64,000 bases of DNA. It comes from Candidatus Nitrosymbiomonas proteolyticus (GTDB lineage Bacteria > Armatimonadota > Fimbriimonadia > Fimbriimonadales > Fimbriimonadaceae). The position numbers and the translations under genes were made by a program. Location of the stretch: assembly GCA_017347465.1 (NCBI GenBank), contig AP021858.1, positions 1,054,001 to 1,118,000 of the forward strand, read 5' to 3'. Shown here in pieces: positions 1-64,000 of the stretch; positions within the stretch are counted from its first letter, which is position 1; each line of letters begins with the position of its first letter. Under the pieces are notes generated by a model. The model saw only the letters and a program-made list of their open reading frames with translations, was not told the DNA's origin and made no database searches.

Positions 1-119
1 TCTCCCGTATCGAAGTACAGGCTGGGCGAGTGAGCGCGGCGCAGTTCCGCGAGGAACCGGGCTTTCGCCAGGTTGAGCTTGCCGTGGAAGTCGCTCGTGT
101 GGAAGATGTGCAGCTTCAC
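1..119 (-). CDS. metallophosphoesterase / 5'-nucleotidase-like protein (N-terminal fragment)
   Basis: Only the first 39 codons lie in the window; the rest is beyond base 1. The frame opens with a GTG codon and reads KLHIFHTSDFHGKL, then ends at the edge with YFDTGD. The TSDFHG and DTGD blocks match the first two metal-binding motifs of calcineurin-type phosphoesterases of the 5'-nucleotidase/YfkN kind, which hydrolyse phosphate esters at a dinuclear metal centre. It lies just downstream of secG on the same strand (17-base gap), so the two may be cotranscribed. No signal peptide is visible, unlike the exported 5'-nucleotidases. Substrate is unknown. The family call rests on two short motifs. 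Confidence 0.6.
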   Translation of the reverse strand, partial: MKLHIFHTSDFHGKLNLAKARFLAELRRAHSPSLYFDTG

Positions 120-136
120 AGGGCCGGGGCGAACCG

Positions 137-376
137 CTAGTTGTGGATGCGGCCGCTAATGAAGTCCAACAAGAGCATCAGCGCCATGAACGAGATGCCC
201 AGGCCCAAGATGATGCGGGACATGAGGTCTTCGAAGTTGGCCTTTCCTCGGAAGGTTGTGCGGATCCCGCTCCCGCCGGACATCGCGTCCCCCTTGCCCG
301 TAACGAACACGAGCACTGCGAACAGCGCCGCAACGATGATTGCGATTGCGATTCCGATTCGATAAACGACGTCCAC
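137..376 (-). CDS. secG: SecG preprotein translocase subunit
   Basis: A 79-residue protein with two hydrophobic helices (about residues 5-26 and 54-73) joined by a Gly/Ser-rich loop GKGDAMSGGSG, followed by a short charged tail. This is the architecture of SecG, the small accessory subunit of the SecYEG protein-export channel in the inner membrane. The start is GTG, with a TATACT hexamer about 35 bases upstream (412-417) that could be its -10 box. It follows a CBS-DUF1385 membrane protein on the same strand and precedes a phosphoesterase gene. Length and loop motif fit the family well. Confidence 0.85.
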   Translation of the reverse strand: MDVVYRIGIAIAIIVAALFAVLVFVTGKGDAMSGGSGIRTTFRGKANFEDLMSRIILGLGISFMALMLLLDFISGRIHN

Positions 377-418
377 CGTTTGAGTTCCAACTTCCGTAGT
401 TCGGAGGTCGCAGTATAC

Positions 419-1531
419 CTATAGCTCGATCGCAATCCCGAACTGAGCCAAGATCAACCGTCCTAGAACGAACGCCAAGGTTGCGCCCGCCGAAACTTGG
501 AGCAGCCCGCTCATGAGCAGCCTCCGAAAGGCGCTCGTAGGCTCATATCCGGTCTCGCGGTAGGTCTTGAGGAGCGCCTGAGCGACGGCGATCCCGTTGG
601 CGATTTGTCTTCGGTTGGGGGGCTTGGTCGTCACAAAGAACTGGGCGAGATTCCCCAGAGGTTTCCAAAAGAACAACGTGACGATTGCAGCCGTTACAAG
701 CCGGATTTCGAAGTTCTGAACCCAAGGCGCGCCGGCGATCCCGACGAGGAGACTGAGCCCGACCGCCAGGTTGGTCCCACATCGCGGGTGGACGCGCGGC
801 ATTCGTGCGACGACTTCAGGCTCCAAGGGCTCGGAGCGTTCGAGGGCGTGAACGACCTTGTGCTCGGCGGCGTGAGTGCCCGCAAGCGGAAGGGACCGAA
901 GGCCCAAGAGAAACAGAGCCACGGGCAAGCCCTGATAAAAAGTGTCCCGCCAGAAAAGGGGCAAGTGATATGCCTTCACCCAGGAACCCAGCGACTCCGT
1001 TGCGAGCACGGCGACGAGGAACAACCCGAAGAGCAACGCACCCGTCGCCACGAGCGCAAGGTCGTTAGCTCCGGCTCGAATCGAACCGGTCGTCAGATAA
1101 ATCCCGAATGGCGTCGCCATCCCTCCCACCACGGGGGGGCGCGCGTGGGTCGCCGGTTTCGGTCCGAAATCAGTGACGGACACCATGCCGATCACGCGCG
1201 CGTCAGCGTCGACGACCAGCCACTCGGTTTGCCGGCTGGAGGACATCAGGCGCAGGGCCTCCGCTCCCGTGAGGTGTCCCTGAAGGGTTCGAGGAGAGGG
1301 TTCGAGCGCCTCACGCACAGAGCCAGTGAAGGCGATCCCGCGTTCAAGGGCTCGAAGCACGTCGCCTCGGGAAATCGAACCTATGAGAACCGACTCATCG
1401 ACGACGGGCAAAACGCCAAACGGCGTCTCGCGCAAGAGAGCGGTGGCCCGGGCCAGCGAGTCGTTGGGGAGCAAGATCGGACAGGCGCGGGCAATTGCCG
1501 TGAGAGGTAGCTGAAAGGGGTCCGGGGGCAT
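419..1531 (-). CDS. CBS-domain / DUF1385 fusion membrane protein
   Basis: A protein of 370 residues. Residues 1 to about 120 form two CBS repeats (motifs PVVDESVLIGSISRGDVLRA and VVDADARVIGMVSVTDF), which usually sense adenosine nucleotides. The remainder is a DUF1385 membrane domain with the family motif VVGGMATPFGIYL, an AEHK.VHALE stretch and a conserved HPRCGTNL block, plus about four hydrophobic helices. DUF1385 has no established function. An in-frame ATG 48 bases upstream (1579) exists, but the TACAAT hexamer at 1543-1548 lies inside that extension and favours the start at 1531. It runs towards secG and diverges from pfkA. Fusion to CBS repeats suggests a metabolite-gated membrane activity (inference). 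Confidence 0.75.
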   Translation of the reverse strand: MPPDPFQLPLTAIARACPILLPNDSLARATALLRETPFGVLPVVDESVLIGSISRGDVLRALERGIAFTGSVREALEPSPRTLQGHLTGAEALRLMSSSRQTEWLVVDADARVIGMVSVTDFGPKPATHARPPVVGGMATPFGIYLTTGSIRAGANDLALVATGALLFGLFLVAVLATESLGSWVKAYHLPLFWRDTFYQGLPVALFLLGLRSLPLAGTHAAEHKVVHALERSEPLEPEVVARMPRVHPRCGTNLAVGLSLLVGIAGAPWVQNFEIRLVTAAIVTLFFWKPLGNLAQFFVTTKPPNRRQIANGIAVAQALLKTYRETGYEPTSAFRRLLMSGLLQVSAGATLAFVLGRLILAQFGIAIEL

Positions 1532-1542
1532 CGAACTTGCGC

Positions 1543-1548
1543 ATTGTA
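1543..1548 (-). promoter_or_regulatory. putative -10 box (TACAAT) of the CBS-DUF1385 gene
   Basis: TACAAT on the minus strand, 11 bases before the ATG at 1531, which has no Shine-Dalgarno sequence. The implied 5' leader is only 4-5 bases. No clear -35 element is seen 16-18 bases upstream. The same arrangement recurs before several other genes in this window. Confidence 0.4.
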
Positions 1549-1625
1549 CTTCTTTCGACAACCAGAAGCGGCCTGCCATCGAACGCCCGTTTACCTGCGT
1601 CTTAGTATCGGAACCTCAAGTACCT

Positions 1626-2588
1626 GTGAAACGGATCGGAGTCATTACGAGCGGGGGCGACGCCCCGGGGATGAATGCCGCATTGCGAGCGGTCGTTCGG
1701 ACCGCCTTGCGTCGTGGCGTGCAGGTGACCGGTTTCTTGCGGGGCTATGAGGGGATGGTCAACAACGAGCCGATCGCGCTCGACTCGCAATCGGTGGGAG
1801 GGATCATCTCTCGCGGCGGCACGATTCTGCGCTCGGCTCGCAGCAAGGAGTTTCGCGAGATCGAGGGCCGCAAGAAGGCCATGGCGAACCTCCGGGCCGC
1901 GGACGTAGATGGGTTGGTAGTGATCGGAGGCGATGGGTCTCTCGCGGGGGCTCTGCGCTTGAAAGAGGAGTTCGACCTGCCCGTGATGGGGGTTCCCGCG
2001 TCCATCGACAACGACATTCCCGGAACCGACTACTCGATCGGGTTTATTACGGCCGTCAACACCGCGATCGAAGCGATCGACCGCGTCCGCGATACCGCCT
2101 ATTCGCATGAGAGGGTGTTCGTGATCGAGGTGATGGGGCGAAAAAACGGCTTCATCGCTCTTGAAGCGGGCCTGGCGGGCGGGGCGGAGGCGATCTTGAT
2201 TCCCGAAGTCCCTTACTCGCTTGCGGAGGTCTGCGGAGAGCTTCAAAAGGCGGCCGAACGGGGCAAGAGAAGCTGCATCGTCGTCGTGGCGGAAGGGGCC
2301 GCTCGGGCCGTGGACGTTCGAGACTTTATTGAGCGACACACCGGCGCGGAGGCTCGATACCTCGTGTTGGGACACATGCAGCGCGGCGGGAGCCCTACGG
2401 CGCTCGATCGGGTTCTGGCCTTGCGGCTGGGATCGTTCGCCGCCCACCGCCTGATCGGCGGGTTCTCGGGCGAAATGGCGGGCGTGGATGGTGGACGGCT
2501 CGTTTCCCACCCTTTGTCCTATGTCTTCAGTTCGTCGCGAACCATCGACCCCGAGAGGCTCCTCTTAGCCAGTACAATGGCGCAGTAA
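1626..2588 (+). CDS. pfkA: ATP-dependent 6-phosphofructokinase
   Basis: PfkA phosphorylates fructose 6-phosphate to fructose 1,6-bisphosphate in glycolysis. The 320-residue protein has the family blocks in order: SGGDAPGMNA (9-18), GGDGS (101-105), SIDND with the catalytic Asp near 128, MGRKNG (170-175) and GHMQRGGSPTALDR. Gly in GGDGS, where PPi-dependent enzymes have Asp, marks ATP use. Ser replaces the usual Thr of TIDND. The start is GTG, with no strong ribosome-binding site. The gene is followed 37 bases later by a second sugar kinase. PfkA is normally a cytoplasmic tetramer. Confidence 0.93.
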   Translation: MKRIGVITSGGDAPGMNAALRAVVRTALRRGVQVTGFLRGYEGMVNNEPIALDSQSVGGIISRGGTILRSARSKEFREIEGRKKAMANLRAADVDGLVVIGGDGSLAGALRLKEEFDLPVMGVPASIDNDIPGTDYSIGFITAVNTAIEAIDRVRDTAYSHERVFVIEVMGRKNGFIALEAGLAGGAEAILIPEVPYSLAEVCGELQKAAERGKRSCIVVVAEGAARAVDVRDFIERHTGAEARYLVLGHMQRGGSPTALDRVLALRLGSFAAHRLIGGFSGEMAGVDGGRLVSHPLSYVFSSSRTIDPERLLLASTMAQ

Positions 2589-2625
2589 CGAGGAGGGCTC
2601 GTTCGCGCCAAGGGGGAAGAACCGA

Positions 2626-3567
2626 ATGATCGTCACAGTTACGCCGAATCCCAGCATCGACCGGACGGTGTTTGTGGACACGATCCGACAGCGCGAAGTG
2701 AATCGTGTGCTTGCGACGGAAACCGATGCGGGCGGTAAGGGAGTTAACGTCGCCCGGGTCGCCAAGGAGATGGGGGCAAATGTGGTCGCAACGGGGTTTC
2801 TCGCCGGGTCACCGGGGCAATTCGTGCGCAACGTGCTCGACAGGGAAGGCGTACGGCATCAGTTCGTCGAGATTCCCGGCGAGACTCGCGTGAACATCTT
2901 CGTCGAGCAGAGGCTCGGAAGCGGGCCGCCTACCTCGTTTAACGAGGAGGGTCCTGAGGTTGCGTCCGAGGCCTGGCAGTCTCTCCTTGGTAAGGTTCGC
3001 GAACTGGCCGCAGGTGCGGGCTGGGCGACGCTTGGGGGCTCGGTTCCTCCGGGTCTGAACGAGGAGTCCTACGTCGAGGTTCTGGAGGCGATGCGCGCGG
3101 CAGGGTGTAAGGTCGTCATCGACGCCGATAGTACGGTGTTGCGGCGCTCTGTGAAGTTTCGTCCGGACCTCGTCAAGCCGAACGCATCCGAGGCACAAAG
3201 CCTTCTCGGCGAGCGGATGAGCACCCTGCGGGAAGCTCTCAAAGGCGCGCAAATGCTGCATGACTCCGGCATCGGGATCGCCATCGTCAGCCGAGGGGCC
3301 GCCGGCGCGGCTCTGGCTTGCTCAGAAGGGCTGTTTCACGGGTTCCCTCCGAGGGTCGAGGCGAACAGCACCATCGGCAGCGGGGACTCGATGATCGGCG
3401 CGATGCTGTGGGCGCTCGAAGCGGGGAAGTCGACGGTGGAGGCTTTCGCTTGGGGAATCGCAGCGGGCGCAGCGACGGCCACGACGAGCGGCTCCGAGAT
3501 CGCCCGCAAGCCCATGGTCGACGAACTGATCCGTCAAGTGCGAGTCGAGAAGCACGCCGCTCCTTAG
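2626..3567 (+). CDS. fruK: PfkB-family sugar-phosphate kinase, 1-phosphofructokinase type
   Basis: A 313-residue ribokinase-fold (PfkB) kinase. The N-terminus TVTPNPSIDRTV and the substrate motif TDAGGKGVNVAR are typical of the FruK/LacC/PfkB subgroup, and the ATP/anion-hole motif is STIGSGDSMIGAML with the catalytic base Asp. FruK phosphorylates fructose 1-phosphate; tagatose-6-phosphate kinase and a second 6-phosphofructokinase are alternatives that sequence alone does not separate. A GGGGGAAG ribosome-binding site precedes the ATG, and a TACAAT at 2573-2578, inside the end of pfkA, could give it its own promoter. No PTS fructose transporter is nearby, which weakens the strict FruK assignment. 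Confidence 0.75.
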   Translation: MIVTVTPNPSIDRTVFVDTIRQREVNRVLATETDAGGKGVNVARVAKEMGANVVATGFLAGSPGQFVRNVLDREGVRHQFVEIPGETRVNIFVEQRLGSGPPTSFNEEGPEVASEAWQSLLGKVRELAAGAGWATLGGSVPPGLNEESYVEVLEAMRAAGCKVVIDADSTVLRRSVKFRPDLVKPNASEAQSLLGERMSTLREALKGAQMLHDSGIGIAIVSRGAAGAALACSEGLFHGFPPRVEANSTIGSGDSMIGAMLWALEAGKSTVEAFAWGIAAGAATATTSGSEIARKPMVDELIRQVRVEKHAAP

Positions 3568-3608
3568 CGCCCTTCCGCGCTCGTCTCAATGGCAACGACG
3601 ATTCGGTG

Positions 3609-3614
3609 CATAAT
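3609..3614 (+). promoter_or_regulatory. putative -10 box (CATAAT) for acpP-fabF
   Basis: CATAAT preceded by TG, about 41 bases before the acpP ATG, in the 88-base gap after the FruK-like gene. No convincing -35 element is present. It is the only -10-like sequence in the gap. Confidence 0.35.
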
Positions 3615-3655
3615 GGAGGCATAGCCTTCGAGCGCTAGGAAAGGTGTCATAAGGA

Positions 3656-3913
3656 ATGTCATCAGAAGTTATGAGCAAGCAAGAGATTCTCGATCGCGTG
3701 AAGAAAGTCGTCGTCGAAAAGCTGGGTGTGAACGAAGACGAGGTCAAAGAGACGTCGTCGTTCCAGGAAGACCTCGGCGCGGATTCGCTCGATACCGTGG
3801 AGTTGGTCATGGGACTCGAAACCGAGTTCGATATCGAGATCCCAGACGATGATGTGAACTCGATGCGAACGGTAGGCGACGCAGTCGAATACATCGCTTC
3901 GAAGCTCAAATGA
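3656..3913 (+). CDS. acpP: acyl carrier protein
   Basis: An acidic 85-residue protein that carries growing acyl chains on a 4'-phosphopantetheine arm during fatty-acid synthesis. The attachment motif [12 protein letters not shown] is intact, with the modified Ser at position 44. The first ATG (3656) gives a five-residue extension MSSEV before a second ATG at 3671; either may be used, and the second gives the usual length of about 80. Its stop overlaps the fabF start (ATGA), so translation of the two is coupled. Confidence 0.95.
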
Positions 3914-5166
3914 CCGAGGCCTTTAGGCCCTCAGGGCGGGTCGTCGTCACTGGCCTAGGGGCCATTACTCCCCTCGGGTCGGGAACGGATCGCTTCTGGC
4001 CGCGAATGCTCAAGGGCGAGAGCGGTGTTCGCCGCGTGACCCGGTTCGACGTCTCGGACTTCCCCACTCAAATCGCCGCCGAGATCGACGACTTCAATCC
4101 TGAAGATTGGCTGGATCGGAAGGAAGCTCGGCGAGTCGACCGGTTCATTTCGCTGGCCGTCGGCGCTGCCACAATGGCGCTGCAAGACTCCGCTCTGCCG
4201 ACCGAAGGCGAGATCGCCGAGCACATCGGGGTGCTGGTGGGTTCGGGAATCGGGGGACTGACCTTCCTCGAAGAGCAGATTGAGCGCCTCAAAGAAGGGG
4301 GTCCTTCGAAGGTTTCTCCGTTTACGGTCCCTTACATGATCCCCGACATGGCTTCGGGCATGATTTCGATTCGGCACGGCCTCAAAGGCCCCAACTCCTG
4401 CGCGGTGACGGCTTGCTCGACCGGCGCCAACTCCCTCGGCGACGCCTATCATATCGTCAAGCGAGGGGATGCGGTCGCTATGGTTGCCGGCGGGTCGGAG
4501 GCCCCGATCAACGCTACGGGTATGGCGGCGTTTTGCGCTGCCCGCGCCATGAGTTGCCGAAACGACGAGCCGGAACGGGCCTCACGTCCGTTCGACAACG
4601 ACCGCGATGGGTTCGTCATGGGAGAGTGCGCGGCGGCGCTGATTCTCGAAGACTTCGAGTTCGCAAGGTCGCGGAACGCCCGGATCTACGCCGAAATCGT
4701 GGGCTACGGGATGAGCGGAGACGCCTTTCATGTGACGCAGCCCGACCCCAACGGGGACGGCGCCTACCGTTCGATGAAGATCGCGCTCAAGCAGTCGGGC
4801 CGAACCGAGGATCAGGTGGGCTACATCAACGCCCACGGAACGTCGACGCCCTACAACGACCGATTGGAGACGCTCGCCATCAAGCGCCTGCTCGGCGATC
4901 ACGCCTACAGCACGCCCATCAGCAGCACGAAGTCGATGATCGGCCATACGCTGGGCGCGGCGGGGGCAGTTGAGGCCCTGATCTGCATCTTGGCCATGAG
5001 GGACAGCGTCCTCCCTCCGACGATCAATTTGGAGACCCCAGACCCCGATTGCGATCTCGATTACGTGCCGAATCAGGCTCGGCAAGCTAAGGTGGACTTC
5101 GCGCTCTCGAACTCGTTTGGGTTCGGAGGGCACAACGTGACGCTGGCGCTCGCCAAGCCGGAGTGA
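3910..5166 (+). CDS. fabF: beta-ketoacyl-ACP synthase II
   Basis: FabF condenses malonyl-ACP with acyl-ACP in fatty-acid elongation. The 418-residue thiolase-fold protein has the catalytic triad Cys169 (TACSTGANS), His309 ([11 protein letters not shown]) and His346 ([12 protein letters not shown]), and the C-terminal NSFGFGGHN loop. Length matches the family. It starts inside the last codon of acpP and is followed ten bases later by a Xer recombinase on the same strand. acpP-fabF is a widespread gene pair. Confidence 0.95.
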
Positions 5167-5175
5167 GGGGCTTCG

Positions 5176-6045
5176 ATGTCGAAGTTCGCTTTGGGCCGAG
5201 CGATCGAGGAGTTTTGCGAGGACCTCGCCGCCAAGCGCTCGCCGCACACGGTTCGGGCCTATCGCTGCGATCTCGAGCAGCTTCGCGCGGTCTTGGGCGA
5301 TTCGGAGACCCCCACGCCCTCGTCGCTCTTGGCCTATCTTCGCCGGTTCGGCCTGACCGCGCGAACGAGGTCCCGCAAGCTCTCGACGCTCCGAACGTTC
5401 CTTCGATTCTGCCGGGACAGGGGATGGCTCGAGGACGATCCCTCTGAAACCCTTGAAGCCCCGGTTCAGCGAAAGCGGCTTCCGCGGGCCGTGGCCCGTG
5501 CCGACGCCGAACTGCTTCTCGATCAGCCGTCGCCGACCCTAACACCCCTTCGGGACCAAGCGCTTTTGGAGTTGATGTACTCGGCGGGCCTTCGGGTATC
5601 AGAGGTAGTGGGCATCGATTTGTCCGACCTTTCTGTTAAGGAGGGCACCGTCCGCGTGAAAGGCAAGGGCGCTAAGGAGAGGGTGGCGCTTTTCGGCGAT
5701 CCCTGCCGCCGGGCCTTAGAAGCGTACATTCGGGAAGAACGGCGCGCATTGACAGAGGAGGCTGCGCTCTTCGTCAATGGACGGGGTAAGCGGCTAACCT
5801 CACGGACGGTGCAGAACGTGGTCAAGCGTTGGTGCCGCGCGGTGGGGCTCCCATGGGACATCAGTCCGCACTCGCTTCGGCACAGCTTCGCGACGCACCT
5901 GCTCGATGGGGGCGCAGATCTCAAGACCGTGCAACAACTCCTCGGGCATGAGAGCCTTGCCACCACGCAGATCTACACACACGTGAGCATCGAACGGCTC
6001 AAAGAGGCTGTCGACCGAGCGCACCCCAAGTCGAAGGGCGGCTGA
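5176..6045 (+). CDS. xerC: tyrosine recombinase XerC/XerD
   Basis: A 289-residue site-specific recombinase of the kind that resolves chromosome dimers at dif. The N-terminal SAM-like DNA-binding domain spans about 1-90. The catalytic domain has all six active-site residues: Arg140 (AGLRVSE), Lys164, His232 and Arg235 (HSLRHSFATHLL), His258 (LLGHESL) and nucleophile Tyr267 (TQIYTHV). A GAGGGG ribosome-binding site lies before the ATG. It is in line with fabF with no flanking attachment-site duplication or cargo, so a housekeeping Xer is likelier than a mobile-element integrase. XerC and XerD cannot be told apart here. Confidence 0.88.
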   Translation: MSKFALGRAIEEFCEDLAAKRSPHTVRAYRCDLEQLRAVLGDSETPTPSSLLAYLRRFGLTARTRSRKLSTLRTFLRFCRDRGWLEDDPSETLEAPVQRKRLPRAVARADAELLLDQPSPTLTPLRDQALLELMYSAGLRVSEVVGIDLSDLSVKEGTVRVKGKGAKERVALFGDPCRRALEAYIREERRALTEEAALFVNGRGKRLTSRTVQNVVKRWCRAVGLPWDISPHSLRHSFATHLLDGGADLKTVQQLLGHESLATTQIYTHVSIERLKEAVDRAHPKSKGG

Positions 6046-6133
6046 GCGGGATAAGGCTTAGTTTGAGCTCCCTTTGAGCGGGGGTTAACGAGGTCCGGCG
6101 CACCGATCCCCATAACACCCGCGAGCAACCTCT

Positions 6134-6499
6134 TCAGACCCAGGTGCTGGCCCGCCGGAAAATCTTCGCGGTCACGGGCCGCCGAATGTGCGCGAACACG
6201 AAGTCCGGCCAGCCCGCCATGAAGTCGAGTTCGTAGCCGTCGGGAGGCGCGACGAGAACCAGCGGGATGCCCGCCGCGACCGGATGGCTCATCTTCGCTT
6301 CGGCGAAGCGCTCGTAGCCCGCAATCTTATGAGGTTCGTCGAGCGTCGTCAGCAGGTCGACGAACAGCAGGTCGGCGCCATCGCAAGAATCGAGCGCCTC
6401 GGGCCACGACGTGAAGTGCTCGAAGGAATCGGAAGGGTGAAACCCCTCCTTGGCTGCCGTCACCAACTCCGCGTCATCCGTGAGTAGAACGAACTTCAT
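6134..6499 (-). CDS. small receiver-like protein of unknown function
   Basis: A 121-residue protein starting MKFVLLTDDAELVTAAKEG, preceded by a good ribosome-binding site (AAGGA, four bases before ATG). The pattern of a hydrophobic strand, a DD pair near residue 8, FVDLL around 50 and VLVA near 85 resembles a response-regulator receiver fold. The phosphoacceptor and Lys positions do not match well, so it may be a degenerate receiver. It is transcribed divergently from an ECF sigma factor 130 bases away, which hints at a shared regulatory function. I do not recognise a named family. Confidence 0.5.
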   Translation of the reverse strand: MKFVLLTDDAELVTAAKEGFHPSDSFEHFTSWPEALDSCDGADLLFVDLLTTLDEPHKIAGYERFAEAKMSHPVAAGIPLVLVAPPDGYELDFMAGWPDFVFAHIRRPVTAKIFRRASTWV

Positions 6500-6553
6500 G
6501 TTCCTTGGCTTATCCGATCGCAAGGCCGCATTTGTTGCGGTCCAACGGACAGG

Positions 6554-6559
6554 ATTGTA
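6554..6559 (-). promoter_or_regulatory. putative -10 box (TACAAT) of the receiver-like gene
   Basis: TACAAT in a GGTACAATCC context on the minus strand, 54 bases before the ATG at 6499. The same GGTACAAT string precedes tRNA-Leu, and GGGTACAAT precedes rfbC. No -35 consensus is visible. Confidence 0.35.
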
Positions 6560-6629
6560 CCTTTGGACCAAGTTCGAAGCGTTTCACAACGAGTTGGGAA
6601 CGAACTCGCCGGGTTCGGCATTTCAGTAT

Positions 6630-7238
6630 ATGAAAATGTCAACAATTGCCGGTTCTGCACCTGGCGTCTTGACGCCGCCTACCGCCGAGGACTACGGCCG
6701 GTTCGAACGGATGATGAACGACACCCGTCGGCGCGCCTACAGCATGGCGCTGCAACTGACGAGAAACAAGTCGGACGCAGAGGACCTTTTGCAGGACACC
6801 TATTACAAGGCATGGCGAGGGTTCGAGTCGTATTCGCCGGAGCGGCCCTTCTTGAATTGGCTCCTGCGCATCATGCAGCGCGCTTATCTCGACACGCGCC
6901 GCCGCGACAACCCGATCCGCAAGGCGGAATCGCTGAACCAGATGGTCAGCCCCTCAGACGGCGAGGTGCAGGAACTCGCGATCCCCGACTCTCGACTGGC
7001 CCCCGACGACGAACTGTTTGAAAGTGAATACGCTTCGGAGGTTCGAGCCCTGATCAACGAGCTTCCCCATCTCTACCGCGAGGCGATCGAGATGTGCGAC
7101 ATCGAGGGCCTCAGCTACGCCGAGATCGCCGAAAGGCAGGGCACGACGATAGGGACCGTCCGCTCGCGGATTCATCGAGGGCGGAAGATCCTGCGCGACT
7201 GGGTCATTTCGCGCAGGCCTTCGCTGATCCCGAAGTAA
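6630..7238 (+). CDS. ECF-family RNA polymerase sigma factor
   Basis: A sigma-70 family protein of about 202 residues with two regions. Region 2 contains DAEDLLQDTYYKAWRGF and the RPFLNWLLRI core-binding segment. Region 4.2 contains LPHLYREAIEMCDIEGLSYAEIAE and the recognition helix GTVRSRIHRGRKILR. No anti-sigma gene is adjacent. ATG codons at 6630 and 6636 are both possible, and neither has a Shine-Dalgarno sequence. The sequence GGAAC about 30 bases upstream resembles an ECF -35 element, so autoregulation is possible but unproven. The neighbour on the opposite strand is a receiver-like protein. Confidence 0.88.
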   Translation: MKMSTIAGSAPGVLTPPTAEDYGRFERMMNDTRRRAYSMALQLTRNKSDAEDLLQDTYYKAWRGFESYSPERPFLNWLLRIMQRAYLDTRRRDNPIRKAESLNQMVSPSDGEVQELAIPDSRLAPDDELFESEYASEVRALINELPHLYREAIEMCDIEGLSYAEIAERQGTTIGTVRSRIHRGRKILRDWVISRRPSLIPK

Positions 7239-7241
7239 GGG

Positions 7242-8165
7242 CTATTGGATCTGCGCCCGGACGCTCTTGAGGGATTCGGCCGAAGCCAACAACGCTTCAC
7301 GCTCGGATTCTGAACAAACGGGCTCCAACACCGACCTTACGCCTGACCTCCCCAGGAAGGACGGCAGAGAAAGGCACACGCCGGAAATCCCCATGGCGCC
7401 CCTTTGCATCGAGCTGACCGGCAACGCTGCGCCTTGGTCGAGCGCGAGCGCGTGAACCACTTCCATGATCGAGACGCCGACCGCGCGCCCCGCCCCGCCC
7501 TTCAGCCGAATGACCTCCGCTCCCGACTTCTTGGTCGTATCAAAGAGGCCCTCCGCGATTTCGTCTGTAAAGCCGGGAAGGCTCCGCAAGGGCACGCCGT
7601 TGAGGGTCGCGGACGACCACATCGGAACCATCGAGTCGCCGTGCTCTCCGAGTATCAGAGCATGAACGTCCTTTGCGCCGACTCCGAAGTGATCGGCGAG
7701 CAGTGAGCGGAAGCGCGAGGTGTCGAGCACGGTTCCGAGCCCGATCACCTGTTTCTCGGGCAGGATTCCACTCTCAACCGCGAGTTGCGTGAGGATATCG
7801 ACCGGGTTCGAGACCACGAGGACCGTGGCATCCGTAGGGAGTTCGACGCCTTTTAGGCTGCCGAGAATGGACTGAAACAGCCCCACGTTTCGGTTGATGA
7901 GTTCGAGCCTCGATTCGTCCGGCTTCCTTCGGAGCCCCGCCGTGATCACCACGCAATTGCTTCCGGCGACTTTGTCGTAGCCTCCGGAATCGATCTTTTG
8001 GCTAGCGGTAAGCGCCGAGCCGTGCCTGAGGTCGAGGGCTTCTCCCGCCGCGAGCTCCTCGTTCATGTCGACGAGGACGATTTCGCTGACGATGCCGCCC
8101 AGTTGAAGACAAAACGCGGCGTCCGAACCTACCCGCCCTCCACCGCCGATGATGCTGACCTTCAT
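7242..8165 (-). CDS. mdh: NAD-dependent malate dehydrogenase of the LDH-like family
   Basis: A 307-residue lactate/malate dehydrogenase. The Rossmann motif is IIGGGGRVGSDAAF, with Asp34 favouring NAD. Catalytic His175 is in ILGEHGDSM, and substrate-binding Arg residues are in KPDESRL (86) and DTSRFR (151). The discriminating residue before KP is Arg80, where lactate dehydrogenases have Gln, so malate/oxaloacetate is the likely substrate pair. A strong AGGAGG ribosome-binding site precedes this ATG and rules out a 47-residue Pro/Arg-rich upstream extension. It lies 82 bases after folD on the same strand. Lactate dehydrogenase remains possible until tested. Confidence 0.85.
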   Translation of the reverse strand: MKVSIIGGGGRVGSDAAFCLQLGGIVSEIVLVDMNEELAAGEALDLRHGSALTASQKIDSGGYDKVAGSNCVVITAGLRRKPDESRLELINRNVGLFQSILGSLKGVELPTDATVLVVSNPVDILTQLAVESGILPEKQVIGLGTVLDTSRFRSLLADHFGVGAKDVHALILGEHGDSMVPMWSSATLNGVPLRSLPGFTDEIAEGLFDTTKKSGAEVIRLKGGAGRAVGVSIMEVVHALALDQGAALPVSSMQRGAMGISGVCLSLPSFLGRSGVRSVLEPVCSESEREALLASAESLKSVRAQIQ

Positions 8166-8247
8166 GGTCCAATTCCTCCTAGCAATTCCGCGCAACCCCG
8201 GAATAGCTTCATTATTGCATCGTGGGGGCCTTCTTGGCGGGGGTGCC

Positions 8248-9135
8248 TTAGGAGCGCGAAGCCGTTGCGCGCGCTTGCTCGGATCGGAGGCGGGCCTCGG
8301 CGGCATCGACGACGTTGGCGAGGAGGCTCGCCACAGTCATCGGGCCCACTCCACCGGGTACCGGCGTGAGGAAGGAAGCCCTTTTGGCCGCCGTTTCGAA
8401 CTCCACATCGCCCACGTCCGTCGCGCGGCCCTCGACCTTGTTGTAGCCTGCGTCCAACACCACGACCCCCGGCTTCAGCCAGTCGCCCTTGACGAATTCA
8501 GGTCTGCCGACGGCGGCGACGAGGATGTCGGCAGTTCGGCAGAGGTCGGGAAGGTCGCGGGTCCGGCTATGGGCGATGGTGACGGTCGCATTCCTTTCGA
8601 GCAGCATGAGCGCGGCGGGCTTTCCCAAGATGACGCTGCGCCCGATCACGACCGCAGTCCTGCCCGTGCAGTCGATGTCATAGGCATCGAGCATCCTCAT
8701 CATCCCGAGGGGGGTCGCGCAACGGAAGCCGGGCGCACCCGCCACCAGCCGCCCCAGCGACTCCGGGGTGATCCCGTCGACGTCCTTCTTGGCCCCGAGT
8801 TCGAGTAGCGCCTCCGACTCGTCGAGTTGGGAGGGCAATGGATGTTGAATCAGGATTCCGTGGACGGATTCGTCGGCGTTCCACTCCCTGATCTTTTCCA
8901 GAAGCTCCGACTGTGAGGTGGCCTCTCCGACGGAGTACGTACCGCTCTCAATCCCCATCGCTTCGGCCCACTTCGTCTTCATGCGAACGTAGGCCAAGCT
9001 CGCCGGGTCTTGAGACGCCACAAGGACCTCGAGTCGAGGCCGGATTCCGGCGGCGGACAGCGCGCTGACCCTTTCGGCGAGCTGGGCGCGCAGTTGGGTG
9101 GAAAGTGATTTCCCGTCGATGAGAGTTGCAGACAT
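8248..9135 (-). CDS. folD: bifunctional methylenetetrahydrofolate dehydrogenase / cyclohydrolase
   Basis: FolD interconverts 5,10-methylene- and 10-formyl-tetrahydrofolate for purine, thymidylate and formyl-Met synthesis. The 295-residue protein has YVRMKTKWAEAMGI with the catalytic Lys, the ILIQHPLP block, KDVDGITPESLG, the NADP loop VVIGRSVILGKPAA and the C-terminal TPVPGGVGPMT signature. Its ATG overlaps the nusB stop by one base (TGATG), and a GAGGAA ribosome-binding site fits this start. It is the last tightly coupled gene of the accB-like/accC/nusB run. Confidence 0.94.
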   Translation of the reverse strand: MSATLIDGKSLSTQLRAQLAERVSALSAAGIRPRLEVLVASQDPASLAYVRMKTKWAEAMGIESGTYSVGEATSQSELLEKIREWNADESVHGILIQHPLPSQLDESEALLELGAKKDVDGITPESLGRLVAGAPGFRCATPLGMMRMLDAYDIDCTGRTAVVIGRSVILGKPAALMLLERNATVTIAHSRTRDLPDLCRTADILVAAVGRPEFVKGDWLKPGVVVLDAGYNKVEGRATDVGDVEFETAAKRASFLTPVPGGVGPMTVASLLANVVDAAEARLRSEQARATASRS

Positions 9136-9707
9136 CAAGATTCCTCGGTGCGAATGAGCCACTTGGAGACTCGTTCGAGATCTCTTACCTGTCCGGAGCC
9201 CTCTTCCACCATGATCTCCTCCGCTTCGGGTTCCGTTGGGTCTGGAGGAGTCGACTCTTCCGGGGTTTCTTCGGGGTCGGGGGAGTCCAGCCGGTATCTC
9301 GCGGGCCCGCGCAGCACCGCCGCAAGAACGCCGTTCACGAACTTGCCGCTCTCCGCCGAGCCGAACTTCTTCGCAATCTCGACGGCCTCGGAAACGCTCA
9401 CGATCGCAGGAATGTCAGATCGGTGGAAAAGCTCATAGGTGGAGAGTTCCAAGACTGCGCGATCCGTCATCGACAGCCGCCCCAACTCCCAATCGACCAA
9501 GAACCTCGATAGAGTGGCGTCGATCTCTTCGCGCCGAGCCAAAATGCCCCGCAAGCATTCGTCCGCGTACACCTTGAGATCGGAGTCGAGTTGGGGAAGC
9601 TCCCGGATGCCCTCCGCGGCTTCGTCCAAAGTACACCGCCCCACGTCCATCGAATACAGCGCTTGGATCACCGCCTGACGAGCTTGTCTGCGGCTCTTAT
9701 GACTCAA
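9135..9707 (-). CDS. nusB: transcription antitermination factor NusB
   Basis: The first 140 residues form the all-helical NusB domain (RRQARQAVIQALYSMDVG, MTDRAVLELSTYEL, PAIVSVSEAVEIAKKFG, KFVNGVL), which with NusE binds boxA RNA during rRNA transcription. A C-terminal extension of about 50 residues is Pro/Glu/Asp-rich (EETPEESTPPDPTEPEAEE) and ends in a basic segment; ordinary NusB has no such tail. The start is TTG with a GAGGTG ribosome-binding site, overlapping the accC stop by 11 bases. The next Met is too far inside the domain to be used. Confidence 0.9.
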   Translation of the reverse strand: MSHKSRRQARQAVIQALYSMDVGRCTLDEAAEGIRELPQLDSDLKVYADECLRGILARREEIDATLSRFLVDWELGRLSMTDRAVLELSTYELFHRSDIPAIVSVSEAVEIAKKFGSAESGKFVNGVLAAVLRGPARYRLDSPDPEETPEESTPPDPTEPEAEEIMVEEGSGQVRDLERVSKWLIRTEES

Positions 9708-11058
9708 CAGGCACCTCAGAGAGAAACGCCGGGACGAACCCCGTGTCGATCTCGCCTGACTGGAATCTTGAGTCGGCGCAGAGTTCCCTAAGGAACGGAA
9801 TGTTGGTGCGAATGCCCTCGACTTCGAATTCGTGCAGGGCGGAAAGCAGCTTGGCGACCGCTGCCGGACGATCGCGGTCGGTGACGATCAACTTGGCGAT
9901 CATCGGGTCGTAATAGGGCGAGATCGTAAACCCTGCGTAGGCGTGCGTATCGAGTCGGACCCCCCTTCCTCCCGGCGCGAGCCACTTGGTGATGCGACCC
10001 GTGCTGGGATGGAAATCTCTCGAGGGGTCCTGCGCGGTGATGCGGGCCTCGATCGAATGTCCTTTGAGTTGAATGTCCTCCTGCCGGAAAGGGAGCGGCT
10101 CACCGCTGGCCACAAGCAGCATCGTCCGAACCAGGTCGATGCCCGTGACCTCTTCCGTGACCGGGTGCTCGACCTGGAGCCTGGTGTTCATTTCGAGGAA
10201 GTAGAACTGCCCTTCTGGGTCCACGAGGAACTCGACCGTTCCCGCGTTTTGGTAGCCCACGGACCACGCCACCCGCACTGCGGCCTCACCCATCGTTCGC
10301 CTAAGATCGTGGGGCATCGCCGCAAAAGGAGCCTCCTCGACGATCTTTTGATGGCGCAGGTTCTGCACGGAGCATTCCCTTTCGCCGAGGTACACGAGGT
10401 TGCCGTGGGAGTCTCCCATGACTTGGAACTCAACGTGCCTCGGCGAAGAGACGAACTTCTCGACGAGCATTTCGCCCGAACCGAAACTGGCTTGCGCCTC
10501 TGCGACGGCCGTCGGCCATGCGCTGGTCAATTCGTCCGGCGAGCCCACCTTTCGAATCCCCCTGCCTCCACCGCCAGCCACCGCCTTCAGGAGGACCGGG
10601 TATCCGATCTGATCGGCGACCTTCAGCGCCTCACCCTCTCCGCTCACAGGCCCTTCAGAGCCGGGAACCACTGGGCAGTTGGACTCAATCGCGGCCTTCT
10701 TGGCTCGCGCTTTGTCTCCCATCGCGTTGATCGCCGACGCTGGGGGGCCGATGAAGGTAATCCCCAGGGACTCGAGCGCTTCGGCGAACGAGGCCCTCTC
10801 GCTGAAGTAGCCGTAGCCTGGGTGCACGGCTTCGGCCCCTGATATCTGGGCGGCCATCAGCACGTTCGCGAGGTTGAGATACGAATCGGAGTTGGCTCCC
10901 GCGCCGATGCAGATAGCCTCATCGGCGATCTGGACATGCAGACTGTCTTGGTCCGCTTGGGAATAAATGGCGACCGACCGAATCCCCATCTCACGACATG
11001 CGCGGATGACTCGGCAGGCGATCTCGCCCCGATTCGCGATCAAGACCTTTTGAAACAT
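9697..11058 (-). CDS. accC: acetyl-CoA carboxylase, biotin carboxylase subunit
   Basis: AccC carboxylates biotin on its carrier protein using ATP and bicarbonate, the first step of fatty-acid synthesis. The 453-residue ATP-grasp protein starts MFQKVLIANRGEIACRVIRA and has the glycine-rich ATP loop KAVAGGGGRGI, ERECSVQNLRHQKIVEEAP, and the metal and catalytic site FLEMNTRLQVEHPVTE. Length is normal. It overlaps the upstream pseudopilin gene by one base (TGATG) and the nusB start by 11. Its expected partner, the gene at 11436-11849, lacks the biotinylation lysine, so the real carrier protein may be encoded elsewhere. Confidence 0.95.
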   Translation of the reverse strand: MFQKVLIANRGEIACRVIRACREMGIRSVAIYSQADQDSLHVQIADEAICIGAGANSDSYLNLANVLMAAQISGAEAVHPGYGYFSERASFAEALESLGITFIGPPASAINAMGDKARAKKAAIESNCPVVPGSEGPVSGEGEALKVADQIGYPVLLKAVAGGGGRGIRKVGSPDELTSAWPTAVAEAQASFGSGEMLVEKFVSSPRHVEFQVMGDSHGNLVYLGERECSVQNLRHQKIVEEAPFAAMPHDLRRTMGEAAVRVAWSVGYQNAGTVEFLVDPEGQFYFLEMNTRLQVEHPVTEEVTGIDLVRTMLLVASGEPLPFRQEDIQLKGHSIEARITAQDPSRDFHPSTGRITKWLAPGGRGVRLDTHAYAGFTISPYYDPMIAKLIVTDRDRPAAVAKLLSALHEFEVEGIRTNIPFLRELCADSRFQSGEIDTGFVPAFLSEVPVES

Positions 11059-11426
11059 CAGTACTTTCCGTGTCCTGGGTGAGGGCACTTGACCTTTCCG
11101 GTCTCGGAGCTATATTCGTAGGGCTCGCTTCCGATCGGGCACGTTTCGAAGTCGCGGCCCAACCTCATGGCTTCGATGCTCGAGGGAAAGGTCCCGTCGA
11201 CGGTCTCACCGAGTTGGACCGCCTGCCGAATCTGCATCAGTTGTTGCTTGCATTCGGTGTCGCGAGCTTTCATGAGCGCGGCCCCCACCGTCGTTTGTCC
11301 CTTGCCGTCGGGGCGAGCGGAAGTCGAGCCGGTTCCCGAGCCGACGAAGTACACCACCGCCAAGATCGAGATGATCACGAGCACGATCATCGTCGCCACC
11401 AAAGTCTGTCCGCGCTGTCGCCTCAT
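11058..11426 (-). CDS. type IV pilin-like / pseudopilin protein
   Basis: A 122-residue protein with a short basic leader MRRQRG followed by QTLVATMIVLVIISILAVVYFVG, the layout of a class III prepilin leader and transmembrane helix. The +5 Glu of typical pilins is replaced by Ala and the +1 Phe by Gln, so cleavage by a prepilin peptidase is likely but not certain. The periplasmic part is small and ends with two Cys (CPIGS and KCPHPGHGKY) that could form a disulfide. It has a GAGGAAG ribosome-binding site and sits between the accB-like gene (nine-base gap) and accC (one-base overlap), an unexpected place for a pilin gene. Confidence 0.7.
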   Translation of the reverse strand: MRRQRGQTLVATMIVLVIISILAVVYFVGSGTGSTSARPDGKGQTTVGAALMKARDTECKQQLMQIRQAVQLGETVDGTFPSSIEAMRLGRDFETCPIGSEPYEYSSETGKVKCPHPGHGKY

Positions 11427-11435
11427 TTCACTTCC

Positions 11436-11849
11436 TCATTCACAACGGATGTAGGCCAGCACCTGGCCAAACTGCACGGCGTCTCCGTGGGAGACGGCGA
11501 CGGTCTCCAGGACTCCCCCGCAGGGGCTGGGAACGTCGTTCGCGATGCCAAGAGCCGCGACCGCTGCGACAATCTCCCCCTCTTCGACTTCGAGCCCCGC
11601 GCGGAACGTTTCGTTCGTGTCTCGGAAAAATCCGACGCAGGGAGCCGTGAGGGGCACTCGACCGTCCGACGGTTCCGCTTCGGGAGCCTGAAACTGCGCC
11701 TGCTTCTTCGGGTGATGGTTCGAAGGGCGGGAAGGACCCAATCGAGCCTCGAACTCGACATCGCCGAATTCCAACTCGACCTCCGTAATTCCGCGACTCC
11801 GGGCTATCCGCAGAACGCGGCGGACTGGGTCCAACCCTTCGGTATCCAT
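11436..11849 (-). CDS. AccB-like biotinyl-domain protein lacking the biotin lysine
   Basis: A 137-residue protein with the layout of the acetyl-CoA carboxylase carrier AccB: an N-terminal helix-strand region, a Pro/Ala-rich linker (about 42-65) and a C-terminal biotinyl fold from VPLTAPCVGFFRDT to GDAVQFGQVLAYI. Where AccB has the EAMKM loop, residues 98-102 read AALGI, so Gly101 replaces the biotin-accepting Lys. The rest of the fold is well kept, which argues against random decay. The start at 11849 is chosen because a family-like N-terminus begins there; the ribosome-binding site is weak. It heads the run pseudopilin, accC, nusB, folD. It may be a structural or regulatory partner of AccC, or the lysine may have been lost to a sequence error. 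Confidence 0.75.
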   Translation of the reverse strand: MDTEGLDPVRRVLRIARSRGITEVELEFGDVEFEARLGPSRPSNHHPKKQAQFQAPEAEPSDGRVPLTAPCVGFFRDTNETFRAGLEVEEGEIVAAVAALGIANDVPSPCGGVLETVAVSHGDAVQFGQVLAYIRCE

Positions 11850-12208
11850 TCCCCTAGATTCTACCAGCCCCCCGGTTCGGATTCGAGAGCTATAGCAGGA
11901 TTGCTTGGTCTGCGCCGAGATTCGATATGGAATCCGTCGTTTAGGCGAGCGCAGCGGGAGGTCGTTCCAAGGGGCGGCAGAAGGCTGCGGGCGGCTTGGG
12001 GGAGCAAAAGTGAAGACAGCAGCGGAGCACACGACGCGAGAGAAACTCGATCGCGCCTCTTCGACTGACGGGTACGGAACATCGCGGAAAGACGGAGGCC
12101 TCGGGTTTGCGCCGAGGCGAGGCGAGCCGACGAAGTCATCGATGTGGAGTCTTGCGATGGAGTGCTGGCGAAGCCACTCCGCGCTGTTAGTCGCGACAGA
12201 GGAGATCG
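11850..12208. other. 360-base gene-free stretch with hairpins, upstream of the HDOD gene
   Basis: No reading frame here has recognisable coding character. Two perfect inverted repeats are visible: a 7-bp stem at 12098-12104/12112-12118 with a 7-base loop, and a 6-bp stem at 12159-12164/12175-12180. The second ends about 28 bases before the HDOD start codon. I compared the stretch with remembered consensus elements of RNase P RNA, SRP RNA, tmRNA and c-di-GMP riboswitches and found no match. It may hold a structured 5' leader of the HDOD mRNA, the divergent promoter of the accB-like operon, or both. Confidence 0.35.
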
Positions 12209-13090
12209 ATGAGCGTCAAGCAGCCCACACTAGCTGAGATCGTTGAGAGCGTCACCGAGTTGCCGGCGATGCCCCATGTGACTATGGCCGTGCTTCGGGA
12301 GGCCGACTCGGAAGACGGGTCCGCCCGAAGACTCGCCGACCAACTGAGCCAGGACCAAGCCCTTGCCGTGAGGGTTTTGCGCCTCTCCAACAGCGCCTTT
12401 TATGGACTTCCGCGTACTGTATCTGAAATCCCCGAAGCCGTTGTGGTCTTGGGGACGAGAGCGATTCGCAGCCTGGCGCTTGTTGCCTCGACCTATCCGT
12501 GGCTTTCGAAGTCGTTGGGAAGCTATGGCGTCGCGGCGAACACGCTTTGGCGGCACTCCTTCGGCGTCGGAATCTGCTCGAAGCTCGTCTCTCAGCGCGC
12601 CGACGTCGCCCAGCCCGACACTGCGTTCGCAGGGGGGCTGCTGCACGATATCGGTAAGGTCGTAATGGGCATGTGGCTCGACCGGCATTCCATCGATTTG
12701 GAGCGGATCGCCGTCTCGGAACTGCTGACCTTCGACCAGGTGGAAAGCAAGCTCTTTGGATTCAACCACGCCGATGTGGGAGCGGCTCTCGCCAAGGCAT
12801 GGAACCTCCCCGGGGTCCTCGTCGAAGCGATTGGGCATCACCACCCGCACCCTGATTCGGATTCGGAGGCAGTTCCCGACACGTTCTCTGATGTCATTCG
12901 GGTCGCCGACGCGATCGCGTACCGCCAGGGTCTCGATATGGGCATTCTTGGCTACCCTCGGCCGTTCGATGGGGATTCGGTCGAGCGCCTAAACCTTACG
13001 GGCGATCAGATCGAGGACATCGGGTCGGAGTTCGCATCGCGCTTCGAGGAACACCAGCGGTTGTTCGAGCGGTCGACCGCGGCCGCCTGA
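12209..13090 (+). CDS. HDOD-domain signalling protein
   Basis: A 293-residue protein made mostly of an HDOD domain. It begins LAEIVESVTELPAMPHV, has the QDQALAVRVLRLSNSAFYGLP segment, VVVLGTRAIRSLAL, an HD-like GLLHDIGKVVMG near residue 147 and an AIGHHH block near 210. HDOD proteins lie in signal-transduction networks that often involve c-di-GMP, but most have no shown enzymatic activity; this one keeps several HD-type histidines. An AGAGGAG ribosome-binding site precedes the ATG. It is monocistronic, behind a long leader. A second HDOD protein, fused to EAL, is at 29646-30917. Confidence 0.82.
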   Translation: MSVKQPTLAEIVESVTELPAMPHVTMAVLREADSEDGSARRLADQLSQDQALAVRVLRLSNSAFYGLPRTVSEIPEAVVVLGTRAIRSLALVASTYPWLSKSLGSYGVAANTLWRHSFGVGICSKLVSQRADVAQPDTAFAGGLLHDIGKVVMGMWLDRHSIDLERIAVSELLTFDQVESKLFGFNHADVGAALAKAWNLPGVLVEAIGHHHPHPDSDSEAVPDTFSDVIRVADAIAYRQGLDMGILGYPRPFDGDSVERLNLTGDQIEDIGSEFASRFEEHQRLFERSTAAA

Positions 13091-13150
13091 AGCGACAGAG
13101 GCCTTTGCCCTACGCCGCAACCCCCGACATCTGCCATCGTATAGCCAACG

Positions 13151-14014
13151 ATGGCCGAACGAAAGGTTTTGACCGGACTCAGCGCCGAGGCGTTCATCGC
13201 CGAAACGGACCGGGTCGCCCTGCGAGCTTTGCAAAAGGTCCCGCTTCTTCCGAAGGTGGTCCAGAAGTTCTATGAGTTGGGGATCGACCGCTGGATGTAC
13301 TGCTGGAATATGGCGCAGTCTGTGCGTTGTGGGCCCCGACAGTTCAAGACGCTCTATGACATCCTGCGCGAGTCGTGCGAAGTGCTCGATATGCCCGAGC
13401 CCGAGCTTTATGTCACCAGCAACCCTTTCCCGAACGCCTTCGCAGGGGGAGTCGAGCGCCCTTACATCACGCTGCGCTCCTCGCTGATCGACACGCTTTC
13501 GGACGAACAACTGTATCACCTCATCGGTCACGAACTGGGCCACGTCAAGGCCGGGCATGTTCTGTACAAGTCCGTAGCTTCGATCCTGATCCCGCTGCTG
13601 GAACTTGTGGGAAGGCGCACCTTTGGCCTGGGGGACGTGGCAAGCATAGGGTTGATGCTCGCGTTCTACGAGTGGTCTCGGCAGGCCGAAGTCACCGCCG
13701 ACCGCGCCGGGCTTCTCGTTTCTCAGTCCCTCGATACCTCCATCGACGCGAACCTTTCTCTGACCGCGGGCCCAAGCCGGCTGAAGCACGAACTCAACCG
13801 CGACGCTTTCATGGACCAAGCGCGCGCTTATCACGACGCGACCGGGCTCGACGCCGTCGGCAAGGTGCTGATCTTCGTGCTGATGAGTTCGACGTACACG
13901 CACCCAATGCCCGTCCACCGCGCCCAAGAACTCGAACGGTGGGTCCTTTCGGGGGCGTATGACCGGATTCTCGCAGGCGACTACGCACGAACGACCAACG
14001 CCAAAGGCGCGTAG
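13151..14014 (+). CDS. M48-family zinc metallopeptidase
   Basis: A 287-residue peptidase with the zinc motif [10 protein letters not shown] around residue 128 and the downstream third-ligand motif EVTADRAG, both typical of the M48 (HtpX/Ste24-like) family. The segment [15 protein letters not shown] precedes it, as in HtpX relatives. A hydrophobic stretch after the zinc motif (about 138-175) may insert in the membrane, but the multiple N-terminal helices of HtpX are absent. Such enzymes degrade misfolded membrane or secreted proteins. No ribosome-binding site is seen; a TATAGC sequence ends five bases before the ATG, so the mRNA may be leaderless. Confidence 0.85.
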
Positions 14015-14040
14015 GCCGTAGGATTAGGTACACCTTTGCC

Positions 14041-14733
14041 ATGAAGCGCGCCGTTGTCTTGTTGAGTGGCGGGCTGGATTCTACGACGACTTTCGCCCTC
14101 GCGCGAGATCAGGGATTTGAAGTACACGCCCTCACCGTTGCTTATGGCCAGCGGCATGGAGCCGAACTGGACGCAGCTCAACGCGTCGCTCAGGTCTATG
14201 GCGCGGCTTCCCATCAGGTCGTCAAGGTGCCGCTGGACGCCTTCGGGGGTTCTGCGCTGACCTCAAAGATTGAGGTTCCCAAGCATAGGGCCTCCGAGGA
14301 ACGCTCCGCCGACATTCCCATCACCTACGTCCCGGCTCGCAACACGATTCTTCTCGCGCTTGCGCTGGGGTTTGCGGAGTCGATCGGCGCTTTCGATATC
14401 TTTCTGGGAGTCAATGCCGTCGATTACAGCGGGTATCCCGACTGTCGCCCTGAGTTTGTCGCGGCTTTCGAGGAGTTGGCGGCCGTCGCGACGAAGGCGG
14501 GGGTCGAGGGCAAGAGATTTCGAATTCACGCCCCGCTGATCGAATTGTCCAAGGCCGAGATCGTTCGGCTCGGTCTTTCGCTGGGAGTCGATTACTCGCT
14601 GACGCACTCCTGCTACGACCCTCTGCCGGGAGGACGAGCATGCGGGGAATGCGATTCGTGCCTCATCCGGGCAGAAGCGTTTGCGGAACTGGGGCTCGCC
14701 GACCCCGCTTTGGCCCACACCGGCCATGGGTAG
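14041..14733 (+). CDS. queC: 7-cyano-7-deazaguanine synthase
   Basis: QueC converts 7-carboxy-7-deazaguanine to preQ0 with ATP and ammonia, in queuosine biosynthesis. The 230-residue protein has the PP-loop SGGLDSTTT (9-17), YGQRHGAEL and a zinc site made by CYDP and CGECDSC near the C-terminus. The following queE gene starts inside its last codons, so the two are coupled. A GGTACACC sequence ends six bases before the ATG, and there is no Shine-Dalgarno sequence. QueD and QueF are not in this window. Confidence 0.94.
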
Positions 14734-15430
14734 CCTGCGCGTCGCGGAGGTGTTTTCCAGCGTCCAAGGCGAAGGGCTTTGGACCGGAACCCCCTCGACC
14801 TTCGTGCGGGTCAGCGGATGCAACCTCCGGTGCGGCTGGTGCGACACGCCCTACGCCAGTTGGCATCCCGAAGGGCCCGTCCGCACGGTGGAATCGCTCG
14901 TCGAAGAGGTCCGGCAAGCAGGCAACGAACATGTCGTCCTGACCGGCGGAGAGCCGATGCTCTTTGAGCCGATCATCGAACTCGCGAACCGACTCGCTTC
15001 TTGGGGCCATGTCCTGACCATCGAAACCGCCGGGACGGTATACCGAGACCTCCCCTGCGGTCTGTTGTCGGTCAGCCCCAAACTGAGCAACTCAGCTCCG
15101 GGCGAACGTGCCTCGGCAACCTGGAGGAAGAGGCACGAATCGACTCGCCTGCAACCGGACACTTTGAGGCGCCTACTCGCTCGCTACCCCTATCAATTGA
15201 AGTTCGTGGTTGACCCCGAAGGCGAGGCCGACGACCTGGGAGAGATCGAGGCTCTGCTCCGCCAGATAGGGTCGGTCGAGCCCGCGCGGGTGCTGCTGAT
15301 GCCTGAGGGCACCGACACGTCAACACTCTGCAGACGGATGGCGCTGCTCGAACCTGCCGCGCGGAGTCGTGGATGGGGCGTGTCGCCTCGTCTTCACATC
15401 GAGCTATTCGGCAACACGCGAGGGACCTGA
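14726..15430 (+). CDS. queE: 7-carboxy-7-deazaguanine synthase (radical SAM)
   Basis: QueE rearranges 6-carboxytetrahydropterin to 7-carboxy-7-deazaguanine. The 234-residue protein starts [17 protein letters not shown], the substrate-binding signature of the family, followed by the iron-sulfur cluster motif CNLRCGWCD (C-x3-C-x2-C) and the SAM-binding TGGEPML. The ATG lies eight bases inside queC. The 3' end overlaps the convergent YihY gene by 27 bases, and both frames look intact. QueE supplies the substrate of QueC. Confidence 0.92.
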
Positions 15431-16246
15431 GGGGGCTTTGCGCGACTCCGCATCCCGATCGCGCAGAAGCCGGGAGAGAATCGCTCCGAACAAGAACGCG
15501 TGCGCGCCGACGTAGGCCCACAAGAGGAATACGACCAGCGTTCCCACCGCGCCGTACACCGACCTGATGCCCGATAATTGGACGTACATCGTCACGGCCG
15601 ACTTGGCGACCGCCATCAGCAGCGCGGCGATCGCAGCTCCGGCCCACGCGTAGCGGTATCGCATGGACGCCCGCGTGCCGTTCACGTAGAGGATCGCAAA
15701 GGCGAGCAGCACGCCCAGCCAGGTGATCCCGAAGCGGATCGGCCCAGAAAGAGCGGTCGAGAGGCTCAGAGCCAGCCAAGAGTCCAGCACAAGCCAGCCG
15801 GTGAACAGGCCGCAAAAGAGCGCGACGAGCAGCACCGCCGCCCCTTGGTTGCGAAGGTAGTGGCGGACCGGAGAACCGGTTCCCTTATAGGCCATCAGCT
15901 CATCCATCGACTCCCTCGCATGGCGCAATAGGAGCGAAGCGCCAAACACGGCGAGCGCGAGGGCGATCAGGGTGGCGGCCGGTCCTTCGGGTCGAGCGGC
16001 AGAGGCGAGGAGCAGTTCTTGGATGACCGGTGTCGCTTCGGGCCCTGCGATCGCCTCGATGGCCCTGCGAATCCCCTCGTCAGTCGCGCTTGCGCCAAGT
16101 AGGTTCGTCGAAACTGCGCTCGCCACAACGATCCAGGGAGCGAGCGAGAGCGAGGCAAAGTACGCGAGCGCTCCAGCGTGGCGGTTGACCGAACTCGCAA
16201 GCGCTAGGAGAACGGCCTTTCCCACAAGCCGCAGGGCTGCCTTCAC
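15404..16246 (-). CDS. YihY/BrkB-family inner-membrane protein
   Basis: A 280-residue membrane protein with about six hydrophobic helices. It keeps the family blocks GALAYFASLSLAPWIVV near the N-terminus, YRYAWAGAAIAALLMAVAKSAVTMYV and SVYGAVGTLVVFLLWAYVGAHAFLFGAIL near the C-terminus. The family was once mis-assigned as RNase BN, and its function is unknown. The GTG start overlaps the stop of the upstream FmdB gene (GTGA). The C-terminus ends in a short charged tail and its codons overlap the end of queE on the other strand. Confidence 0.88.
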   Translation of the reverse strand: MKAALRLVGKAVLLALASSVNRHAGALAYFASLSLAPWIVVASAVSTNLLGASATDEGIRRAIEAIAGPEATPVIQELLLASAARPEGPAATLIALALAVFGASLLLRHARESMDELMAYKGTGSPVRHYLRNQGAAVLLVALFCGLFTGWLVLDSWLALSLSTALSGPIRFGITWLGVLLAFAILYVNGTRASMRYRYAWAGAAIAALLMAVAKSAVTMYVQLSGIRSVYGAVGTLVVFLLWAYVGAHAFLFGAILSRLLRDRDAESRKAPSGPSRVAE

Positions 16247-16572
16247 TCCGCCGAAGATGTTTCTTCCTCCGAATCTTGGTCGAAAAGGGACACCATGTCG
16301 TCTCCCAGTCCCTCGTCCAGCGCTTGGCCGGCCTCCCGAACAAGCTCCCGCATCCCTTGAAGCGAGTCCGGCTCACCGGAGGTTTCCAGCCGATCGGACA
16401 ACTGGCCGAGCCTTTGGTCCTCGGTCTTCCCGATTGCGAAGCCGCTGACGACACGGGAAGTTTCGTCGAGGCCGCACGCGGGGCACGGGGGATTGACGCC
16501 GGCTTCCGAAACAGAAGAGAACGTACTGAACCTTCTGCCGCAACTCGCGCAGAGCCACTCGTAGATCGGCAT
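16243..16572 (-). CDS. FmdB-family zinc-ribbon protein
   Basis: A 109-residue protein. The first 50 residues are the FmdB regulatory zinc ribbon: MPIYEWLCASCGRRFSTF with the first CxxC, then CPACG with the second, ending VVSGFAI. The rest is an acidic, helical tail (LSDRLETSGEPDS to the end) without a known domain. FmdB-type proteins are often annotated as regulators, without firm evidence. The ATG at 16572 gives the canonical MPIYE start. A TATCTT hexamer (16583-16588) lies ten bases upstream. The gene is coupled to the YihY gene. Confidence 0.8.
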   Translation of the reverse strand: MPIYEWLCASCGRRFSTFSSVSEAGVNPPCPACGLDETSRVVSGFAIGKTEDQRLGQLSDRLETSGEPDSLQGMRELVREAGQALDEGLGDDMVSLFDQDSEEETSSAE

Positions 16573-16683
16573 CGTCGAGTTCAAGATACCAAACCGGCGC
16601 TAAGCGGTACACTACGACACTACGCAGCGGGCGCCCTCCGACCGACCGACTCTCGCGAGCAACTAAGGACCGATTTTTGACCT

Positions 16684-18477
16684 ATGCGCAAGACACGCGC
16701 AACCCGAACCAAAACTGAATCCAAGGCAACCTCCAAGCGGCACCTCAAGACGCCGAATGTAGAGATCATCGTCAACGTCTCCAACCGCGAGACGCGCATC
16801 GCCGTTCTCGAAGGCCGCGACCTCATGGAATACCGAGTCGAACGCGACGAGAGAGTCGTGGGCTCGATCTTCAAGGGCATTGTCCAGAACGTCCTCCCCG
16901 GCATGGACGCCGCCTTCGTGGACATCGGATTGGAGCGGAACGCCTTCCTTTATGTGGCCGACATCATCCCCGATGACTCGAACGACAATTCGCCCGCTTC
17001 ATTGAAGCGAAGCGAACTCCGCCGAAGAAAAATCGCCGACCTCCTTCGCCCCGGCCAGCAGCTCATGGTGCAGGTTACCAAGGGTCCGCGGGGGACGAAG
17101 GGCGCGAGGGTGACGACTCGAATCTCGCTCCCCGGCAGGTACGTCGTGGTGATGCCGGAAGCGGCTCATGTCGGGGTCAGCCGCAAGATCGAGGAGCGAG
17201 CCGAGCGCGAGCGTCTCCGTAAAATCGGCGAGAAGATCGTCCCGGACGGCTTTGGGCTCATCATGCGGACCGAGTGCGAGGGCCGCACTGAAGCCGAACT
17301 GAAGGCCGACATCGCTTTCTTGCGACAGGTGTGGGCGCAGACCCTCGAGAACGCAAAGCGGGTGCGAGCCCCCGCCTGTGTCCATCGGGACCAAACTCTG
17401 CTGTACCGAACGGTCCGCGATATGTTCGCCGAGGAGATCGACCGCATGGTGATCGACGATCCGGACGAATATGAGAAGGTCCACCTGATCGCCAAGCTGA
17501 TCGCTCCGAGCATGAAGGACAAGATTCAGCTTTACGACAAGGACGTCCCCGTGTTCGACGCGTACGGGATCGAGCGCGACCTGGAGCGGCTCTTGCAGCA
17601 TAAGGTCTGGCTGAAGTCCGGCGGGTATTTGGTGGTCGATGAAATGGAGGCCCTCACGGCGATCGACATCAACACGGGCAAGCAGATCGGCTCGACCTCG
17701 CTAAGCGACACGATTCTCAAGGCCAATCTGGAGGCTGCGGACGAAGTCTGCCGGCAATTGCGTCTTCGCGATATGGGCGGCATCATCGTGATCGACTTTA
17801 TCGACATGGAGGCCGAGTCCGACCGGAAGGTGCTGCTCGAACACTTCAAGGCAAGGTTGGCGCAAGACCGGGCGCGCACTCGCGTGGGCCGCGTGTCCTC
17901 GCTGGGGCTCGTCGAAATCACCCGCAAGCGAACCGGTGAATCGGTCACCGAAGCGATCACCGAAATCTGCCCGATGTGTTTGGGGCGTGGGCGCATCCAT
18001 TCGAAGGACACGGTATCGATTTGGATCGAACACGACATGTGGCGGAAGGTCAACGAGCCCGGAAACGCGTTCCTTGTCGAATGCCACCCCGCGGTCGTGG
18101 AGGCCCTCATCGGAATCGATGGCGAAAACGTCGAACTCCTCGAGCACGAGATGCAGCGCGGAATCTACATTCGGGCCAACTTCGACTTGGAATACGAGGA
18201 GTACGAGATCCGTTCAGGCGCGACCGACGAATTCGACCGGGAGTTCATGGGCTATCGCCGCGCGCAGGTGGTCGAGGCCAATGTGCGACGCTCCGCTTTC
18301 GAGCACACGGGGAAGATCGTCGGTTGGACCGACAACGGATATTACGTCGAGCTGTTGGACGGCGTCGGGCACGTGGGGCAGAGAGCCAAGGTGTGCTTGC
18401 AGGATATCCGGCGCTCTTACGCCGTGGCCGACGTGATTCTCCAGGGATCGCAGGCGCCGCCCCGATCGATTACGTAA
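16684..18477 (+). CDS. rng: ribonuclease G/E
   Basis: RNase G/E is a single-strand-specific endoribonuclease of rRNA maturation and mRNA decay. The 597-residue protein has a basic N-terminal tail (1-23), an S1 domain (about 57-145, GIVQNVLPGMDAAFVDIG), the 5'-sensor/RNase H-like region, catalytic Asp328 (TAIDINTGK) and Asp371 (VIDFIDM), and the zinc-link CPMC at 429-432. The last 50 residues (TGKIVGWTDNGYYVELLDGVGHVG) resemble a TRAM-like beta barrel, unusual at this place. It lacks the long scaffold tail of RNase E. TACACT at 16608-16613 could be its -10 box. Confidence 0.92.
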   Translation: MRKTRATRTKTESKATSKRHLKTPNVEIIVNVSNRETRIAVLEGRDLMEYRVERDERVVGSIFKGIVQNVLPGMDAAFVDIGLERNAFLYVADIIPDDSNDNSPASLKRSELRRRKIADLLRPGQQLMVQVTKGPRGTKGARVTTRISLPGRYVVVMPEAAHVGVSRKIEERAERERLRKIGEKIVPDGFGLIMRTECEGRTEAELKADIAFLRQVWAQTLENAKRVRAPACVHRDQTLLYRTVRDMFAEEIDRMVIDDPDEYEKVHLIAKLIAPSMKDKIQLYDKDVPVFDAYGIERDLERLLQHKVWLKSGGYLVVDEMEALTAIDINTGKQIGSTSLSDTILKANLEAADEVCRQLRLRDMGGIIVIDFIDMEAESDRKVLLEHFKARLAQDRARTRVGRVSSLGLVEITRKRTGESVTEAITEICPMCLGRGRIHSKDTVSIWIEHDMWRKVNEPGNAFLVECHPAVVEALIGIDGENVELLEHEMQRGIYIRANFDLEYEEYEIRSGATDEFDREFMGYRRAQVVEANVRRSAFEHTGKIVGWTDNGYYVELLDGVGHVGQRAKVCLQDIRRSYAVADVILQGSQAPPRSIT

Positions 18478-18529
18478 TTCCGTGGCCCCTGCCTGCGCGA
18501 GGAGCGCCAAGATCGAACCCCGGCGCGGC

Positions 18530-18562
18530 GATGGCCTCATTCGCCATCATGTACATTTTTTT
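18530..18562 (+). terminator. possible Rho-independent terminator of rng
   Basis: A 6-bp stem (18530-18535 with 18543-18548, 7-base loop) followed, after seven further bases, by a run of seven T (18556-18562). The gap between stem and T-run is longer than in a standard terminator, and an 8-bp palindrome ATGTACAT (18549-18556) occupies it, so this may instead be part of the downstream regulatory region. Confidence 0.3.
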
Positions 18563-18592
18563 CGAGTCCATTGCGCGAAGAAGAGCAATTTT

Positions 18593-18612
18593 ATGTAGTA
18601 TTATGTCTACAT
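18593..18612 (+). promoter_or_regulatory. palindromic operator over the -10 box of the DinB-family gene
   Basis: A perfect inverted repeat ATGTAG-N8-CTACAT at 18593-18612. The spacer contains TATTAT (18599-18604), a good -10 box ending six bases before the ATG at 18611, so the transcript is probably leaderless and the operator overlaps both the -10 box and the start codon. A related palindrome, ATGTACAT, lies 37 bases upstream. The region is AT-rich in an otherwise GC-rich sequence. PadR and BlaI-type repressors bind ATGT/ACAT- or TACA/TGTA-type dyads and often control DinB-fold genes, but no such regulator gene is nearby. Confidence 0.5.
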
Positions 18613-19078
18613 GAATCTTGATCCATTTCTTCAAGCTATCGACCACTCCCGGACTTGGTTTTTCAAACTTGTGGACGGGCTGACCCCGGAGCAATGGGAC
18701 GCCAAGCCCTATCCCAACGTCAAGTCTCCCCGCGAGACGCTGGAGCACCTCGTGATCTCCGACCGCGTTTGCCCGGTCTTGCTGCAGGGAACCGAGCCTG
18801 ACTACGAAGCGTACCGACCCGAGGGGGAGCTTTCACCCGAGCAGCTTCTCGACCTTCTCCGCTCGACGCACGCCGAACGGATGAGTTGGCTGAAGGAGTT
18901 CACCGAGGGGAAATCGCCCGACGACACGATACGGACCGTCTATTCCGGCGAGCAGTCGCTGGCGTCCCAGCTCATCGACATCGCGACGGAAGATTGGTAC
19001 CACATCGGCCAGGTGAGCCTTGTACGGCAGGGCGTCGACCCCGCATGGGATTACTACGCCGTGTTCTACTCGGGATAG
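18611..19078 (+). CDS. DinB-fold metal-dependent protein
   Basis: A 155-residue four-helix protein of the DinB/YfiT superfamily. It starts MNLDPFLQAIDHSRTWFFKLVDGLTPEQWDAKP, has the first His ligand in TLEHLVISDR (about 47) and a second His cluster DWYHIGQVSLVRQG near 130. Members bind a metal through about three His and include thiol transferases (bacillithiol S-transferase, mycothiol-dependent maleylpyruvate isomerase), but most, like this one, have no known substrate. It is monocistronic behind a palindromic promoter. Low-molecular-weight thiol conjugation in stress defence is a reasonable but untested guess. Confidence 0.78.
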   Translation: MNLDPFLQAIDHSRTWFFKLVDGLTPEQWDAKPYPNVKSPRETLEHLVISDRVCPVLLQGTEPDYEAYRPEGELSPEQLLDLLRSTHAERMSWLKEFTEGKSPDDTIRTVYSGEQSLASQLIDIATEDWYHIGQVSLVRQGVDPAWDYYAVFYSG

Positions 19079-19114
19079 GTTGCTCTTGGAGGGGGATTCT
19101 GGCAAAATGGCGGC

Positions 19115-19774
19115 ATGAGCGCGTTATTGCTAGCCATCGCCCTCCTGCAGGGCCCCAACACTCTCACGCCGGACGAGGCGCAGCAGGGGTGGAAGCTGCT
19201 GTTCGACGGGAAGACCACGCAAGGCTGGCACAACTTCAAATCGAAGACGGTCGGCCCCGGCTGGAAGGTCGAAGACGGCATCTTGACGAGCGTCGATCCC
19301 GCTACTGCGGGCGACATCGTGACCGACGAGAAGTTTCAGTGGTTCGAGCTGTCGCTTGAATTTCGCCTGACCAAGCGCGGTAACAGCGGTGTGCTATTTC
19401 GGGTCACCGACGAGGGCGAGCAGACTTGGCACTCCGGACCGGAGATTCAAATCTATGACCATGTAGGCGACGCGCCCGCGGAAAAGACGGGTTGGCTCTA
19501 CCAACTCTATTCGTCCCCGGTCGATGCCGCCCGTCCGCCCGGTGAATGGAACCACCTGAGACTCCTCGTGAGTCCCGAAAAATGCCGGACGCACCTGAAC
19601 GGGACCCTCTATTACGAGTTCGTGATCGACAGCCCAGAGTTCTGGAAGCGCGTCGCAGAGAGTAAGTTCGTGCGTTATCCGATGTTCGCAAAGTCCAAGG
19701 TCGGCAGCATCGGCATTCAGGGGGATCATGGCGTCGTTTCCTTCCGAAACGTCAAGATCAGGCCGATCCAGTGA
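19115..19774 (+). CDS. secreted DUF1080 protein (3-keto-disaccharide hydrolase family)
   Basis: A 219-residue protein with a short hydrophobic N-terminal segment (MSALLLAIALLQG) that could act as a signal peptide, followed by one DUF1080 concanavalin-like domain. Family features are GWKLLFDGKTTQGWHNF, the WKVEDGIL strand, TDEKFQWFELSLEFRLTKRGNSGVLFRV and GPEIQIYDH. DUF1080 proteins are abundant in Planctomycetes, Bacteroidetes and related groups and include enzymes that cleave 3-keto-glycosides. It is followed 34 bases later by a second, diverged DUF1080 gene. CAAAAT ends six bases before the ATG. Confidence 0.8.
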   Translation: MSALLLAIALLQGPNTLTPDEAQQGWKLLFDGKTTQGWHNFKSKTVGPGWKVEDGILTSVDPATAGDIVTDEKFQWFELSLEFRLTKRGNSGVLFRVTDEGEQTWHSGPEIQIYDHVGDAPAEKTGWLYQLYSSPVDAARPPGEWNHLRLLVSPEKCRTHLNGTLYYEFVIDSPEFWKRVAESKFVRYPMFAKSKVGSIGIQGDHGVVSFRNVKIRPIQ

Positions 19775-19808
19775 GTGGAGTAGGTTGGCGTAGGGAGGAT
19801 CTCGCGAC

Positions 19809-20570
19809 ATGATCCCCGCGCTCTTGGCCTGCCTCGCGCTCGCGCAGGCTTTTCCTCAGGAAGCGGCATGGACGCCGATCTTCAACGGTCGAAACTTGGA
19901 CGGGTGGACCGCCAAAATCACCGGATACGAGTTCGGCGAGAACTTCGCCGACACGTTTCGAGTCTCCGGCGGGGCGATTCAGGTCAGTTATGACGGATAC
20001 GGAGGGCAGTTCAAGGGCCGCTTCGGGCATCTCTTTTACAGGACCTCGTATTCGAGCTACGTCCTAAGGTTGGAATACCGGTTCTTGGGAGACCAGCTTC
20101 CCGACGGGCCCGGTTGGGCTTTCCGCAACAGCGGGATCATGTTTCACTGCCAGGACCCGAAAACCCTTCGCAAGGATCAGGACTTTCCCGTTTCGCTCGA
20201 AATGCAGCTACTGGGCGGCAACGGTAAGGACCCGCGATCCACAGGGAACATCTGCACACCGGGAACGCACATCTTCTATCAGGGCAAGCTGTGGACCCAG
20301 CATTGCACCGATTCTTCTTCGAGCACGTACCACGGCGATCGATGGGTGAAAGCGGAGATCGAAGTGCGGGCGGACGGGACCATCCTGCATCGCATCGAAG
20401 GGCAGACGGTTCTGGAATACGGCGGTGCGCAGCTTGATCCCTCGGACGCCGACGCCAAGCGTCTTCTCGACTCCGCGAAGGGCGAATCGGCGTTGCGGTC
20501 GGGCTGGATCGCGCTTCAATCGGAGAGTTCGCCCTGCGAATTCCGCAAGATTGAGATTCGAAGGCTCTAA
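19809..20570 (+). CDS. second secreted DUF1080 protein
   Basis: A 253-residue DUF1080-like protein with a signal peptide (MIPALLACLALAQAFPQEA) and the domain features FNGRNLDGWTAKI, FRVSGGAIQVSYDGYGG, YVLRLEYRF, FRNSGIMFHC and VSLEMQLLGG. Compared with its upstream neighbour it has an insertion around a possible disulfide pair (NICTPGTHIFY and WTQHCTD) and a longer C-terminal strand region ending CEFRKIEIRRL. GGGAGG lies upstream at proper spacing. The two probably act together outside the cytoplasm on a sugar substrate; the reaction is not shown. Confidence 0.78.
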   Translation: MIPALLACLALAQAFPQEAAWTPIFNGRNLDGWTAKITGYEFGENFADTFRVSGGAIQVSYDGYGGQFKGRFGHLFYRTSYSSYVLRLEYRFLGDQLPDGPGWAFRNSGIMFHCQDPKTLRKDQDFPVSLEMQLLGGNGKDPRSTGNICTPGTHIFYQGKLWTQHCTDSSSSTYHGDRWVKAEIEVRADGTILHRIEGQTVLEYGGAQLDPSDADAKRLLDSAKGESALRSGWIALQSESSPCEFRKIEIRRL

Positions 20571-20589
20571 CGCTTTTGCGTACCTCGGT

Positions 20590-21798
20590 CTACTTGATCT
20601 GGGCGAACCTGTGCTTGCCCACGCGAAGCACCCTTCCTCGGAGAGCCTCGGCCTCGACTTTTCCAAACGGGTCGGTGAACTTCTCACCATCCAACGAAAC
20701 CCCGCCTTGCTTGATCAGATCGCGGGCCGCGCTCACGGACTTCGCCATGCCAAGCCCGTGGATCAAGTGGGGGAGGGAAACTGCACCGTCCTGAATCAGG
20801 TCGGGCGGCAGAAGGGTTTCAGCGGCTTCGACAGGCTGCTCGCGCTTACTGAAGACTTCGATGAAGTACCGGTCCGCTTCCTCAGCGGCTTGTTCGGAGT
20901 GGTACAGGGCGACGATCTCCCTGGCCAATCGGCGTTTGGCGTCGCGAGGGTTGAGTTGACCCGCCTTGCACTCCGCCATCATCCGCTCGACTTCAGGCAA
21001 AGGCACGTCGGTGCAGAGCTCGAACCAGTTCGCCATGACCTCGTCCGGGATCGACATTGCCTTGCCAAAGATTTCGTTGGGTTCCTCGGTGATGCCGATG
21101 TAGTTGCCGAGCGACTGGGACATCTTCTCCTTGCCGTCGGTGCCCACAAGCAACGGGCACAGCATGACGACCTGGCCCTCTTGATCGAAGTGGGGTTGAA
21201 GGTGCCGGCCGAGGAGGTTGTTGAACTTCTGGTCGGTGCCTCCCAGTTCGATGTCGGCTTTCAACGCGACCGAATCGTAGGCTTGGCAGAGGGGGTAGAG
21301 GATTTCGTGAAGGGCGATGGGCCGCTGTTCACTCAAGCGCTTTTCGAAGTCGTCTCGCTCAAGGATTCGAGCGACCGTCACTTGTGATGCCAGTCGAATT
21401 ACGTCTTCGAAGCTCATCGAACCGAGCCAGTCTGCGTTGTAGCTGATCTCGGTGCGGTCGGGGTCAAGGATCTTGTAGAGTTGCTTTTCGATCTCGCGGA
21501 CGTTGGCGACGACTTCTTCGCGGCTGAGTTGGGGACGGGTCTTGCTCTTTCCGCTTGGGTCGCCGATCCGCGCGGTGAAGTCCCCGATGACGAGGCACGC
21601 CGTGTGGCCGAGGCGCTGAAAATCCCTTAGCTTCCGGAGAACGACGGCCCAGCCCAGGGTCACATGGGCCACGGTCGGGTCGACTCCGAGCTTGACGCGA
21701 AGGCTCTTTCCGGCTCGCAGCTTGTTCGCGAGGTCCTCTTCGCTAATGATTTCGGTGGTTCCGCGCCTGAGGAATTCGATTTGCTCGTCGATGGTCAT
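20590..21798 (-). CDS. tyrS: tyrosyl-tRNA synthetase
   Basis: TyrS charges tRNA-Tyr. The 402-residue class I synthetase has a HIGH-like motif HVTLG near residue 45 (after LGVDPT), the Tyr-pocket GGTDQKFN near 187 and a KMSKS-like loop KMSQS at 225-229. The C-terminal 60 residues form an S4 RNA-binding domain (SVSAARDLIKQGGVSLDG). A TACACT hexamer ends ten bases before the ATG and no Shine-Dalgarno sequence is present. The 3' end is convergent with the second DUF1080 gene, separated by 19 bases. Confidence 0.93.
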   Translation of the reverse strand: MTIDEQIEFLRRGTTEIISEEDLANKLRAGKSLRVKLGVDPTVAHVTLGWAVVLRKLRDFQRLGHTACLVIGDFTARIGDPSGKSKTRPQLSREEVVANVREIEKQLYKILDPDRTEISYNADWLGSMSFEDVIRLASQVTVARILERDDFEKRLSEQRPIALHEILYPLCQAYDSVALKADIELGGTDQKFNNLLGRHLQPHFDQEGQVVMLCPLLVGTDGKEKMSQSLGNYIGITEEPNEIFGKAMSIPDEVMANWFELCTDVPLPEVERMMAECKAGQLNPRDAKRRLAREIVALYHSEQAAEEADRYFIEVFSKREQPVEAAETLLPPDLIQDGAVSLPHLIHGLGMAKSVSAARDLIKQGGVSLDGEKFTDPFGKVEAEALRGRVLRVGKHRFAQIK

Positions 21799-21808
21799 CG
21801 AAGCGGGA

Positions 21809-21814
21809 AGTGTA
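21809..21814 (-). promoter_or_regulatory. putative -10 box (TACACT) of tyrS
   Basis: GGTACACT context on the minus strand, ten bases before the tyrS ATG. It implies a 5' leader of three to four bases. There is no T-box-like leader. Confidence 0.35.
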
Positions 21815-21855
21815 CCGTTTGAGCCGAGTCTCCGCGAACGGCTCAGAATCGAAGC

Positions 21856-22398
21856 CTAACTTGGAAACTCCCATTCCAGCGCCGATTGCGCCCGCCGCGC
21901 CTGTTCTCCGACGCCGAGAACGTCGAGCGGGGGGAGGTGCAGAAACCCGACTCGCCAATCGGGGAACTCAGCGAGCGCGCGGTAATACAGGTAATTGCAG
22001 AGGTACTTGCCCGCGTCCGTGCTGACCTCGAACTCATCGTCAGGGGCCGCCGTCAGAGCCTTCCTCCACAAGGTCCCGGCCCGTTGATTTGGACCCGCCG
22101 GGTCGATGGGGCCGGGCCCGAACTGCACCCCCTGATTGTCGCAAAGCTCGCCCATGAAGTTCTTTGCCAAGCACTCCAACTGGGGCAGCACGCAGAAGCT
22201 CGAATGGCCCAGAAGCATGAGAACCCGCCTCCGATCTCTCGGAAAGGTCGCCAAGAACTCCTCGATGGCTTCGAAAGTCACGTCCAATATCCGGTGCTCG
22301 AACCCCAAGAGCGGCGCGACCGCTTCGGAGGAGTTATGGACGACGGAGCGAAAGGGACCGAAGCCCGTCACAAATACCGAATCGAGGGAATCATGCAT
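21856..22398 (-). CDS. pcp: pyroglutamyl-peptidase I (C15)
   Basis: Pcp removes N-terminal pyroglutamate from peptides. The 180-residue protein opens with VFVTGFGPF, has the nucleophile Cys in [14 protein letters not shown] (about 134) and the catalytic His in GFLHLPPL (about 155). A Glu in the [10 protein letters not shown] segment takes the usual place of the third residue. It is slightly shorter than typical members (200-215). The ATG lies only seven bases after the 3' end of tRNA-Leu on the same strand, so the gene may be transcribed with the tRNA. No ribosome-binding site fits in that gap. Confidence 0.85.
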
Positions 22399-22405
22399 CG
22401 CGCTA

Positions 22406-22491
22406 TGGTGCCCGGGGTGGGATTCGAACCCACACGACCTTGCGGCCAGCGGATTTTAAGTCCGCAGCGTCTACCGTTCCGCCACCCGGGC
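22406..22491 (-). tRNA. tRNA-Leu (anticodon TAA)
   Basis: Reading the minus strand from 22491, an 86-base type II tRNA begins GCCCGGGTGGCGGAACGG. It has the anticodon loop CTTAAAA (anticodon TAA, codon TTA), a variable arm CTGGCCGCAAGGTCGTG, a T-arm with GGTTCGAATCC, a closing acceptor strand CCCGGGC, discriminator A and an encoded CCA at 22408-22406. The long variable arm and discriminator A are leucine features. A TACAAT box lies ten bases upstream, and pcp follows immediately downstream. Confidence 0.97.
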
Positions 22492-22501
22492 CCGGGCCCG
22501 A

Positions 22502-22507
22502 ATTGTA
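22502..22507 (-). promoter_or_regulatory. putative -10 box (TACAAT) of tRNA-Leu
   Basis: GGTACAATTC on the minus strand, ten bases before the first tRNA base. It is the only -10-like element before the tRNA, and the position suits a start of transcription about four bases upstream of the mature 5' end. Confidence 0.5.
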
Positions 22508-22535
22508 CCGGCCTCGCCCCGGTCCCGACGCGACA

Positions 22536-22565
22536 TTGAAATCCATGCGGCCAAGAGGGCATAAT
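22536..22565 (+). promoter_or_regulatory. candidate sigma-70 promoter for rpmG-rpmF
   Basis: TTGAAA (22536-22541), an 18-base spacer and CATAAT (22560-22565), 41 bases before the rpmG ATG. This is the best two-part promoter match in the window. It is back to back with the tRNA-Leu promoter. Confidence 0.55.
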
Positions 22566-22606
22566 CTAAAGCCTTGCTGGGCGTTTCGCCCGGCGAGAGG
22601 TGCGAC

Positions 22607-22774
22607 ATGGCGAAAAAAGGCGAAGCCCGAGAGATCATTCGAATCGTGTGTACTGAGGACGGTAAGAACTATTACACGACGACGAAGAACAAGAACAACA
22701 CGAAGGACCGCTTGGAGTTGATGAAATTCAACCCGAACCTTCGCAAAATGACGCTGCACCGCGAGAAGAAGTAA
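22607..22774 (+). CDS. rpmG: 50S ribosomal protein bL33
   Basis: A 55-residue basic protein, [28 protein letters not shown] and onwards, ending [11 protein letters not shown], which matches bL33. Only one Cys is present, so this is the zinc-free (C-minus) form. A GAGAGG ribosome-binding site precedes the ATG. It is followed 26 bases later by the bL32 gene. Confidence 0.93.
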
Positions 22775-22800
22775 CGATTTTTTGAACGAGGACCGAAACC

Positions 22801-23007
22801 ATGCCGCTGCCCAAAAGACGCCACAGTCACCAGCGCACCGCACTGCGCCGGACGCACTACACGACCGAGCTTCCCGAAGTGACGGAAGAGCGTAAGGTCG
22901 GAGGCGAGTCGTTCCACTTGAACCACAACGCGACGAACGACGGATATTACAAGGGTCGACGCCTGCCCGGCTTCCGGGACAAGCGGCCGAAGCCCGCCGC
23001 CGAATAA
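22801..23007 (+). CDS. rpmF: 50S ribosomal protein bL32
   Basis: A 68-residue protein that starts MPLPKRRHSHQRTALRRTHY, the basic bL32 N-terminus, and ends with GYYKGRRLPGF, the family C-terminal motif. The four zinc Cys of C-plus bL32 are absent. The middle segment TELPEVTEERKVGGESFHLN replaces the zinc ribbon. It is co-directional with rpmG and its 3' end abuts the convergent CDF transporter gene. Confidence 0.88.
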   Translation: MPLPKRRHSHQRTALRRTHYTTELPEVTEERKVGGESFHLNHNATNDGYYKGRRLPGFRDKRPKPAAE

Positions 23008-23008
23008 G

Positions 23009-23914
23009 TCACTCGCCGTGCTCCTTCTTGCGGTGCTCCAGTTCCGCTTCGTGCGGTTCGTAGTGGATGCTGACTTGGCTCCCCGGAAACTCTTGCGATA
23101 GCTCCCGTTCGATCTCTTCGGCGAGGTCATGCGCCTCGATAAAGCTGAGGTCGTCGTCGAGCATCACGTGGAGCTCGATGAACCTGCGCGACCCTACCTT
23201 TCGGGCGCGGAGGTTATGGAACCCTCGCACTTCGGGGTGCAGGTTCAGGGCGGTTTCGAGCCGCCGAATCTCGTCCTCCGGGAGCGCTCCGTCCATCAGG
23301 GGATGAAGGCTTGCGTAGAGCTGCCGAAAGGCCAGCGACATGGCGACAAGCGCGAAGAGGATCGCCACTCCGGAGTCGATCGCCTCGATCCCGGTCATTC
23401 CGACGAGCAGGAGTCCCACCAGGACTCCGCCCGACATCAGGGCATCCGTTCTTAGGTGAAGGCTTTCGGCGGCGAGCGAGGGCGATTCGAACTCGCGGTT
23501 TCGTCGGGTGAGGTGCCCCGCGACGATCAGGTTGGAGATCACCGCATATCCCATTCCAAGAGCCGCCCAGTCCCACCGGATCGACTCCGGGGATAACAGT
23601 CTTCGATAGGCCGCCCAGACGATAAACACGCTGGTCAGGAGGATCAACAGCATTTGGAATGCGCTGGAGAGAATCTCGGCCTTGCCGTGCCCATAAGGGT
23701 GCTCCCGATCTGGGGGGAGCGCGGAGACTCGGAGAACCACTAGAGTCAGAGCCGACATCAGCACGTCGGCGGAAGATTGCAGCGCTTCGCCGAGTGCGCT
23801 CACGCTTCCGCTCACCCAAGCCGTGACGACCTTGACGCCCACTACGACGACCGTCGAAAGTAGCGCGACCGCCGCAAGTCTCTGCGAACCCGTTGTCGTG
23901 CGTGAGCGTACCAA
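23009..23914 (-). CDS. cation diffusion facilitator (CDF) metal transporter
   Basis: A 301-residue CDF exporter with six hydrophobic helices and a cytoplasmic C-terminal ferredoxin-like domain (from about residue 205, HPEVRGFHNLRARKVGSRRFIELHVMLD). The family signature DREHPYGHGKAEILSS is intact. The transmembrane metal site reads QxxxD in helix 2 (GEALQSSADVL) and HxxxD in helix 5 (LHLRTDAL), so one usual His/Asp ligand is Gln. The start is TTG; CAGAAT ends six bases before it, and no later start codon gives a full first helix. The gene diverges from recN. Confidence 0.85.
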   Translation of the reverse strand: MVRSRTTTGSQRLAAVALLSTVVVVGVKVVTAWVSGSVSALGEALQSSADVLMSALTLVVLRVSALPPDREHPYGHGKAEILSSAFQMLLILLTSVFIVWAAYRRLLSPESIRWDWAALGMGYAVISNLIVAGHLTRRNREFESPSLAAESLHLRTDALMSGGVLVGLLLVGMTGIEAIDSGVAILFALVAMSLAFRQLYASLHPLMDGALPEDEIRRLETALNLHPEVRGFHNLRARKVGSRRFIELHVMLDDDLSFIEAHDLAEEIERELSQEFPGSQVSIHYEPHEAELEHRKKEHGE

Positions 23915-23920
23915 CGGAGT

Positions 23921-23926
23921 ATTCTG
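23921..23926 (-). promoter_or_regulatory. putative -10 box (CAGAAT) of the CDF gene
   Basis: CAGAAT on the minus strand six bases before the TTG start, the spacing expected if transcription begins at the start codon. The overlapping plus-strand TATTCT (23920-23925) could serve recN, giving it a leader of about 30 bases. Confidence 0.35.
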
Positions 23927-23961
23927 GCACCTGCATCATCGGATCGTTCGAGCGAAAGAAG

Positions 23962-25629
23962 TTGATTGTCGAACTGCACGTCGAGAACATCGCGATCATC
24001 GAATCCGCGGGCCTGTCGCTGGGTCCGGGGTTTACGGTGCTGACCGGGGAAACGGGGGCGGGAAAGTCCCTGATCGCCGACGCGATCGAGTTGGCCTTGG
24101 GCGCGAGGGCCGATTCGGACATGGTGCGCGCGGGAGCAAGCCGTGCCCTTGTTGCGATGACCCTCGATCTGAGCGGCGCTCCGTCGGTCGCCTCCGCCCT
24201 CGAAAAGCTGGGCATCGTTGCCGAAGAGGGCTTGCTGTACCTTCAGCGGGAGGTGTTTGCGGAAGGCAAGTCGCAGGCCCGAATCAACGGCCGCCCCGCG
24301 CCCTTGAGCGTCATGCGCGAGGTCGGGAGGCAGTGGATCGACCTTCACGGGCAGCACGAGCACCAGGGCCTCATCCACCCGGAAAACCACGTTCGCTATC
24401 TCGACGCCTGGATCGGCGCCCCTGCCGAATTGACTCTTCGGAAGGTCGCCGAAAGTCACTCGAACTGCCAATCGCTGCGCATGAGGCTGGAGGGGATTCG
24501 GATGAATCGCCGGGAGCGCGAGCAGCAGTTGGACCTCCTTCGCTATCAGCGACAGGAGATCGAATCCGCCGCCCCGCGCACGGGTGAGTTCGAGGAGCTT
24601 CAAGCGCGCCTGCGAAAGCTGCAGAGCATAGCGAGCGTCAAGGAGAATTCCGAAGCGGCTTTGGCGAGGCTGATCGAGGCGGACGAGTCGGCCCACGACC
24701 AGCTTGCGAAGGCGCTCGCATTGGTCGAAACGATCGCCGACACCGACCCCCAACTCAAGGAGGCAGCCGAGATGCTGCAGTCGGCGATGGCATCCGTGCA
24801 AGAAGCGTCGAGGGCGATTCGAGGAGCGGCCGAAGAAGGAGACCTCGATCCCGCCGCGGTCGAACACGTGGCGGCTCGGCTCGACTTGCTGCGCCGATTG
24901 CGGTCGAAATACGGCGACGAAGAATCGGAGATTCTCGCGCACTTGGAGCGGGTTCGCGAGCGCCTGAGCCAGCTCGAATTCGACGAAGCCGACGAGCCAG
25001 CAATCGAGGCGGCCCTTGCGGAGTCTCTCGCTCAACTGCGGGGCCTGTGCGAGGAGTTGCGGGCGATCCGCCGGGATGGCGCGCGGGAGTTCGACGCTCG
25101 GGTCGAAGCGGAGCTACGAGAGTTGGCGATGGAGGCGGCGGTGTTTGCGACGGCGATCGAGCCGAGGGAGCCCGACGGTTCGGGCGCGGACGACGTGCAG
25201 TTCTTATTTTCGGCGAACAAGGGCGAGCCTGCGCGCCCCCTCAGCAAGATCGCGAGCGGCGGCGAGGTTTCGCGGGTCATGCTGGCGCTCAAATCGGTCT
25301 TGGCGGGCAAAGAGGGCGTACCGACCCTTGTCTTCGACGAAGTGGATTCAGGATTGGGGGGACAAGCGGCGAGCGTCGTGGGCCGCAAGTTGGCTCAACT
25401 CGCGGCCAACGCACAGGTGATCGCCATCAGCCACCTCGCTCAGATTGCGGCCCAAGCCACGTCGCATTTTCATATCCGCAAGGTCCTATCTGGCGGCCGC
25501 ATGGTGACCGAGGTTCGAGCCCTTTCGTCCGACGAGAGGATCGAAGAGGTCGCGCGGATGATCGCGGGTGAAGAGGTCGGCCAGGCGGCTCTCGCGCAGG
25601 CCAAGGAGCTTCTCAAGGGAAGGGTTTAG
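23962..25629 (+). CDS. recN: DNA repair protein RecN
   Basis: RecN is an SMC-like ATPase that tethers DNA ends in double-strand-break repair. The protein, 555 residues from this start, begins IVELHVENIAIIESAGLSL and has Walker A GETGAGKS (29-36), a long coiled-coil middle, the signature KIASGGEVSRVMLALK and Walker B TLVFDEVDSGLGG, ending in the D-loop/switch ISHLAQIAAQA. The start codon is TTG; an upstream TTG at 23893 would add 23 residues unlike the family. Length is normal for RecN. Confidence 0.93.
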   Translation: MIVELHVENIAIIESAGLSLGPGFTVLTGETGAGKSLIADAIELALGARADSDMVRAGASRALVAMTLDLSGAPSVASALEKLGIVAEEGLLYLQREVFAEGKSQARINGRPAPLSVMREVGRQWIDLHGQHEHQGLIHPENHVRYLDAWIGAPAELTLRKVAESHSNCQSLRMRLEGIRMNRREREQQLDLLRYQRQEIESAAPRTGEFEELQARLRKLQSIASVKENSEAALARLIEADESAHDQLAKALALVETIADTDPQLKEAAEMLQSAMASVQEASRAIRGAAEEGDLDPAAVEHVAARLDLLRRLRSKYGDEESEILAHLERVRERLSQLEFDEADEPAIEAALAESLAQLRGLCEELRAIRRDGAREFDARVEAELRELAMEAAVFATAIEPREPDGSGADDVQFLFSANKGEPARPLSKIASGGEVSRVMLALKSVLAGKEGVPTLVFDEVDSGLGGQAASVVGRKLAQLAANAQVIAISHLAQIAAQATSHFHIRKVLSGGRMVTEVRALSSDERIEEVARMIAGEEVGQAALAQAKELLKGRV

Positions 25630-26027
25630 CGGGGCTTCCGGACCCATACATAGCGTTCGCCCGATTCGAGCCGCCACGTGATCTGATTGCCTGGGCCGGT
25701 AACCGTGCCCGACCACGAAGGAGCCACTTCGTCCGATCGGGCCGGACCCCGCAAGAGGGTCTCAACCTGCAACTCCAAGCGATCCCCCTCCCATCGGAAG
25801 CGGCCGAAGCCCGACCACCTGGGGTCCCCCTCACAGGCGAAGCGGAGCCTTCCGCCCGATTCGAGCCGGATCGAGCAGTCGCGGGCATCGGGCAGCGGCA
25901 AACCTCCCTGCCACTCGCCTTGGATCATTCTTCGGGAGCACGCAAGCCCCAAGAATGCCGCCAAGAGGCAGCCACCAGGCAGCGCCAAGCGAAGGAGAGT
26001 CAGGAAAGCGGCCGCAAGGCGTCGCAT
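25626..26027 (-). CDS. small putative lipoprotein
   Basis: A 133-residue protein with a basic N-terminus, a hydrophobic segment and a possible lipobox FLGLAC (Cys at 30), followed by a small beta-rich domain of strands like CSIRLESGGRLRFACEGDP and ERYVWVRKPR. Two further Cys could form a disulfide. I do not recognise a family. TATTCT (26036-26041) ends eight bases before the ATG. Its 3' end overlaps the stop region of recN in convergent orientation. Confidence 0.5.
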   Translation of the reverse strand: MRRLAAAFLTLLRLALPGGCLLAAFLGLACSRRMIQGEWQGGLPLPDARDCSIRLESGGRLRFACEGDPRWSGFGRFRWEGDRLELQVETLLRGPARSDEVAPSWSGTVTGPGNQITWRLESGERYVWVRKPR

Positions 26028-26100
26028 CAGAAACGAGAATACACGAAGCCTGGCGCGGGCGAAGATGCGCGGAGCGTCCCGGTAGAGTCAGAATCTTTCC

Positions 26101-27363
26101 ATGCCCCTCAAGGTTCGGCTGGCGTTCGACTTCGTTTGCGAATGGAGTTGGATCGCGCTGCATCAGGCCCAGCGACTCGCCCGGACTCGGGAGATTGAAG
26201 TTGAGTGGGAAAGCTACGAACTGTTTCCCGACGACTTGCCCCCCAATGAGGGACCCCACAAAGCCAACAAGCCGATGCGATTTCATCTCGCCCTCGAACT
26301 TGCCGGATTGGAGCGTTTCGACGACTGGACCCCCAGGTGCCATTCGCACAACGCCCACGAGGCGGTTGCTTTTGCGAAAAGGCAGGGTGACGCGCCTCAG
26401 TTGATCGAGCGGATTCTCCGAGCTTACTGGGACGATCGCAAGGACATTTCTCAAGTAGCGGTGCTGGCGGAGTTGGCGTCTGGGTGCGTTTCCGATGTTG
26501 GGGACATGGTCCGGGCCATCCAAGAGCGACGGTATGCGGAAGAGATCGTTCCGTTCGACGAGCCCGCGCATCAAAGGGGCGTTTTCGGCACTCCGACGTG
26601 GTTCATCGAGGGGGAGGCTTATCTCGAAGAGACTGAAGCCGTCCTCTCTCGCGCCATCGACCGAGCCCTCAAGAACCAGGGGCCCGAACTCGCTGCGCCC
26701 TATCGGTCGTTGGTCTTTGCCTCGGGGGCGCGGGGAAAGCCCGTCGTTGCGATCAACATGGTGGCGACCATCGATGGGAAGACCGTATCAGAGACGCGAG
26801 CAGACCCCGTGATGGACCTCGGTTCCAAGTTCGATCAAGCGGCTCTGCGGAATCTCCACGTGGCGGCCGACGCCGTCATCGTTGGCGCGCAGACCCTCCG
26901 CAGCACCCCCAAAGCCTGGTTCGAACCTCACCTGGTTCGAGTGGCCGTAACTCGGAGCGGCGAGTTGGATTTCTCGACCCGTTTCTTCACGGACGCTCCT
27001 GCCAAGGCGGTTGTGGCGACGCCCACCTCCTCCCGTTCGCCTCGGCCCCCTGAGCCGATCCACACCTTCGAGGCCGGGAACGAGGACGTGGACCTGCCCG
27101 CGCTCCTGGCCTACCTGGCGAAGGAGCATGGGGTCCGCTCCGTGATCGTGGAAGGCGGAAGCGACCTTAACAGTTCGTTCCTCAGGTTGGACTTGGCAGA
27201 CGAGCTGTTTCTGACGGTCGCGCCCAAAGTGAAGCTCGGCCGCGACCTCCCCACCTACGCCGGAGGATCGCCGCTCTCTCGGGCCGACATCTTGCGCTTT
27301 GAACTGGTCAGCGCGATCCCGCTGAACGACGAGGTCTTTCTGAGGTACCGGCGACGGCGATGA
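26101..27363 (+). CDS. DsbA-like / RibD-C reductase fusion protein
   Basis: A 420-residue protein with two domains that are normally separate. Residues 1 to about 195 resemble the DsbA/FrnE (hydroxychromene carboxylate isomerase) thioredoxin fold: VRLAFDFVCEWSWIALHQA at the active-site position and the cis-Pro loop VFGTPTWFI (161-169). The usual CPWC is CEWS, so only Cys13 remains. Residues from about 212 form a RibD C-terminal / dihydrofolate-reductase-like domain (AINMVATIDGK, AADAVIVGAQTLRS, VIVEGGSDLNSS), which binds NADPH and reduces a pyrimidine or flavin precursor. The frame is continuous. The stop overlaps the start of an ABC permease (ATGA). CAGAAT ends six bases before the ATG. Function is unknown. 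Confidence 0.75.
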   Translation: MPLKVRLAFDFVCEWSWIALHQAQRLARTREIEVEWESYELFPDDLPPNEGPHKANKPMRFHLALELAGLERFDDWTPRCHSHNAHEAVAFAKRQGDAPQLIERILRAYWDDRKDISQVAVLAELASGCVSDVGDMVRAIQERRYAEEIVPFDEPAHQRGVFGTPTWFIEGEAYLEETEAVLSRAIDRALKNQGPELAAPYRSLVFASGARGKPVVAINMVATIDGKTVSETRADPVMDLGSKFDQAALRNLHVAADAVIVGAQTLRSTPKAWFEPHLVRVAVTRSGELDFSTRFFTDAPAKAVVATPTSSRSPRPPEPIHTFEAGNEDVDLPALLAYLAKEHGVRSVIVEGGSDLNSSFLRLDLADELFLTVAPKVKLGRDLPTYAGGSPLSRADILRFELVSAIPLNDEVFLRYRRRR

Positions 27364-28508
27364 GACGACCTCGCCCGCTCTCGCCGCTCGTTTACCTTTC
27401 GAGGAACAGCGGCCGCACGATCCCGATGGCGGGGGTGATCGTGCTGTCGGTTCTGCTCGTCGGCGGGATCGTGGCTCTCATGAACTCGATTCCCCTGTCG
27501 ATTCGCACCACCTACAGCTACTCAAGGCATTACCTCGCCGTGAGTCCGAGGGGCGATCCTTCGATGATCGACGTCATTCGAGATCGGGTTACGGAAGGTT
27601 CGCCGGTCCCCATCGAGCGCGTGATTTTGTGTCGGGCGAGCGGTTCGACGGTTCGCAGCATCGTCGGCAAGTGGCCGTTCGTGGTGATCGGCCTCTCCCG
27701 CCCCGATATGGAATTCCTCTTGGAACGCTCCCGAACGACGGCCCTTGAGGGCAGGCTGCCCAACGTCGGAGCTCCGGAAGCTGTCATCAGCCAGCCCGTA
27801 GCAAAGAACCTGAACCTGCGCATCGGGGACGTGCTCCTTGGACCCAAGCGCGACGAAGGGTATTCGCCCAAGGACGTTCGGGTCGTGGGGATCGCTCACA
27901 CCGACGATTGGCTCATGCTGAACGACATTGAGTATCAGCGCGAGAACCACTTTCCGCCTATCGACAACCTCTTGTTCTTTGCCAAGAGCGAGGCCGAGCA
28001 GGGTCGGCTCGATCGCTGGGCGGTGGCTCAATTGAAGGGGGAACGAGCGCAGACCTTCGCCTACTTCGAGCTTGAAAAAGACACCGACGAGATGTTCGAC
28101 ACGTTGTACATGATCCTCAACACCGTGATCGGCCTCTTGGTGATCGTGATCGCGATGGTGATGGCGATGCTGATGAACATCTACCAATCGCAGCGGATGG
28201 TCGAGTTCGGTCTGCTCCAGGCGATCGGTTTCACGAAGAAGCGGCTCGTCCGCAAGGTGATCGCCGAGGCGGCGTGGGTGATGGCGTGCGGCTGGGTGTT
28301 GGGGCTCCTTGTGGCGGGCGGATTCCTCTTTGCCATCAAAGCCCTGATCTTCGACCCGAAGGCGTATGCGCTCGAGCCCTTCGATCTTGCGGCGCTTCTC
28401 TACACCTTGCCGATCCCTGTAATGATCCTGAGCGCGGCCGTTGCGACCGTACTGCTGCGGTTCCGAGGCTTCGACCCCGTTGCGGTCGTCGAACGGAGGA
28501 TCGTATGA
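27360..28508 (+). CDS. FtsX/MacB-type ABC transporter permease
   Basis: A 382-residue permease with one N-terminal helix (about 22-44), a large extracytoplasmic domain (about 50-245) and three C-terminal helices (about 255-285, 312-335, 350-372), the layout of FtsX, LolC and MacB permeases. The motif LLQAIGFTKKRLVRKVIAEA between helices is the coupling segment typical of the family. Such transporters work by mechanotransmission on substrates such as lipoproteins, peptides or macrolides. The gene overlaps the upstream fusion gene and the downstream ATPase gene by four bases each, so all three are translated together. Confidence 0.85.
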   Translation: MRRPRPLSPLVYLSRNSGRTIPMAGVIVLSVLLVGGIVALMNSIPLSIRTTYSYSRHYLAVSPRGDPSMIDVIRDRVTEGSPVPIERVILCRASGSTVRSIVGKWPFVVIGLSRPDMEFLLERSRTTALEGRLPNVGAPEAVISQPVAKNLNLRIGDVLLGPKRDEGYSPKDVRVVGIAHTDDWLMLNDIEYQRENHFPPIDNLLFFAKSEAEQGRLDRWAVAQLKGERAQTFAYFELEKDTDEMFDTLYMILNTVIGLLVIVIAMVMAMLMNIYQSQRMVEFGLLQAIGFTKKRLVRKVIAEAAWVMACGWVLGLLVAGGFLFAIKALIFDPKAYALEPFDLAALLYTLPIPVMILSAAVATVLLRFRGFDPVAVVERRIV

Positions 28509-29170
28509 TCCGGGCAGACCGCACATCTCTGATTTATGAGGATCACGGACGCAAGGTCCATGCCTGCGACAAGATCGACCTTGAGATTCGCCAGGGGGAG
28601 TTCGTGGGCATTCTCGGTCCGAGCGGTTCGGGGAAGTCGTCGCTGCTGTATCTCTTGAGCGGCCTCAAGAGCCCGACCTCCGGCAACGTTTATTGGGAAG
28701 GGTCGCCGATCCACCTGCGAAGCGACGACGAGCGAAGCTACCTACGGCTACGCGAGTTTGGGTTCGTGTTTCAGCAGCCCTACCTGATCGGTTACTTGAC
28801 CGCCCTCGAAAACGTCATCCTCAGCGACCCGGCGAACTGGAGGCATGGGGTGGAGTTGCTGGAGGAGGTGGGTCTGTCGTCGAATGCCCATCGGCGTCCC
28901 CACGAACTGAGCGTCGGCGAGCGCCAGAGGGTGGCAGTGGCTCGCGCTCTCTTTTCTCGGCCTAAAGTGGTTTTTGCGGACGAGCCAACCGCCGCGCTGG
29001 ACCACGTCACGGGTGAGCGGATCGTCAGGCTTCTCAACAAGCGGCGCGGAGAGGGCGCGCTGGTGATGGTCACGCACGACCCGTCGATGCTCGGCGAGGC
29101 AGACCGAGTCCTGCACCTGGTCGACGGGCGGCTCCACGAGAACCCGAGTTCGCAGTTGCCGCCGCGCTAA
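28505..29170 (+). CDS. ABC transporter ATP-binding protein (LolD/MacB class)
   Basis: A 221-residue ATPase with Walker A GPSGSGKSS near residue 40, Q-loop FQQPYLIGYLTALENV, ABC signature LSVGERQRVAVARALF, Walker B VVFADEPTAALD and switch His VMVTHDP. The signature and size match the LolD/MacB/FtsE group that pairs with FtsX-like permeases. The first ATG after the permease overlap begins MIRADRTSLIYEDHG. It should form the transporter with the preceding permease. No periplasmic adaptor or substrate-binding gene is adjacent. Confidence 0.9.
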   Translation: MIRADRTSLIYEDHGRKVHACDKIDLEIRQGEFVGILGPSGSGKSSLLYLLSGLKSPTSGNVYWEGSPIHLRSDDERSYLRLREFGFVFQQPYLIGYLTALENVILSDPANWRHGVELLEEVGLSSNAHRRPHELSVGERQRVAVARALFSRPKVVFADEPTAALDHVTGERIVRLLNKRRGEGALVMVTHDPSMLGEADRVLHLVDGRLHENPSSQLPPR

Positions 29171-29201
29171 GCGCACCAGCTTCGTCTTAGGGGCAAGGGC
29201 T

Positions 29202-29609
29202 ATGGACAAGTACGCATTCGAACTGGCCGCCACCCTCATAGGGTCTTTCTTCGGGGTGCTTTTCCTTCAATCGGGCTGGGACAAGATCGTCGATCGCAAA
29301 GGCAACCTCGCTTGGATGGTCCCGCACTTCGAAAAGTCGCCGTTTCGGGGGATGGTGCCGATCTTGCTTTCGGGGTTGACCGTGCTGGAACTCGCCACGG
29401 GGCTTGCGAACACCGGTAGCGCGATCGGGGTTTGGTTCGGGCTTCCGAGCGATGCTCCGTTCTTTGCGCTGTGCCTGGCGGGAGCGACCTTGGTGGCTCT
29501 CTTTGCGGGGCAGCGGCTCGCCAAAGATTACGCTGGCGCAGCGAGTCTCGCCGCCTACTTTGCGGCGTTGCTGGCGGGCCTTCTGCTGCTCGCCCCCCAG
29601 TTCCGATAA
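29202..29609 (+). CDS. DoxX-like membrane protein
   Basis: A 135-residue membrane protein with four hydrophobic helices and the DoxX feature LQSGWDKIVDRKGN near the first loop. DoxX-family proteins are small quinone- or thiol-linked membrane proteins of mostly unknown role. It follows the ABC ATPase by 31 bases with a GGGCAAGG ribosome-binding site, so it is probably in the same transcript. The family call is moderately sure. Confidence 0.65.
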   Translation: MDKYAFELAATLIGSFFGVLFLQSGWDKIVDRKGNLAWMVPHFEKSPFRGMVPILLSGLTVLELATGLANTGSAIGVWFGLPSDAPFFALCLAGATLVALFAGQRLAKDYAGAASLAAYFAALLAGLLLLAPQFR

Positions 29610-29645
29610 AGGGCGCAGAAGGAGGGTGCTTCCAAGGGACTAACG

Positions 29646-30917
29646 GTGCGCCTGCCGAAAGCCGAACATTCTCTTGTGAGCGCCGCACCTCAATACGATT
29701 CGTCTCCGGACGCTTATTTGGCGCGGCAGCCCATCTTTGACGCGCGCCACCGAGTCGTCGCGTTCGAAATCCTCTTTCGCCGAGGGCACGTCGGGTCCGC
29801 CGGAGTCGTCGGAACTGAGGAGTCCGCGCAGACCCTGATCAACGCGCTCCTGGAGGTGGGCCTTCAGAACCTTGTCGGCGAACGCAAGGCTTTCGTCAAC
29901 GTCCCACTCGAACTTCTCAGCGACCATCTTCTCGTCGCGTTACCGCCCGAAAGGGTGGTGATCGAGATTCTGGAGACGACTCAGGCGACCCCGGAAGCGA
30001 TCCGAGCCGTTCAAGACCTGAAGTCTGAAGGCTACATGTTTGCGGTGGACGATTACACGTTTCAGCCCGAGCTTCAGCCGTTTGTTCAGATGGCGGACAT
30101 CCTCAAGTTCGACATTCAAGACGCCTCGCTGGCTTCGGCGCGGCGGCACGCAGGCGGATTCAAGTACCGTGGGATGCAACTCCTCGCCGAGAAGGTGGAG
30201 ACCCTCGACGAGTTCGAGCAATGGCGAGAAATCGGCTTCGACCTGTTCCAGGGTTACTTTCTCTCGAAGCCGACGCTGCTCCACTCGCGCCGCACCCAGT
30301 TCAACCAAGGGGCGGTCATGCAACTCATGTCCCGGCTTCAGGACCCGGATGTGAGCCTGACGACCCTAGAAGACATCATCTCGACGGACGTTTCGCTCAG
30401 CGTCGGCCTGCTCAGGTTCGTTCACAGCGCTTCTGTGGGCGCGCCCCCAAGCCTCAATTCGATCCGTCAAGCCGTGATGATCTTAGGGATCAAGCGTACG
30501 GCCGCGATCGTCAGCCTTCTCAGTCTTTCGAACGTCTCAGGCAAAGCGCCTGCGCTCATCGCCAACGCCCTCCAACGAGCCAAGATGTGCGAGCTTCTGG
30601 CCAAGTCGCATCGCATGGGGAACCTGGACCAGTACTTTACGACCGGTCTACTTTCTCTCCTAGACTGCTTTCTTGGGATGGAGATGAGCGAGATCGTCGA
30701 GCAACTGCCGCTCTCCGAAGGGATCAAATCGGCCCTATTAGGGTCAGACGATGAGTCAGAGATCGCCCGCGTCTTGTGCGCCGCGACGCGCTACGAACGC
30801 GCGGATTGGGAAGCGATCGAAGGGTCGGAATTCGATCCGGCCGACCTCAGTGCGTGCTACGTCGAGTCGCTGCAATGGTCCGATGAGATCGCCGCCACGA
30901 TGAACGGAGTCTCATGA
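29646..30917 (+). CDS. EAL-HDOD (YuxH-type) signalling protein
   Basis: A 423-residue protein. The N-terminal half (about 20-225) is an EAL fold: LARQPIFDARHRVVAFEILFR has EIL in place of EAL, and the catalytic loop that should read DDFGTG is DDYTFQ, although LKFDI, AEKVET and FQGYFLSKP are kept. It may still bind c-di-GMP but is unlikely to cleave it. The C-terminal half is HDOD (LEDIISTDVSLSVGLLRFVHSA, AVMILGIKRTAAIVSLLSL). This pairing is the YuxH family. The start is GTG. Its end overlaps argB by six bases in convergent orientation. Confidence 0.82.
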   Translation: MRLPKAEHSLVSAAPQYDSSPDAYLARQPIFDARHRVVAFEILFRRGHVGSAGVVGTEESAQTLINALLEVGLQNLVGERKAFVNVPLELLSDHLLVALPPERVVIEILETTQATPEAIRAVQDLKSEGYMFAVDDYTFQPELQPFVQMADILKFDIQDASLASARRHAGGFKYRGMQLLAEKVETLDEFEQWREIGFDLFQGYFLSKPTLLHSRRTQFNQGAVMQLMSRLQDPDVSLTTLEDIISTDVSLSVGLLRFVHSASVGAPPSLNSIRQAVMILGIKRTAAIVSLLSLSNVSGKAPALIANALQRAKMCELLAKSHRMGNLDQYFTTGLLSLLDCFLGMEMSEIVEQLPLSEGIKSALLGSDDESEIARVLCAATRYERADWEAIEGSEFDPADLSACYVESLQWSDEIAATMNGVS

Positions 30918-31769
30918 GATCATGGTGCCGATCCCGGCGTCCGTGAAGACTTCGATCAGGAGCGAGTGCCGGCGTCGGCCGTCGATGATATGGGCGCTGT
31001 GCGCGCCGCCTTCGAGTGCCGTCAAACAGGCTTGGACTTTCGGGATCATCCCCTTTTCGACCGTCCCACCGCTCAGGAGATCGCCAGCCTCCGAAGGGCT
31101 CATTTGAGAGAGGAGCGAGGCGGGGTCAGGGTAGCGCGACAGCACCCCTTCGACGTCGGTGAGGATGATGAGCTTTTCGGCTTGGAGCGCTCCGGCGACG
31201 GCGCCCGCGGCAAGGTCGGCGTTGACGTTGTATCCTTGCCCCTCGCGATCGACCGCGATCGAGCAAAGCACCGGGATGTAGCCCGAGTCCGTCAAAGTCG
31301 AGAGCAGTTCGGGCCGGACTTCGATGATCTGCCCGACGAATCCAAGGTCCACACCCTCGACGGGGAGGGGTTGCGCCAAAAAGAGCCCTCCGTCCTTGCC
31401 GGAGAGCCCGACCGCTCTTCCTCCGGCGAGTTGCACCCCCGCCACCAGCGCCTTGTTCACGGACCCCGAAAGCACCATCTCCACGAGGTCCATCGTGTCG
31501 GAATCGGTCACCCTCATGCCGTGGACCTTCTCGGGCTCCTTGCCGACCCGCCGCATCAGCTTGTCGACCTCGGGCCCTCCGCCATGAACCAAGACCGGAC
31601 GAATGCCGACGGCGCGCATCAGAACGAGGTCGCGCATGACCTCGCGCTTGAGCGCCTCGTCCGTCATCGCCGCGCCGCCGTATTTGACGACGACGGTTTT
31701 TCCCGAGAAGGCCTGAATGTAGGGCAAGGCCTGAATGAGCGTTTCTGCGCGGGTTTCGTATTCGGTCAT
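30912..31769 (-). CDS. argB: N-acetylglutamate kinase
   Basis: ArgB phosphorylates N-acetylglutamate, the second step of arginine synthesis. The 285-residue amino-acid kinase has VVVKYGGAAM at the start, the HGGGPEVDKLM loop, GKDGGLF, NVNADLAAGAVAGAL and LTDVEGVL, and GGTVEKGMIPKVQACL near the C-terminus, the Arg-sensitive type signature. The ATG overlaps the argJ stop (ATGA). It is the last of the argC-argJ-argB run. Confidence 0.95.
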   Translation of the reverse strand: MTEYETRAETLIQALPYIQAFSGKTVVVKYGGAAMTDEALKREVMRDLVLMRAVGIRPVLVHGGGPEVDKLMRRVGKEPEKVHGMRVTDSDTMDLVEMVLSGSVNKALVAGVQLAGGRAVGLSGKDGGLFLAQPLPVEGVDLGFVGQIIEVRPELLSTLTDSGYIPVLCSIAVDREGQGYNVNADLAAGAVAGALQAEKLIILTDVEGVLSRYPDPASLLSQMSPSEAGDLLSGGTVEKGMIPKVQACLTALEGGAHSAHIIDGRRRHSLLIEVFTDAGIGTMIS

Positions 31770-32971
31770 GTCGTGTACTCGGCGTTGATTCGAACGTAGT
31801 CGTAGGAGAAGTCGCAGGTCCAAACGGTCGCTGCGTGCCCTGCGGGGTTTCCGAGGTCCAACGAGACTTCGACTTCCTTAGCCTTCATCGACTCGCTGAC
31901 CGCGTCCTTGTCGAAAGGAACGGGCACGCCTTGGGCAAAGAGGAGGTGCGGGCCGATCCAAACGGATGCCTTGTTCGCGTCGATCGGCTCCCCCGAACGG
32001 CCCGCGGCGGCGAGGATTCGCCCCCAGTTCGGGTCGTTGCCAAAGAGCGCCGTCTTGACGAGAGGCGATTCGGCGATGGTCTTGGCGATCGTTCGCGCTG
32101 GGCCCTGCGCGCCGGTAACTCGGATCGTCACGAGCTTCGTAGCGCCCTCGCCGTCAGCCGCGATCTTCTTGGCGAGTTCGCAGCAAACGACTTCGAGTGC
32201 CCGTTCGAGGGTCTCGTCCGAGTCGGGGGCCACCCCTGACGCTCCGTTGGCGAGGACGAGGGCGAGGTCATTGGTGCTGGTGTCGCCATCGACGGTTACG
32301 CAGTGGAACGTGCGATCGACCACCCTGCGCCAGACTTCTTGCAGGCGGGGAGTTTCGACTCGCGCGTCGGTGGTGACGAACGCGAGCATGGTCGCCATAT
32401 TGGGGGCGATCATTCCGCTACCTTTAGCGATCCCTCCGACGCGAAACCCCGCGCCGCGCCCCACAACCTCGACGGCAAAGGACTTGGGGACGAGGTCCGT
32501 CGTCAGGATCGCGTTGGCAGCGCGTTCGCTCGCCTCTGGGCTGGCTTCGAGGGCTCGTGCCGCGATCTCGATGCCGGGTTCCGCAAGCGCAAGAGGAAAC
32601 TGCTTGCCGATCACACCCGTACTCGCCACGAAGACCTCGTTCGGGGAGTCCAATCCGAGAGCCTCCGCCACCCTTCGGGCCATCGCCAAATTCGCATCCT
32701 TGCCCTCCGGGCCGTTGCATGCGTTCGCGTTGCCCGCGTTGCAGACGATGGCCCTGGGCCCCGCCTCCGGGCGTATGCCAAGGCACCAGTCGACGCACCA
32801 CGCCCGCACTAGGTTCTGAGTCCCCATCGCGCCGAAGGTACAGGGCAGGTTCGAGACGATCAGCGCGAGGTCGTCCTTGTCGGAAGCGCGTATCCCCGCT
32901 CTCGCCGCCGCGGCTCGGAAGCCACTCGGAGCGCACACTCCGCCTTCGACGGGAAGAATCGTCACGGCCAT
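31766..32971 (-). CDS. argJ: bifunctional ornithine acetyltransferase / N-acetylglutamate synthase
   Basis: ArgJ transfers acetyl from acetylornithine to glutamate, closing the acetyl cycle of arginine synthesis. The 401-residue protein has the self-cleavage region KGSGMIAPNMATMLAF, where the chain is cut before Thr, plus FHCVTVDGDTSTNDLAL and FGNDPNWGRILAAAGRSG. The start overlaps the argC stop by ten bases. An intact cleavage site shows it is functional ArgJ. Whether it also makes acetylglutamate from acetyl-CoA is unclear. Confidence 0.95.
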   Translation of the reverse strand: MAVTILPVEGGVCAPSGFRAAAARAGIRASDKDDLALIVSNLPCTFGAMGTQNLVRAWCVDWCLGIRPEAGPRAIVCNAGNANACNGPEGKDANLAMARRVAEALGLDSPNEVFVASTGVIGKQFPLALAEPGIEIAARALEASPEASERAANAILTTDLVPKSFAVEVVGRGAGFRVGGIAKGSGMIAPNMATMLAFVTTDARVETPRLQEVWRRVVDRTFHCVTVDGDTSTNDLALVLANGASGVAPDSDETLERALEVVCCELAKKIAADGEGATKLVTIRVTGAQGPARTIAKTIAESPLVKTALFGNDPNWGRILAAAGRSGEPIDANKASVWIGPHLLFAQGVPVPFDKDAVSESMKAKEVEVSLDLGNPAGHAATVWTCDFSYDYVRINAEYTT

Positions 32972-34017
32972 AATCCCTGCCCTTCGAGCGCGTGAGTCTC
33001 CGGCAGCCCCAGCATCAAGTTCATGTTCTGGATCGCCTGCCCTGCGGCGCCCTTCACGAGGTTGTCGAGGGCGGAAATGAGAGTCACCCGCCCGGTGCGG
33101 CGATCCCAGCCCAAGCCGATGTGACAGGCGTTCGCGCCGAGCGTCGCTTTGGTCGAAGGAAACTCCTCGGGCGGGTAGAACCGCACGAAAGGCTCCGAAT
33201 CGTAGTCGTCTTCGAAGGCCGCTCGCAATGAGGGCTCGTCGACGCCGCTTCGAGGGGTCACCACGATCGTGCTCAGGATTCCGCGCGTCATGGGGATAAG
33301 GTGCGGCGTGAAGGTCACCCGGACTGCACTTCCCGCGAGGTCCGAAATCGCTTGCTCGATTTCAGGCGTGTGGCGGTGACTTCCCGCGACCCCATAGGCC
33401 CGAACGCTTTCATTGGCTTCGGAAAAGAGATAGCCGGTTTCCATCTTCGACCTCCCCGCCCCCGAAACGCCCGACTTGGCGTCGATCACGATCGAATCCA
33501 GCTCAATCCAGCCTCGCCTCACCAAGGGCGCAAGCCCAAGAATCGACGCCGTTGGGTAGCAGCCTGGGTTCGCTACGATCCGGGCAGATCGGACCTCGTC
33601 GCGTCGCAGTTCGGTAAGTCCGTAGACCGCTTCGGCGAGCAGGTCCGGCGCCGAATGCTCCAGCCCGTACCACTCGGGATAGGCCGCGGGGTCCTTGAGA
33701 CGAAAGTCCGCCGAAACGTCGACGAGCTTCTTTCCAGCGGCAACGAATTCGCGGGCCAGCCTCATTGCGACGCCATTCGACTGTGCGAGGAACAGGAAGT
33801 CGCACGCTTCGATGGCCCGTCCGACGTTCAAAGACTCGAAGTCGGGCAGGCGCGACCGCAGACCGGGGAAAGCCGCGTGAGCCGATTTGCCGGCGTGGGA
33901 ATCAGAAGCAAGGTAGGTGATCTCGACCGACGACGAGGGCGCAAGGAGGCGGCAGATTTCTCCTGCAGCATATCCGGCAGCGCCGAGAATCCCGATTCTT
34001 GGAGTGACGTTAGACAT
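32962..34017 (-). CDS. argC: N-acetyl-gamma-glutamyl-phosphate reductase
   Basis: ArgC reduces N-acetylglutamyl phosphate with NADPH. The 351-residue protein has the nucleotide-binding LGAAGYAAGEICRLL, the catalytic Cys in VANPGCYPTASILGLAPL, and the substrate block YGVAGSHRHTPEIEQ. The gene starts the arg run; TTCAAT ends 13 bases before the ATG. argD and later arginine genes are not in this window. Confidence 0.95.
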   Translation of the reverse strand: MSNVTPRIGILGAAGYAAGEICRLLAPSSSVEITYLASDSHAGKSAHAAFPGLRSRLPDFESLNVGRAIEACDFLFLAQSNGVAMRLAREFVAAGKKLVDVSADFRLKDPAAYPEWYGLEHSAPDLLAEAVYGLTELRRDEVRSARIVANPGCYPTASILGLAPLVRRGWIELDSIVIDAKSGVSGAGRSKMETGYLFSEANESVRAYGVAGSHRHTPEIEQAISDLAGSAVRVTFTPHLIPMTRGILSTIVVTPRSGVDEPSLRAAFEDDYDSEPFVRFYPPEEFPSTKATLGANACHIGLGWDRRTGRVTLISALDNLVKGAAGQAIQNMNLMLGLPETHALEGQGLWP

Positions 34018-34056
34018 GGGACAAGCTCAAATTGAACCTCAGGAGCGCGCAGGACC

Positions 34057-35046
34057 TCAGGGACAGCGCAGGAAACCCTCTCGCTTAGGCAGTCGCTCCA
34101 TGAGTTGCCCCACCGCCTCCGCGGCCCCGACTTGCCCGTGAATCACTGCTCGTGTGGCCTCAAAGACGGGCATGGCGATGCCGTGCCGAGAGGCCAGTTT
34201 ACCGGCGGCCTCCGCGGTTCCGACGCCTTCTGCGACTTGCCCCACGCGGTCGAGAGCCTCGAGGAGAGGCGCGCCCTCGCCGATGGCCCTTCCGACCCGG
34301 TAATTGCGGCTCAGCGTGCTTGCGGCGGTCGCGAAGAGGTCTCCGACCCCCGCGATCCCCATAAACGTCTCCACCCTTGAACCCATCGCGAGGCCCAGCG
34401 AGGTCATCTCGTGCAGGCCGCGAGCGAGGAGCGCGCCTTTGGTGTTGTCGCCGAAACCGAGCCCGTCGGAGATTCCGGCTGCGATCGCGAGAACATTCTT
34501 CAACGCGCCCGCGAGCTCGACGCCGACCCTATCGTTGCTGAGGTACACGCGATAACTCGGCCCGATGAAGGCATCGCGAACGTACTCCGCCACCTCGTCG
34601 TCCTCCGAGGCCGAGACCGCCGCCGTGGGTATCCCCCGAACGATCTCGATCGCAAGGTTGGGACCCGAAAGAGCGGCGAGCTTTGCTGCGGGCCTCACTT
34701 CGGAGAGAACGTCTCCAAGCAACCTGCCCGCGCCGTCGAGACCCTTCGAAGCCACGACCACTTTCGAGGGATTCTCTGGGATCAGCGACGCCGCCCAGCG
34801 AATCCCCGGGGACGGCACGGCGATCACCCACAGATCGACTTCGCCTAGCTCGCCGGGGCCGGTGATCGGTTCGACGCCTTCCGGAACCGAAAAGCCGGGA
34901 AGGTAGTGCCGGTTCTCGCGGAGGTCCCGGATCGTCGCCAAATCCGCGGTGTTGCGTCCGAACAGCCCGACGCTCGCGCCTTTTCGGGCAAGGAGGATCG
35001 CCAGGGCTGTGCCCCAACTACCCGCCCCGATGACCGCCACACGCAT
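34057..35046 (-). CDS. gpsA: glycerol-3-phosphate dehydrogenase [NAD(P)+]
   Basis: GpsA reduces dihydroxyacetone phosphate to sn-glycerol 3-phosphate for phospholipid synthesis; plsY, which acylates the product, is at 49876-50565. The 329-residue protein has VIGAGSWGTALAILLARKG at the N-terminus, LSGPNLAIEI, the catalytic Lys in VELAGALKNVLAIAAGI and GMGD-like GIAGVGDLFATAAS. TATAAT (35054-35059) ends seven bases before the ATG and there is no ribosome-binding site. Confidence 0.95.
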   Translation of the reverse strand: MRVAVIGAGSWGTALAILLARKGASVGLFGRNTADLATIRDLRENRHYLPGFSVPEGVEPITGPGELGEVDLWVIAVPSPGIRWAASLIPENPSKVVVASKGLDGAGRLLGDVLSEVRPAAKLAALSGPNLAIEIVRGIPTAAVSASEDDEVAEYVRDAFIGPSYRVYLSNDRVGVELAGALKNVLAIAAGISDGLGFGDNTKGALLARGLHEMTSLGLAMGSRVETFMGIAGVGDLFATAASTLSRNYRVGRAIGEGAPLLEALDRVGQVAEGVGTAEAAGKLASRHGIAMPVFEATRAVIHGQVGAAEAVGQLMERLPKREGFLRCP

Positions 35047-35053
35047 GGCGCGA

Positions 35054-35059
35054 ATTATA
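35054..35059 (-). promoter_or_regulatory. putative -10 box (TATAAT) of gpsA
   Basis: A perfect TATAAT on the minus strand, seven bases before the gpsA ATG. With normal -10 to start spacing, transcription begins at or within one base of the ATG, giving a leaderless mRNA. No -35 match is seen. Confidence 0.55.
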
Positions 35060-35073
35060 CGGGAAGGGCGACC

Positions 35074-36324
35074 CTAGCCGCCCATCACGTAGCGAAGCCT
35101 CGCCCAGGAAACGTGGCGGTAGGAGTGCGCTTTGGCGAGGTCGACCCGAGCTTCTTGTTGGTCCGCCAGAGCCGTAGAAAGCTCGGCGCGGATCGTCTTG
35201 CCTTCTTCATATCGGAGCTTCGCAATCCGGTAGGCCTCGTCCGCCGCGGCCACTCTCGCGTTGGCTGATTCGAGCAAGGCCGCCGATGCCGTCCACTTCG
35301 CCCATTCGGCGCTGACTTCGGCCCGAAGGGTGTTCTTCATCGCGGCGACTCGCGCATCGGCCTCGATCCCCATTCGCTTCATCTCGGCGGATTCGTTCCT
35401 TCGCATCGAACCGTCGATCAGCGGGAAACTAAGGGTCAAACCGACCTGGCTCCCGGTCCTTGCGTCCATCGAAGTTCCGGAGAAGATCTGGTCGCGAACG
35501 CCGAAAGCCGTGAGTTGGGGCAGGCCGCTCTGCTCGACTTGGCGGGCGCGGTCTCGAAGTTCCTCGGCTTCTCGCTCCAAGACTTCGACCTCGGGCGAAT
35601 GAGAGTAGGCCCATTCGACCGCCGCTTCCAAGCTCTCGGGAACCTCCATCGGCACATCCCAGTCGCCCACGCTTCCACCGATCAACTCCGCGCCGCAACA
35701 GGCTACGATCCGCGCGTAAGCGCCTTCGAGTTCGGCGCGCGTAGTCGCCAGAAGCCCTTCGAACTTCGCGCGGTCGGCAGCGGCTCCATAAACAAACGCC
35801 TCTGGCAGCTTGCCCGCCTCGAAGAGCGCGCGGGTGACCCGCTCAATCTCTTCTGCGGACTCTAGCGAAGCTTCGACAGCTTTGACCTCGTCTTGCAGCC
35901 GTAGCGCCTCGGCGAATTCGGTCCGCACCTCGAGTTGGAGGTCGAGCCAGGCGATTCCAAACCGCGCTTGAGCCCGGGCGATCTCGCTCTGGCCGATCCG
36001 CCTCGCCGTGGCGTCTTGCCCGCCAGAGAACAGCTTCCACGAAAGCATGGCATTCATGCCTGAGCCCGATCCTCGGAACATCTCGAGCCCCGAACCCACG
36101 TCCATCGCAATCCCTTCCGTCCTGCCTCCATACAGCATGAGATCGACCATCGGGCGGTAGGGCGAGGTGAGCTTGGCCGCCCTCGCCTTTGCCGCTTCGA
36201 CGTCGGCGTTCGCCGCCGCCATGATTGGATTGAGTTCTCGCGCTAGGCGTTCGGCCTCGCTCAGCGCAAGCTGGGCAAAGGACCACGAAGGCAGCAAGAA
36301 CAAGAGGAGCGTCAGTCGTTTCAT
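35074..36324 (-). CDS. TolC-type outer-membrane efflux protein
   Basis: A 416-residue protein with a signal peptide (MKRLTLLLFLLPSWSFA) and two repeats of long amphipathic helices, the layout of TolC/CusC channels, including YRIAKLRYEEGKTIRAEL near the C-terminus. No lipobox is seen. It is the third gene of the efflux operon and its ATG overlaps the stop of the RND pump. It should form the outer-membrane channel of the complex. Confidence 0.85.
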   Translation of the reverse strand: MKRLTLLLFLLPSWSFAQLALSEAERLARELNPIMAAANADVEAAKARAAKLTSPYRPMVDLMLYGGRTEGIAMDVGSGLEMFRGSGSGMNAMLSWKLFSGGQDATARRIGQSEIARAQARFGIAWLDLQLEVRTEFAEALRLQDEVKAVEASLESAEEIERVTRALFEAGKLPEAFVYGAAADRAKFEGLLATTRAELEGAYARIVACCGAELIGGSVGDWDVPMEVPESLEAAVEWAYSHSPEVEVLEREAEELRDRARQVEQSGLPQLTAFGVRDQIFSGTSMDARTGSQVGLTLSFPLIDGSMRRNESAEMKRMGIEADARVAAMKNTLRAEVSAEWAKWTASAALLESANARVAAADEAYRIAKLRYEEGKTIRAELSTALADQQEARVDLAKAHSYRHVSWARLRYVMGG

Positions 36325-39300
36325 TCGGAAGCCTCCACAGGGGGAAGGGTCGAGGGGTCACGTTTGAGGATTCTCACCTGAACCCAGCGGATGATGTCGT
36401 CCACGACCGTGTGCATGATCGGGATGTCGAGCAGCGAGAGAACGGTTCCCACGATCAGTCCGCCCACCACGACCGTGCCAAGCGGCTGATAGGCGTCGAG
36501 GCCCGATTTGGGCGCGAACCCGATTTGGGCCATGACGAAGATCGTGATGATCGCAGTCATGAGAATGGGCCTGAGTCGCTGAGGGCACGCCTTCGCGACC
36601 GCTTCGTTTCTCGGCACTCCAGAGTTGCGGTATTGCAGGATGAGGTCGATGAGCAGGATCGCCGTTACGATGTCCATCCCGCTGAGAACGATGACGCCCA
36701 ACAGCGACACCGTCGAGAACGCCTGGTGCATGAGCCACAGCATGAAGAGCACGCCGCTGAGCTCCAGCGGAAGGCTGAAGACCATCTGGAGTGGCTGGAG
36801 AAAGCCACCGAACTGCGCCACGAGCACGAAGTACATCAGGATCAGAGCCAACACGAGCCCGTAGATCATGACCCGGAAGCTGTCCATCATCTGCGTCATG
36901 TCGCCGCGGGCTTCAATGCTGTACCCAGGGGGCCAGTTGAGCGCCGACATCGCGCGCATTTGCACGTCCATCGTCGCGTCCATGCTGGGGCGGCCGTCTT
37001 TGCGATAGTAGCCGCCGAACGAGATCACGCGCCTAAGCTGGTCGTGCTCGATCAAGCTGGGAGCGGTGCGTTGTTCCAGGTGAACGAGTTCGAGAAGGGG
37101 GATCTGCGAGCCGTCCATTCCGGTCACGAACATCCCTTCGAGGTCGGCGACCGAGTCGCGCTGCTCTTCGTCGAATCGAACCTGGACCGTCGTAGGACGG
37201 TGGGTGCCCAGGCGGAAATACTCCTTCGTAAATCCACCTCGCAGGGCGTAATACGCCTGTTGGGCGAGCGAAGCCGGTGCGAGTCCGTGCAGCGCGGCCT
37301 TGTCCTTATCGACGACGACCGTGTACGTGGGCCGCGAGAGCTCCCAGTTGAGGAACGGCTGGGCGATGTCGGGCTTGCCCGATTTCGGGTTCAACGACTC
37401 TTCCTGGGCGATCCGCAACACCTCCTTGCCCATTCGATCCAAGAGATCGAAGTCCTTGCCCACGATCACGAGCGCGACCGGTGCGAGCGAAGTCGCCATT
37501 ACGTCGCTTCCCATCTCCTTGATTTGAACCCGCCGGATTCCGTCGATCTCCTTCATCGCTCGGTCGTAGACCTTGTCGACGATCTTCCAAACATCCGGCC
37601 TACCCGAATCCTTGTCGCTGAGGGTGATCATCCCGGAAGCGGAGTTCAACTGGTTCATTTGGTAGCCGGTGAAGTAGGCCCCTCCGGTGGTCATGCCGGG
37701 ACCGCCCTCCATGCCGATCTCCAGGCTGACGTTCTTGATCCAGCCCTGCTTGCCGCCCTCTTCGATGAGGATTTGGCCGAGTTGCTCGGCGGCTCGCTCG
37801 GTCTTGGCGTAGGAGGTCCCCGGCTTCATTTCGAGTTGAACGCTTGCCTGACCCACGTCGGCGAGCGGCATCATTTCAGAACCGATGAAGTAGTACAGGG
37901 TAAAGCCGAGAACGACGGTGATTCCGATCCGCACGAAGTTGGCGAACCGGTGCCGGAGCATCCACCGGATCAGCCGTTCGTAGGCGGATTCGAGTCGCAC
38001 GAGGCGATTTTCGAACGGCGCGAGGAACAGTTTGCTGAACCACGTTTTCGGCCTCGTTTCGGGCAAGGTCATGAATCGCGAACACAAGGTCGCTGTGAGG
38101 GTCATCGACACGATGTAGCTTGCGACGAGGCCAAAGATGATCGGCCAGCAAAGGCCCTCGAACATCAGTTGGGTGATGCCGCCGCTGAGCATGAGAGGGA
38201 TCAGGGCGACGATCAGCACGACCGTTGCGGCAAGAACGGATCTGCGGACTTCGGAAATGCCGTCGATCGTTGCCGTTTTGCGGTCCTTGCCCATCCTGAG
38301 GTGTCTTTCGACCGCGTGAATGTCGATGATCGCGTCGTCGACGAGCCTTCCAATCGCGATCAAGAGGCCGATGAGTGTGCTTGAGTTAAGGCTCATCCCA
38401 AGCGGCGCCATCGCGAGCAGGGCCATTCCCAGCGACACCGGGATCGCTGTGAGCGCGATCAGCGTTCCCCGAATCTCTCCGAGGAAGAAAAGGACGGCAA
38501 GCCCCGTGAGGATGATCGCGAGGATCAACTCGTGCTCCATGTTCCCGAACAGCACGTCCACGAAGCTGGCGTTGTTGTAGGCAGTCTCCAACTTGATGCC
38601 GGGGAACTCCTCTTCCAACTGCTTGCTGGTCTTCAGCACGGCTTCGATCGTCGTCGGTGAACTCGCGTCGGGGTTTTGCAGCACGTTGACGAGGATCGCG
38701 GTCTCCATCTTGTCGCCGCGGATGTGCCGGTAGCCCGATCGCGGTTCGATGTAGGTATCGAGCACGGTCGCTACGTCGCCCACACGAACGACGCGGTTGC
38801 CTGAGGCTTTGAGAGGGTACTTCTTGACGGATTCGGCCCCATCGGCCAAGGAGTCCACGCGGAGGATGGGCTCCTCGTCGCTGGAGGTCAGCACGCCCGC
38901 TGGCGCTGCAACGTTCTGCCGGTCGATCGCCTCAGTCACGTCGAGGATCGACAGCCCAAACTGCTTGAGCTTGTCCCGGTCGACGCGAACCTGCAACTGG
39001 CGTCGGTATCCGCCGAAGGTCGAGACGGTGTAGACGTTGCGGTGGGCGGACTTGAACCGATTGATCAACTCGTTGTCCGCGAGCTCGCGCAGCCGAGCCA
39101 GCGTCCAACCTTTGGATTCGTCGCCCGTCAACGACAGCGAAAGCACGGGCAGATTGAGGGGATCGACTTTGACGATCCAACTTGGCTTGAGGTTGGCGTC
39201 GGTCATGGGCAGGTCGCCCTGCACCACGTTGAGGAGGCTTTGCACCTCGGTCTGCGCTCGCTGCATGTCCGCCCCATAGGGAAACTCAAGCACGACCATG

Positions 39301-39614
39301 CTGAACCCGTCTTGGCTGATCGAGCGGATGTAACGGACGTTCGCGATGTTCACCATGCGCTGCTCGATCGGCGAGGAGAAGTAGGTTTCCATCTCCTCGG
39401 CCGAGAGCCCCGGCATTTCCGTGACGATGCCCAAAAGTGGGCTCTCGACATAGGGCATGAACCGGCGAGGCATATAGGAGAAGATCGCCAAGGAGCCCAG
39501 CAACAGCATCGAGAGGAAGAACGCGAGCACTGAGTACGGGTGCTCGACCGACCACCTAACGACCTTGTACCCCAGACTCTCCCGCGTTTCTTCGGGTTGA
39601 GGTTCGAGGCTCAT
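36321..39614 (-). CDS. RND-family efflux pump, inner-membrane subunit
   Basis: A 1097-residue pump with the RND architecture: helix 1 (HPYSVLAFFLSMLLLG), two large periplasmic loops and twelve helices. Helix 4 has GRLVDDAIIDIHAVERHL, matching the proton-relay Asp pair. In helix 10, GMDIVTAILLID places Val where AcrB has its essential Lys, so the relay differs from drug-type pumps. The periplasmic adaptor encoded just upstream carries metal-binding modules, so metal export (CusA-like) is likely, though the substrate is not proven. The start at 39614 follows the adaptor stop by one base and has a GGGGAGTG ribosome-binding site; it replaces a longer frame. Confidence 0.9.
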   Translation of the reverse strand: MSLEPQPEETRESLGYKVVRWSVEHPYSVLAFFLSMLLLGSLAIFSYMPRRFMPYVESPLLGIVTEMPGLSAEEMETYFSSPIEQRMVNIANVRYIRSISQDGFSMVVLEFPYGADMQRAQTEVQSLLNVVQGDLPMTDANLKPSWIVKVDPLNLPVLSLSLTGDESKGWTLARLRELADNELINRFKSAHRNVYTVSTFGGYRRQLQVRVDRDKLKQFGLSILDVTEAIDRQNVAAPAGVLTSSDEEPILRVDSLADGAESVKKYPLKASGNRVVRVGDVATVLDTYIEPRSGYRHIRGDKMETAILVNVLQNPDASSPTTIEAVLKTSKQLEEEFPGIKLETAYNNASFVDVLFGNMEHELILAIILTGLAVLFFLGEIRGTLIALTAIPVSLGMALLAMAPLGMSLNSSTLIGLLIAIGRLVDDAIIDIHAVERHLRMGKDRKTATIDGISEVRRSVLAATVVLIVALIPLMLSGGITQLMFEGLCWPIIFGLVASYIVSMTLTATLCSRFMTLPETRPKTWFSKLFLAPFENRLVRLESAYERLIRWMLRHRFANFVRIGITVVLGFTLYYFIGSEMMPLADVGQASVQLEMKPGTSYAKTERAAEQLGQILIEEGGKQGWIKNVSLEIGMEGGPGMTTGGAYFTGYQMNQLNSASGMITLSDKDSGRPDVWKIVDKVYDRAMKEIDGIRRVQIKEMGSDVMATSLAPVALVIVGKDFDLLDRMGKEVLRIAQEESLNPKSGKPDIAQPFLNWELSRPTYTVVVDKDKAALHGLAPASLAQQAYYALRGGFTKEYFRLGTHRPTTVQVRFDEEQRDSVADLEGMFVTGMDGSQIPLLELVHLEQRTAPSLIEHDQLRRVISFGGYYRKDGRPSMDATMDVQMRAMSALNWPPGYSIEARGDMTQMMDSFRVMIYGLVLALILMYFVLVAQFGGFLQPLQMVFSLPLELSGVLFMLWLMHQAFSTVSLLGVIVLSGMDIVTAILLIDLILQYRNSGVPRNEAVAKACPQRLRPILMTAIITIFVMAQIGFAPKSGLDAYQPLGTVVVGGLIVGTVLSLLDIPIMHTVVDDIIRWVQVRILKRDPSTLPPVEASE

Positions 39615-39615
39615 C

Positions 39616-41457
39616 TCACTCCCCACCCTTTTGAACGAGGTCCATCTTGCATTTCGGGCAGGGTCCGGGGTCCGCGCTTTGAACCTCGGGGTGCATCGGG
39701 CAGTAGTAAACGCCCTCAGGCACGTCGTCGACCGACACCTTGGAAGCCTCACTTGCCGAATGGTCGTGGCCTTCGGGCACCCCTGCAGCGGCGGGGAGTT
39801 CCTTGGGGCCGTTTTCCCCCCACTCCATCGCTCTTACGGGCGCGCCGGGGAACAAGCCCGGAATCCCCGCCCAGATGACTTGATCGGTCTCGGCGAGGCC
39901 TGAGGCGATCGCCGTATGCGTCTTGCCTTGCGCCCCTAACCGCACCTTTCGAGCCTCGGCGACATGGTCTCCGGTCCCTTTGCGCGGCACGAGGTCCATC
40001 TTGCACTTCGGGCAAATCCCTGGCCCGGGCTCGCTGACTTCAGGGTGCATCGTACAGGTCCAATCGGTAGCCTCGCCTGAACTCTCGGCCTCGCCCATGA
40101 CCCAAACGAACGCGTTGCCTTCGGCGTCGTATTGAATCGCTGAGTTGCGGACTGAAAGCGCGTCTTCCGGCCCGCCGAGAAGGCTGAGCGTTGCGTACAT
40201 GCCGGGAAGCAGCGAATGATCCTTGTTGGGGACGAGCGCTTCGACGCGGAACGTGCGGGAGTCTGCGGACACGACGGGAAAGACGCTGGTGACGGTAGCC
40301 TCCCGCGTCGTGGAGCCCGTGGTGATGAGAACTCGCGTTCCGGCGCTGACCTGGCTCGCGAGGGTTTGAGGAAGCTCCGATTGAACCCGCACGGTGTCGA
40401 TGGCTCGAATCTGAAACACCGGCTCGCCGGGCATCACGACCGCCCCAGGGCTCGCGGCACGTTCCGAAACGACTCCATGCGACAGGGCGCGGAGATAGCG
40501 ATACTGGGAAAGGGTCGATGCCGACGCTGCCGTACTTTTGAGCGCCTCCCTTTCGGCTTCCTTGGCTCTGGCCTCTTGTTCGGTCTTCTTCAGCCTAGCG
40601 GCGGCTTCGTCGACCTCAGCCTTCGCGATATGTTGGGTCTCGCTCGCTTCTTTGACGGCGGCCTGGGCAGCTTCGACCTCGGCCTCCATGCTTCGGGCGG
40701 CCTCGAACCTCGCCTCACGTTCGGCTTGGGCGGCTCGCGTCTTGGCCACGCTCGATTCAAACTCGCGCTCGGCCATCTGGCGCTCGTCCAAGGAGATCGC
40801 TCCTGCCTCGTGCAGCCTTCTCGCGCGGCCTACTTCGGCCTCTGAGTATTTGAGCGAGGCGCGCGCGTCAAGAATCGCTTGCTCGGCGGCTTCAAGTTCG
40901 CGCCTGGCTTGGGAATGACGGGTCTGAGCCGACCTGGCACCCGCCCTTGCCCGTTCGACGGCCGCTCCCGAGGCAGAGAGACCGGCGCGGGAGCGCGCAA
41001 GCGAAGCTCTCATGCTCTCGACTTCGCGCTGCATCGCGAGGGCCATGGAGGACCCGGCTCGGGCCATCCATGTCGATTCCCCGCTCATCGCTGCGAACTC
41101 ATCGGCCTCGATCTCGGCAAGGAGTTGTCCCGGAACGACGCGGTCGCCGGGATACACGAGCGTTCGTTTGATCCTGCCCGGAATCCGAACCGCCACCGAC
41201 TCGTCGCTGAAGGCGAGGACCTCGGCGGGGAAGGAGGATTCGGCGCTTACGGACATCGTGACCGGATGCTCGGCCGCGACCGGGTGAACCCCTGGAGGCG
41301 CCTTCATAGCGGTCATGTCCATCGCTTGCGCTTCGATGATCGTCATCGCGCCCGGCGTACGCTGGGTTTCGACGATCCACATGACGAGGTAGAGACTGCC
41401 CAAGAGCAGCCCAAGGGTGAGCCAGTGGTGGCGAACAAATCGGATTACGGTTTTCAT
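39616..41457 (-). CDS. RND periplasmic adaptor with two heavy-metal-binding modules
   Basis: A 613-residue CusB/HlyD-type adaptor. It has an N-terminal membrane anchor (about 8-30), a lipoyl/barrel region (VRIPGRIKRTLVYPGDRVVPGQLLAEIE), a very long Ala/Glu-rich coiled coil (about 120-330) and a beta-barrel region. Unusually, two heavy-metal-binding domains of the YHS-like CxMHPEV.....PKCKMDL type are at the C-terminal side, at about 464-492 and 584-609, instead of the single N-terminal copy seen in CusB relatives. The first interrupts the membrane-proximal domain. Cu or Ag is the likely metal. The gene precedes the RND pump. Confidence 0.87.
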   Translation of the reverse strand: MKTVIRFVRHHWLTLGLLLGSLYLVMWIVETQRTPGAMTIIEAQAMDMTAMKAPPGVHPVAAEHPVTMSVSAESSFPAEVLAFSDESVAVRIPGRIKRTLVYPGDRVVPGQLLAEIEADEFAAMSGESTWMARAGSSMALAMQREVESMRASLARSRAGLSASGAAVERARAGARSAQTRHSQARRELEAAEQAILDARASLKYSEAEVGRARRLHEAGAISLDERQMAEREFESSVAKTRAAQAEREARFEAARSMEAEVEAAQAAVKEASETQHIAKAEVDEAAARLKKTEQEARAKEAEREALKSTAASASTLSQYRYLRALSHGVVSERAASPGAVVMPGEPVFQIRAIDTVRVQSELPQTLASQVSAGTRVLITTGSTTREATVTSVFPVVSADSRTFRVEALVPNKDHSLLPGMYATLSLLGGPEDALSVRNSAIQYDAEGNAFVWVMGEAESSGEATDWTCTMHPEVSEPGPGICPKCKMDLVPRKGTGDHVAEARKVRLGAQGKTHTAIASGLAETDQVIWAGIPGLFPGAPVRAMEWGENGPKELPAAAGVPEGHDHSASEASKVSVDDVPEGVYYCPMHPEVQSADPGPCPKCKMDLVQKGGE

Positions 41458-41569
41458 GCGATCTCTCGATGGCTTTCGGGCTGAGGCCGCTCGCACGGGT
41501 TGCGTGGGGAGCGCAGCAAAGCCCGAGGTCGGGGCAGCACTTTTTGGGGCGCCGCGGACGACGATCGAG

Positions 41570-41998
41570 CTATCGAGAGGGGGGAGCGCGCAACGAAGGG
41601 GGGCTGTGAGTGCGCGATTCGATGGGACCCGAAATCCCAGACGTCCGAGGTCGAACGCTCGGAGGCCCGGACAATCTGACGCCGCTCACGCCTTCCTCCA
41701 AGACGGCTGAAGCCTCTTGGGGGAGCTCGACCTTGAGCGCGGAAGCCGCCTGCAAGTTCAGATCGGGGTCGACCGGCATCCAGCACCCACAGCCATCGGA
41801 AACCGGAGGCAAGAGGGGTAGGGACGATTCCTTCGACTCGCAGCAAGGGTCGGGCGATTTCGTTTCGACCGCCTTGCAACAGGGCATGTCGCACGGCGGT
41901 GCGTCGGAGACTGCGCTACCCCGTAAGGGCAGGTGCGGCGTAAAAACGAGCGCCGCCAGAGCAAGGCCTTGCCATAAGACTTGGGCGAAAGGGGCCAT
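41570..41998 (-). CDS. Cys-rich, probably secreted protein upstream of the efflux operon
   Basis: A 142-residue protein with a hydrophobic N-terminal segment (VLWQGLALAALVF) and a Cys cluster at about 36-72 made of CDMPCCKAV, CCESK and CGCW, followed by a Ser/Pro-rich tail. Eight Cys in this stretch suggest metal binding. No family is recognised. It is in line with the adaptor gene (112-base gap) and has CATAAT 20 bases upstream, so it probably opens the efflux operon. The C-terminal third has a codon pattern similar to non-coding sequence, so the exact 3' end is less sure. Confidence 0.55.
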   Translation of the reverse strand: MAPFAQVLWQGLALAALVFTPHLPLRGSAVSDAPPCDMPCCKAVETKSPDPCCESKESSLPLLPPVSDGCGCWMPVDPDLNLQAASALKVELPQEASAVLEEGVSGVRLSGPPSVRPRTSGISGPIESRTHSPPSLRAPPSR

Positions 41999-42018
41999 CA
42001 GTTGCGTTTCTCAGAATG

Positions 42019-42024
42019 ATTATG
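42019..42024 (-). promoter_or_regulatory. putative -10 box (CATAAT) of the efflux operon
   Basis: CATAAT on the minus strand 20 bases before the ATG of the Cys-rich protein, in the 121-base gap shared with the divergent caspase-like gene. No palindrome that would suggest a metal-sensing repressor site was found. Confidence 0.35.
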
Positions 42025-42119
42025 GGCTAGTTTCGGTTCCCTCACCCACGATTCTCTGTTTCGCTCGCGGAACGCAGACCCGATCCGATCTTCTAAACTG
42101 ATACGGGAACGCTCACGAA

Positions 42120-43562
42120 ATGCGCTTGAAGTTGATGGTTTCGATGCTGACGGTCGGGGGACTGATCGGCGCCGCGCTCGCTGCGGACCACGCTCTCGTG
42201 GTTGGGGTGGGCCAATATCCCTCGTTGGAGCGGAGCGAACTGAAGGGTCCCCGGCAAGACGCCGAGGAGTTTGCGGCGTTTCTCAAGAGTAAGGGGTTCG
42301 AGGTGACCTTGCTTCTCGACAGCTTGGCTACGCGCGGCGGGATCCTGGGCAAGCTGGAGGAACTCTCCAAGAGCGAGGAGCCCCTTGGAAGGTTCGTTTT
42401 TTACTTTGCGGGCCACGGCACGCGCTCGCTCTCAGGCGATTCGGCGCTCCTGCCCTATGACGCGGAGGATTCCTCGCCGGGGCACGACATCCGAGGCAAG
42501 GACCTTGCGGCAGCGGTGCGCTCCGTCCCGTCCTCGGCTAGGACGCTCGTTCTCGACTCGTGTTTTTCAGGCGGAATGCTGTATTCGAGCAAGACGATCG
42601 GGAGGACGTGGACTTCACGCTACTACGTTCGCAACCCGGTCGGCGCAAAGGGTCTGGATGTTCAGCCAGTCGAATCGAGCGCGGCAGCCGACGCGGCTCT
42701 CACGGCCGACTCGGACCTTTGCTACGTCGCGGCTTCGAGACACAACGAGCAAGCGCACGAAGACGTAATCGACGGGCGAACTCGCGGGATCTTCACGTAC
42801 TACCTCTTGAGTTCGCTCAAGGCCGACCCGAAGAGTTGGGGATCGGTGCAGTCGACGGTCTCGTCCCAAGTCGCCCGGCACACCGACGACCTGCAACACC
42901 CTTCGCTTTCCCGCGGGTTCTCATCGACCCCTACTTTCGAGCCGAAAAGGCAAGAGACGGCCTCTCCCACCCTGGGGGGAACGCTCCTCGATCAGTACAC
43001 CATCGACCATTTCGACCCTGAAAAGCTTCGCCTCACTATGGACCCGAACGTCACAACCCTCCGAGTGGGAGACCGACTCAGGTTCTACGCAAGGGTTGGG
43101 GCTCCGGGCTATCTCGTGCTTCTTGAGCGGGGAACAAGCGGAAAGATCCAACTCTTGCGGCCCCTCGCGGGGGAAGCGGTCGAGGATTGCCGAGTCGATG
43201 AAGGTGACATCGTTCGGATACCTCCTGCCGGGCGGTCGTTCGCGCCGGACGCGGTGGGCCACGAGCGGATCAAGGGCATCCTCTTTACCAGCCGGGAGCA
43301 AGCCGCGGCGCTGATCGAGGCGTTTCCCCGGGCAGCCTCGAAGGGGTTCGACGTGATCGAGGCCGCTCAAGTCCCGGTGAAGGCTTCCGAATCAGGGCCG
43401 TCCGAGTTCTATACGGCCGACTTCGTGTTTGAGGTGATCCCGAAGGAGGAGCCTGCGCGGTGCGGAGCGAGCCCGGCGAGCTTTGCGATGCTTCCCTTAC
43501 TGATCGCGGCTACGCTCAAGACGAGGAGCCGGAAGCAAAGGGTCACCCGGCGCGATCCCTGA
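42120..43562 (+). CDS. secreted caspase-like (C14) protease with DUF4384-like domain
   Basis: A 480-residue protein with a signal peptide (cleavage near ALA-AD, 21/22), a caspase-type p20 domain with HALVVGVGQYP, catalytic His99 (FYFAGHGTR) and Cys148 (LVLDSCFSGGM), and a middle region (about 305-430) resembling DUF4384, VGDRLRFYARVGAPGYLVLLERG. The last 35 residues are a short hydrophobic stretch (SFAMLPLLIAATL) followed by KTRSRKQR, similar in plan to PEP-CTERM exosortase sorting tails. Such orthocaspases cleave after Arg or Lys; the target is unknown. It diverges from the efflux operon and its end overlaps a TPR gene by 20 bases. Confidence 0.82.
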   Translation: MRLKLMVSMLTVGGLIGAALAADHALVVGVGQYPSLERSELKGPRQDAEEFAAFLKSKGFEVTLLLDSLATRGGILGKLEELSKSEEPLGRFVFYFAGHGTRSLSGDSALLPYDAEDSSPGHDIRGKDLAAAVRSVPSSARTLVLDSCFSGGMLYSSKTIGRTWTSRYYVRNPVGAKGLDVQPVESSAAADAALTADSDLCYVAASRHNEQAHEDVIDGRTRGIFTYYLLSSLKADPKSWGSVQSTVSSQVARHTDDLQHPSLSRGFSSTPTFEPKRQETASPTLGGTLLDQYTIDHFDPEKLRLTMDPNVTTLRVGDRLRFYARVGAPGYLVLLERGTSGKIQLLRPLAGEAVEDCRVDEGDIVRIPPAGRSFAPDAVGHERIKGILFTSREQAAALIEAFPRAASKGFDVIEAAQVPVKASESGPSEFYTADFVFEVIPKEEPARCGASPASFAMLPLLIAATLKTRSRKQRVTRRDP

Positions 43563-44391
43563 GCGATTGGAGCCGTTCAGGTTCATTCTGGGCAAGCCCA
43601 GGGACCTTCGAAAGCTTGTCAAAGGCTTGGGTGAAATGCGCCCTCGATTCTTCCCTGCGGCCCAAAGTCCAAAGGCACTCGCCGATTTCCTCGTCGACGA
43701 AGCCGTCGTCCGCCTGACCTTCGATGTCCCGAAGCCGCGCGAGCGCTTCCTCGACCCTCCCAAGCGACCTCAGGCACCGGGCGACGCACCACTTCGCAAT
43801 GCGGGTGGGTTCGGCCTGACCCTGCGCAAGCCTTGCTTCGAGGGCTCGCTCAAAGGCCATGAGGGCTTCCGAAAACCGCCCGGCGGAATGGTGGGTCCAT
43901 CCGATGTTGTTGAGGAGCGATGCGGTCCAGCGGCGGGCTTTGGGATCGCCCGACTCCGATGCTAATTCGAGCGCTTTCTGGTTCCAAGCGAGGGATTCGG
44001 CCTCGTCAGAGACGATTGCGATCATATGCGCGGCGTCGATGGCGAGAGCTTCTTGTCCCCTGCGGCGGGCGCCTGCCCACGCTTCGAGAAAGTGTTGCCG
44101 GGCCCCCTGGGGGTTGCCGCTGGAGTTCTCGGCCCTTCCCCGCTCGATTTCGACCCACGCGCTCGCCGAAGACTCAGGTGGGAGAAGGTCGGCGGCTTCG
44201 TCGAGAGCGGAGCGGGCTTCCTCAAACTTGCTCTGAAGGCCGAGTGCTCGGGCGATTTGGGTCAGGACTTCCGCCCGAAACGCGGGGTCAGCCTGAGCTC
44301 CTGGCGCGTCCAACACCCCCCGGAAGCGCGACTCGGAAGTTACCGGGTCGCCGAAGTCCCATAGGAGGCTGAGATCGGTCTTGTCGCTCAT
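43543..44391 (-). CDS. tetratricopeptide-repeat protein
   Basis: A 282-residue all-helical protein with five or six TPR-like repeats (for example RRWTASLLNNIGWTHHSAGR then FSEALMAFERALEARL, and AKWCVARCLRSLGRVEEALARL). No signal peptide, membrane helix or catalytic motif is seen, so it is probably a cytoplasmic scaffold. Its ATG overlaps the stop of the upstream PqaA-type gene (ATGA), so the two are translated together. An ORF starting further upstream, 258 bases earlier, is rejected because it lies inside that gene in another frame. Confidence 0.72.
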   Translation of the reverse strand: MSDKTDLSLLWDFGDPVTSESRFRGVLDAPGAQADPAFRAEVLTQIARALGLQSKFEEARSALDEAADLLPPESSASAWVEIERGRAENSSGNPQGARQHFLEAWAGARRRGQEALAIDAAHMIAIVSDEAESLAWNQKALELASESGDPKARRWTASLLNNIGWTHHSAGRFSEALMAFERALEARLAQGQAEPTRIAKWCVARCLRSLGRVEEALARLRDIEGQADDGFVDEEIGECLWTLGRREESRAHFTQAFDKLSKVPGLAQNEPERLQSLRDRAG

Positions 44392-45644
44392 TTTTTCGGG
44401 ACGATTCGGATCGGGGTCGCGAGAGTGAAAGCGCGCCCGGCCCCTTCGAACCGGGCTTCGAGGAAGAACGCGACGGACCTTTCTCCCGGCTTGGCGACGA
44501 ACGAAGCCGAGGGGCCGTCCTCGAGTTCGCGCGCGCGCCACACGCTGGTGCGGAAGTCGAGCGAATCTTCCTCGGCGACCCATACCGTCCAAGCACGCGG
44601 CTTCGCGCCCTCGGTACGGGCTTCGTAGGTGCTCGTGTCGGGGTTCCACCGCCCTCTCACTTCAGGCAGCGCGCTCTTCCTCGCCGCCGCGTTGGCAAAC
44701 GCGCCGATCGCCGCAATCGCCCTTTGCCCGTCGCCAAGGCTGTGGCCTGCGTTGGGAGTGATCGAGAGGGCCTTCGGGCTAGGGAGCCGATCCCAATAGA
44801 GCCGCGTAGCGTCGGTGGCCCAGTAGCGGTCGTTTGCGCCGGTCAGCGCCAAGATCGGAACGCGGATCGACGCAAGGGCGTGAACGGGATCGACGGCCCT
44901 TTGAAGTTCCTTGCCCCGATCGGTTTCTAAGGCTTGTTGAAGCCCCAACTCCGTGTAGTCGCCGATCATCTCGCTATAGCCGCCCCAGAGTTCGAGTTGC
45001 CGCTTGAGTTGGGACGGGAAATCGAGGAAGTCGAACACCGCTGGGGCGAGGCCGATGACTCTGGGATCGCCTAGAGCGCCCACCAGCCACGTCGTCCATC
45101 CCCTCTTGCTCGCGCCGGTGACTACGAACTTCTTGGGTTGAGGATCGAGGCTCGCTCCCCCCGAAATGCGCCCAGAAAGGGCGTCCATCGCAGCGGCAGC
45201 GGACTTGGCCATCGGCATCAGCAGGGGCCAAGACGCATCGCCCGTGCCCATGTACTGCGCAAACGAATGCGCGATGATCTCGTCCTCCCTCATCCCCCAG
45301 AGCGGCTGGTTCGGCACGTCGAACAGCATCGCGACGCGCATTCCCGAGGCTTCTGCCAGCGCGTGAGCCAAGGGCTGGTCGGAGCGGTCCACACGGTCGC
45401 CCGTGATCACCAGCAGCACGGTATCGGTGTGGACGAGCTTCTTGGGCGAGACGACGACAAGGCTATGCGACCAAAGCCGGTCCTTCCATTTCTGGCTAAC
45501 GAGACGGAACTCCGCCACCCCTTCTCCGCTGGAAACCCGCCGAAACGAGCGGTCGGGCTCGGGCGCGGAGACAAACGAATGCAGCGGGCCCTGCAAGGGA
45601 AGCGAAGGGTTTAGGAGTAAGCAGAGTGCGGCGAGAATCGTCAT
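44388..45644 (-). CDS. PhoPQ-activated pathogenicity-related (PqaA-type) hydrolase
   Basis: A 418-residue alpha/beta-hydrolase-like protein of the PhoPQ-related family, with an N-terminal signal peptide (MTILAALCLLLNPSLPLQ). The nucleophile-elbow region is VTGASKRGWTTWL, where Ser is followed by Lys-Arg, and other conserved blocks are LVVVSPKK, AMLFDVPNQPL, ALTGANDRYWATDATRLYWDRLP and NAGHSLG. The reaction is unknown in the family. TAGTTT (45654-45659) ends nine bases before the ATG at 45644; a GTG six bases upstream is less likely. It is coupled to the TPR gene. Confidence 0.82.
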   Translation of the reverse strand: MTILAALCLLLNPSLPLQGPLHSFVSAPEPDRSFRRVSSGEGVAEFRLVSQKWKDRLWSHSLVVVSPKKLVHTDTVLLVITGDRVDRSDQPLAHALAEASGMRVAMLFDVPNQPLWGMREDEIIAHSFAQYMGTGDASWPLLMPMAKSAAAAMDALSGRISGGASLDPQPKKFVVTGASKRGWTTWLVGALGDPRVIGLAPAVFDFLDFPSQLKRQLELWGGYSEMIGDYTELGLQQALETDRGKELQRAVDPVHALASIRVPILALTGANDRYWATDATRLYWDRLPSPKALSITPNAGHSLGDGQRAIAAIGAFANAAARKSALPEVRGRWNPDTSTYEARTEGAKPRAWTVWVAEEDSLDFRTSVWRARELEDGPSASFVAKPGERSVAFFLEARFEGAGRAFTLATPIRIVPKK

Positions 45645-45701
45645 CGGCACTGGAAACTACTCGGATAGCGGGGGCAAGGTTGCTCCGCGGACGTTCATTC
45701 G

Positions 45702-47987
45702 TCAAAAACCGCTGCCGGTCCCGGTCCCGATGGGTTGCCCCCTCCGGCCGACTCCGAAGTCGGGTTGGTAGGGGATCGCTTTGAGCCGCAAGAACACGTA
45801 GATCTCGCGGCCGGGGCGAAACCCGACCCGGTTGTCGATGACTTGCATCACGAGTTCGGCGCAGTGAAGGTCGTAGGTCAAGAGGTATTGCTGGGCTTCG
45901 ATCTTCTTGAGGTAGCCATTGAAGTTGACGACCCCCGTAGCCCGCAGCCGTCCGAACTTGAGGCCCTCGAAGTACGCGTTGACCGCGCCCCATTGCTGGC
46001 GAAACCCGTCGTATCGAGCGCCAAGGCTGACGAAAGCCTCGTCCGATTGCCACCCCAGGTCGAACCGGAGATTGCTCCAGACCTGGCGCTGGGGGTCGTA
46101 AGAGGCTACGGATCGAATCTCGAAGTTCTCGTTCGGACGCCACTCCGTCCTCGCCCCGACGAGCTGCCAGGGCGATACGTTGGGCCGGTCCTCTTGGGTG
46201 AAGTCATAGGAGGATTGCAGGCCGAGGGTCAGGTCGCGGGCCGCTCGGACGCTCAGGTCGCCGCTGAGAAAGTTGCTCTCTCCGACCCTGTCGATGCTGA
46301 GCGGTGTGAAGCCCCGACTTTGAAGTCGGTTGTATCTCAGGTTGAACTGATGGGTCGTATCGAACGAATAGCGAAAGGCCGCTCCAGTGAGAATGGAGTA
46401 CTGCGCGGTGTCGTCGCTGTAGAATCCCTGGCGATATCGCGTGCTCCAACTGAGGCCCCACCTGCGCTGCATTCGATCTGGCTGCAGCGTCGAGAAGTCG
46501 AGGAAGCTCCTTGTGACGCGCTGCTTGTTGCTGGGGTTCATGAACTCGCCAATCGACAGGTCGAGTTGGAAAGGGGTCCTTCCGGCGGCCTTTGGCCCCA
46601 TGAGCTTCTGGGCGCTCGTTCGAAACGCGAGCACGGGAGTGCGGTCGGACGCGCTGAAGAAGTTGACGGTCTCGCCGACTGGGATGCTGCGCTGATACTC
46701 GAGTTCAAGCGATCCCGCGCGAAGCTCTTGCTGGCCCCGAAATCGCACGTCCACTTGCTCGCGCTTGACGTTCGAAGTGGATTCGAACTTCGACTCGGAG
46801 GTCGCCCACCGGACGTCGAGGTTGGTCCGAATCGAGCCTCCCAACGACCGGACGTCCGTAAGCCCGAGGGTCTGCTGCAGCGACGAGAAGCTCGCCCCGT
46901 CATTGGTGCTGCGATGAAACGCGAGCCGAGTGTTGTTGCGGCCTTGGGGGAAGTTCATCTGCGCGCGCGTCGTGAGATAGGTGTTCTCGGGGGCGTTGAG
47001 GTAGTTCTGACGTTGATAGTTGAGGTCGATCGTGAGGTCGTTCGGCCCAAATACCTGGGCGTGTTGAGCCGTACCTTCGAGGCTTTTCTGGTCCCCTGTG
47101 AGCCCGTAGACCCGCAGGAAACCGGTTGAGCGTTGAGAGTCGTACTGGTAGCGTCCCCCCAAGCCCGTCCCGAGCTTGGTGAAGTAATCGAGGTAGGCGT
47201 CCGCCGCGTTTTGCCCAGCTACAGGGACTCCCCATCGGGTCTTGACGTAATACCCCTCGTCCCGGCTTTGCCCGACCTCGGGCGTGTAGCGCTCGTTTCG
47301 GCGGTCGATGGGGATGCTCAGGTAGGGGAGTTTGAGGATGCGGTGGTTCAGGACGGTCAGCTCGACTCCCCTCAAGATCACTCGCTTCTCGGGACGAACG
47401 ACGATCGAGGAGCCCAGGACATGGAAGTGGGGATCCTTCCGGTCGCAGGTGGTGAAGTCGCCGTCGATGGTAAACACCTCACGCTCCGTTCCGTAGGCCT
47501 GACTGCCCCTGAGGTAGATGTCGTCTTGAGTCCGGCCCCCCAGCAGTTTGGGGCGCAGTTCGGCCGAACCTTGAGTCACCCGGAAGCTCTCGGTGTCGAA
47601 ATTGATCTCGATTGTCTCGCCTTCGAGAGCCGCGTCGGGGCCGATGAGCCTCGCGCCGCCCTTGAGGACGAATAGGTTCGACTCCGTGTCGCCTTCAATC
47701 TCGGTCGCGAAGAGATCATAGCCTTTGTATTGCGCTTGAACGCTCCCGCTCAGCTTGATCCTCGTTCCCGTTCTCGTCACGCTGTCGGCCCGAAGGATGC
47801 GGATCTGGTCTTGATTTTCGGGCTCGGCTTGTCCCGTGCCTTGGCCTGGGGGAGACGCAGGCTGAGTGGGGGCTGTTCGGGGGCTTTCGAGGGCCACTGC
47901 GACCGACTGCGGAAGCCATCCGAGGTGGGTTTGGGACTTGACAGTTGCGGCGAGGGCAAGCACGAGGAGCGCCGCGGGCCGCCTCAT
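45702..47987 (-). CDS. LptD/OstA-like outer-membrane assembly protein
   Basis: A 761-residue protein with a signal peptide (MRRPAALLVLALAATVKS), a Pro/Gln-rich linker, an OstA-like N-terminal domain (about 60-220, repeats such as RIKLSGSVQAQYKGYDLFATEI and the TTCDRKDPHFHV region) and a large beta-barrel-like part with many short alternating strands ending in a Gly-rich tail. It resembles LptD, which inserts lipopolysaccharide in the outer membrane. Only one Cys pair is seen, unlike E. coli LptD. Its ATG overlaps the stop of the LptG-type permease gene. This is direct evidence of a diderm envelope. Confidence 0.78.
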   Translation of the reverse strand: MRRPAALLVLALAATVKSQTHLGWLPQSVAVALESPRTAPTQPASPPGQGTGQAEPENQDQIRILRADSVTRTGTRIKLSGSVQAQYKGYDLFATEIEGDTESNLFVLKGGARLIGPDAALEGETIEINFDTESFRVTQGSAELRPKLLGGRTQDDIYLRGSQAYGTEREVFTIDGDFTTCDRKDPHFHVLGSSIVVRPEKRVILRGVELTVLNHRILKLPYLSIPIDRRNERYTPEVGQSRDEGYYVKTRWGVPVAGQNAADAYLDYFTKLGTGLGGRYQYDSQRSTGFLRVYGLTGDQKSLEGTAQHAQVFGPNDLTIDLNYQRQNYLNAPENTYLTTRAQMNFPQGRNNTRLAFHRSTNDGASFSSLQQTLGLTDVRSLGGSIRTNLDVRWATSESKFESTSNVKREQVDVRFRGQQELRAGSLELEYQRSIPVGETVNFFSASDRTPVLAFRTSAQKLMGPKAAGRTPFQLDLSIGEFMNPSNKQRVTRSFLDFSTLQPDRMQRRWGLSWSTRYRQGFYSDDTAQYSILTGAAFRYSFDTTHQFNLRYNRLQSRGFTPLSIDRVGESNFLSGDLSVRAARDLTLGLQSSYDFTQEDRPNVSPWQLVGARTEWRPNENFEIRSVASYDPQRQVWSNLRFDLGWQSDEAFVSLGARYDGFRQQWGAVNAYFEGLKFGRLRATGVVNFNGYLKKIEAQQYLLTYDLHCAELVMQVIDNRVGFRPGREIYVFLRLKAIPYQPDFGVGRRGQPIGTGTGSGF

Positions 47988-49060
47988 TCCAGCCTCCGAA
48001 TCCCAACGAGACCGAAGACCAGAAACAAGACGTTCGGGAGCCACGCCGCCCAAAACGGGCTCAGAACGCTGCTCTTTCCGCCCAGAATTTCTGTGGAGAT
48101 CACAAACGCGTTGTAGTAAAGAAACACCAGCAGAATGCTAAAGAGCACCCCCACGAATCCGCCCCGTCTGCCGAGCCAAATGGCAAAAACGGGCGCGGCC
48201 AAGGCAAACACGACGCACGAAGCGGGGACGCTGTACCTCGTGTGCAGCGCCACCTCGGCGGTCGTGGTGTCCCACCCGGCTTGCTTGCGTTGCTGAATCG
48301 ACTCCCTGAGTTCTTCGAGGGTCTGTTCGGTGGTAATGGGTTCAAGGAACACTTCGTCGAGGCTGATCCGCTCGTTGATGACCAGATCTTCGACCGGCCT
48401 TGCCAGAACGAGCAGGTCGCCCTTAATCATGCGGAAGTAGGGCTTTCGCATGGTCCAGACCCCGTTGGTGTACTCGCCGGATTCAGCAGTATACAGCCAC
48501 ACCTCATCGACGCGCGGCCTTTCGATGAGCAAGATGTCTTGAAGGCGGATTGTGCCGGGGCCCGCGCGCGAGACTGACCCAAAGCTGGCTGAGTAGTTGC
48601 GAAGACGGATCAAGACGTTGTTCTTGAACTCCGGCACCCCGCCTGTGAGCGTCATATCCACCATCAGGCGGCGAGCCTCGCGCTCGGAGGTCGGCATGAC
48701 CCGTTCCGCCAGGTAGAAGTTGCCGATGGCGACCAGAACTCCGAACGCGACGACAGGCAGAACGAGGCGGAGGATCGGCGTGCCAGCGCTCCGGACTGCG
48801 TTGATCTCAGCGTCGCGGGCGAGCCGCGAAATCGCCAGCGAAGCCGCAAGCGAGATTCCCACAGGAAGGGTGAGGTTCAGGAACTGGGGGGTCCGCAAGA
48901 GGACCAGCTTCAGCGTCGCCGAGAGTGGAAACGCGGCTGCGGAAACGTTCTTGAACTGGAAAATCAGCAGGTTCGCCTGGAACATGAGCACCACGGCAAC
49001 GGTGCCGATCAGAAATGGCACGAGCAACTCCCGCAAGACGTATCGGTCGAGCTTCTTCAC
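47984..49060 (-). CDS. LptF/LptG-family (YjgP/YjgQ) permease
   Basis: A 358-residue permease with helices near residues 15-35, 60-82, 95-115 and three at the C-terminus (about 265-350), flanking a beta-jellyroll periplasmic domain. The start VKKLDRYVLRELLVPFLIGTVAVVL and RLARDAEINAVRSAGTPILRLVLP match the family that extracts lipopolysaccharide from the inner membrane. Only one such gene is here, while LptF and LptG normally form a pair. The GTG start overlaps the stop of the preceding gene (GTGA), which fixes it 324 bases downstream of the longest open frame. LptB is not in the window. Confidence 0.85.
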   Translation of the reverse strand: MKKLDRYVLRELLVPFLIGTVAVVLMFQANLLIFQFKNVSAAAFPLSATLKLVLLRTPQFLNLTLPVGISLAASLAISRLARDAEINAVRSAGTPILRLVLPVVAFGVLVAIGNFYLAERVMPTSEREARRLMVDMTLTGGVPEFKNNVLIRLRNYSASFGSVSRAGPGTIRLQDILLIERPRVDEVWLYTAESGEYTNGVWTMRKPYFRMIKGDLLVLARPVEDLVINERISLDEVFLEPITTEQTLEELRESIQQRKQAGWDTTTAEVALHTRYSVPASCVVFALAAPVFAIWLGRRGGFVGVLFSILLVFLYYNAFVISTEILGGKSSVLSPFWAAWLPNVLFLVFGLVGIRRLE

Positions 49061-49857
49061 GAGGGACGGACGACTGGCTCCTTCATTGCGCTCAGGAAGG
49101 TCCAAATGGCAAGGGCGAGGAGCAGACCGATCGTGATGGCGGCGGCGACGAGCGGAAGCGTGAGAGCGGCGGTTGGGATGCCCACAACCGCGAACATGGC
49201 TGCCAGCCACGCCCAAGTCACCCGCCGCACCAGACCCGCCTTCACCCACCTCCCTTGGGCGTAGTCGAGAAGGTAAGGCGCGCCACAGGTCGTACAGTAC
49301 ATGGACCCCGGGAAGTTCGGAATCCCGCATTCCACGCACCGAATTCGGCGCGCGGTGGGCTCGCGTTTCTCCGCGTCCTGCCACTTATCGAGCATCCGAA
49401 GTTCTTCAGTAAACAGTCGCTCCGGCGCGCCCTGCAAGGCCTCGCGGGCGATCTCGATCGCGTGAGCGCGGATACCTTTGTTGTAGAGAGCCTTCGCCAG
49501 ACGGAACTTCGCTCCCAGGTTATCGGGTTTGTGGGCGAGTTGTTCGTAGGCGCGATCGATCGCTTCCACCTCGATCGAGCCCATCTCGGACCGGTTGATC
49601 GCTACCCGAACCACAGGCGCGAGCGCGATGGTCGCCACGGCGGCCATCACAAAAAGAGGGGGTAGGGAAGGGTGGGGAGGGTTTACGGTCAAGAAGCCCA
49701 GCGCCCCGGCGACGACGATGCCGACCAGGCCTTGCACGAAGTCGATTTCGGCTGTGACCATCCAGTGAACGAGGGAGATGATCCAGACGGCAAGGGGAAC
49801 CCAGATGGCGCACCCGAACACCAGGATGTCCGGCCGTTCGATCACTACCAGCCACAT
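49057..49857 (-). CDS. membrane protein with TPR-like segment and zinc ribbon
   Basis: A 266-residue protein with about three hydrophobic helices at the N-terminus (up to 85), a soluble segment like one or two TPRs (YEQLAHKPDNLGAKFRLAKALYNKG), a zinc ribbon of two CxxC pairs (CVECG and CTTCG, about 176-195) and two C-terminal helices. No known family. It is coupled by overlap to the downstream LptG-like gene, suggesting an envelope role (inference). A GGGGAAG ribosome-binding site lies before the ATG. Confidence 0.6.
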   Translation of the reverse strand: MWLVVIERPDILVFGCAIWVPLAVWIISLVHWMVTAEIDFVQGLVGIVVAGALGFLTVNPPHPSLPPLFVMAAVATIALAPVVRVAINRSEMGSIEVEAIDRAYEQLAHKPDNLGAKFRLAKALYNKGIRAHAIEIAREALQGAPERLFTEELRMLDKWQDAEKREPTARRIRCVECGIPNFPGSMYCTTCGAPYLLDYAQGRWVKAGLVRRVTWAWLAAMFAVVGIPTAALTLPLVAAAITIGLLLALAIWTFLSAMKEPVVRPS

Positions 49858-49875
49858 AGCCGCTTCCCCATTGTC

Positions 49876-50565
49876 TCAGCGAGGTTTACCCGCAATGCTC
49901 TCCCCCATCCAGTTCTTGCCCGCGTCGGTGTGCGCGTCGCCTTCGTTGGGCTGCTCGGGTTCATCCCCCTTAGGCGAATTCGAGTTGAACTTAGGTTCCG
50001 TGCCCGCCAAAAGCCTCACGATGTTCGACTTGTGCCGATATGCAATGAATACGTTGAGGAGCACGAGGAATCCTACTACGATCGTCGGTTGGCCCCAGAA
50101 GTACGCCGCTGGAATCAGCGAGATCCCTGCTAGCAGCGAGGAAAGGCTCACATACCGGGTGGCGATCGCGGCCACCAAGAACACGGCCAGCCCGGTCAAC
50201 GCGGTCCAAGGATGAAGCGCAAGGAGCATTCCCAGAGTCGTCGCAACGCCCTTACCCCCTTTGAACCTCAGCCAAGGCGAAAGGCAATGGCCCAACACCG
50301 CCGCGATGCCGACCGCGATCCCCCACTCCTGGACGTGGTCGACGAGGAGCGACTTGGCCGCCCAAACCGGAAGCGCCCCTTTCGCGACGTCGAACCCAAA
50401 CACCACGAGCGCCCAGCCCCATCCCAGCGCCCTCTTAACGTTCGTCGCGCCGATGTTGCCGCTGCCGACCTGGAAGATATCGACGTTTTGGGCCCGAGCC
50501 ACCAGCACGCCGAAAGGGATCGATCCCAAAACGTAGCTTCCAATCAAAAGCGCGGCAAACTGCAT
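49876..50565 (-). CDS. plsY: glycerol-3-phosphate acyltransferase PlsY
   Basis: PlsY acylates glycerol 3-phosphate with acyl-phosphate at the inner membrane. The 229-residue protein has the three family motifs: GSIPFGVLVAR (motif 1), GSGNIGATNVKRALG (motif 2) and GHCLSPWLRFKGGKGVATTLG (motif 3). The last 40 residues (SPKGDEPEQPNEGD) are a charged extension. A TTG six bases upstream is also possible, but the ATG at 50565 gives the normal N-terminus. It is one base downstream of the glnE stop. Confidence 0.94.
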   Translation of the reverse strand: MQFAALLIGSYVLGSIPFGVLVARAQNVDIFQVGSGNIGATNVKRALGWGWALVVFGFDVAKGALPVWAAKSLLVDHVQEWGIAVGIAAVLGHCLSPWLRFKGGKGVATTLGMLLALHPWTALTGLAVFLVAAIATRYVSLSSLLAGISLIPAAYFWGQPTIVVGFLVLLNVFIAYRHKSNIVRLLAGTEPKFNSNSPKGDEPEQPNEGDAHTDAGKNWMGESIAGKPR

Positions 50566-50567
50566 CC

Positions 50568-53219
50568 TCAAGCCCTCAGACGTTCTATGCCTTCAAGAAA
50601 GATGAGCCGAACTGCAGACGTGATGTGCTCGTGCTTCGCCAAGAACTCATTTCCTCTCTCGAATCCGAACGTCCACGCCAAACGGTCCAGCCTATCCGGG
50701 TTTTCCGGGACGATGTCAGTGGTCAAACCCAGCAAGGCCAAACGCTCTCGAAGGGTGAGCAGATGGCGCAGGCCTTCGGACAGCGCATCGAGTTCAACCG
50801 CGTTGATAAGTCGCGCTCTCGCCAGTTGACGCAGCCGATCGTCCAACCTGTGGAGCGTACCCGCCTCGGTGGCGGTGGGGTAGCGCATTTCGTGCAGGTG
50901 AACGAACCACTCGATGTCGCTCAGGCCCCCTACGCCCAACTTCACGTTCCTCGTTCGGTACTTCACCGTGACCCTCTCGGTCTCGATTCGCTTCTTCATG
51001 GCGAGGAGTTCTTGCAGCCGCTCCGGCGTGATCGGCAAGGCGTAGGCCGCCTTGACGACCAACTCGAACGCCCTGGACGATCCCCAAACGGTTCGGCACT
51101 CGCCCAGCGCAAACCTCTCCCACAGGTCCATCGCCGCGAGTTCGTAGGCCGAAAAGCCCTCGTAAGTTCGAACGAGCATTCCATGCCTGCCCTCGGGTCG
51201 AAGCCGGAGGTCGCAGTTCACGGGAATCCCGAACGAGCGCAACTCCCGCATTTCTCCCAAGAATGCTTGCGCCTGTTTTTCGTGCGCGCTTTCAGGTCCG
51301 GAGTCCTCCGCCAAGAACATCAGATCGAGATCGGAAACGAACCCGGCAGATTGATTGGCGTAGCTCCCCAGCGCCAAGACGTCGAACCCCGCGTTCAGCC
51401 GGCTCGCCACAGACCCCACTAGGCCGTCGTACACCCTCGATAAGGCATCCCAAACGGGGAAGTCGGGGGCCAATGTCCACTTGATCTTGAGCCTGTCGAT
51501 GCAGCGCCGGGCGGCGGCCGCGATCTCGGCGAGGGAACCCTCGCCTACCGACTTGAAGTCGAACGATTCGCAGTCCAAGTCCTCTTCGATCTCGCCACTC
51601 AGAATCGCCTCGGTCAGGCCGACGTCTCGAACGCAACTGTCGATCGCCGCGGGTGACGCCACCGCGATTCGCTCGACTCTGCGGAGGCTGTCCTTGTTCA
51701 CGAGCAGGCTCTCGTAGAAACGGTCGGAATCGGGAAGGGAGTCGAACCAGCGGGCAAGGTCCGCCTTGGCGCGCGACTGGCCCTCCAAGACCTGGCCGCG
51801 GGCGGAGTTCGAGTCGGACAGGGGGCTGAGAAGCGCGGCATATCCTTCGCGAACCCCGGCCCGGACCTGCTCGACCTGTTGATGCAAGTCCTCCCAGCTT
51901 CCGAACTCCATAACGGCCGCTAGCCGCTCGCGTGCTTGAGGGTGAGTGGGAAGGGAGTGCGTTTGGACGTCGCCTGCGAGTTGGCACCGGTGCTCGAGCT
52001 TGCGAAGGAACGTGTAGCCGCTGATGAGGTTAGCGGCGCGTTCCGGTGCGATCAGCCCGAGCCGCTCCATGTTTCGAAGCGCATCCAGGGTCGGGCGCTC
52101 TCTCACCTCGGGGACCTGGTGGCCCAAGATGAGTTGAAGGATCTGGGTGGCGAACTCCACATCGCGGATGCCTCCTGGCCCGCGTTTGAGGTCGTCCGGC
52201 CCGGCGTGAGTCTCTACGCGAGTCCTCATCGAGACGATCTCAGAGAGCCTCGCTGTGCTCCAACCGTGGCCGAAGCAATACTCCGCCCTCATTCCTTCCC
52301 ATCGAAGTTTGAGTTCTTCGGGGCCGAAAACCGCGCGAGACCGGATCAGCGCCTGCAGCTCCCAGGTCTCGGCGTGCGACCGGTAGTAACTCTCAATCGA
52401 GCGCATGGAGGCCACCAGCGGCCCAGATCGGCCGTACGGGCGCAAACGCAGGTCGACCCGATACAATGCGCCGCGCCCCATCCGATCGGCAAGGGCGCGG
52501 TTGAGCATCTCGCAGGTCTTGGAAAGCTCGGCCTCCGCCGAGGGTTCGAGACCGTCCGGGCACACATACACTAGGTCGACGTCCGAACTGTAATTGAGTT
52601 CTTCGCCCCCCAGCTTTCCCATCGCGACGACCATGAGGTCTGGGGAGGGGCCCGAATCCTGATCCTGGGAGCCGCGCGCCTGCCGCGTGGCGGCCTCGAA
52701 CGCAAGTCGAATGAGAGCGTCGGCCAGGTGGGATAGCCCTCGCCAAATCTCCTCTTGCCCTCGAATCCCTGCGAGGTCGCTCACGGTGAGAGGCAAGAGG
52801 GTCTTCTGCTTCAAGAAGCGCAGGCGGTCGAGGGTGTGGGAGTAGCTGGTGGAACTCGAAGCGAGGCGCCTTCCTTCTGCGAGCAGCTCCACGGTGTTCG
52901 GGACCTGCTGCAAGACGCGGGGGTCCGTGAGCAAAGTCGCAAGCTCGGGGTTCTGAATCACAGCGTCGGCAAGAGGCTGGCTCGCGCCAAGGAGCAACAT
53001 GACAAGGGGCGTCAGTTGAGGAGTGGAGAGGAGGTGAGCGAGGTGCTCGTGCGGGTTCGAAGTCGCTCGAAGCCATCGTTCGAGGTTGCGCGCCGCCTGA
53101 TCGGGGTCCGGGCACCTCTCGAACGACCTCGCAAAGAACTCCTGCAAATCCGAATGCGTCAGGCTCTCCAATCGGGCCCTGACCTTCGATGCCGCTTCTT
53201 CGTCCTGGAAAGTCGCCAC
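50568..53219 (-). CDS. glnE: glutamine synthetase adenylyltransferase / deadenylylase
   Basis: GlnE adenylylates and deadenylylates glutamine synthetase in response to nitrogen status. The 883-residue protein has two nucleotidyltransferase domains: the first with AMGKLGGEELNYSSDVDLVYV (catalytic Asp pair at 213/215), the second with ALGSYANQSAGFVSDLDLMF, each followed by a helical region (RGPGGIRDVEFATQ and LGVGGLSDIEWFVH). It is shorter than E. coli GlnE (946). The start is GTG. glnA and glnB are not in the window. plsY follows directly. Confidence 0.9.
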   Translation of the reverse strand: MATFQDEEAASKVRARLESLTHSDLQEFFARSFERCPDPDQAARNLERWLRATSNPHEHLAHLLSTPQLTPLVMLLLGASQPLADAVIQNPELATLLTDPRVLQQVPNTVELLAEGRRLASSSTSYSHTLDRLRFLKQKTLLPLTVSDLAGIRGQEEIWRGLSHLADALIRLAFEAATRQARGSQDQDSGPSPDLMVVAMGKLGGEELNYSSDVDLVYVCPDGLEPSAEAELSKTCEMLNRALADRMGRGALYRVDLRLRPYGRSGPLVASMRSIESYYRSHAETWELQALIRSRAVFGPEELKLRWEGMRAEYCFGHGWSTARLSEIVSMRTRVETHAGPDDLKRGPGGIRDVEFATQILQLILGHQVPEVRERPTLDALRNMERLGLIAPERAANLISGYTFLRKLEHRCQLAGDVQTHSLPTHPQARERLAAVMEFGSWEDLHQQVEQVRAGVREGYAALLSPLSDSNSARGQVLEGQSRAKADLARWFDSLPDSDRFYESLLVNKDSLRRVERIAVASPAAIDSCVRDVGLTEAILSGEIEEDLDCESFDFKSVGEGSLAEIAAAARRCIDRLKIKWTLAPDFPVWDALSRVYDGLVGSVASRLNAGFDVLALGSYANQSAGFVSDLDLMFLAEDSGPESAHEKQAQAFLGEMRELRSFGIPVNCDLRLRPEGRHGMLVRTYEGFSAYELAAMDLWERFALGECRTVWGSSRAFELVVKAAYALPITPERLQELLAMKKRIETERVTVKYRTRNVKLGVGGLSDIEWFVHLHEMRYPTATEAGTLHRLDDRLRQLARARLINAVELDALSEGLRHLLTLRERLALLGLTTDIVPENPDRLDRLAWTFGFERGNEFLAKHEHITSAVRLIFLEGIERLRA

Positions 53220-53243
53220 TGCGATGAGTCCATGCTACACGAA

Positions 53244-54008
53244 TCAAGCCTTCGGTTGGTGAGGCAGCCGCCTTTGACTCCCCCTGGCTGAAGGCCCAAT
53301 TGGAGCATCCGGGCTCGATAGGTTGCCTGCTTGGTACCACGCGCAGAGGTCGGTGAGTTGGCAGCGGTTGCACAGCGGGCGAGGGGCCTTGCAGACTGTC
53401 CGGCCGTGTTGGATCAAGACCACGTGAAAGCGAAACGCGAGGTCCGGGGGGACGAGGTCGAGAAGCGCGTCGTGGGCCTTGGCTTCGCCGAGCGACTTCT
53501 CGATCAGGCCGAGGCGCCAACTGACCCGAAAGACGTGGGTATCTACCGGAATCGCCGGCATCTCCAAAGCGAAGCAGAGAACGATCGAGGCAGTTTTCGG
53601 TCCCACGCCCGGAAGCGAAGTGAGCCACTTCCTCGCTTCGAGCATGGGCATTCCGCGCAGGTTCTCAAGGGTGTAGTCCCCGTTCCGCTCCGCGATTTCT
53701 CGCAGCGCTCCCTGAATACTCCGCGCTTTCTGGTTGGCGAGCCCGGCGGCCCGAATCGTGTCTCGGAGTTCTTCCGGGTCGGCGGCGACGACTTTGGACC
53801 AAGTCGGAAAGCGCGCCCGCATTCGGTCGAATGCCGGAAACGCGTTGGCGTCGGCCGTATGCTGCGTGAGGATGCAACTGACGAGTTCGCTTACGGGGTC
53901 GTAGGTGGGCCGGGAGAGGCGGGCGCCGTAGTCCGATTCGAGCCTCGCGACGAGATCGCGAACCTGGCCCTCGTTCCAGCCCGAGCCCTTTCGCCTCTCG
54001 CGTCTCAT
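53244..54008 (-). CDS. nth: endonuclease III
   Basis: Nth is a base-excision-repair glycosylase/AP lyase for oxidised pyrimidines. The 254-residue protein has the helix-hairpin-helix LTSLPGVGPKTASIVLCFAL with the catalytic Lys, the Asp in PVDTHVFRV and a C-terminal 4Fe-4S cluster (C-x6-C-x2-C-x5-C, CKAPRPLCNRCQLTDLC). N- and C-terminal extensions of about 15 and 30 residues are present. TATGCT (54017-54022) ends eight bases before the ATG. Confidence 0.93.
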   Translation of the reverse strand: MRRERRKGSGWNEGQVRDLVARLESDYGARLSRPTYDPVSELVSCILTQHTADANAFPAFDRMRARFPTWSKVVAADPEELRDTIRAAGLANQKARSIQGALREIAERNGDYTLENLRGMPMLEARKWLTSLPGVGPKTASIVLCFALEMPAIPVDTHVFRVSWRLGLIEKSLGEAKAHDALLDLVPPDLAFRFHVVLIQHGRTVCKAPRPLCNRCQLTDLCAWYQAGNLSSPDAPIGPSARGSQRRLPHQPKA

Positions 54009-54051
54009 CCCGCACGAGCATACTCAAAGGCGATGTGCCAGAATGGGCTAC

Positions 54052-54459
54052 ATGAAGGCGCTCGTGGGATTTGCCCTGTTCGTTTCTCTCCTGCTGGCCG
54101 GGTGCGCGGGGAACAAGCTCGTCGGCACTTGGGACGCCACCGGCGGCCCTGTTGCCATGAAGTACACCTTCGGCTCGGATGGGTCGATGAAGGTACTGGT
54201 CTCGCTTCCTCTCCCCACGGGGACTGCGGAGTTCACTGCGGTCGGCAAATACACGGTCGATGGCGACAGCGTGACGACGGTCGGCGAGTCGGTATCCGTG
54301 AAGGGCGTAACCGGAGGGCTCGTGGACATGATCAAGGCTGAAGCCGAAAAGGAACTCAAGAAAGAGGTCAAGTCGAAGATCACTTGGGAGTCCAACGACC
54401 GGTTCACTCTCGACATGGACGGGCAGGTCGTCACTTTCAACCGGGTCAAGCAGCAGTAG
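54052..54459 (+). CDS. small lipoprotein of unknown function
   Basis: A 135-residue lipoprotein with a signal peptide and lipobox LLLAGC (Cys near 18). The mature part is beta-rich (KLVGTWDATGGPVAMKYTFGSDGSM, EFTAVGKYTVDGDSVT) and resembles the fold of small lipocalin-like or META-type proteins that begin with a GTWD strand. An ATG nine bases upstream is possible, but CAGAAT (54039-54044) ends seven bases before the 54052 ATG. The gene diverges from nth and is followed by galE 16 bases later. Confidence 0.62.
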   Translation: MKALVGFALFVSLLLAGCAGNKLVGTWDATGGPVAMKYTFGSDGSMKVLVSLPLPTGTAEFTAVGKYTVDGDSVTTVGESVSVKGVTGGLVDMIKAEAEKELKKEVKSKITWESNDRFTLDMDGQVVTFNRVKQQ

Positions 54460-54475
54460 GCGGGCGTTGAACCCC

Positions 54476-55456
54476 ATGCGCGTTCTCGTCACAGGCGGTG
54501 CCGGTTACATCGGTTCCGTGGTCACCGAATTGCTCGCCGACTCGGGGCATTCGGTAGCCGTGTTTGATGACCTTCGCTATGGCCATCGCGAAGCGGTGCA
54601 TCCCTCGGCGACGCTGATCGTAGGCGACTTGCTCGACGCTCCCGCGCTCGATTCGGCGTTCGAGAGTGGCGGCTTTGAAGCGGTGGTCCACCTTGCGGCC
54701 GAATCGAAGGTCGAAGAGTCCGTCCGGGACCCCTCGCTGTTTTACGAGGTGAACGCACGGGGGACGGCCAACCTCCTGGATGCGATGGCTCGGCACGGCG
54801 CGCGCAAGATCGTCTTCTCGTCCACGGCCTCGGTCTATGGCGAGCCGAAGACCACTCCGATCCACGAGGGCTTTCCGATCCAGCCGATCAACCCTTATGG
54901 CGCATCCAAGCATCTTTGCGAGCGGCTGCTGCGCTTGGCCTCTCACGCGGGACTTCAGCACGTTTCCTTGCGGTATTTCAACGCGTGCGGCGCTTCGACC
55001 CGATATGGCGAGTGGCGCGAACAGGAGACTCACATCATCCCGATCCTGTTCGATGCCGTGCAGGGTCGAAGGGCGAGCTTCACGCTGTTTGGCGACGACT
55101 ATCCCACGCCCGACGGAACTTGCGTGCGGGATTACATCCATGTTCTCGACATCGCCCAGGCGCATATCCACGCGCTGGGGCGGTTGGGCGATCTCCCGAG
55201 CGCGGTCTACAACGTCGGCGTCGGGCGGGGTTACTCGAATCGCGAGGTGATCGAGTCGGTCCGAAGGGTGTCGGGAATGCCGTTGGACTATTCCGTCGGA
55301 CCCCGTAGATCGGGCGACCCCGCTGCGCTGATCGCAGACGCCTCGAAGATTCGCGACGAGCTCGGTTGGGAACCCCAGTTCCAGGACCTCGATTCCATGG
55401 TTCGATCGGCCTGGGAATGGCGACTTCGGTTTCCCAACGGGTACGCCTCGTCATAA
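54476..55456 (+). CDS. galE: UDP-glucose 4-epimerase
   Basis: GalE interconverts UDP-glucose and UDP-galactose. The 326-residue short-chain dehydrogenase has the NAD motif VTGGAGYIGS (5-14), Ser/Thr near 116 (FSSTASVYGE) and the catalytic pair Tyr141/Lys145 (PYGASKH). The region HIIPILFDAVQGRRASFTLFGDDYPTPDGTCVRDYIHVLD is highly typical of GalE. The ATG at 54476 gives the canonical start. It opens a run of nucleotide-sugar genes. Confidence 0.93.
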   Translation: MRVLVTGGAGYIGSVVTELLADSGHSVAVFDDLRYGHREAVHPSATLIVGDLLDAPALDSAFESGGFEAVVHLAAESKVEESVRDPSLFYEVNARGTANLLDAMARHGARKIVFSSTASVYGEPKTTPIHEGFPIQPINPYGASKHLCERLLRLASHAGLQHVSLRYFNACGASTRYGEWREQETHIIPILFDAVQGRRASFTLFGDDYPTPDGTCVRDYIHVLDIAQAHIHALGRLGDLPSAVYNVGVGRGYSNREVIESVRRVSGMPLDYSVGPRRSGDPAALIADASKIRDELGWEPQFQDLDSMVRSAWEWRLRFPNGYASS

Positions 55457-55463
55457 TCTGTCC

Positions 55464-56525
55464 ATGAACCGAGTGGCCGTCATCATGGCCGGGGGGTCGG
55501 GCGAGCGGTTTTGGCCAGCCTCCCGATTGCGCCGCCCCAAGCAGCTTTTGCGGCTCGCTGATTCCGAGAGGACGCTCTTGGAGCAGGCCGTTGCGAGGAT
55601 CGCGCCGCTCGTCGGTCCTGAAAACGTGATCATAGCCACCGGCGCGCCGATCCGGGACGCGATCGTCGAGGCGAACCTGGTTCCTGAGGCCAACGTGTGG
55701 GCCGAGCCTTCGAAGAAGAACACACTGGGTTGCCTTTCTTGGGCCGCCGCAAACTTTGAGGCTGGCGGCAAGAACCCTACTTGGGCCGTGCTGACCGCCG
55801 ACCACAGCATCTCCGACGAAGAAGCGTTTCGGAAGTGCGTCGAGATCGCTTTTTCCGCCGCGGAGCAGACTGGGGGCTTGGTGACGCTCGGGATCCCTCC
55901 TTCGAGGCCCGACACGGGATTCGGCTATATCGAGGTGGGGGAGACTGTGGGCCCGGGCGTCTCGAATGTCGCGCGGTTTCACGAAAAGCCGGACGAGATC
56001 ACTGCGCGGGAATACCTTCGAGCTGGCCGGTTTCTTTGGAACAGCGGGATGTTCTTCTGGACGCAGGACGCATTTCTGAGGGAGCTCAACGCGCATCGAC
56101 CGGGAGTATTCGGGCTCATTCGAGCGCTCGCGGAGGCGATCCGCGCGGGCGATGGCGCGAGGGCGGCCGAGGTCTTCGAGGCGCACCCTTCCGAGTCCGT
56201 CGATTACGCACTGATGGAGAACACCCGGTCGGCCTACGTCGTAAGGGCGACCTTTGGGTGGGACGACTTGGGCGCGTGGGACTCGCTGCGAAGGTCATTG
56301 CCGCTCGATTCAGCGGGCAACGCCTTCGTGGGAGATGTTCTGAGCCTTGAATCCCGCAACAACGTCGTCTATGCCGAGATCGAGGGTCTCAAGGTTTGCC
56401 TTCTGGGGGTGGAGGACCTCGTCCTCGCCGTGACTCCCGACGCGCTTCTCTTGACGACGGCGCAACGGTCGCAGGACGTGCGCAAGATCGTCGAGGAACT
56501 CAAGAAGCGCGGCGGTCCTGTTTGA
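55464..56525 (+). CDS. manC: mannose-1-phosphate guanylyltransferase
   Basis: This enzyme makes GDP-mannose from mannose 1-phosphate and GTP. The 353-residue protein has the nucleotide-binding signature IMAGGSGERFWPASRLRRPKQLL, the ENVIIATG block, VLTADHSISDEEAF, RFHEKPD and WNSGMFFW. It lacks the phosphomannose-isomerase cupin of long ManC forms. It lies seven bases after galE. Convergent with the exosortase-associated gene (three-base gap). Confidence 0.9.
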   Translation: MNRVAVIMAGGSGERFWPASRLRRPKQLLRLADSERTLLEQAVARIAPLVGPENVIIATGAPIRDAIVEANLVPEANVWAEPSKKNTLGCLSWAAANFEAGGKNPTWAVLTADHSISDEEAFRKCVEIAFSAAEQTGGLVTLGIPPSRPDTGFGYIEVGETVGPGVSNVARFHEKPDEITAREYLRAGRFLWNSGMFFWTQDAFLRELNAHRPGVFGLIRALAEAIRAGDGARAAEVFEAHPSESVDYALMENTRSAYVVRATFGWDDLGAWDSLRRSLPLDSAGNAFVGDVLSLESRNNVVYAEIEGLKVCLLGVEDLVLAVTPDALLLTTAQRSQDVRKIVEELKKRGGPV

Positions 56526-56528
56526 CCC

Positions 56529-57176
56529 TTAGAAGTACCCGTCGCTGGTGTCGTACGCGGTGTCGAGGTACTCGGCGATGAACTGCTTGAGCTCCTCGAC
56601 TGTGCAATCGGCGTGGCGCGGGATGACCCGGTAGAAAACGCCGTCCACGTCCTTACTCCCGAAAAGCTCCTGCTTGAACATGTCCCACTTGACGCCGTTC
56701 GTGCTTGGGTAGAACCCGCCAGGGCCGCGATAGAAGAATGCCGCGAGCTGTCCTCGCCGCGCACCGTCCATTTCTGTGATCGTGATCGGGACTTTGCCGC
56801 GCGTCTTGGTTTCGACGTTCTCCGTGTGCTGTTTGGAGAGCACCCAGCCTTGGCCTGAGAAGCAAACCCGCGGGTCGTGGAAGCTGGCGCGGCTCTGGCT
56901 CGCGATTAGGACCATATCGAACCCCTTCGCGGCGTCGAGATACAGCCGACAGACGATGCCGTAGGGCACGAGCAACTCGTAGGTTCGGTCGTCCATCCGG
57001 TAGGACTGGGCGGGATTCTCCGTACCGGGAAGGAAGATGAACTTCCCCACCTTCGTGGGGGCTTTCTGCTCCATCCATTCCTCGGTCTTGCTCGGCCGCT
57101 TGACCGTCACAGCCGAGATGTTGATCGCAATGCCCGCGACAAGCAATAGAGCGCCGGCGATGTACGCACGAGTCAT
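56529..57176 (-). CDS. EpsI-family exosortase-associated protein
   Basis: A 215-residue protein with an N-terminal membrane helix (about 4-20, AYIAGALLLVAGIAINISAV) and an extracytoplasmic domain containing HDPRVCFSGQGW, a match to the HSPxxCxPGxGW-type motif of the EpsI/DUF3485 family, and the ending EYLDTAYDTSDGYF. EpsI proteins accompany exosortases and are thought to work in polysaccharide export or sorting. The ATG overlaps the exosortase stop by one base. The Cys of the motif is present. Confidence 0.82.
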   Translation of the reverse strand: MTRAYIAGALLLVAGIAINISAVTVKRPSKTEEWMEQKAPTKVGKFIFLPGTENPAQSYRMDDRTYELLVPYGIVCRLYLDAAKGFDMVLIASQSRASFHDPRVCFSGQGWVLSKQHTENVETKTRGKVPITITEMDGARRGQLAAFFYRGPGGFYPSTNGVKWDMFKQELFGSKDVDGVFYRVIPRHADCTVEELKQFIAEYLDTAYDTSDGYF

Positions 57177-58087
57177 CAATCCTTCCATCCGAGACCTCTT
57201 GCTATTTTGAATAGGATAAAGAAACAGATCGCCAGCGTGATATAGCCGCTGTAATCGTGGAACGCCATTCCAGCGTCGTGGCCGTAGTTCTCGCCGACCA
57301 GCCCGATCAGGGCGATCCGGAGGCCGTTGATGAAGATGCACAGGGGCAGGATCACGGCGAACATCACCAGGTTCGCCCACCACCTGAGCCCGCCGATCAG
57401 AACGAAGAAGACCGTAAAGGCCGTAACGGCGACGATCAGTTTGAGGCCGCTGCACGGCACGCCGACATCGAGAACGAAGTTGTTCAGATAAATCGTGGTC
57501 GTTCCCGTGTCCATGAACGGCTGGAAGCCCGCGAGTTGGAGCATTTGGAACGACGCTTTGGTCGAAAGAATCTGCAGCGGGTTGGTGTAGACGTCGATGG
57601 CGAAGGTCCAGAGCGGCAGGGCAAAGCCCAAATACAGCACGGGGAGGCTGAGCGCGACCATCCACCGCCATCCGGCGACCAGCCAGATCGTGGCGAGAAT
57701 CACCATCATCAAACAGATCGAGAGGATCAACAAGATGTCGGCCGCGAACGCCGCTCGTGTCAGCACGAGGAGCCCTGCGAGCGGGATCAAGGCCACCCAG
57801 CCCGGCTTCACGGGAATGGTCTTTAGCCGGGGCCACCATCGGTAGATGATGAAGATGGAGATGATAGGAACCAGGAATCCGTGGCTGAAGTACCCGTCCT
57901 CGCTGTCCCAAAGATCGAGCAGATTCCGGAAGAGAGTCCAGAACAGCGCCGTGACCCCCAACGCGGCAATCAGGCCCGGCCAAAACGCCTTGGAACTCAC
58001 GATGGTCTTCGTGAATGCCATGACTTGCTCGGGCACCGAAAGTCGGGGCGCCGTCGGCTCTGACTCAAGAGGCGTTGTGTTCGCCAT
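57176..58087 (-). CDS. exosortase (archaeosortase/exosortase family)
   Basis: A 303-residue membrane protein with about eight helices and the three catalytic blocks of the family: GVPCSGLKLIVAVTAF with the nucleophile Cys, NGLRIALIGLVGENYG with Arg, and HDYSGYI with His. Exosortases recognise PEP-CTERM-like tails at protein C-termini and are linked to exopolysaccharide synthesis. The ATG at 58087 has a GGAAGGAAG ribosome-binding site. It is coupled to EpsI downstream and surrounded by nucleotide-sugar genes. Confidence 0.9.
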   Translation of the reverse strand: MANTTPLESEPTAPRLSVPEQVMAFTKTIVSSKAFWPGLIAALGVTALFWTLFRNLLDLWDSEDGYFSHGFLVPIISIFIIYRWWPRLKTIPVKPGWVALIPLAGLLVLTRAAFAADILLILSICLMMVILATIWLVAGWRWMVALSLPVLYLGFALPLWTFAIDVYTNPLQILSTKASFQMLQLAGFQPFMDTGTTTIYLNNFVLDVGVPCSGLKLIVAVTAFTVFFVLIGGLRWWANLVMFAVILPLCIFINGLRIALIGLVGENYGHDAGMAFHDYSGYITLAICFFILFKIARGLGWKD

Positions 58088-58233
58088 CGTTGTTCTTCCT
58101 TCCACCAGATCGCTTCGAATGCAAGATCGGGGCCAAATCCCACCCCCCGACCTGAAAAGTCTACTTTACCTTTGCCTGTGCTTCCCCAATCCTACGCTTT
58201 CAACTCCCCAAAGATTCGCCAACCCTGTTTGGG

Positions 58234-58239
58234 TACAAT
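58234..58239 (+). promoter_or_regulatory. putative -10 box (TACAAT) of the rfbC-rfbB-rfbA operon
   Basis: GGGTACAATCC ending ten bases before the rfbC ATG. It suggests a leader of about four bases. No clear -35 element or ribosome-binding site is seen. Confidence 0.45.
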
Positions 58240-58249
58240 CCCGCCGTCC

Positions 58250-58711
58250 ATGGAGTCCCTCGCGCCCCTACCTGGCGTCTTGATCAAACCCCTGAGCAAG
58301 TTTGCGGACTCGCGCGGTTGGCTTACCGAGCTTTTCCGCGACGACGAACTTCCCGAAGGATTCCGTCCGGTGATGGGATACCTCAGCGTCACTCATCCGA
58401 ACGTCGCGCGCGGCCCTCACGAACATGAACGCCAAACGGACGGCTTCGCGTTCCTTTCGGGGCGTTTCGAACTCGTGTTGTGGGAGAACCGCAGCGGGCT
58501 TCAACCGAATGAGTTCCGGCTGATCGTAGGCGAGGAGAACCCGGTGTTCGTTTGGGTGCCGCCTGGGGTGGTTCACGCCTATCGCAATGTCGGCGAAACC
58601 GAAGCCTTCGTACTCAATTTCCCCGATCAACTGTACGCGGGCTGGGGAAAGGCCGAGCCTGTCGACGAGATCCGGCATGAGGCCGATCCGGAGTCGCCGT
58701 TCCAACTATGA
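58250..58711 (+). CDS. rfbC: dTDP-4-dehydrorhamnose 3,5-epimerase-like cupin
   Basis: A 153-residue cupin of the RmlC family, shorter than the usual 175-185 residues. It begins LPGVLIKPLSKFADSRGWLTELFRDDEL and has GPHEHERQTDGFAFLSGRFELVLWENRSG and VWVPPGVVHAYRNVGETEAFVLNF. The usual VRGLHYQ is ARGPHEH and the catalytic Tyr region is shortened, so it may act on a related sugar or be a non-canonical epimerase. It is coupled to rfbB (ATGA). The start at 58250 fits the family. Confidence 0.75.
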   Translation: MESLAPLPGVLIKPLSKFADSRGWLTELFRDDELPEGFRPVMGYLSVTHPNVARGPHEHERQTDGFAFLSGRFELVLWENRSGLQPNEFRLIVGEENPVFVWVPPGVVHAYRNVGETEAFVLNFPDQLYAGWGKAEPVDEIRHEADPESPFQL

Positions 58712-59736
58712 ACTTACTCGTGGCCGGCGGAGCAGGGTTTATCGGGTCGCACTTTGCCCGCATGGCGCTGGAAAAATGGACGGACGCGCGGGTGATCGTC
58801 TTCGACGCGCTCACCTACGCAGGCAACCTCGATAACCTCAAGGACCTCTGGGCGCACCCAAGGTTCGCCTTCCATGCAGGCAAGGTCCAAGACAGTACGG
58901 CGGTCGAAGGCACGATTCGCGCCGAGAGGATCACCCATGTCGTCAACTTTGCCGCCGAGTCGCACAACGACCGCTCGCTGCTCGACCCCGGCGCGTTCAT
59001 TCAAACCGACGTGTTCGGTGTGTTCGTCCTCCTCGAAGCCGTCAGGCGGCACGGCGTCGAGCGGTTGGTTCACGTCAGCACCGATGAGGTCTACGGCTCG
59101 ATCGACGCCGGGCAGTTCACCGAGCAGAGCCCGCTCGAACCCAACACCCCCTACAGCGCGAGTAAGGCCGGAGGCGATCTCCTCTGCCGCGCGTTTCGAG
59201 TGTCGTTCGATGCGCCGGTCATCGTGACAAGGGGGGGCAATACCTATGGACCCTACCAGTACCCCGAGAAACTGATCCCCTTCTTCGCCACGAGGCTGAT
59301 CGAAGGAAAGAAGGTCCCGCTCTACGGCGACGGCAACCAGGTGCGGCAATGGATTCACGCCCGCGACCACGCCGCAGGGGTGATGGCTGCGCTGGAACAC
59401 GGGGAGTTGGGCGAGGTCTATAACGTCGCCGACAGCAACGAACGCAGCAATCGCGAGGTGGTGAGGGTCCTTCTCGAAGAGACGGGCCGAGGTGAGGAAC
59501 TCGTGAAGCCGATTCCCGATCCGCGCGGCGCGGCGCACGACAAACGGTATTCGATGGACGGTCAGAAGCTGCGCGCGCTCGGATGGCGTCCCGAAATGCC
59601 GTTCGAAGAGTCGCTTCGGGAGACGGTTCGGTGGTATCTCGCCAACGAGGGATGGTGGCGGCCGATCGCGGAAGACCCGAAGTATCGGGAGTTTGTTCGG
59701 CAATACTACGGCCCGACGCTCGGAGACGACCTATGA
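58708..59736 (+). CDS. rfbB: dTDP-glucose 4,6-dehydratase
   Basis: RfbB converts dTDP-glucose to dTDP-4-keto-6-deoxyglucose. The 342-residue protein has VAGGAGFIGSHF (5-16), the catalytic trio Thr125-Asp126-Glu127 (VHVSTDEVYGS) and Tyr149/Lys153 (PYSASKAGGD). RGGNTYGPYQYPEKLIPFF is the family signature. It overlaps rfbC and rfbA by four bases each. Confidence 0.94.
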   Translation: MNLLVAGGAGFIGSHFARMALEKWTDARVIVFDALTYAGNLDNLKDLWAHPRFAFHAGKVQDSTAVEGTIRAERITHVVNFAAESHNDRSLLDPGAFIQTDVFGVFVLLEAVRRHGVERLVHVSTDEVYGSIDAGQFTEQSPLEPNTPYSASKAGGDLLCRAFRVSFDAPVIVTRGGNTYGPYQYPEKLIPFFATRLIEGKKVPLYGDGNQVRQWIHARDHAAGVMAALEHGELGEVYNVADSNERSNREVVRVLLEETGRGEELVKPIPDPRGAAHDKRYSMDGQKLRALGWRPEMPFEESLRETVRWYLANEGWWRPIAEDPKYREFVRQYYGPTLGDDL

Positions 59737-60797
59737 AGGCGCTGATCCTCGCCGGAGGCAAAGGCACTCGGCTCCGGCCCATCACCTTCTCGATGGCCAA
59801 GCAACTGGTTCCGGTGGCCAACAAGCCCGTCGTCGAATACGGGATCGAGTCCATCGCCCAGGCGGGGGTCAAGGACTTCGGCATCATCGTCGGAGACACC
59901 GCCGAGGCGATCAAAGAGGCGCTGGGCGACGGATCGCGGTGGGGGTGCCGGTTCACCTTTATCCCCCAGCCCGACCCTTTGGGTTTGGCCCACGCCGTCA
60001 AGACCGCGCGAACCTACTTGGGCGACGACGACTTCGTGATGTATTTGGGGGACAACCTGATCAAGTCGAGCGTCCGGGCGCTGATCGACGAGTTCGAGGC
60101 AAGCCGCCCCGCCGCGACGATACTGTTGACCGAGGTCCCCAACCCTTCCGAGTTCGGCGTGGCCGAGCTTGAGGGCGAAAGAGTGATTCGCCTCGAAGAG
60201 AAACCCGCTAGCCCCCGCTCGAAACTCGCGCTGGTGGGCGTGTACCTCTTCGACCGGCGCATTCACGAACACATCGACCGGCTTCGGCCCAGCAAGAGGG
60301 GCGAATTCGAGATCACCGACGCGATCCAGTCGCTGATCGACTCCGGGCTCCCGGTTCTTTCCCATACGATCACGGGATGGTGGAAGGACACGGGCACGGT
60401 CGAGGCGATTCTGGAAGCGAACAGGCTCGTATTGGAGGACCTTCAGCCCGAGATTCTGGGCGATGTGGACGGCGAAACCCGAATCGAGGGCAGGGTCAAG
60501 ATCGGAAAGGGCACCCAAGTGCGGAACTCCACGATCCGCGGGCCGGTTACCGTCGCTGAGAACTGCGTGATCGAAGACAGCTACGTGGGACCGTTCACGG
60601 CAATCGACGCGAACACCCAGGTGGTCCGAACCGAAGTCGAGCATTCGATCGTGCTGGCGGACTGCTCGCTGCAGGGCGTTCCGGGTCGGGTATCGGGCTC
60701 GCTCATCGGCCGGGGAGCGGTCGTGGAGCGGGCGGACGGCCTTCCGAAGACGACGCAGCTCGTGCTCGGGGATTCGAGCCATGTAGTTTTGCCGTGA
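59733..60797 (+). CDS. rfbA: glucose-1-phosphate thymidylyltransferase, long form
   Basis: RfbA makes dTDP-glucose from glucose 1-phosphate and dTTP. The 354-residue protein has LILAGGKGTRLRPITFSMAKQLVPVANKP at the N-terminus, YLGDNLI, EEKPASPRS and WWKDTGT. The C-terminal 110 residues form a left-handed beta-helix (hexapeptide repeats such as EGRVKIGKGTQVRNSTIRGPV), which marks the long form. It may also be acyltransferase-active or have another nucleotide specificity. The ATG is coupled to rfbB. The rmlD reductase is not seen here. Confidence 0.9.
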   Translation: MKALILAGGKGTRLRPITFSMAKQLVPVANKPVVEYGIESIAQAGVKDFGIIVGDTAEAIKEALGDGSRWGCRFTFIPQPDPLGLAHAVKTARTYLGDDDFVMYLGDNLIKSSVRALIDEFEASRPAATILLTEVPNPSEFGVAELEGERVIRLEEKPASPRSKLALVGVYLFDRRIHEHIDRLRPSKRGEFEITDAIQSLIDSGLPVLSHTITGWWKDTGTVEAILEANRLVLEDLQPEILGDVDGETRIEGRVKIGKGTQVRNSTIRGPVTVAENCVIEDSYVGPFTAIDANTQVVRTEVEHSIVLADCSLQGVPGRVSGSLIGRGAVVERADGLPKTTQLVLGDSSHVVLP

Positions 60798-60867
60798 GCC
60801 GTTTGGATTCGCTCGCGGGTGGCAATAATGAGAAAGGGGCCGGTTCGAGCCGGTCCTGCGTGCTGAT

Positions 60868-62160
60868 ATGAAGGTTGCAGTCATTGGAACGGGGTACGTG
60901 GGGTTGGTGACGGGGGTCGTGTTGGCCGAACTCGGCAACGACGTCGTCTGCGTCGACAACGACCCAGAAAAGATCGACAAGCTCCGCAACGGGATTCCGC
61001 CCATCTACGAGCCCGGCGTCGAGGAGATGCTGAAGTCGGGCCTACGGGATGGGTTCCTCTCGATTTCGGACTCGATTAGCGAGGCGACGAGGGCGAGCGA
61101 GATCGTTTTCATCGCGGTCGGAACGCCACCCGGCGACGACGGCACGCCGGACCTCACCGCCGTGCGCGCGGTTGCGGCGGAGATCGGGAAGGCCATCGAC
61201 AAGTACACCGTCGTCGTCAACAAGTCCACCGTGCCCGTCGGCAGCGGCGAACTGGTCGAAACGATCATCGCCGAGCAGGGCGCAGACCGAAGTTCGTTTG
61301 ACGTAGTGAGCAACCCCGAGTTCCTGCGCGAGGGCTCGGCGATCTACGACACGCTGAACCCCGACCGCATTGTGATCGGCGCAAAGAGCCGCGAAGCCGC
61401 CGTGAAGCTGGTTGAACTCTACGCGCCGATCGAGAAGCCGATGATCATCACCGACCTCGAAAGCGCCGAGATGATCAAGTACGCCAGCAACAGCCTTCTC
61501 GCCACCAAGATCAGCTTCATCAACGCGATCAGCCGGCTTTGCGAGCTTACGGGCGCGAACGTCGCCGACGTCGCCAAGGGAGTGGGGGCAGATAACCGGA
61601 TCGGCCCGCAGTTCCTCGGAGCGGGGCTCGGATGGGGCGGGAGCTGCTTCCCCAAGGACGTGCAAGGGCTCATCAAGATCAGCGAGCGGTACGGCTACGA
61701 CTTTCGGCTGCTCCGTGAAGCATGGAACATCAACGCGGAACAGACGCAACACTTCTTGGGCAGGATCGAGTCGAAGCTGGGGAGCCTTGCCGACAAGAAC
61801 ATCGCCCTTTTGGGGCTCGCCTTCAAGCCCAACACCGACGACATTCGCTTTGCCAAGTCCCTCGAAATCATCGAGTACATCCTCGAACGAGGGGGCAACG
61901 TTACGGCCTACGATCCTGTGGCCACCGAGCACGTAAGGGACCTGTTTCCGAGCGTGACGTATGTCGATTCGGTGTACGAGGTGAGCAATCAAGCGGACGC
62001 GCTCGTGCTGGTCACGGAATGGAACGAGTTCAAGCAGATCGATCTCGACCGCCTCGGAGGGCCGATGCGGCAGCGTCTGCTTTTCGACGGGCGAAGAGTG
62101 TATTCGAAGCAACTCGCGGAACGGGCGGGCTTCGAGTATTTCACTGTCGGAAGCTCGTAG
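60868..62160 (+). CDS. ugd: UDP-glucose 6-dehydrogenase
   Basis: Ugd oxidises UDP-glucose to UDP-glucuronate in two steps. The 430-residue protein has VIGTGYVGLVTGVVLAELG at the N-terminus, NKSTVPVGS, NPEFLREG (149-156), Lys204 (EMIKYAS) and catalytic Cys260 (GWGGSCFPKD), and the C-terminal NAD-like domain (ALLGLAFKPNTDDIR). It follows rfbA after a 70-base gap that contains a weak AATAAT box. It adds UDP-glucuronate to the sugar nucleotides made in this region. Confidence 0.95.
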   Translation: MKVAVIGTGYVGLVTGVVLAELGNDVVCVDNDPEKIDKLRNGIPPIYEPGVEEMLKSGLRDGFLSISDSISEATRASEIVFIAVGTPPGDDGTPDLTAVRAVAAEIGKAIDKYTVVVNKSTVPVGSGELVETIIAEQGADRSSFDVVSNPEFLREGSAIYDTLNPDRIVIGAKSREAAVKLVELYAPIEKPMIITDLESAEMIKYASNSLLATKISFINAISRLCELTGANVADVAKGVGADNRIGPQFLGAGLGWGGSCFPKDVQGLIKISERYGYDFRLLREAWNINAEQTQHFLGRIESKLGSLADKNIALLGLAFKPNTDDIRFAKSLEIIEYILERGGNVTAYDPVATEHVRDLFPSVTYVDSVYEVSNQADALVLVTEWNEFKQIDLDRLGGPMRQRLLFDGRRVYSKQLAERAGFEYFTVGSS

Positions 62161-62181
62161 CTCACACGATTCGAGGGCGTC

Positions 62182-63354
62182 GTGAAAATACTCCTGGTTC
62201 ACAACTTCTACCAGCAGGCCGGGGGGGAAGACTCGGTTTTCGAGGCAGAGGGACGACTTCTGGAGGAACGGGGTCATGAGGTCCTCCGATTCACCGCCCA
62301 CAACGACGCGATCCAGGACATGGGGAGGCTTGAGGCAGCCAGAGCCACCTTGTGGAACGGAGACATGTACTCCAAGATCGCCGAGGTTGCGGCCCAGTTC
62401 CGGCCCGACGTGGCGCACTTCCACAACACCTTTCCCCTGATCTCCCCGGCAGGCTACTACGCGGCGCGGGAGCAGGGGGCGGCTGTGGTGCAAACCCTTC
62501 ACAACTTCCGGCTCGCCTGCGCCAACGCGTTGTTTTTTCGTGAAGGGAAGCCATGCGAGGACTGCTTGGGGAGGAGTTTTGGGTGGCCTGCGGTGCGCCA
62601 CGCCTGCTACCGGGGAAGCCGCCTCGGTTCGTTCGTGACGGCGCTGATGGTCAACCGTCACCGAGCTAGGGGGACATGGCAGCGGGCCGTCGACCGATAC
62701 ATCGTCCTGACGGAATTCGCGCGGGAGAGATTCGTCCGGGCGGGACTCCCCGAACCGAAGCTGGCCGTAAAGCCGAACTTTGTGCCCGACCCCGGCGTGG
62801 GGACTCATGAGGGCGGCTACGCGCTGTTCGTGGGCCGCCTGTCGGTGGAAAAGGGGGTCTCGACGCTCTTGGACGCTTGGAAGATCGTTGGGGAGAGCCT
62901 ACCCTTGAAGATCGCCGGCGACGGCCCGCTCGCTGCAGAGGTCGGCGCTGCCTCGGGTTCGGGTGGGGTGGCGTGGCTGGGGGCAAGGCCGAAGTCGGAG
63001 GTGCAAGACCTGATGCGATCCGCCAAGGTGCTGGTGGTCCCATCCATCTGTTACGAAGGGTGTCCGATGGCGCTGGTCGAAGCCAAGGCGTCGGGACTTC
63101 CCGTCGTGGCTTCGGACTTGGGCGCGATGGGAACGATGGTCGAGCCGCGAAAGACGGGGCTCCTTTTCCGCGCGGATGATCCCCAAGCCCTCGCGGAGGC
63201 GGCGCTCGAAATGGACCGTGATCCTGAGTTGCGCCGAGTTTGCGCCGAGGGCGCTCGTTCGGACTACCTGCGGGCCTACAGCCCGGACGCCTCCTACCAA
63301 GCAACGCTCGCAATCTATGAGGCCGCCCTAAGCGAGTTCAAGTCGAAGAAGTAG
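62182..63354 (+). CDS. GT4-family glycosyltransferase
   Basis: A 390-residue GT-B glycosyltransferase of the GT4 family. The N-terminal domain has ILLVHNFYQQAGGEDSVFEAEGRLLEERGHEV, and the C-terminal nucleotide-binding domain has YALFVGRLSVEKGVSTLLDAW, PSICYEGCPMALVEAKASGLPVVASDLGAM with the conserved Glu-x7-Glu-like site. A Cys-rich insertion CEDCLGRSFGWPAVRHACYRG (about 127-147) is notable. The start is GTG. It is probably the sugar-transfer step of the surface polysaccharide. Confidence 0.88.
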   Translation: MKILLVHNFYQQAGGEDSVFEAEGRLLEERGHEVLRFTAHNDAIQDMGRLEAARATLWNGDMYSKIAEVAAQFRPDVAHFHNTFPLISPAGYYAAREQGAAVVQTLHNFRLACANALFFREGKPCEDCLGRSFGWPAVRHACYRGSRLGSFVTALMVNRHRARGTWQRAVDRYIVLTEFARERFVRAGLPEPKLAVKPNFVPDPGVGTHEGGYALFVGRLSVEKGVSTLLDAWKIVGESLPLKIAGDGPLAAEVGAASGSGGVAWLGARPKSEVQDLMRSAKVLVVPSICYEGCPMALVEAKASGLPVVASDLGAMGTMVEPRKTGLLFRADDPQALAEAALEMDRDPELRRVCAEGARSDYLRAYSPDASYQATLAIYEAALSEFKSKK

Positions 63355-63361
63355 CCTCCGC

Positions 63362-64000
63362 CTACCCAGCCCGTGCCTGTTCGCGGATCGCGATCAGTTC
63401 CTTCATCAAGCCGTGCAGGTCGGGCGTCCGTTCGGTGCGTCCGAAAGCGTCGTGCAGGTCGGAATAGAGTTCATAGAGCCGGTCGTAGGCGGCGAGGGAA
63501 GCGGGATTGGGGACGTATTGAAGGGCCTGGACCCGGGTCATCGCCTCGATGGCGGCAGGTACGTCGGAGTGAGCCCCTCCGACGACCGATCCCATGATCG
63601 CCGCGCCGAGTGCGCAGGTCTGTGCCGAACCGCTGAGCTTCATGGGGCGTTTGCACACGTCGGCGTAGATCTGCATCGTGAGGGGGCTCTTCTCGGCGAT
63701 TCCTCCGCAGACCACGATTTCTTCGATCTTCACCCCGTACTCGGCGATGCGCTCGATGATCTTCCGCGCGCCGAATGCCGTGGCTTCGAGGAGCGAGCGG
63801 TACATCTCGGCGGCGGTCGTGTGGAGCGTTTGTCCGACGAAAAGCCCTGAGACCCTTGGGTCGAGGAGCACGTTGCGGCTGCCGTTGTTCCAATCAAGCG
63901 AAAGCAGGCCCGATCCTCCCGCGGGTAGCGAGGTGCTTTCAGCCTCCAACTCGTGGTGCTCACGTCCGGACACCTTGCTCGCAAACCACCCAAAGAGATC
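63362..64000 (-). CDS. araB: ribulokinase (3' part)
   Basis: Only the C-terminal 212 residues lie in the window; the gene starts beyond base 64000. The fragment opens DLFGWFASKVSG and has LSLDWNNGSRNVLLDPRVSGLFVGQTL, EMYRSLLEATAFGARKIIER, VVCGGIAEKSPLTMQIYADV and SAQTCALGAAIMGSVVGG, the second ATP-binding domain of FGGY kinases of the AraB type. It phosphorylates L-ribulose in arabinose use. It is convergent with the glycosyltransferase gene (seven-base gap). Confidence 0.85.
   Translation of the reverse strand, partial: DLFGWFASKVSGREHHELEAESTSLPAGGSGLLSLDWNNGSRNVLLDPRVSGLFVGQTLHTTAAEMYRSLLEATAFGARKIIERIAEYGVKIEEIVVCGGIAEKSPLTMQIYADVCKRPMKLSGSAQTCALGAAIMGSVVGGAHSDVPAAIEAMTRVQALQYVPNPASLAAYDRLYELYSDLHDAFGRTERTPDLHGLMKELIAIREQARAG

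Follow-up and report, generated by a model that had tools for sequence, protein, structure and literature searches.

A probable LexA (SOS) operator over the promoter and start codon of a DinB/YfiT-type gene in Candidatus Nitrosymbiomonas proteolyticus

A small palindrome, ATGTAG-N8-CTACAT, covers the promoter of a DinB/YfiT-type gene in Candidatus Nitrosymbiomonas proteolyticus, and we propose that it is probably a LexA (SOS) operator through which a damage-inducible gene is kept repressed. It lies in a stretch of 64,000 nucleotides (positions 1054001-1118000 of the 2.81-Mb genome), hereafter the window, whose numbering is used for this locus. The sequence directly provides the site itself, a half-site common to lexA, Y-family polymerase, recA and some uvrA and uvrB promoters of the family, and an intact LexA in the same genome. 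From these we infer LexA as the binder, repression by its binding and induction by damage; LexA is favoured because of the repressor-type position of the site, the apparent autoregulation of lexA and the content of the regulon. According to the proposed mechanism, LexA, encoded elsewhere in the genome, would bind the GTAG-N8-CTAC dyad and, as this straddles the -10 box and the start codon, would block transcription of the DinB/YfiT-type gene; upon DNA damage, RecA filaments would promote self-cleavage of LexA and the gene would be turned on. The initial annotation had also seen an operator here, an interpretation that is partly supported, and had suggested a PadR- or BlaI-like regulator, for which LexA is the better supported candidate.

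The operator-like dyad, read directly from the sequence as ATGTAGTATTATGTCTACAT, occupies positions 18593-18612 (no strand assigned), over the -10 box and the start codon as first described. Its core is formed by GTAG (18595-18598) and CTAC (18607-18610), likewise unstranded, and reads GTAG-TATTATGT-CTAC, which places it in the N8 spacing class shared with half of the pol-IV-like promoters of the family. A complete half-site, GTAGAC, is found on the minus strand at 18605-18610 (GTCTAC on the plus strand), and is the same hexamer that precedes family lexA, imuB-like, pol-IV-like and recA genes. Between the arms sits a plus-strand -10-like box, TATTAT (18599-18604), 6 bases 5' of the ATG, and the right arm overlaps this start codon (18611-18613) of the DinB/YfiT-superfamily gene (18611-19078, plus strand), which corresponds to the start codon of a 54%-identical relative. 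The surroundings are the AT-richest spot of the window, since of the seven 60-mers poorest in GC (taken every 10 bases, with values as low as 30%) six begin at 18541-18591, in agreement with the AT-rich island noted earlier around the dyad and the upstream element ATGTACAT (18549-18556). The latter, which occurs once in the window (0.09 expected), had been taken as part of the repressor layout; it is unsupported as an operator because a genome of the same species (CP054189.1) reads CTGCACAT at this place, and as a second operator it was rejected on the same change of letters. In CP054189.1 both arms of the dyad are unchanged over 12 bases while the -10-like box is TATCAT; conservation of the arms within one species is weak evidence for an operator. 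Upstream, between the RNase E/G and DinB-like genes, a six-pair stem GATGGC...GCCATC is followed 8 bases on by seven T (18530-18562). Stem and T run are unchanged in the same-species genome; a terminator scan called none at the hairpin (18530-18548), which folds near its shuffles.

The promoter appears to be of the leaderless type. In a 464-kb sample of the genome, TANNNT stands 6 and 7 nt before the ATG at 16 and 14 of 657 candidate starts, compared with 5 and 5 of 1662 internal ATGs, so that this layout is above background, and the focal gene shows it as TATTAT-N6-ATG; no sigma-70 promoter with a -35 box was found in 18300-19200. The focal mRNA is thus predicted to be leaderless, with a predicted start at the ATG. 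Leaderless promoters with a -10 box adjoining the ORF are described for other phyla (PMC12340547, PMC3160421), and resemble the TANNNT layout at about 6-7 nt seen here; what differs from those promoters is that the same few bases here would also hold a candidate damage-type operator. This architecture bears on the reading of the palindrome as an RNA hairpin that would mask the start codon in messages extending into the gene from RNase E/G transcription upstream. A nine-pair stem (UUUAUGUAG/CUACAUGAA) with a folding energy of -8.2 kcal/mol does form there (z = -2.76; 2 of 200 shuffles as good), but it would be missing from any leaderless transcript starting at the ATG and the sequence of a same-genus relative differs at this place, which leaves the hairpin very improbable.

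The 155-aa product matches the Pfam family DinB_2 (PF12867; E=1.1e-14; 55.4 bits against a curated cut-off of 24.8), confirming the DinB fold that had been assigned to it. By eye, the protein (18611-19078) and 12 relatives carry a C-terminal motif E-D-x-x-H-x-G-Q. A third histidine is usual at this place in DinB proteins, and the metal site may therefore differ. DinB/YfiT proteins are presented in passages of PMC4338110 and PMC10693628 as putative metalloenzymes with a four-helix-bundle fold, and a protective or detoxifying role of the protein after damage can be envisaged. The gene is flanked by an RNase E/G gene on the 5' side and by two genes of the 3-keto-disaccharide-hydrolase type on the 3' side. 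A Pfam scan of the ten neighbouring ORFs revealed no helix-turn-helix family, which bears out the earlier remark that no regulator gene is nearby. One of these ORFs encodes a small zinc-ribbon protein, FmdB-like by eye, of a family sometimes labelled 'putative regulatory'.

Taken alone, the palindrome could be chance. Inverted repeats with 6-bp arms and a gap of 0-12 number 229 in the window, and such repeats lie within 64 bp upstream of 65 of the 446 predicted gene starts of the 464-kb sample; at three of the 446 starts a repeat extends as far as the start codon. Among 5000 shuffles of the focal 64-mer, 9.5% contained such a repeat and 0.8% one with a gap of exactly 8. The exact ATGTAG-N8-CTACAT is present as a single copy in the whole genome, and near copies with up to 2 mismatches number 41, against 78 for a reversed control. 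Because the sequence is unique when read exactly and does not outnumber the control when 2 mismatches are allowed, it is not a multi-copy box, and this possibility was ruled out for the 20-mer in its own genome. The initial annotation had pointed to further or chance copies of the palindrome as informative, and on this point the near copies show no surplus over the control. One reading of all this is that the palindrome is a by-product of an AT-rich leaderless promoter and no operator at all. The frequency of similar repeats before gene starts, the single exact copy with no surplus of near copies, and the little that 12 conserved bases say within a species are all compatible with it. What makes such a coincidence improbable is that GTAG-N8-CTAC is rare, occurring twice in the 464-kb sample with the focal site as the sole one near a gene start, and is yet the arrangement of many pol-IV-like promoters, and that the target is of the DinB type, a class also found behind two family sites (L087 and L160, below). 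An extended pattern drawn from the family sites (ATGTAGACNNNNGTCTACAT, up to 3 mismatches) had the focal site as its sole match in the window, and 3 of 100 shuffles contained any match. It is because the focal site matches a family-wide element of repair-gene promoters that it is raised above chance.

Across the 85 family genomes, the exact palindrome was found at 16 sites in 14 genomes, compared with 13 for a reversed control, a balance that counts against the LexA reading. At 13 of the 16 sites GT stands beside a CTACAT arm in either orientation, for which about 12% would be expected by chance. Outside the species, six of 14 sites precede Pfam-confirmed repair-type genes. Pfam assigned the genes behind exact sites to Y-family polymerases (L079, L083), UvrB (L086), a LigD 3'-phosphoesterase (L075), an AlkB-type 2OG-Fe(II) oxygenase (L089, with the AlkB models themselves below cut-off) and a DinB-family protein (L087). 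The other exact sites precede a radical SAM gene (L081) and a phage-type integrase (L077), lie near unnamed genes (L076, with no Pfam match, L078 and L088), lack a clear gene (L080) or fall inside ORFs (L082, L084). A gapped search of the family genomes with GTAGACA...GTCTAC also matched sites with no repair link; its matches include a uvrA promoter (L168), Y-family polymerases (L157, L166, L167), DinB_2-type genes of another genus (L160, and L161 below cut-off) and a radical SAM gene (L163). The radical SAM genes of genus g17 (L081, L163, L164 and L165) bear pairs of half-sites; for L163 the nearest NCBIfam models are PA0069/Rv2578c, below cut-off, and the promoters of L163 and L164 end in TATTATGTCTACATG, as does that of the focal gene. 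In two genomes of one genus (G076 and G004), GTAGAC-N4-GTCTAC precedes a conserved protein of 118-123 aa (L158 and L159), which has no Pfam match in L158 and is a possible new regulon member.

Counted in either orientation within 150 bp upstream, with hexamers of the same composition as controls, the half-site GTAGAC/GTCTAC was present at 29 of 30 lexA loci, that of the focal genome included (control mean 2.15, maximum 18), at 35 of 37 imuB-like polymerase genes (3.3, 14), at 22 of 30 pol-IV-like genes (1.92, 11) and at 12 of 30 recA genes (1.75, 9), the top control hexamers partly overlapping GTAGAC (TAGACG) or the -35 box (GTCAAG). Up to 200 bp upstream of lexA, GTAGAC was found at 28 of 29 usable loci and GTAGAC-N18-GTCTAC at 15 of 29, as opposed to 1 of 29 for a reversed control pair. 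This longer arrangement was rejected as the sole true box, as it stands at 15 of 29 lexA loci and is missing at polymerase genes.

The distance between the two halves depends on the class of gene. GTAG-N8-CTAC is the commonest arrangement at pol-IV-like genes (15 of 30) and occurs at 3 of 30 recA and 3 of 37 imuB-like genes; GTAG-N11-CTAT is found at 21 of 37 imuB-like and 6 of 30 lexA genes, GTAG-N11-CTAC at 3 of 30 lexA genes and GTAG-N22-CTAC at 15 of 30. At some pol-IV-like and imuB-like genes the dyad is partly coding sequence, which may inflate these counts; at loci with a different reading frame the signal is still visible by eye. Control words GATG...CATC gave no spacing peak. With peaks at 8, 11 and 22 according to gene class, the sites share no single fixed dyad spacing, and this was counted against the LexA reading. 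At imuB-like, pol-IV-like and focal genes the half-site overlaps or follows the -10 box and sits on the start codon. The sites fall within core promoters or over start codons, as suits a repressor.

LexA is encoded in 79 of the 85 family genomes, in 76 of them above the cut-off, including that of Candidatus N. proteolyticus. The 209-aa protein of the latter scores 206.5 bits with TIGR00498 (cut-off 110.95), comprises LexA_DNA_bind and Peptidase_S24 domains, and retains the AAGV (Ala-Gly), GDSM (Ser) and ATVKR (Lys) motifs; all of the solved relatives found for it are LexA, UmuD or phage repressors. A stretch of LexA, SLRGVTVHLDAL, does not vary across 29 of 30 loci, and the remaining one (L096) is truncated. 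On alignment of this stretch with PDB 7b5g, which we take to be E. coli LexA, SLRGVTV stands in place of SPNAAEE, and this replacement fits a different DNA specificity of the LexA studied here. Two genomes with no LexA above the cut-off nonetheless carry a site, before an imuB-like gene in G020 (L237) and before uvrB in G086 (L086), and count against the LexA reading; both are drafts, 92% and 89% complete.

Within the genome of Candidatus N. proteolyticus, a gapped search of the promoter type returned two matches only: the lexA half-site (genome positions 1355773-1355802) and a pair of half-sites, GTAGACA...TGTCTAC, at a DUF3276 (Pur-alpha-like) gene (L150, 1183479-1183515). The DUF3276 gene has a leaderless-type promoter, TATAGT-N6-ATG, and adjoins an ORF on the other strand that is FtsZ-like by eye; the same arrangement is seen in G084. 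A half-site is also located upstream of the imuB-like gene (L232) and just upstream of the pol-IV-like gene, in the latter case with no clear partner arm. A lone half-site proves little, because 17 of 445 gene starts of this genome carry the hexamer, which is no excess given that hexamers of the same composition average 14.2; this null result counts against the LexA reading. So does the lack of GTAGAC/GTCTAC in the recA region and upstream of the RecN-like gene of the window (SMC_N/AAA_23; 23893-25629).

The orthologues of the DinB-like gene gave a mixed answer to the question, raised by the initial annotation, of whether the palindrome is kept upstream of them. The exact palindrome is missing from the same-genus orthologue that is 54% identical, but the sequence there (CAGTAGACTAATGTCG) contains GTAGAC-TAAT-GTC, a full half-site and, at N4, the inner GTC of its partner. 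A 52%-identical relative from another family has neither palindrome nor half-site, which counts against the LexA reading. GTAGAC/GTCTAC stands within 150 bp in seven of the 13 closest loci, the focal gene and its same-species counterpart included, although in two of the seven the word may instead belong to a TAGACT -10 box. Among 35 DinB-type loci, nine had one of four tested words and two had one of four control words.

It is unlikely that the same DNA-damage regulon is read by another protein, with GTAGAC recognised by a WYL activator (PafBC, SiwR) or a DdrO-type repressor. The half-site of lexA, about 9 bases before its -10 box, resembles the PafBC motif-to-TANNNT layout; variable spacing is also unusual for LexA. 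Passages of PMC10693628 describe M. smegmatis SiwR as a WYL activator that induces two DinB-superfamily genes via a 19-bp imperfect palindrome, and those of PMC4338110 describe D. radiodurans DR0053, which is DinB-like, as damage-induced but not through LexA. Like the focal gene, these targets belong to the DinB superfamily, and theirs are induced by DNA damage; unlike what is proposed here, dr0053 is not LexA-controlled and the SiwR targets are switched on by an activator, as far as these passages go. Against a binder of this kind stand the repressor position of the half-site at imuB-like, pol-IV-like and focal genes, and the wide occurrence of LexA with the half-site in its own promoter. As for a PadR- or BlaI-type operator, the resemblance to ATGT...ACAT-type sites is visual only: a search of the genome with PF03965 (BlaI) found nothing at E<=0.001, the one PadR gene found has no such site upstream (L044, by eye) and the family sites mark repair genes, so that this option retains next to no credibility.

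LexA thus remains the preferred binder, and the proposed system resembles known LexA/SOS systems in having a canonical self-cleaving LexA in the same genome and an inverted repeat, placed as for a repressor, upstream of lexA and of genes for error-prone polymerases and excision repair. The Gram-positive LexA box is GAAC-N4-GTTC. To our knowledge, LexA boxes keep to one spacing per group, whereas the family spacing varies (8, 11 and 22) and several sites lie on leaderless-type start codons. The half-site GTAGAC/GTCTAC is not among the LexA motifs quoted in the consulted passages of PMC8565304, which include the E. coli box CTGT-N8-ACAG, and among the matches listed in literature searches on LexA-binding motifs and on LexA/SOS in Armatimonadota, Fimbriimonas and Chthonomonas no title concerned a GTAGAC box. 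A close precedent is B. subtilis dinB, which passages of PMC4338110 describe as SOS-regulated and provided with a LexA site. Like the focal gene as predicted here, it combines membership of the DinB/YfiT superfamily with control by a LexA-type site; the box sequence and the phylum differ.

A more specific proposal, which we put forward tentatively and with more doubt than confidence, is that a single LexA, invariant in its recognition stretch, might read an undescribed GTAGAC box at spacings specific to the class of gene, and so accept several dimer geometries, often on leaderless start codons: N8 at pol-IV-like genes and the focal DinB-like gene, N11 at imuB-like genes and a number of lexA genes, and N22 at further lexA genes. 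What stands out most in these results is this variable spacing, and the LexA reading does not explain the values of 8, 11 and 22. If correct, the LexA assignment would provide an SOS box for the poorly studied lineage Armatimonadota, would add the GTAGAC box to the LexA motifs, of which the consulted passages of PMC8565304 count 17 distinct ones, and would tie a DinB/YfiT-type gene to the DNA-damage response, while the variable spacing would make the geometry of LexA operators testable.
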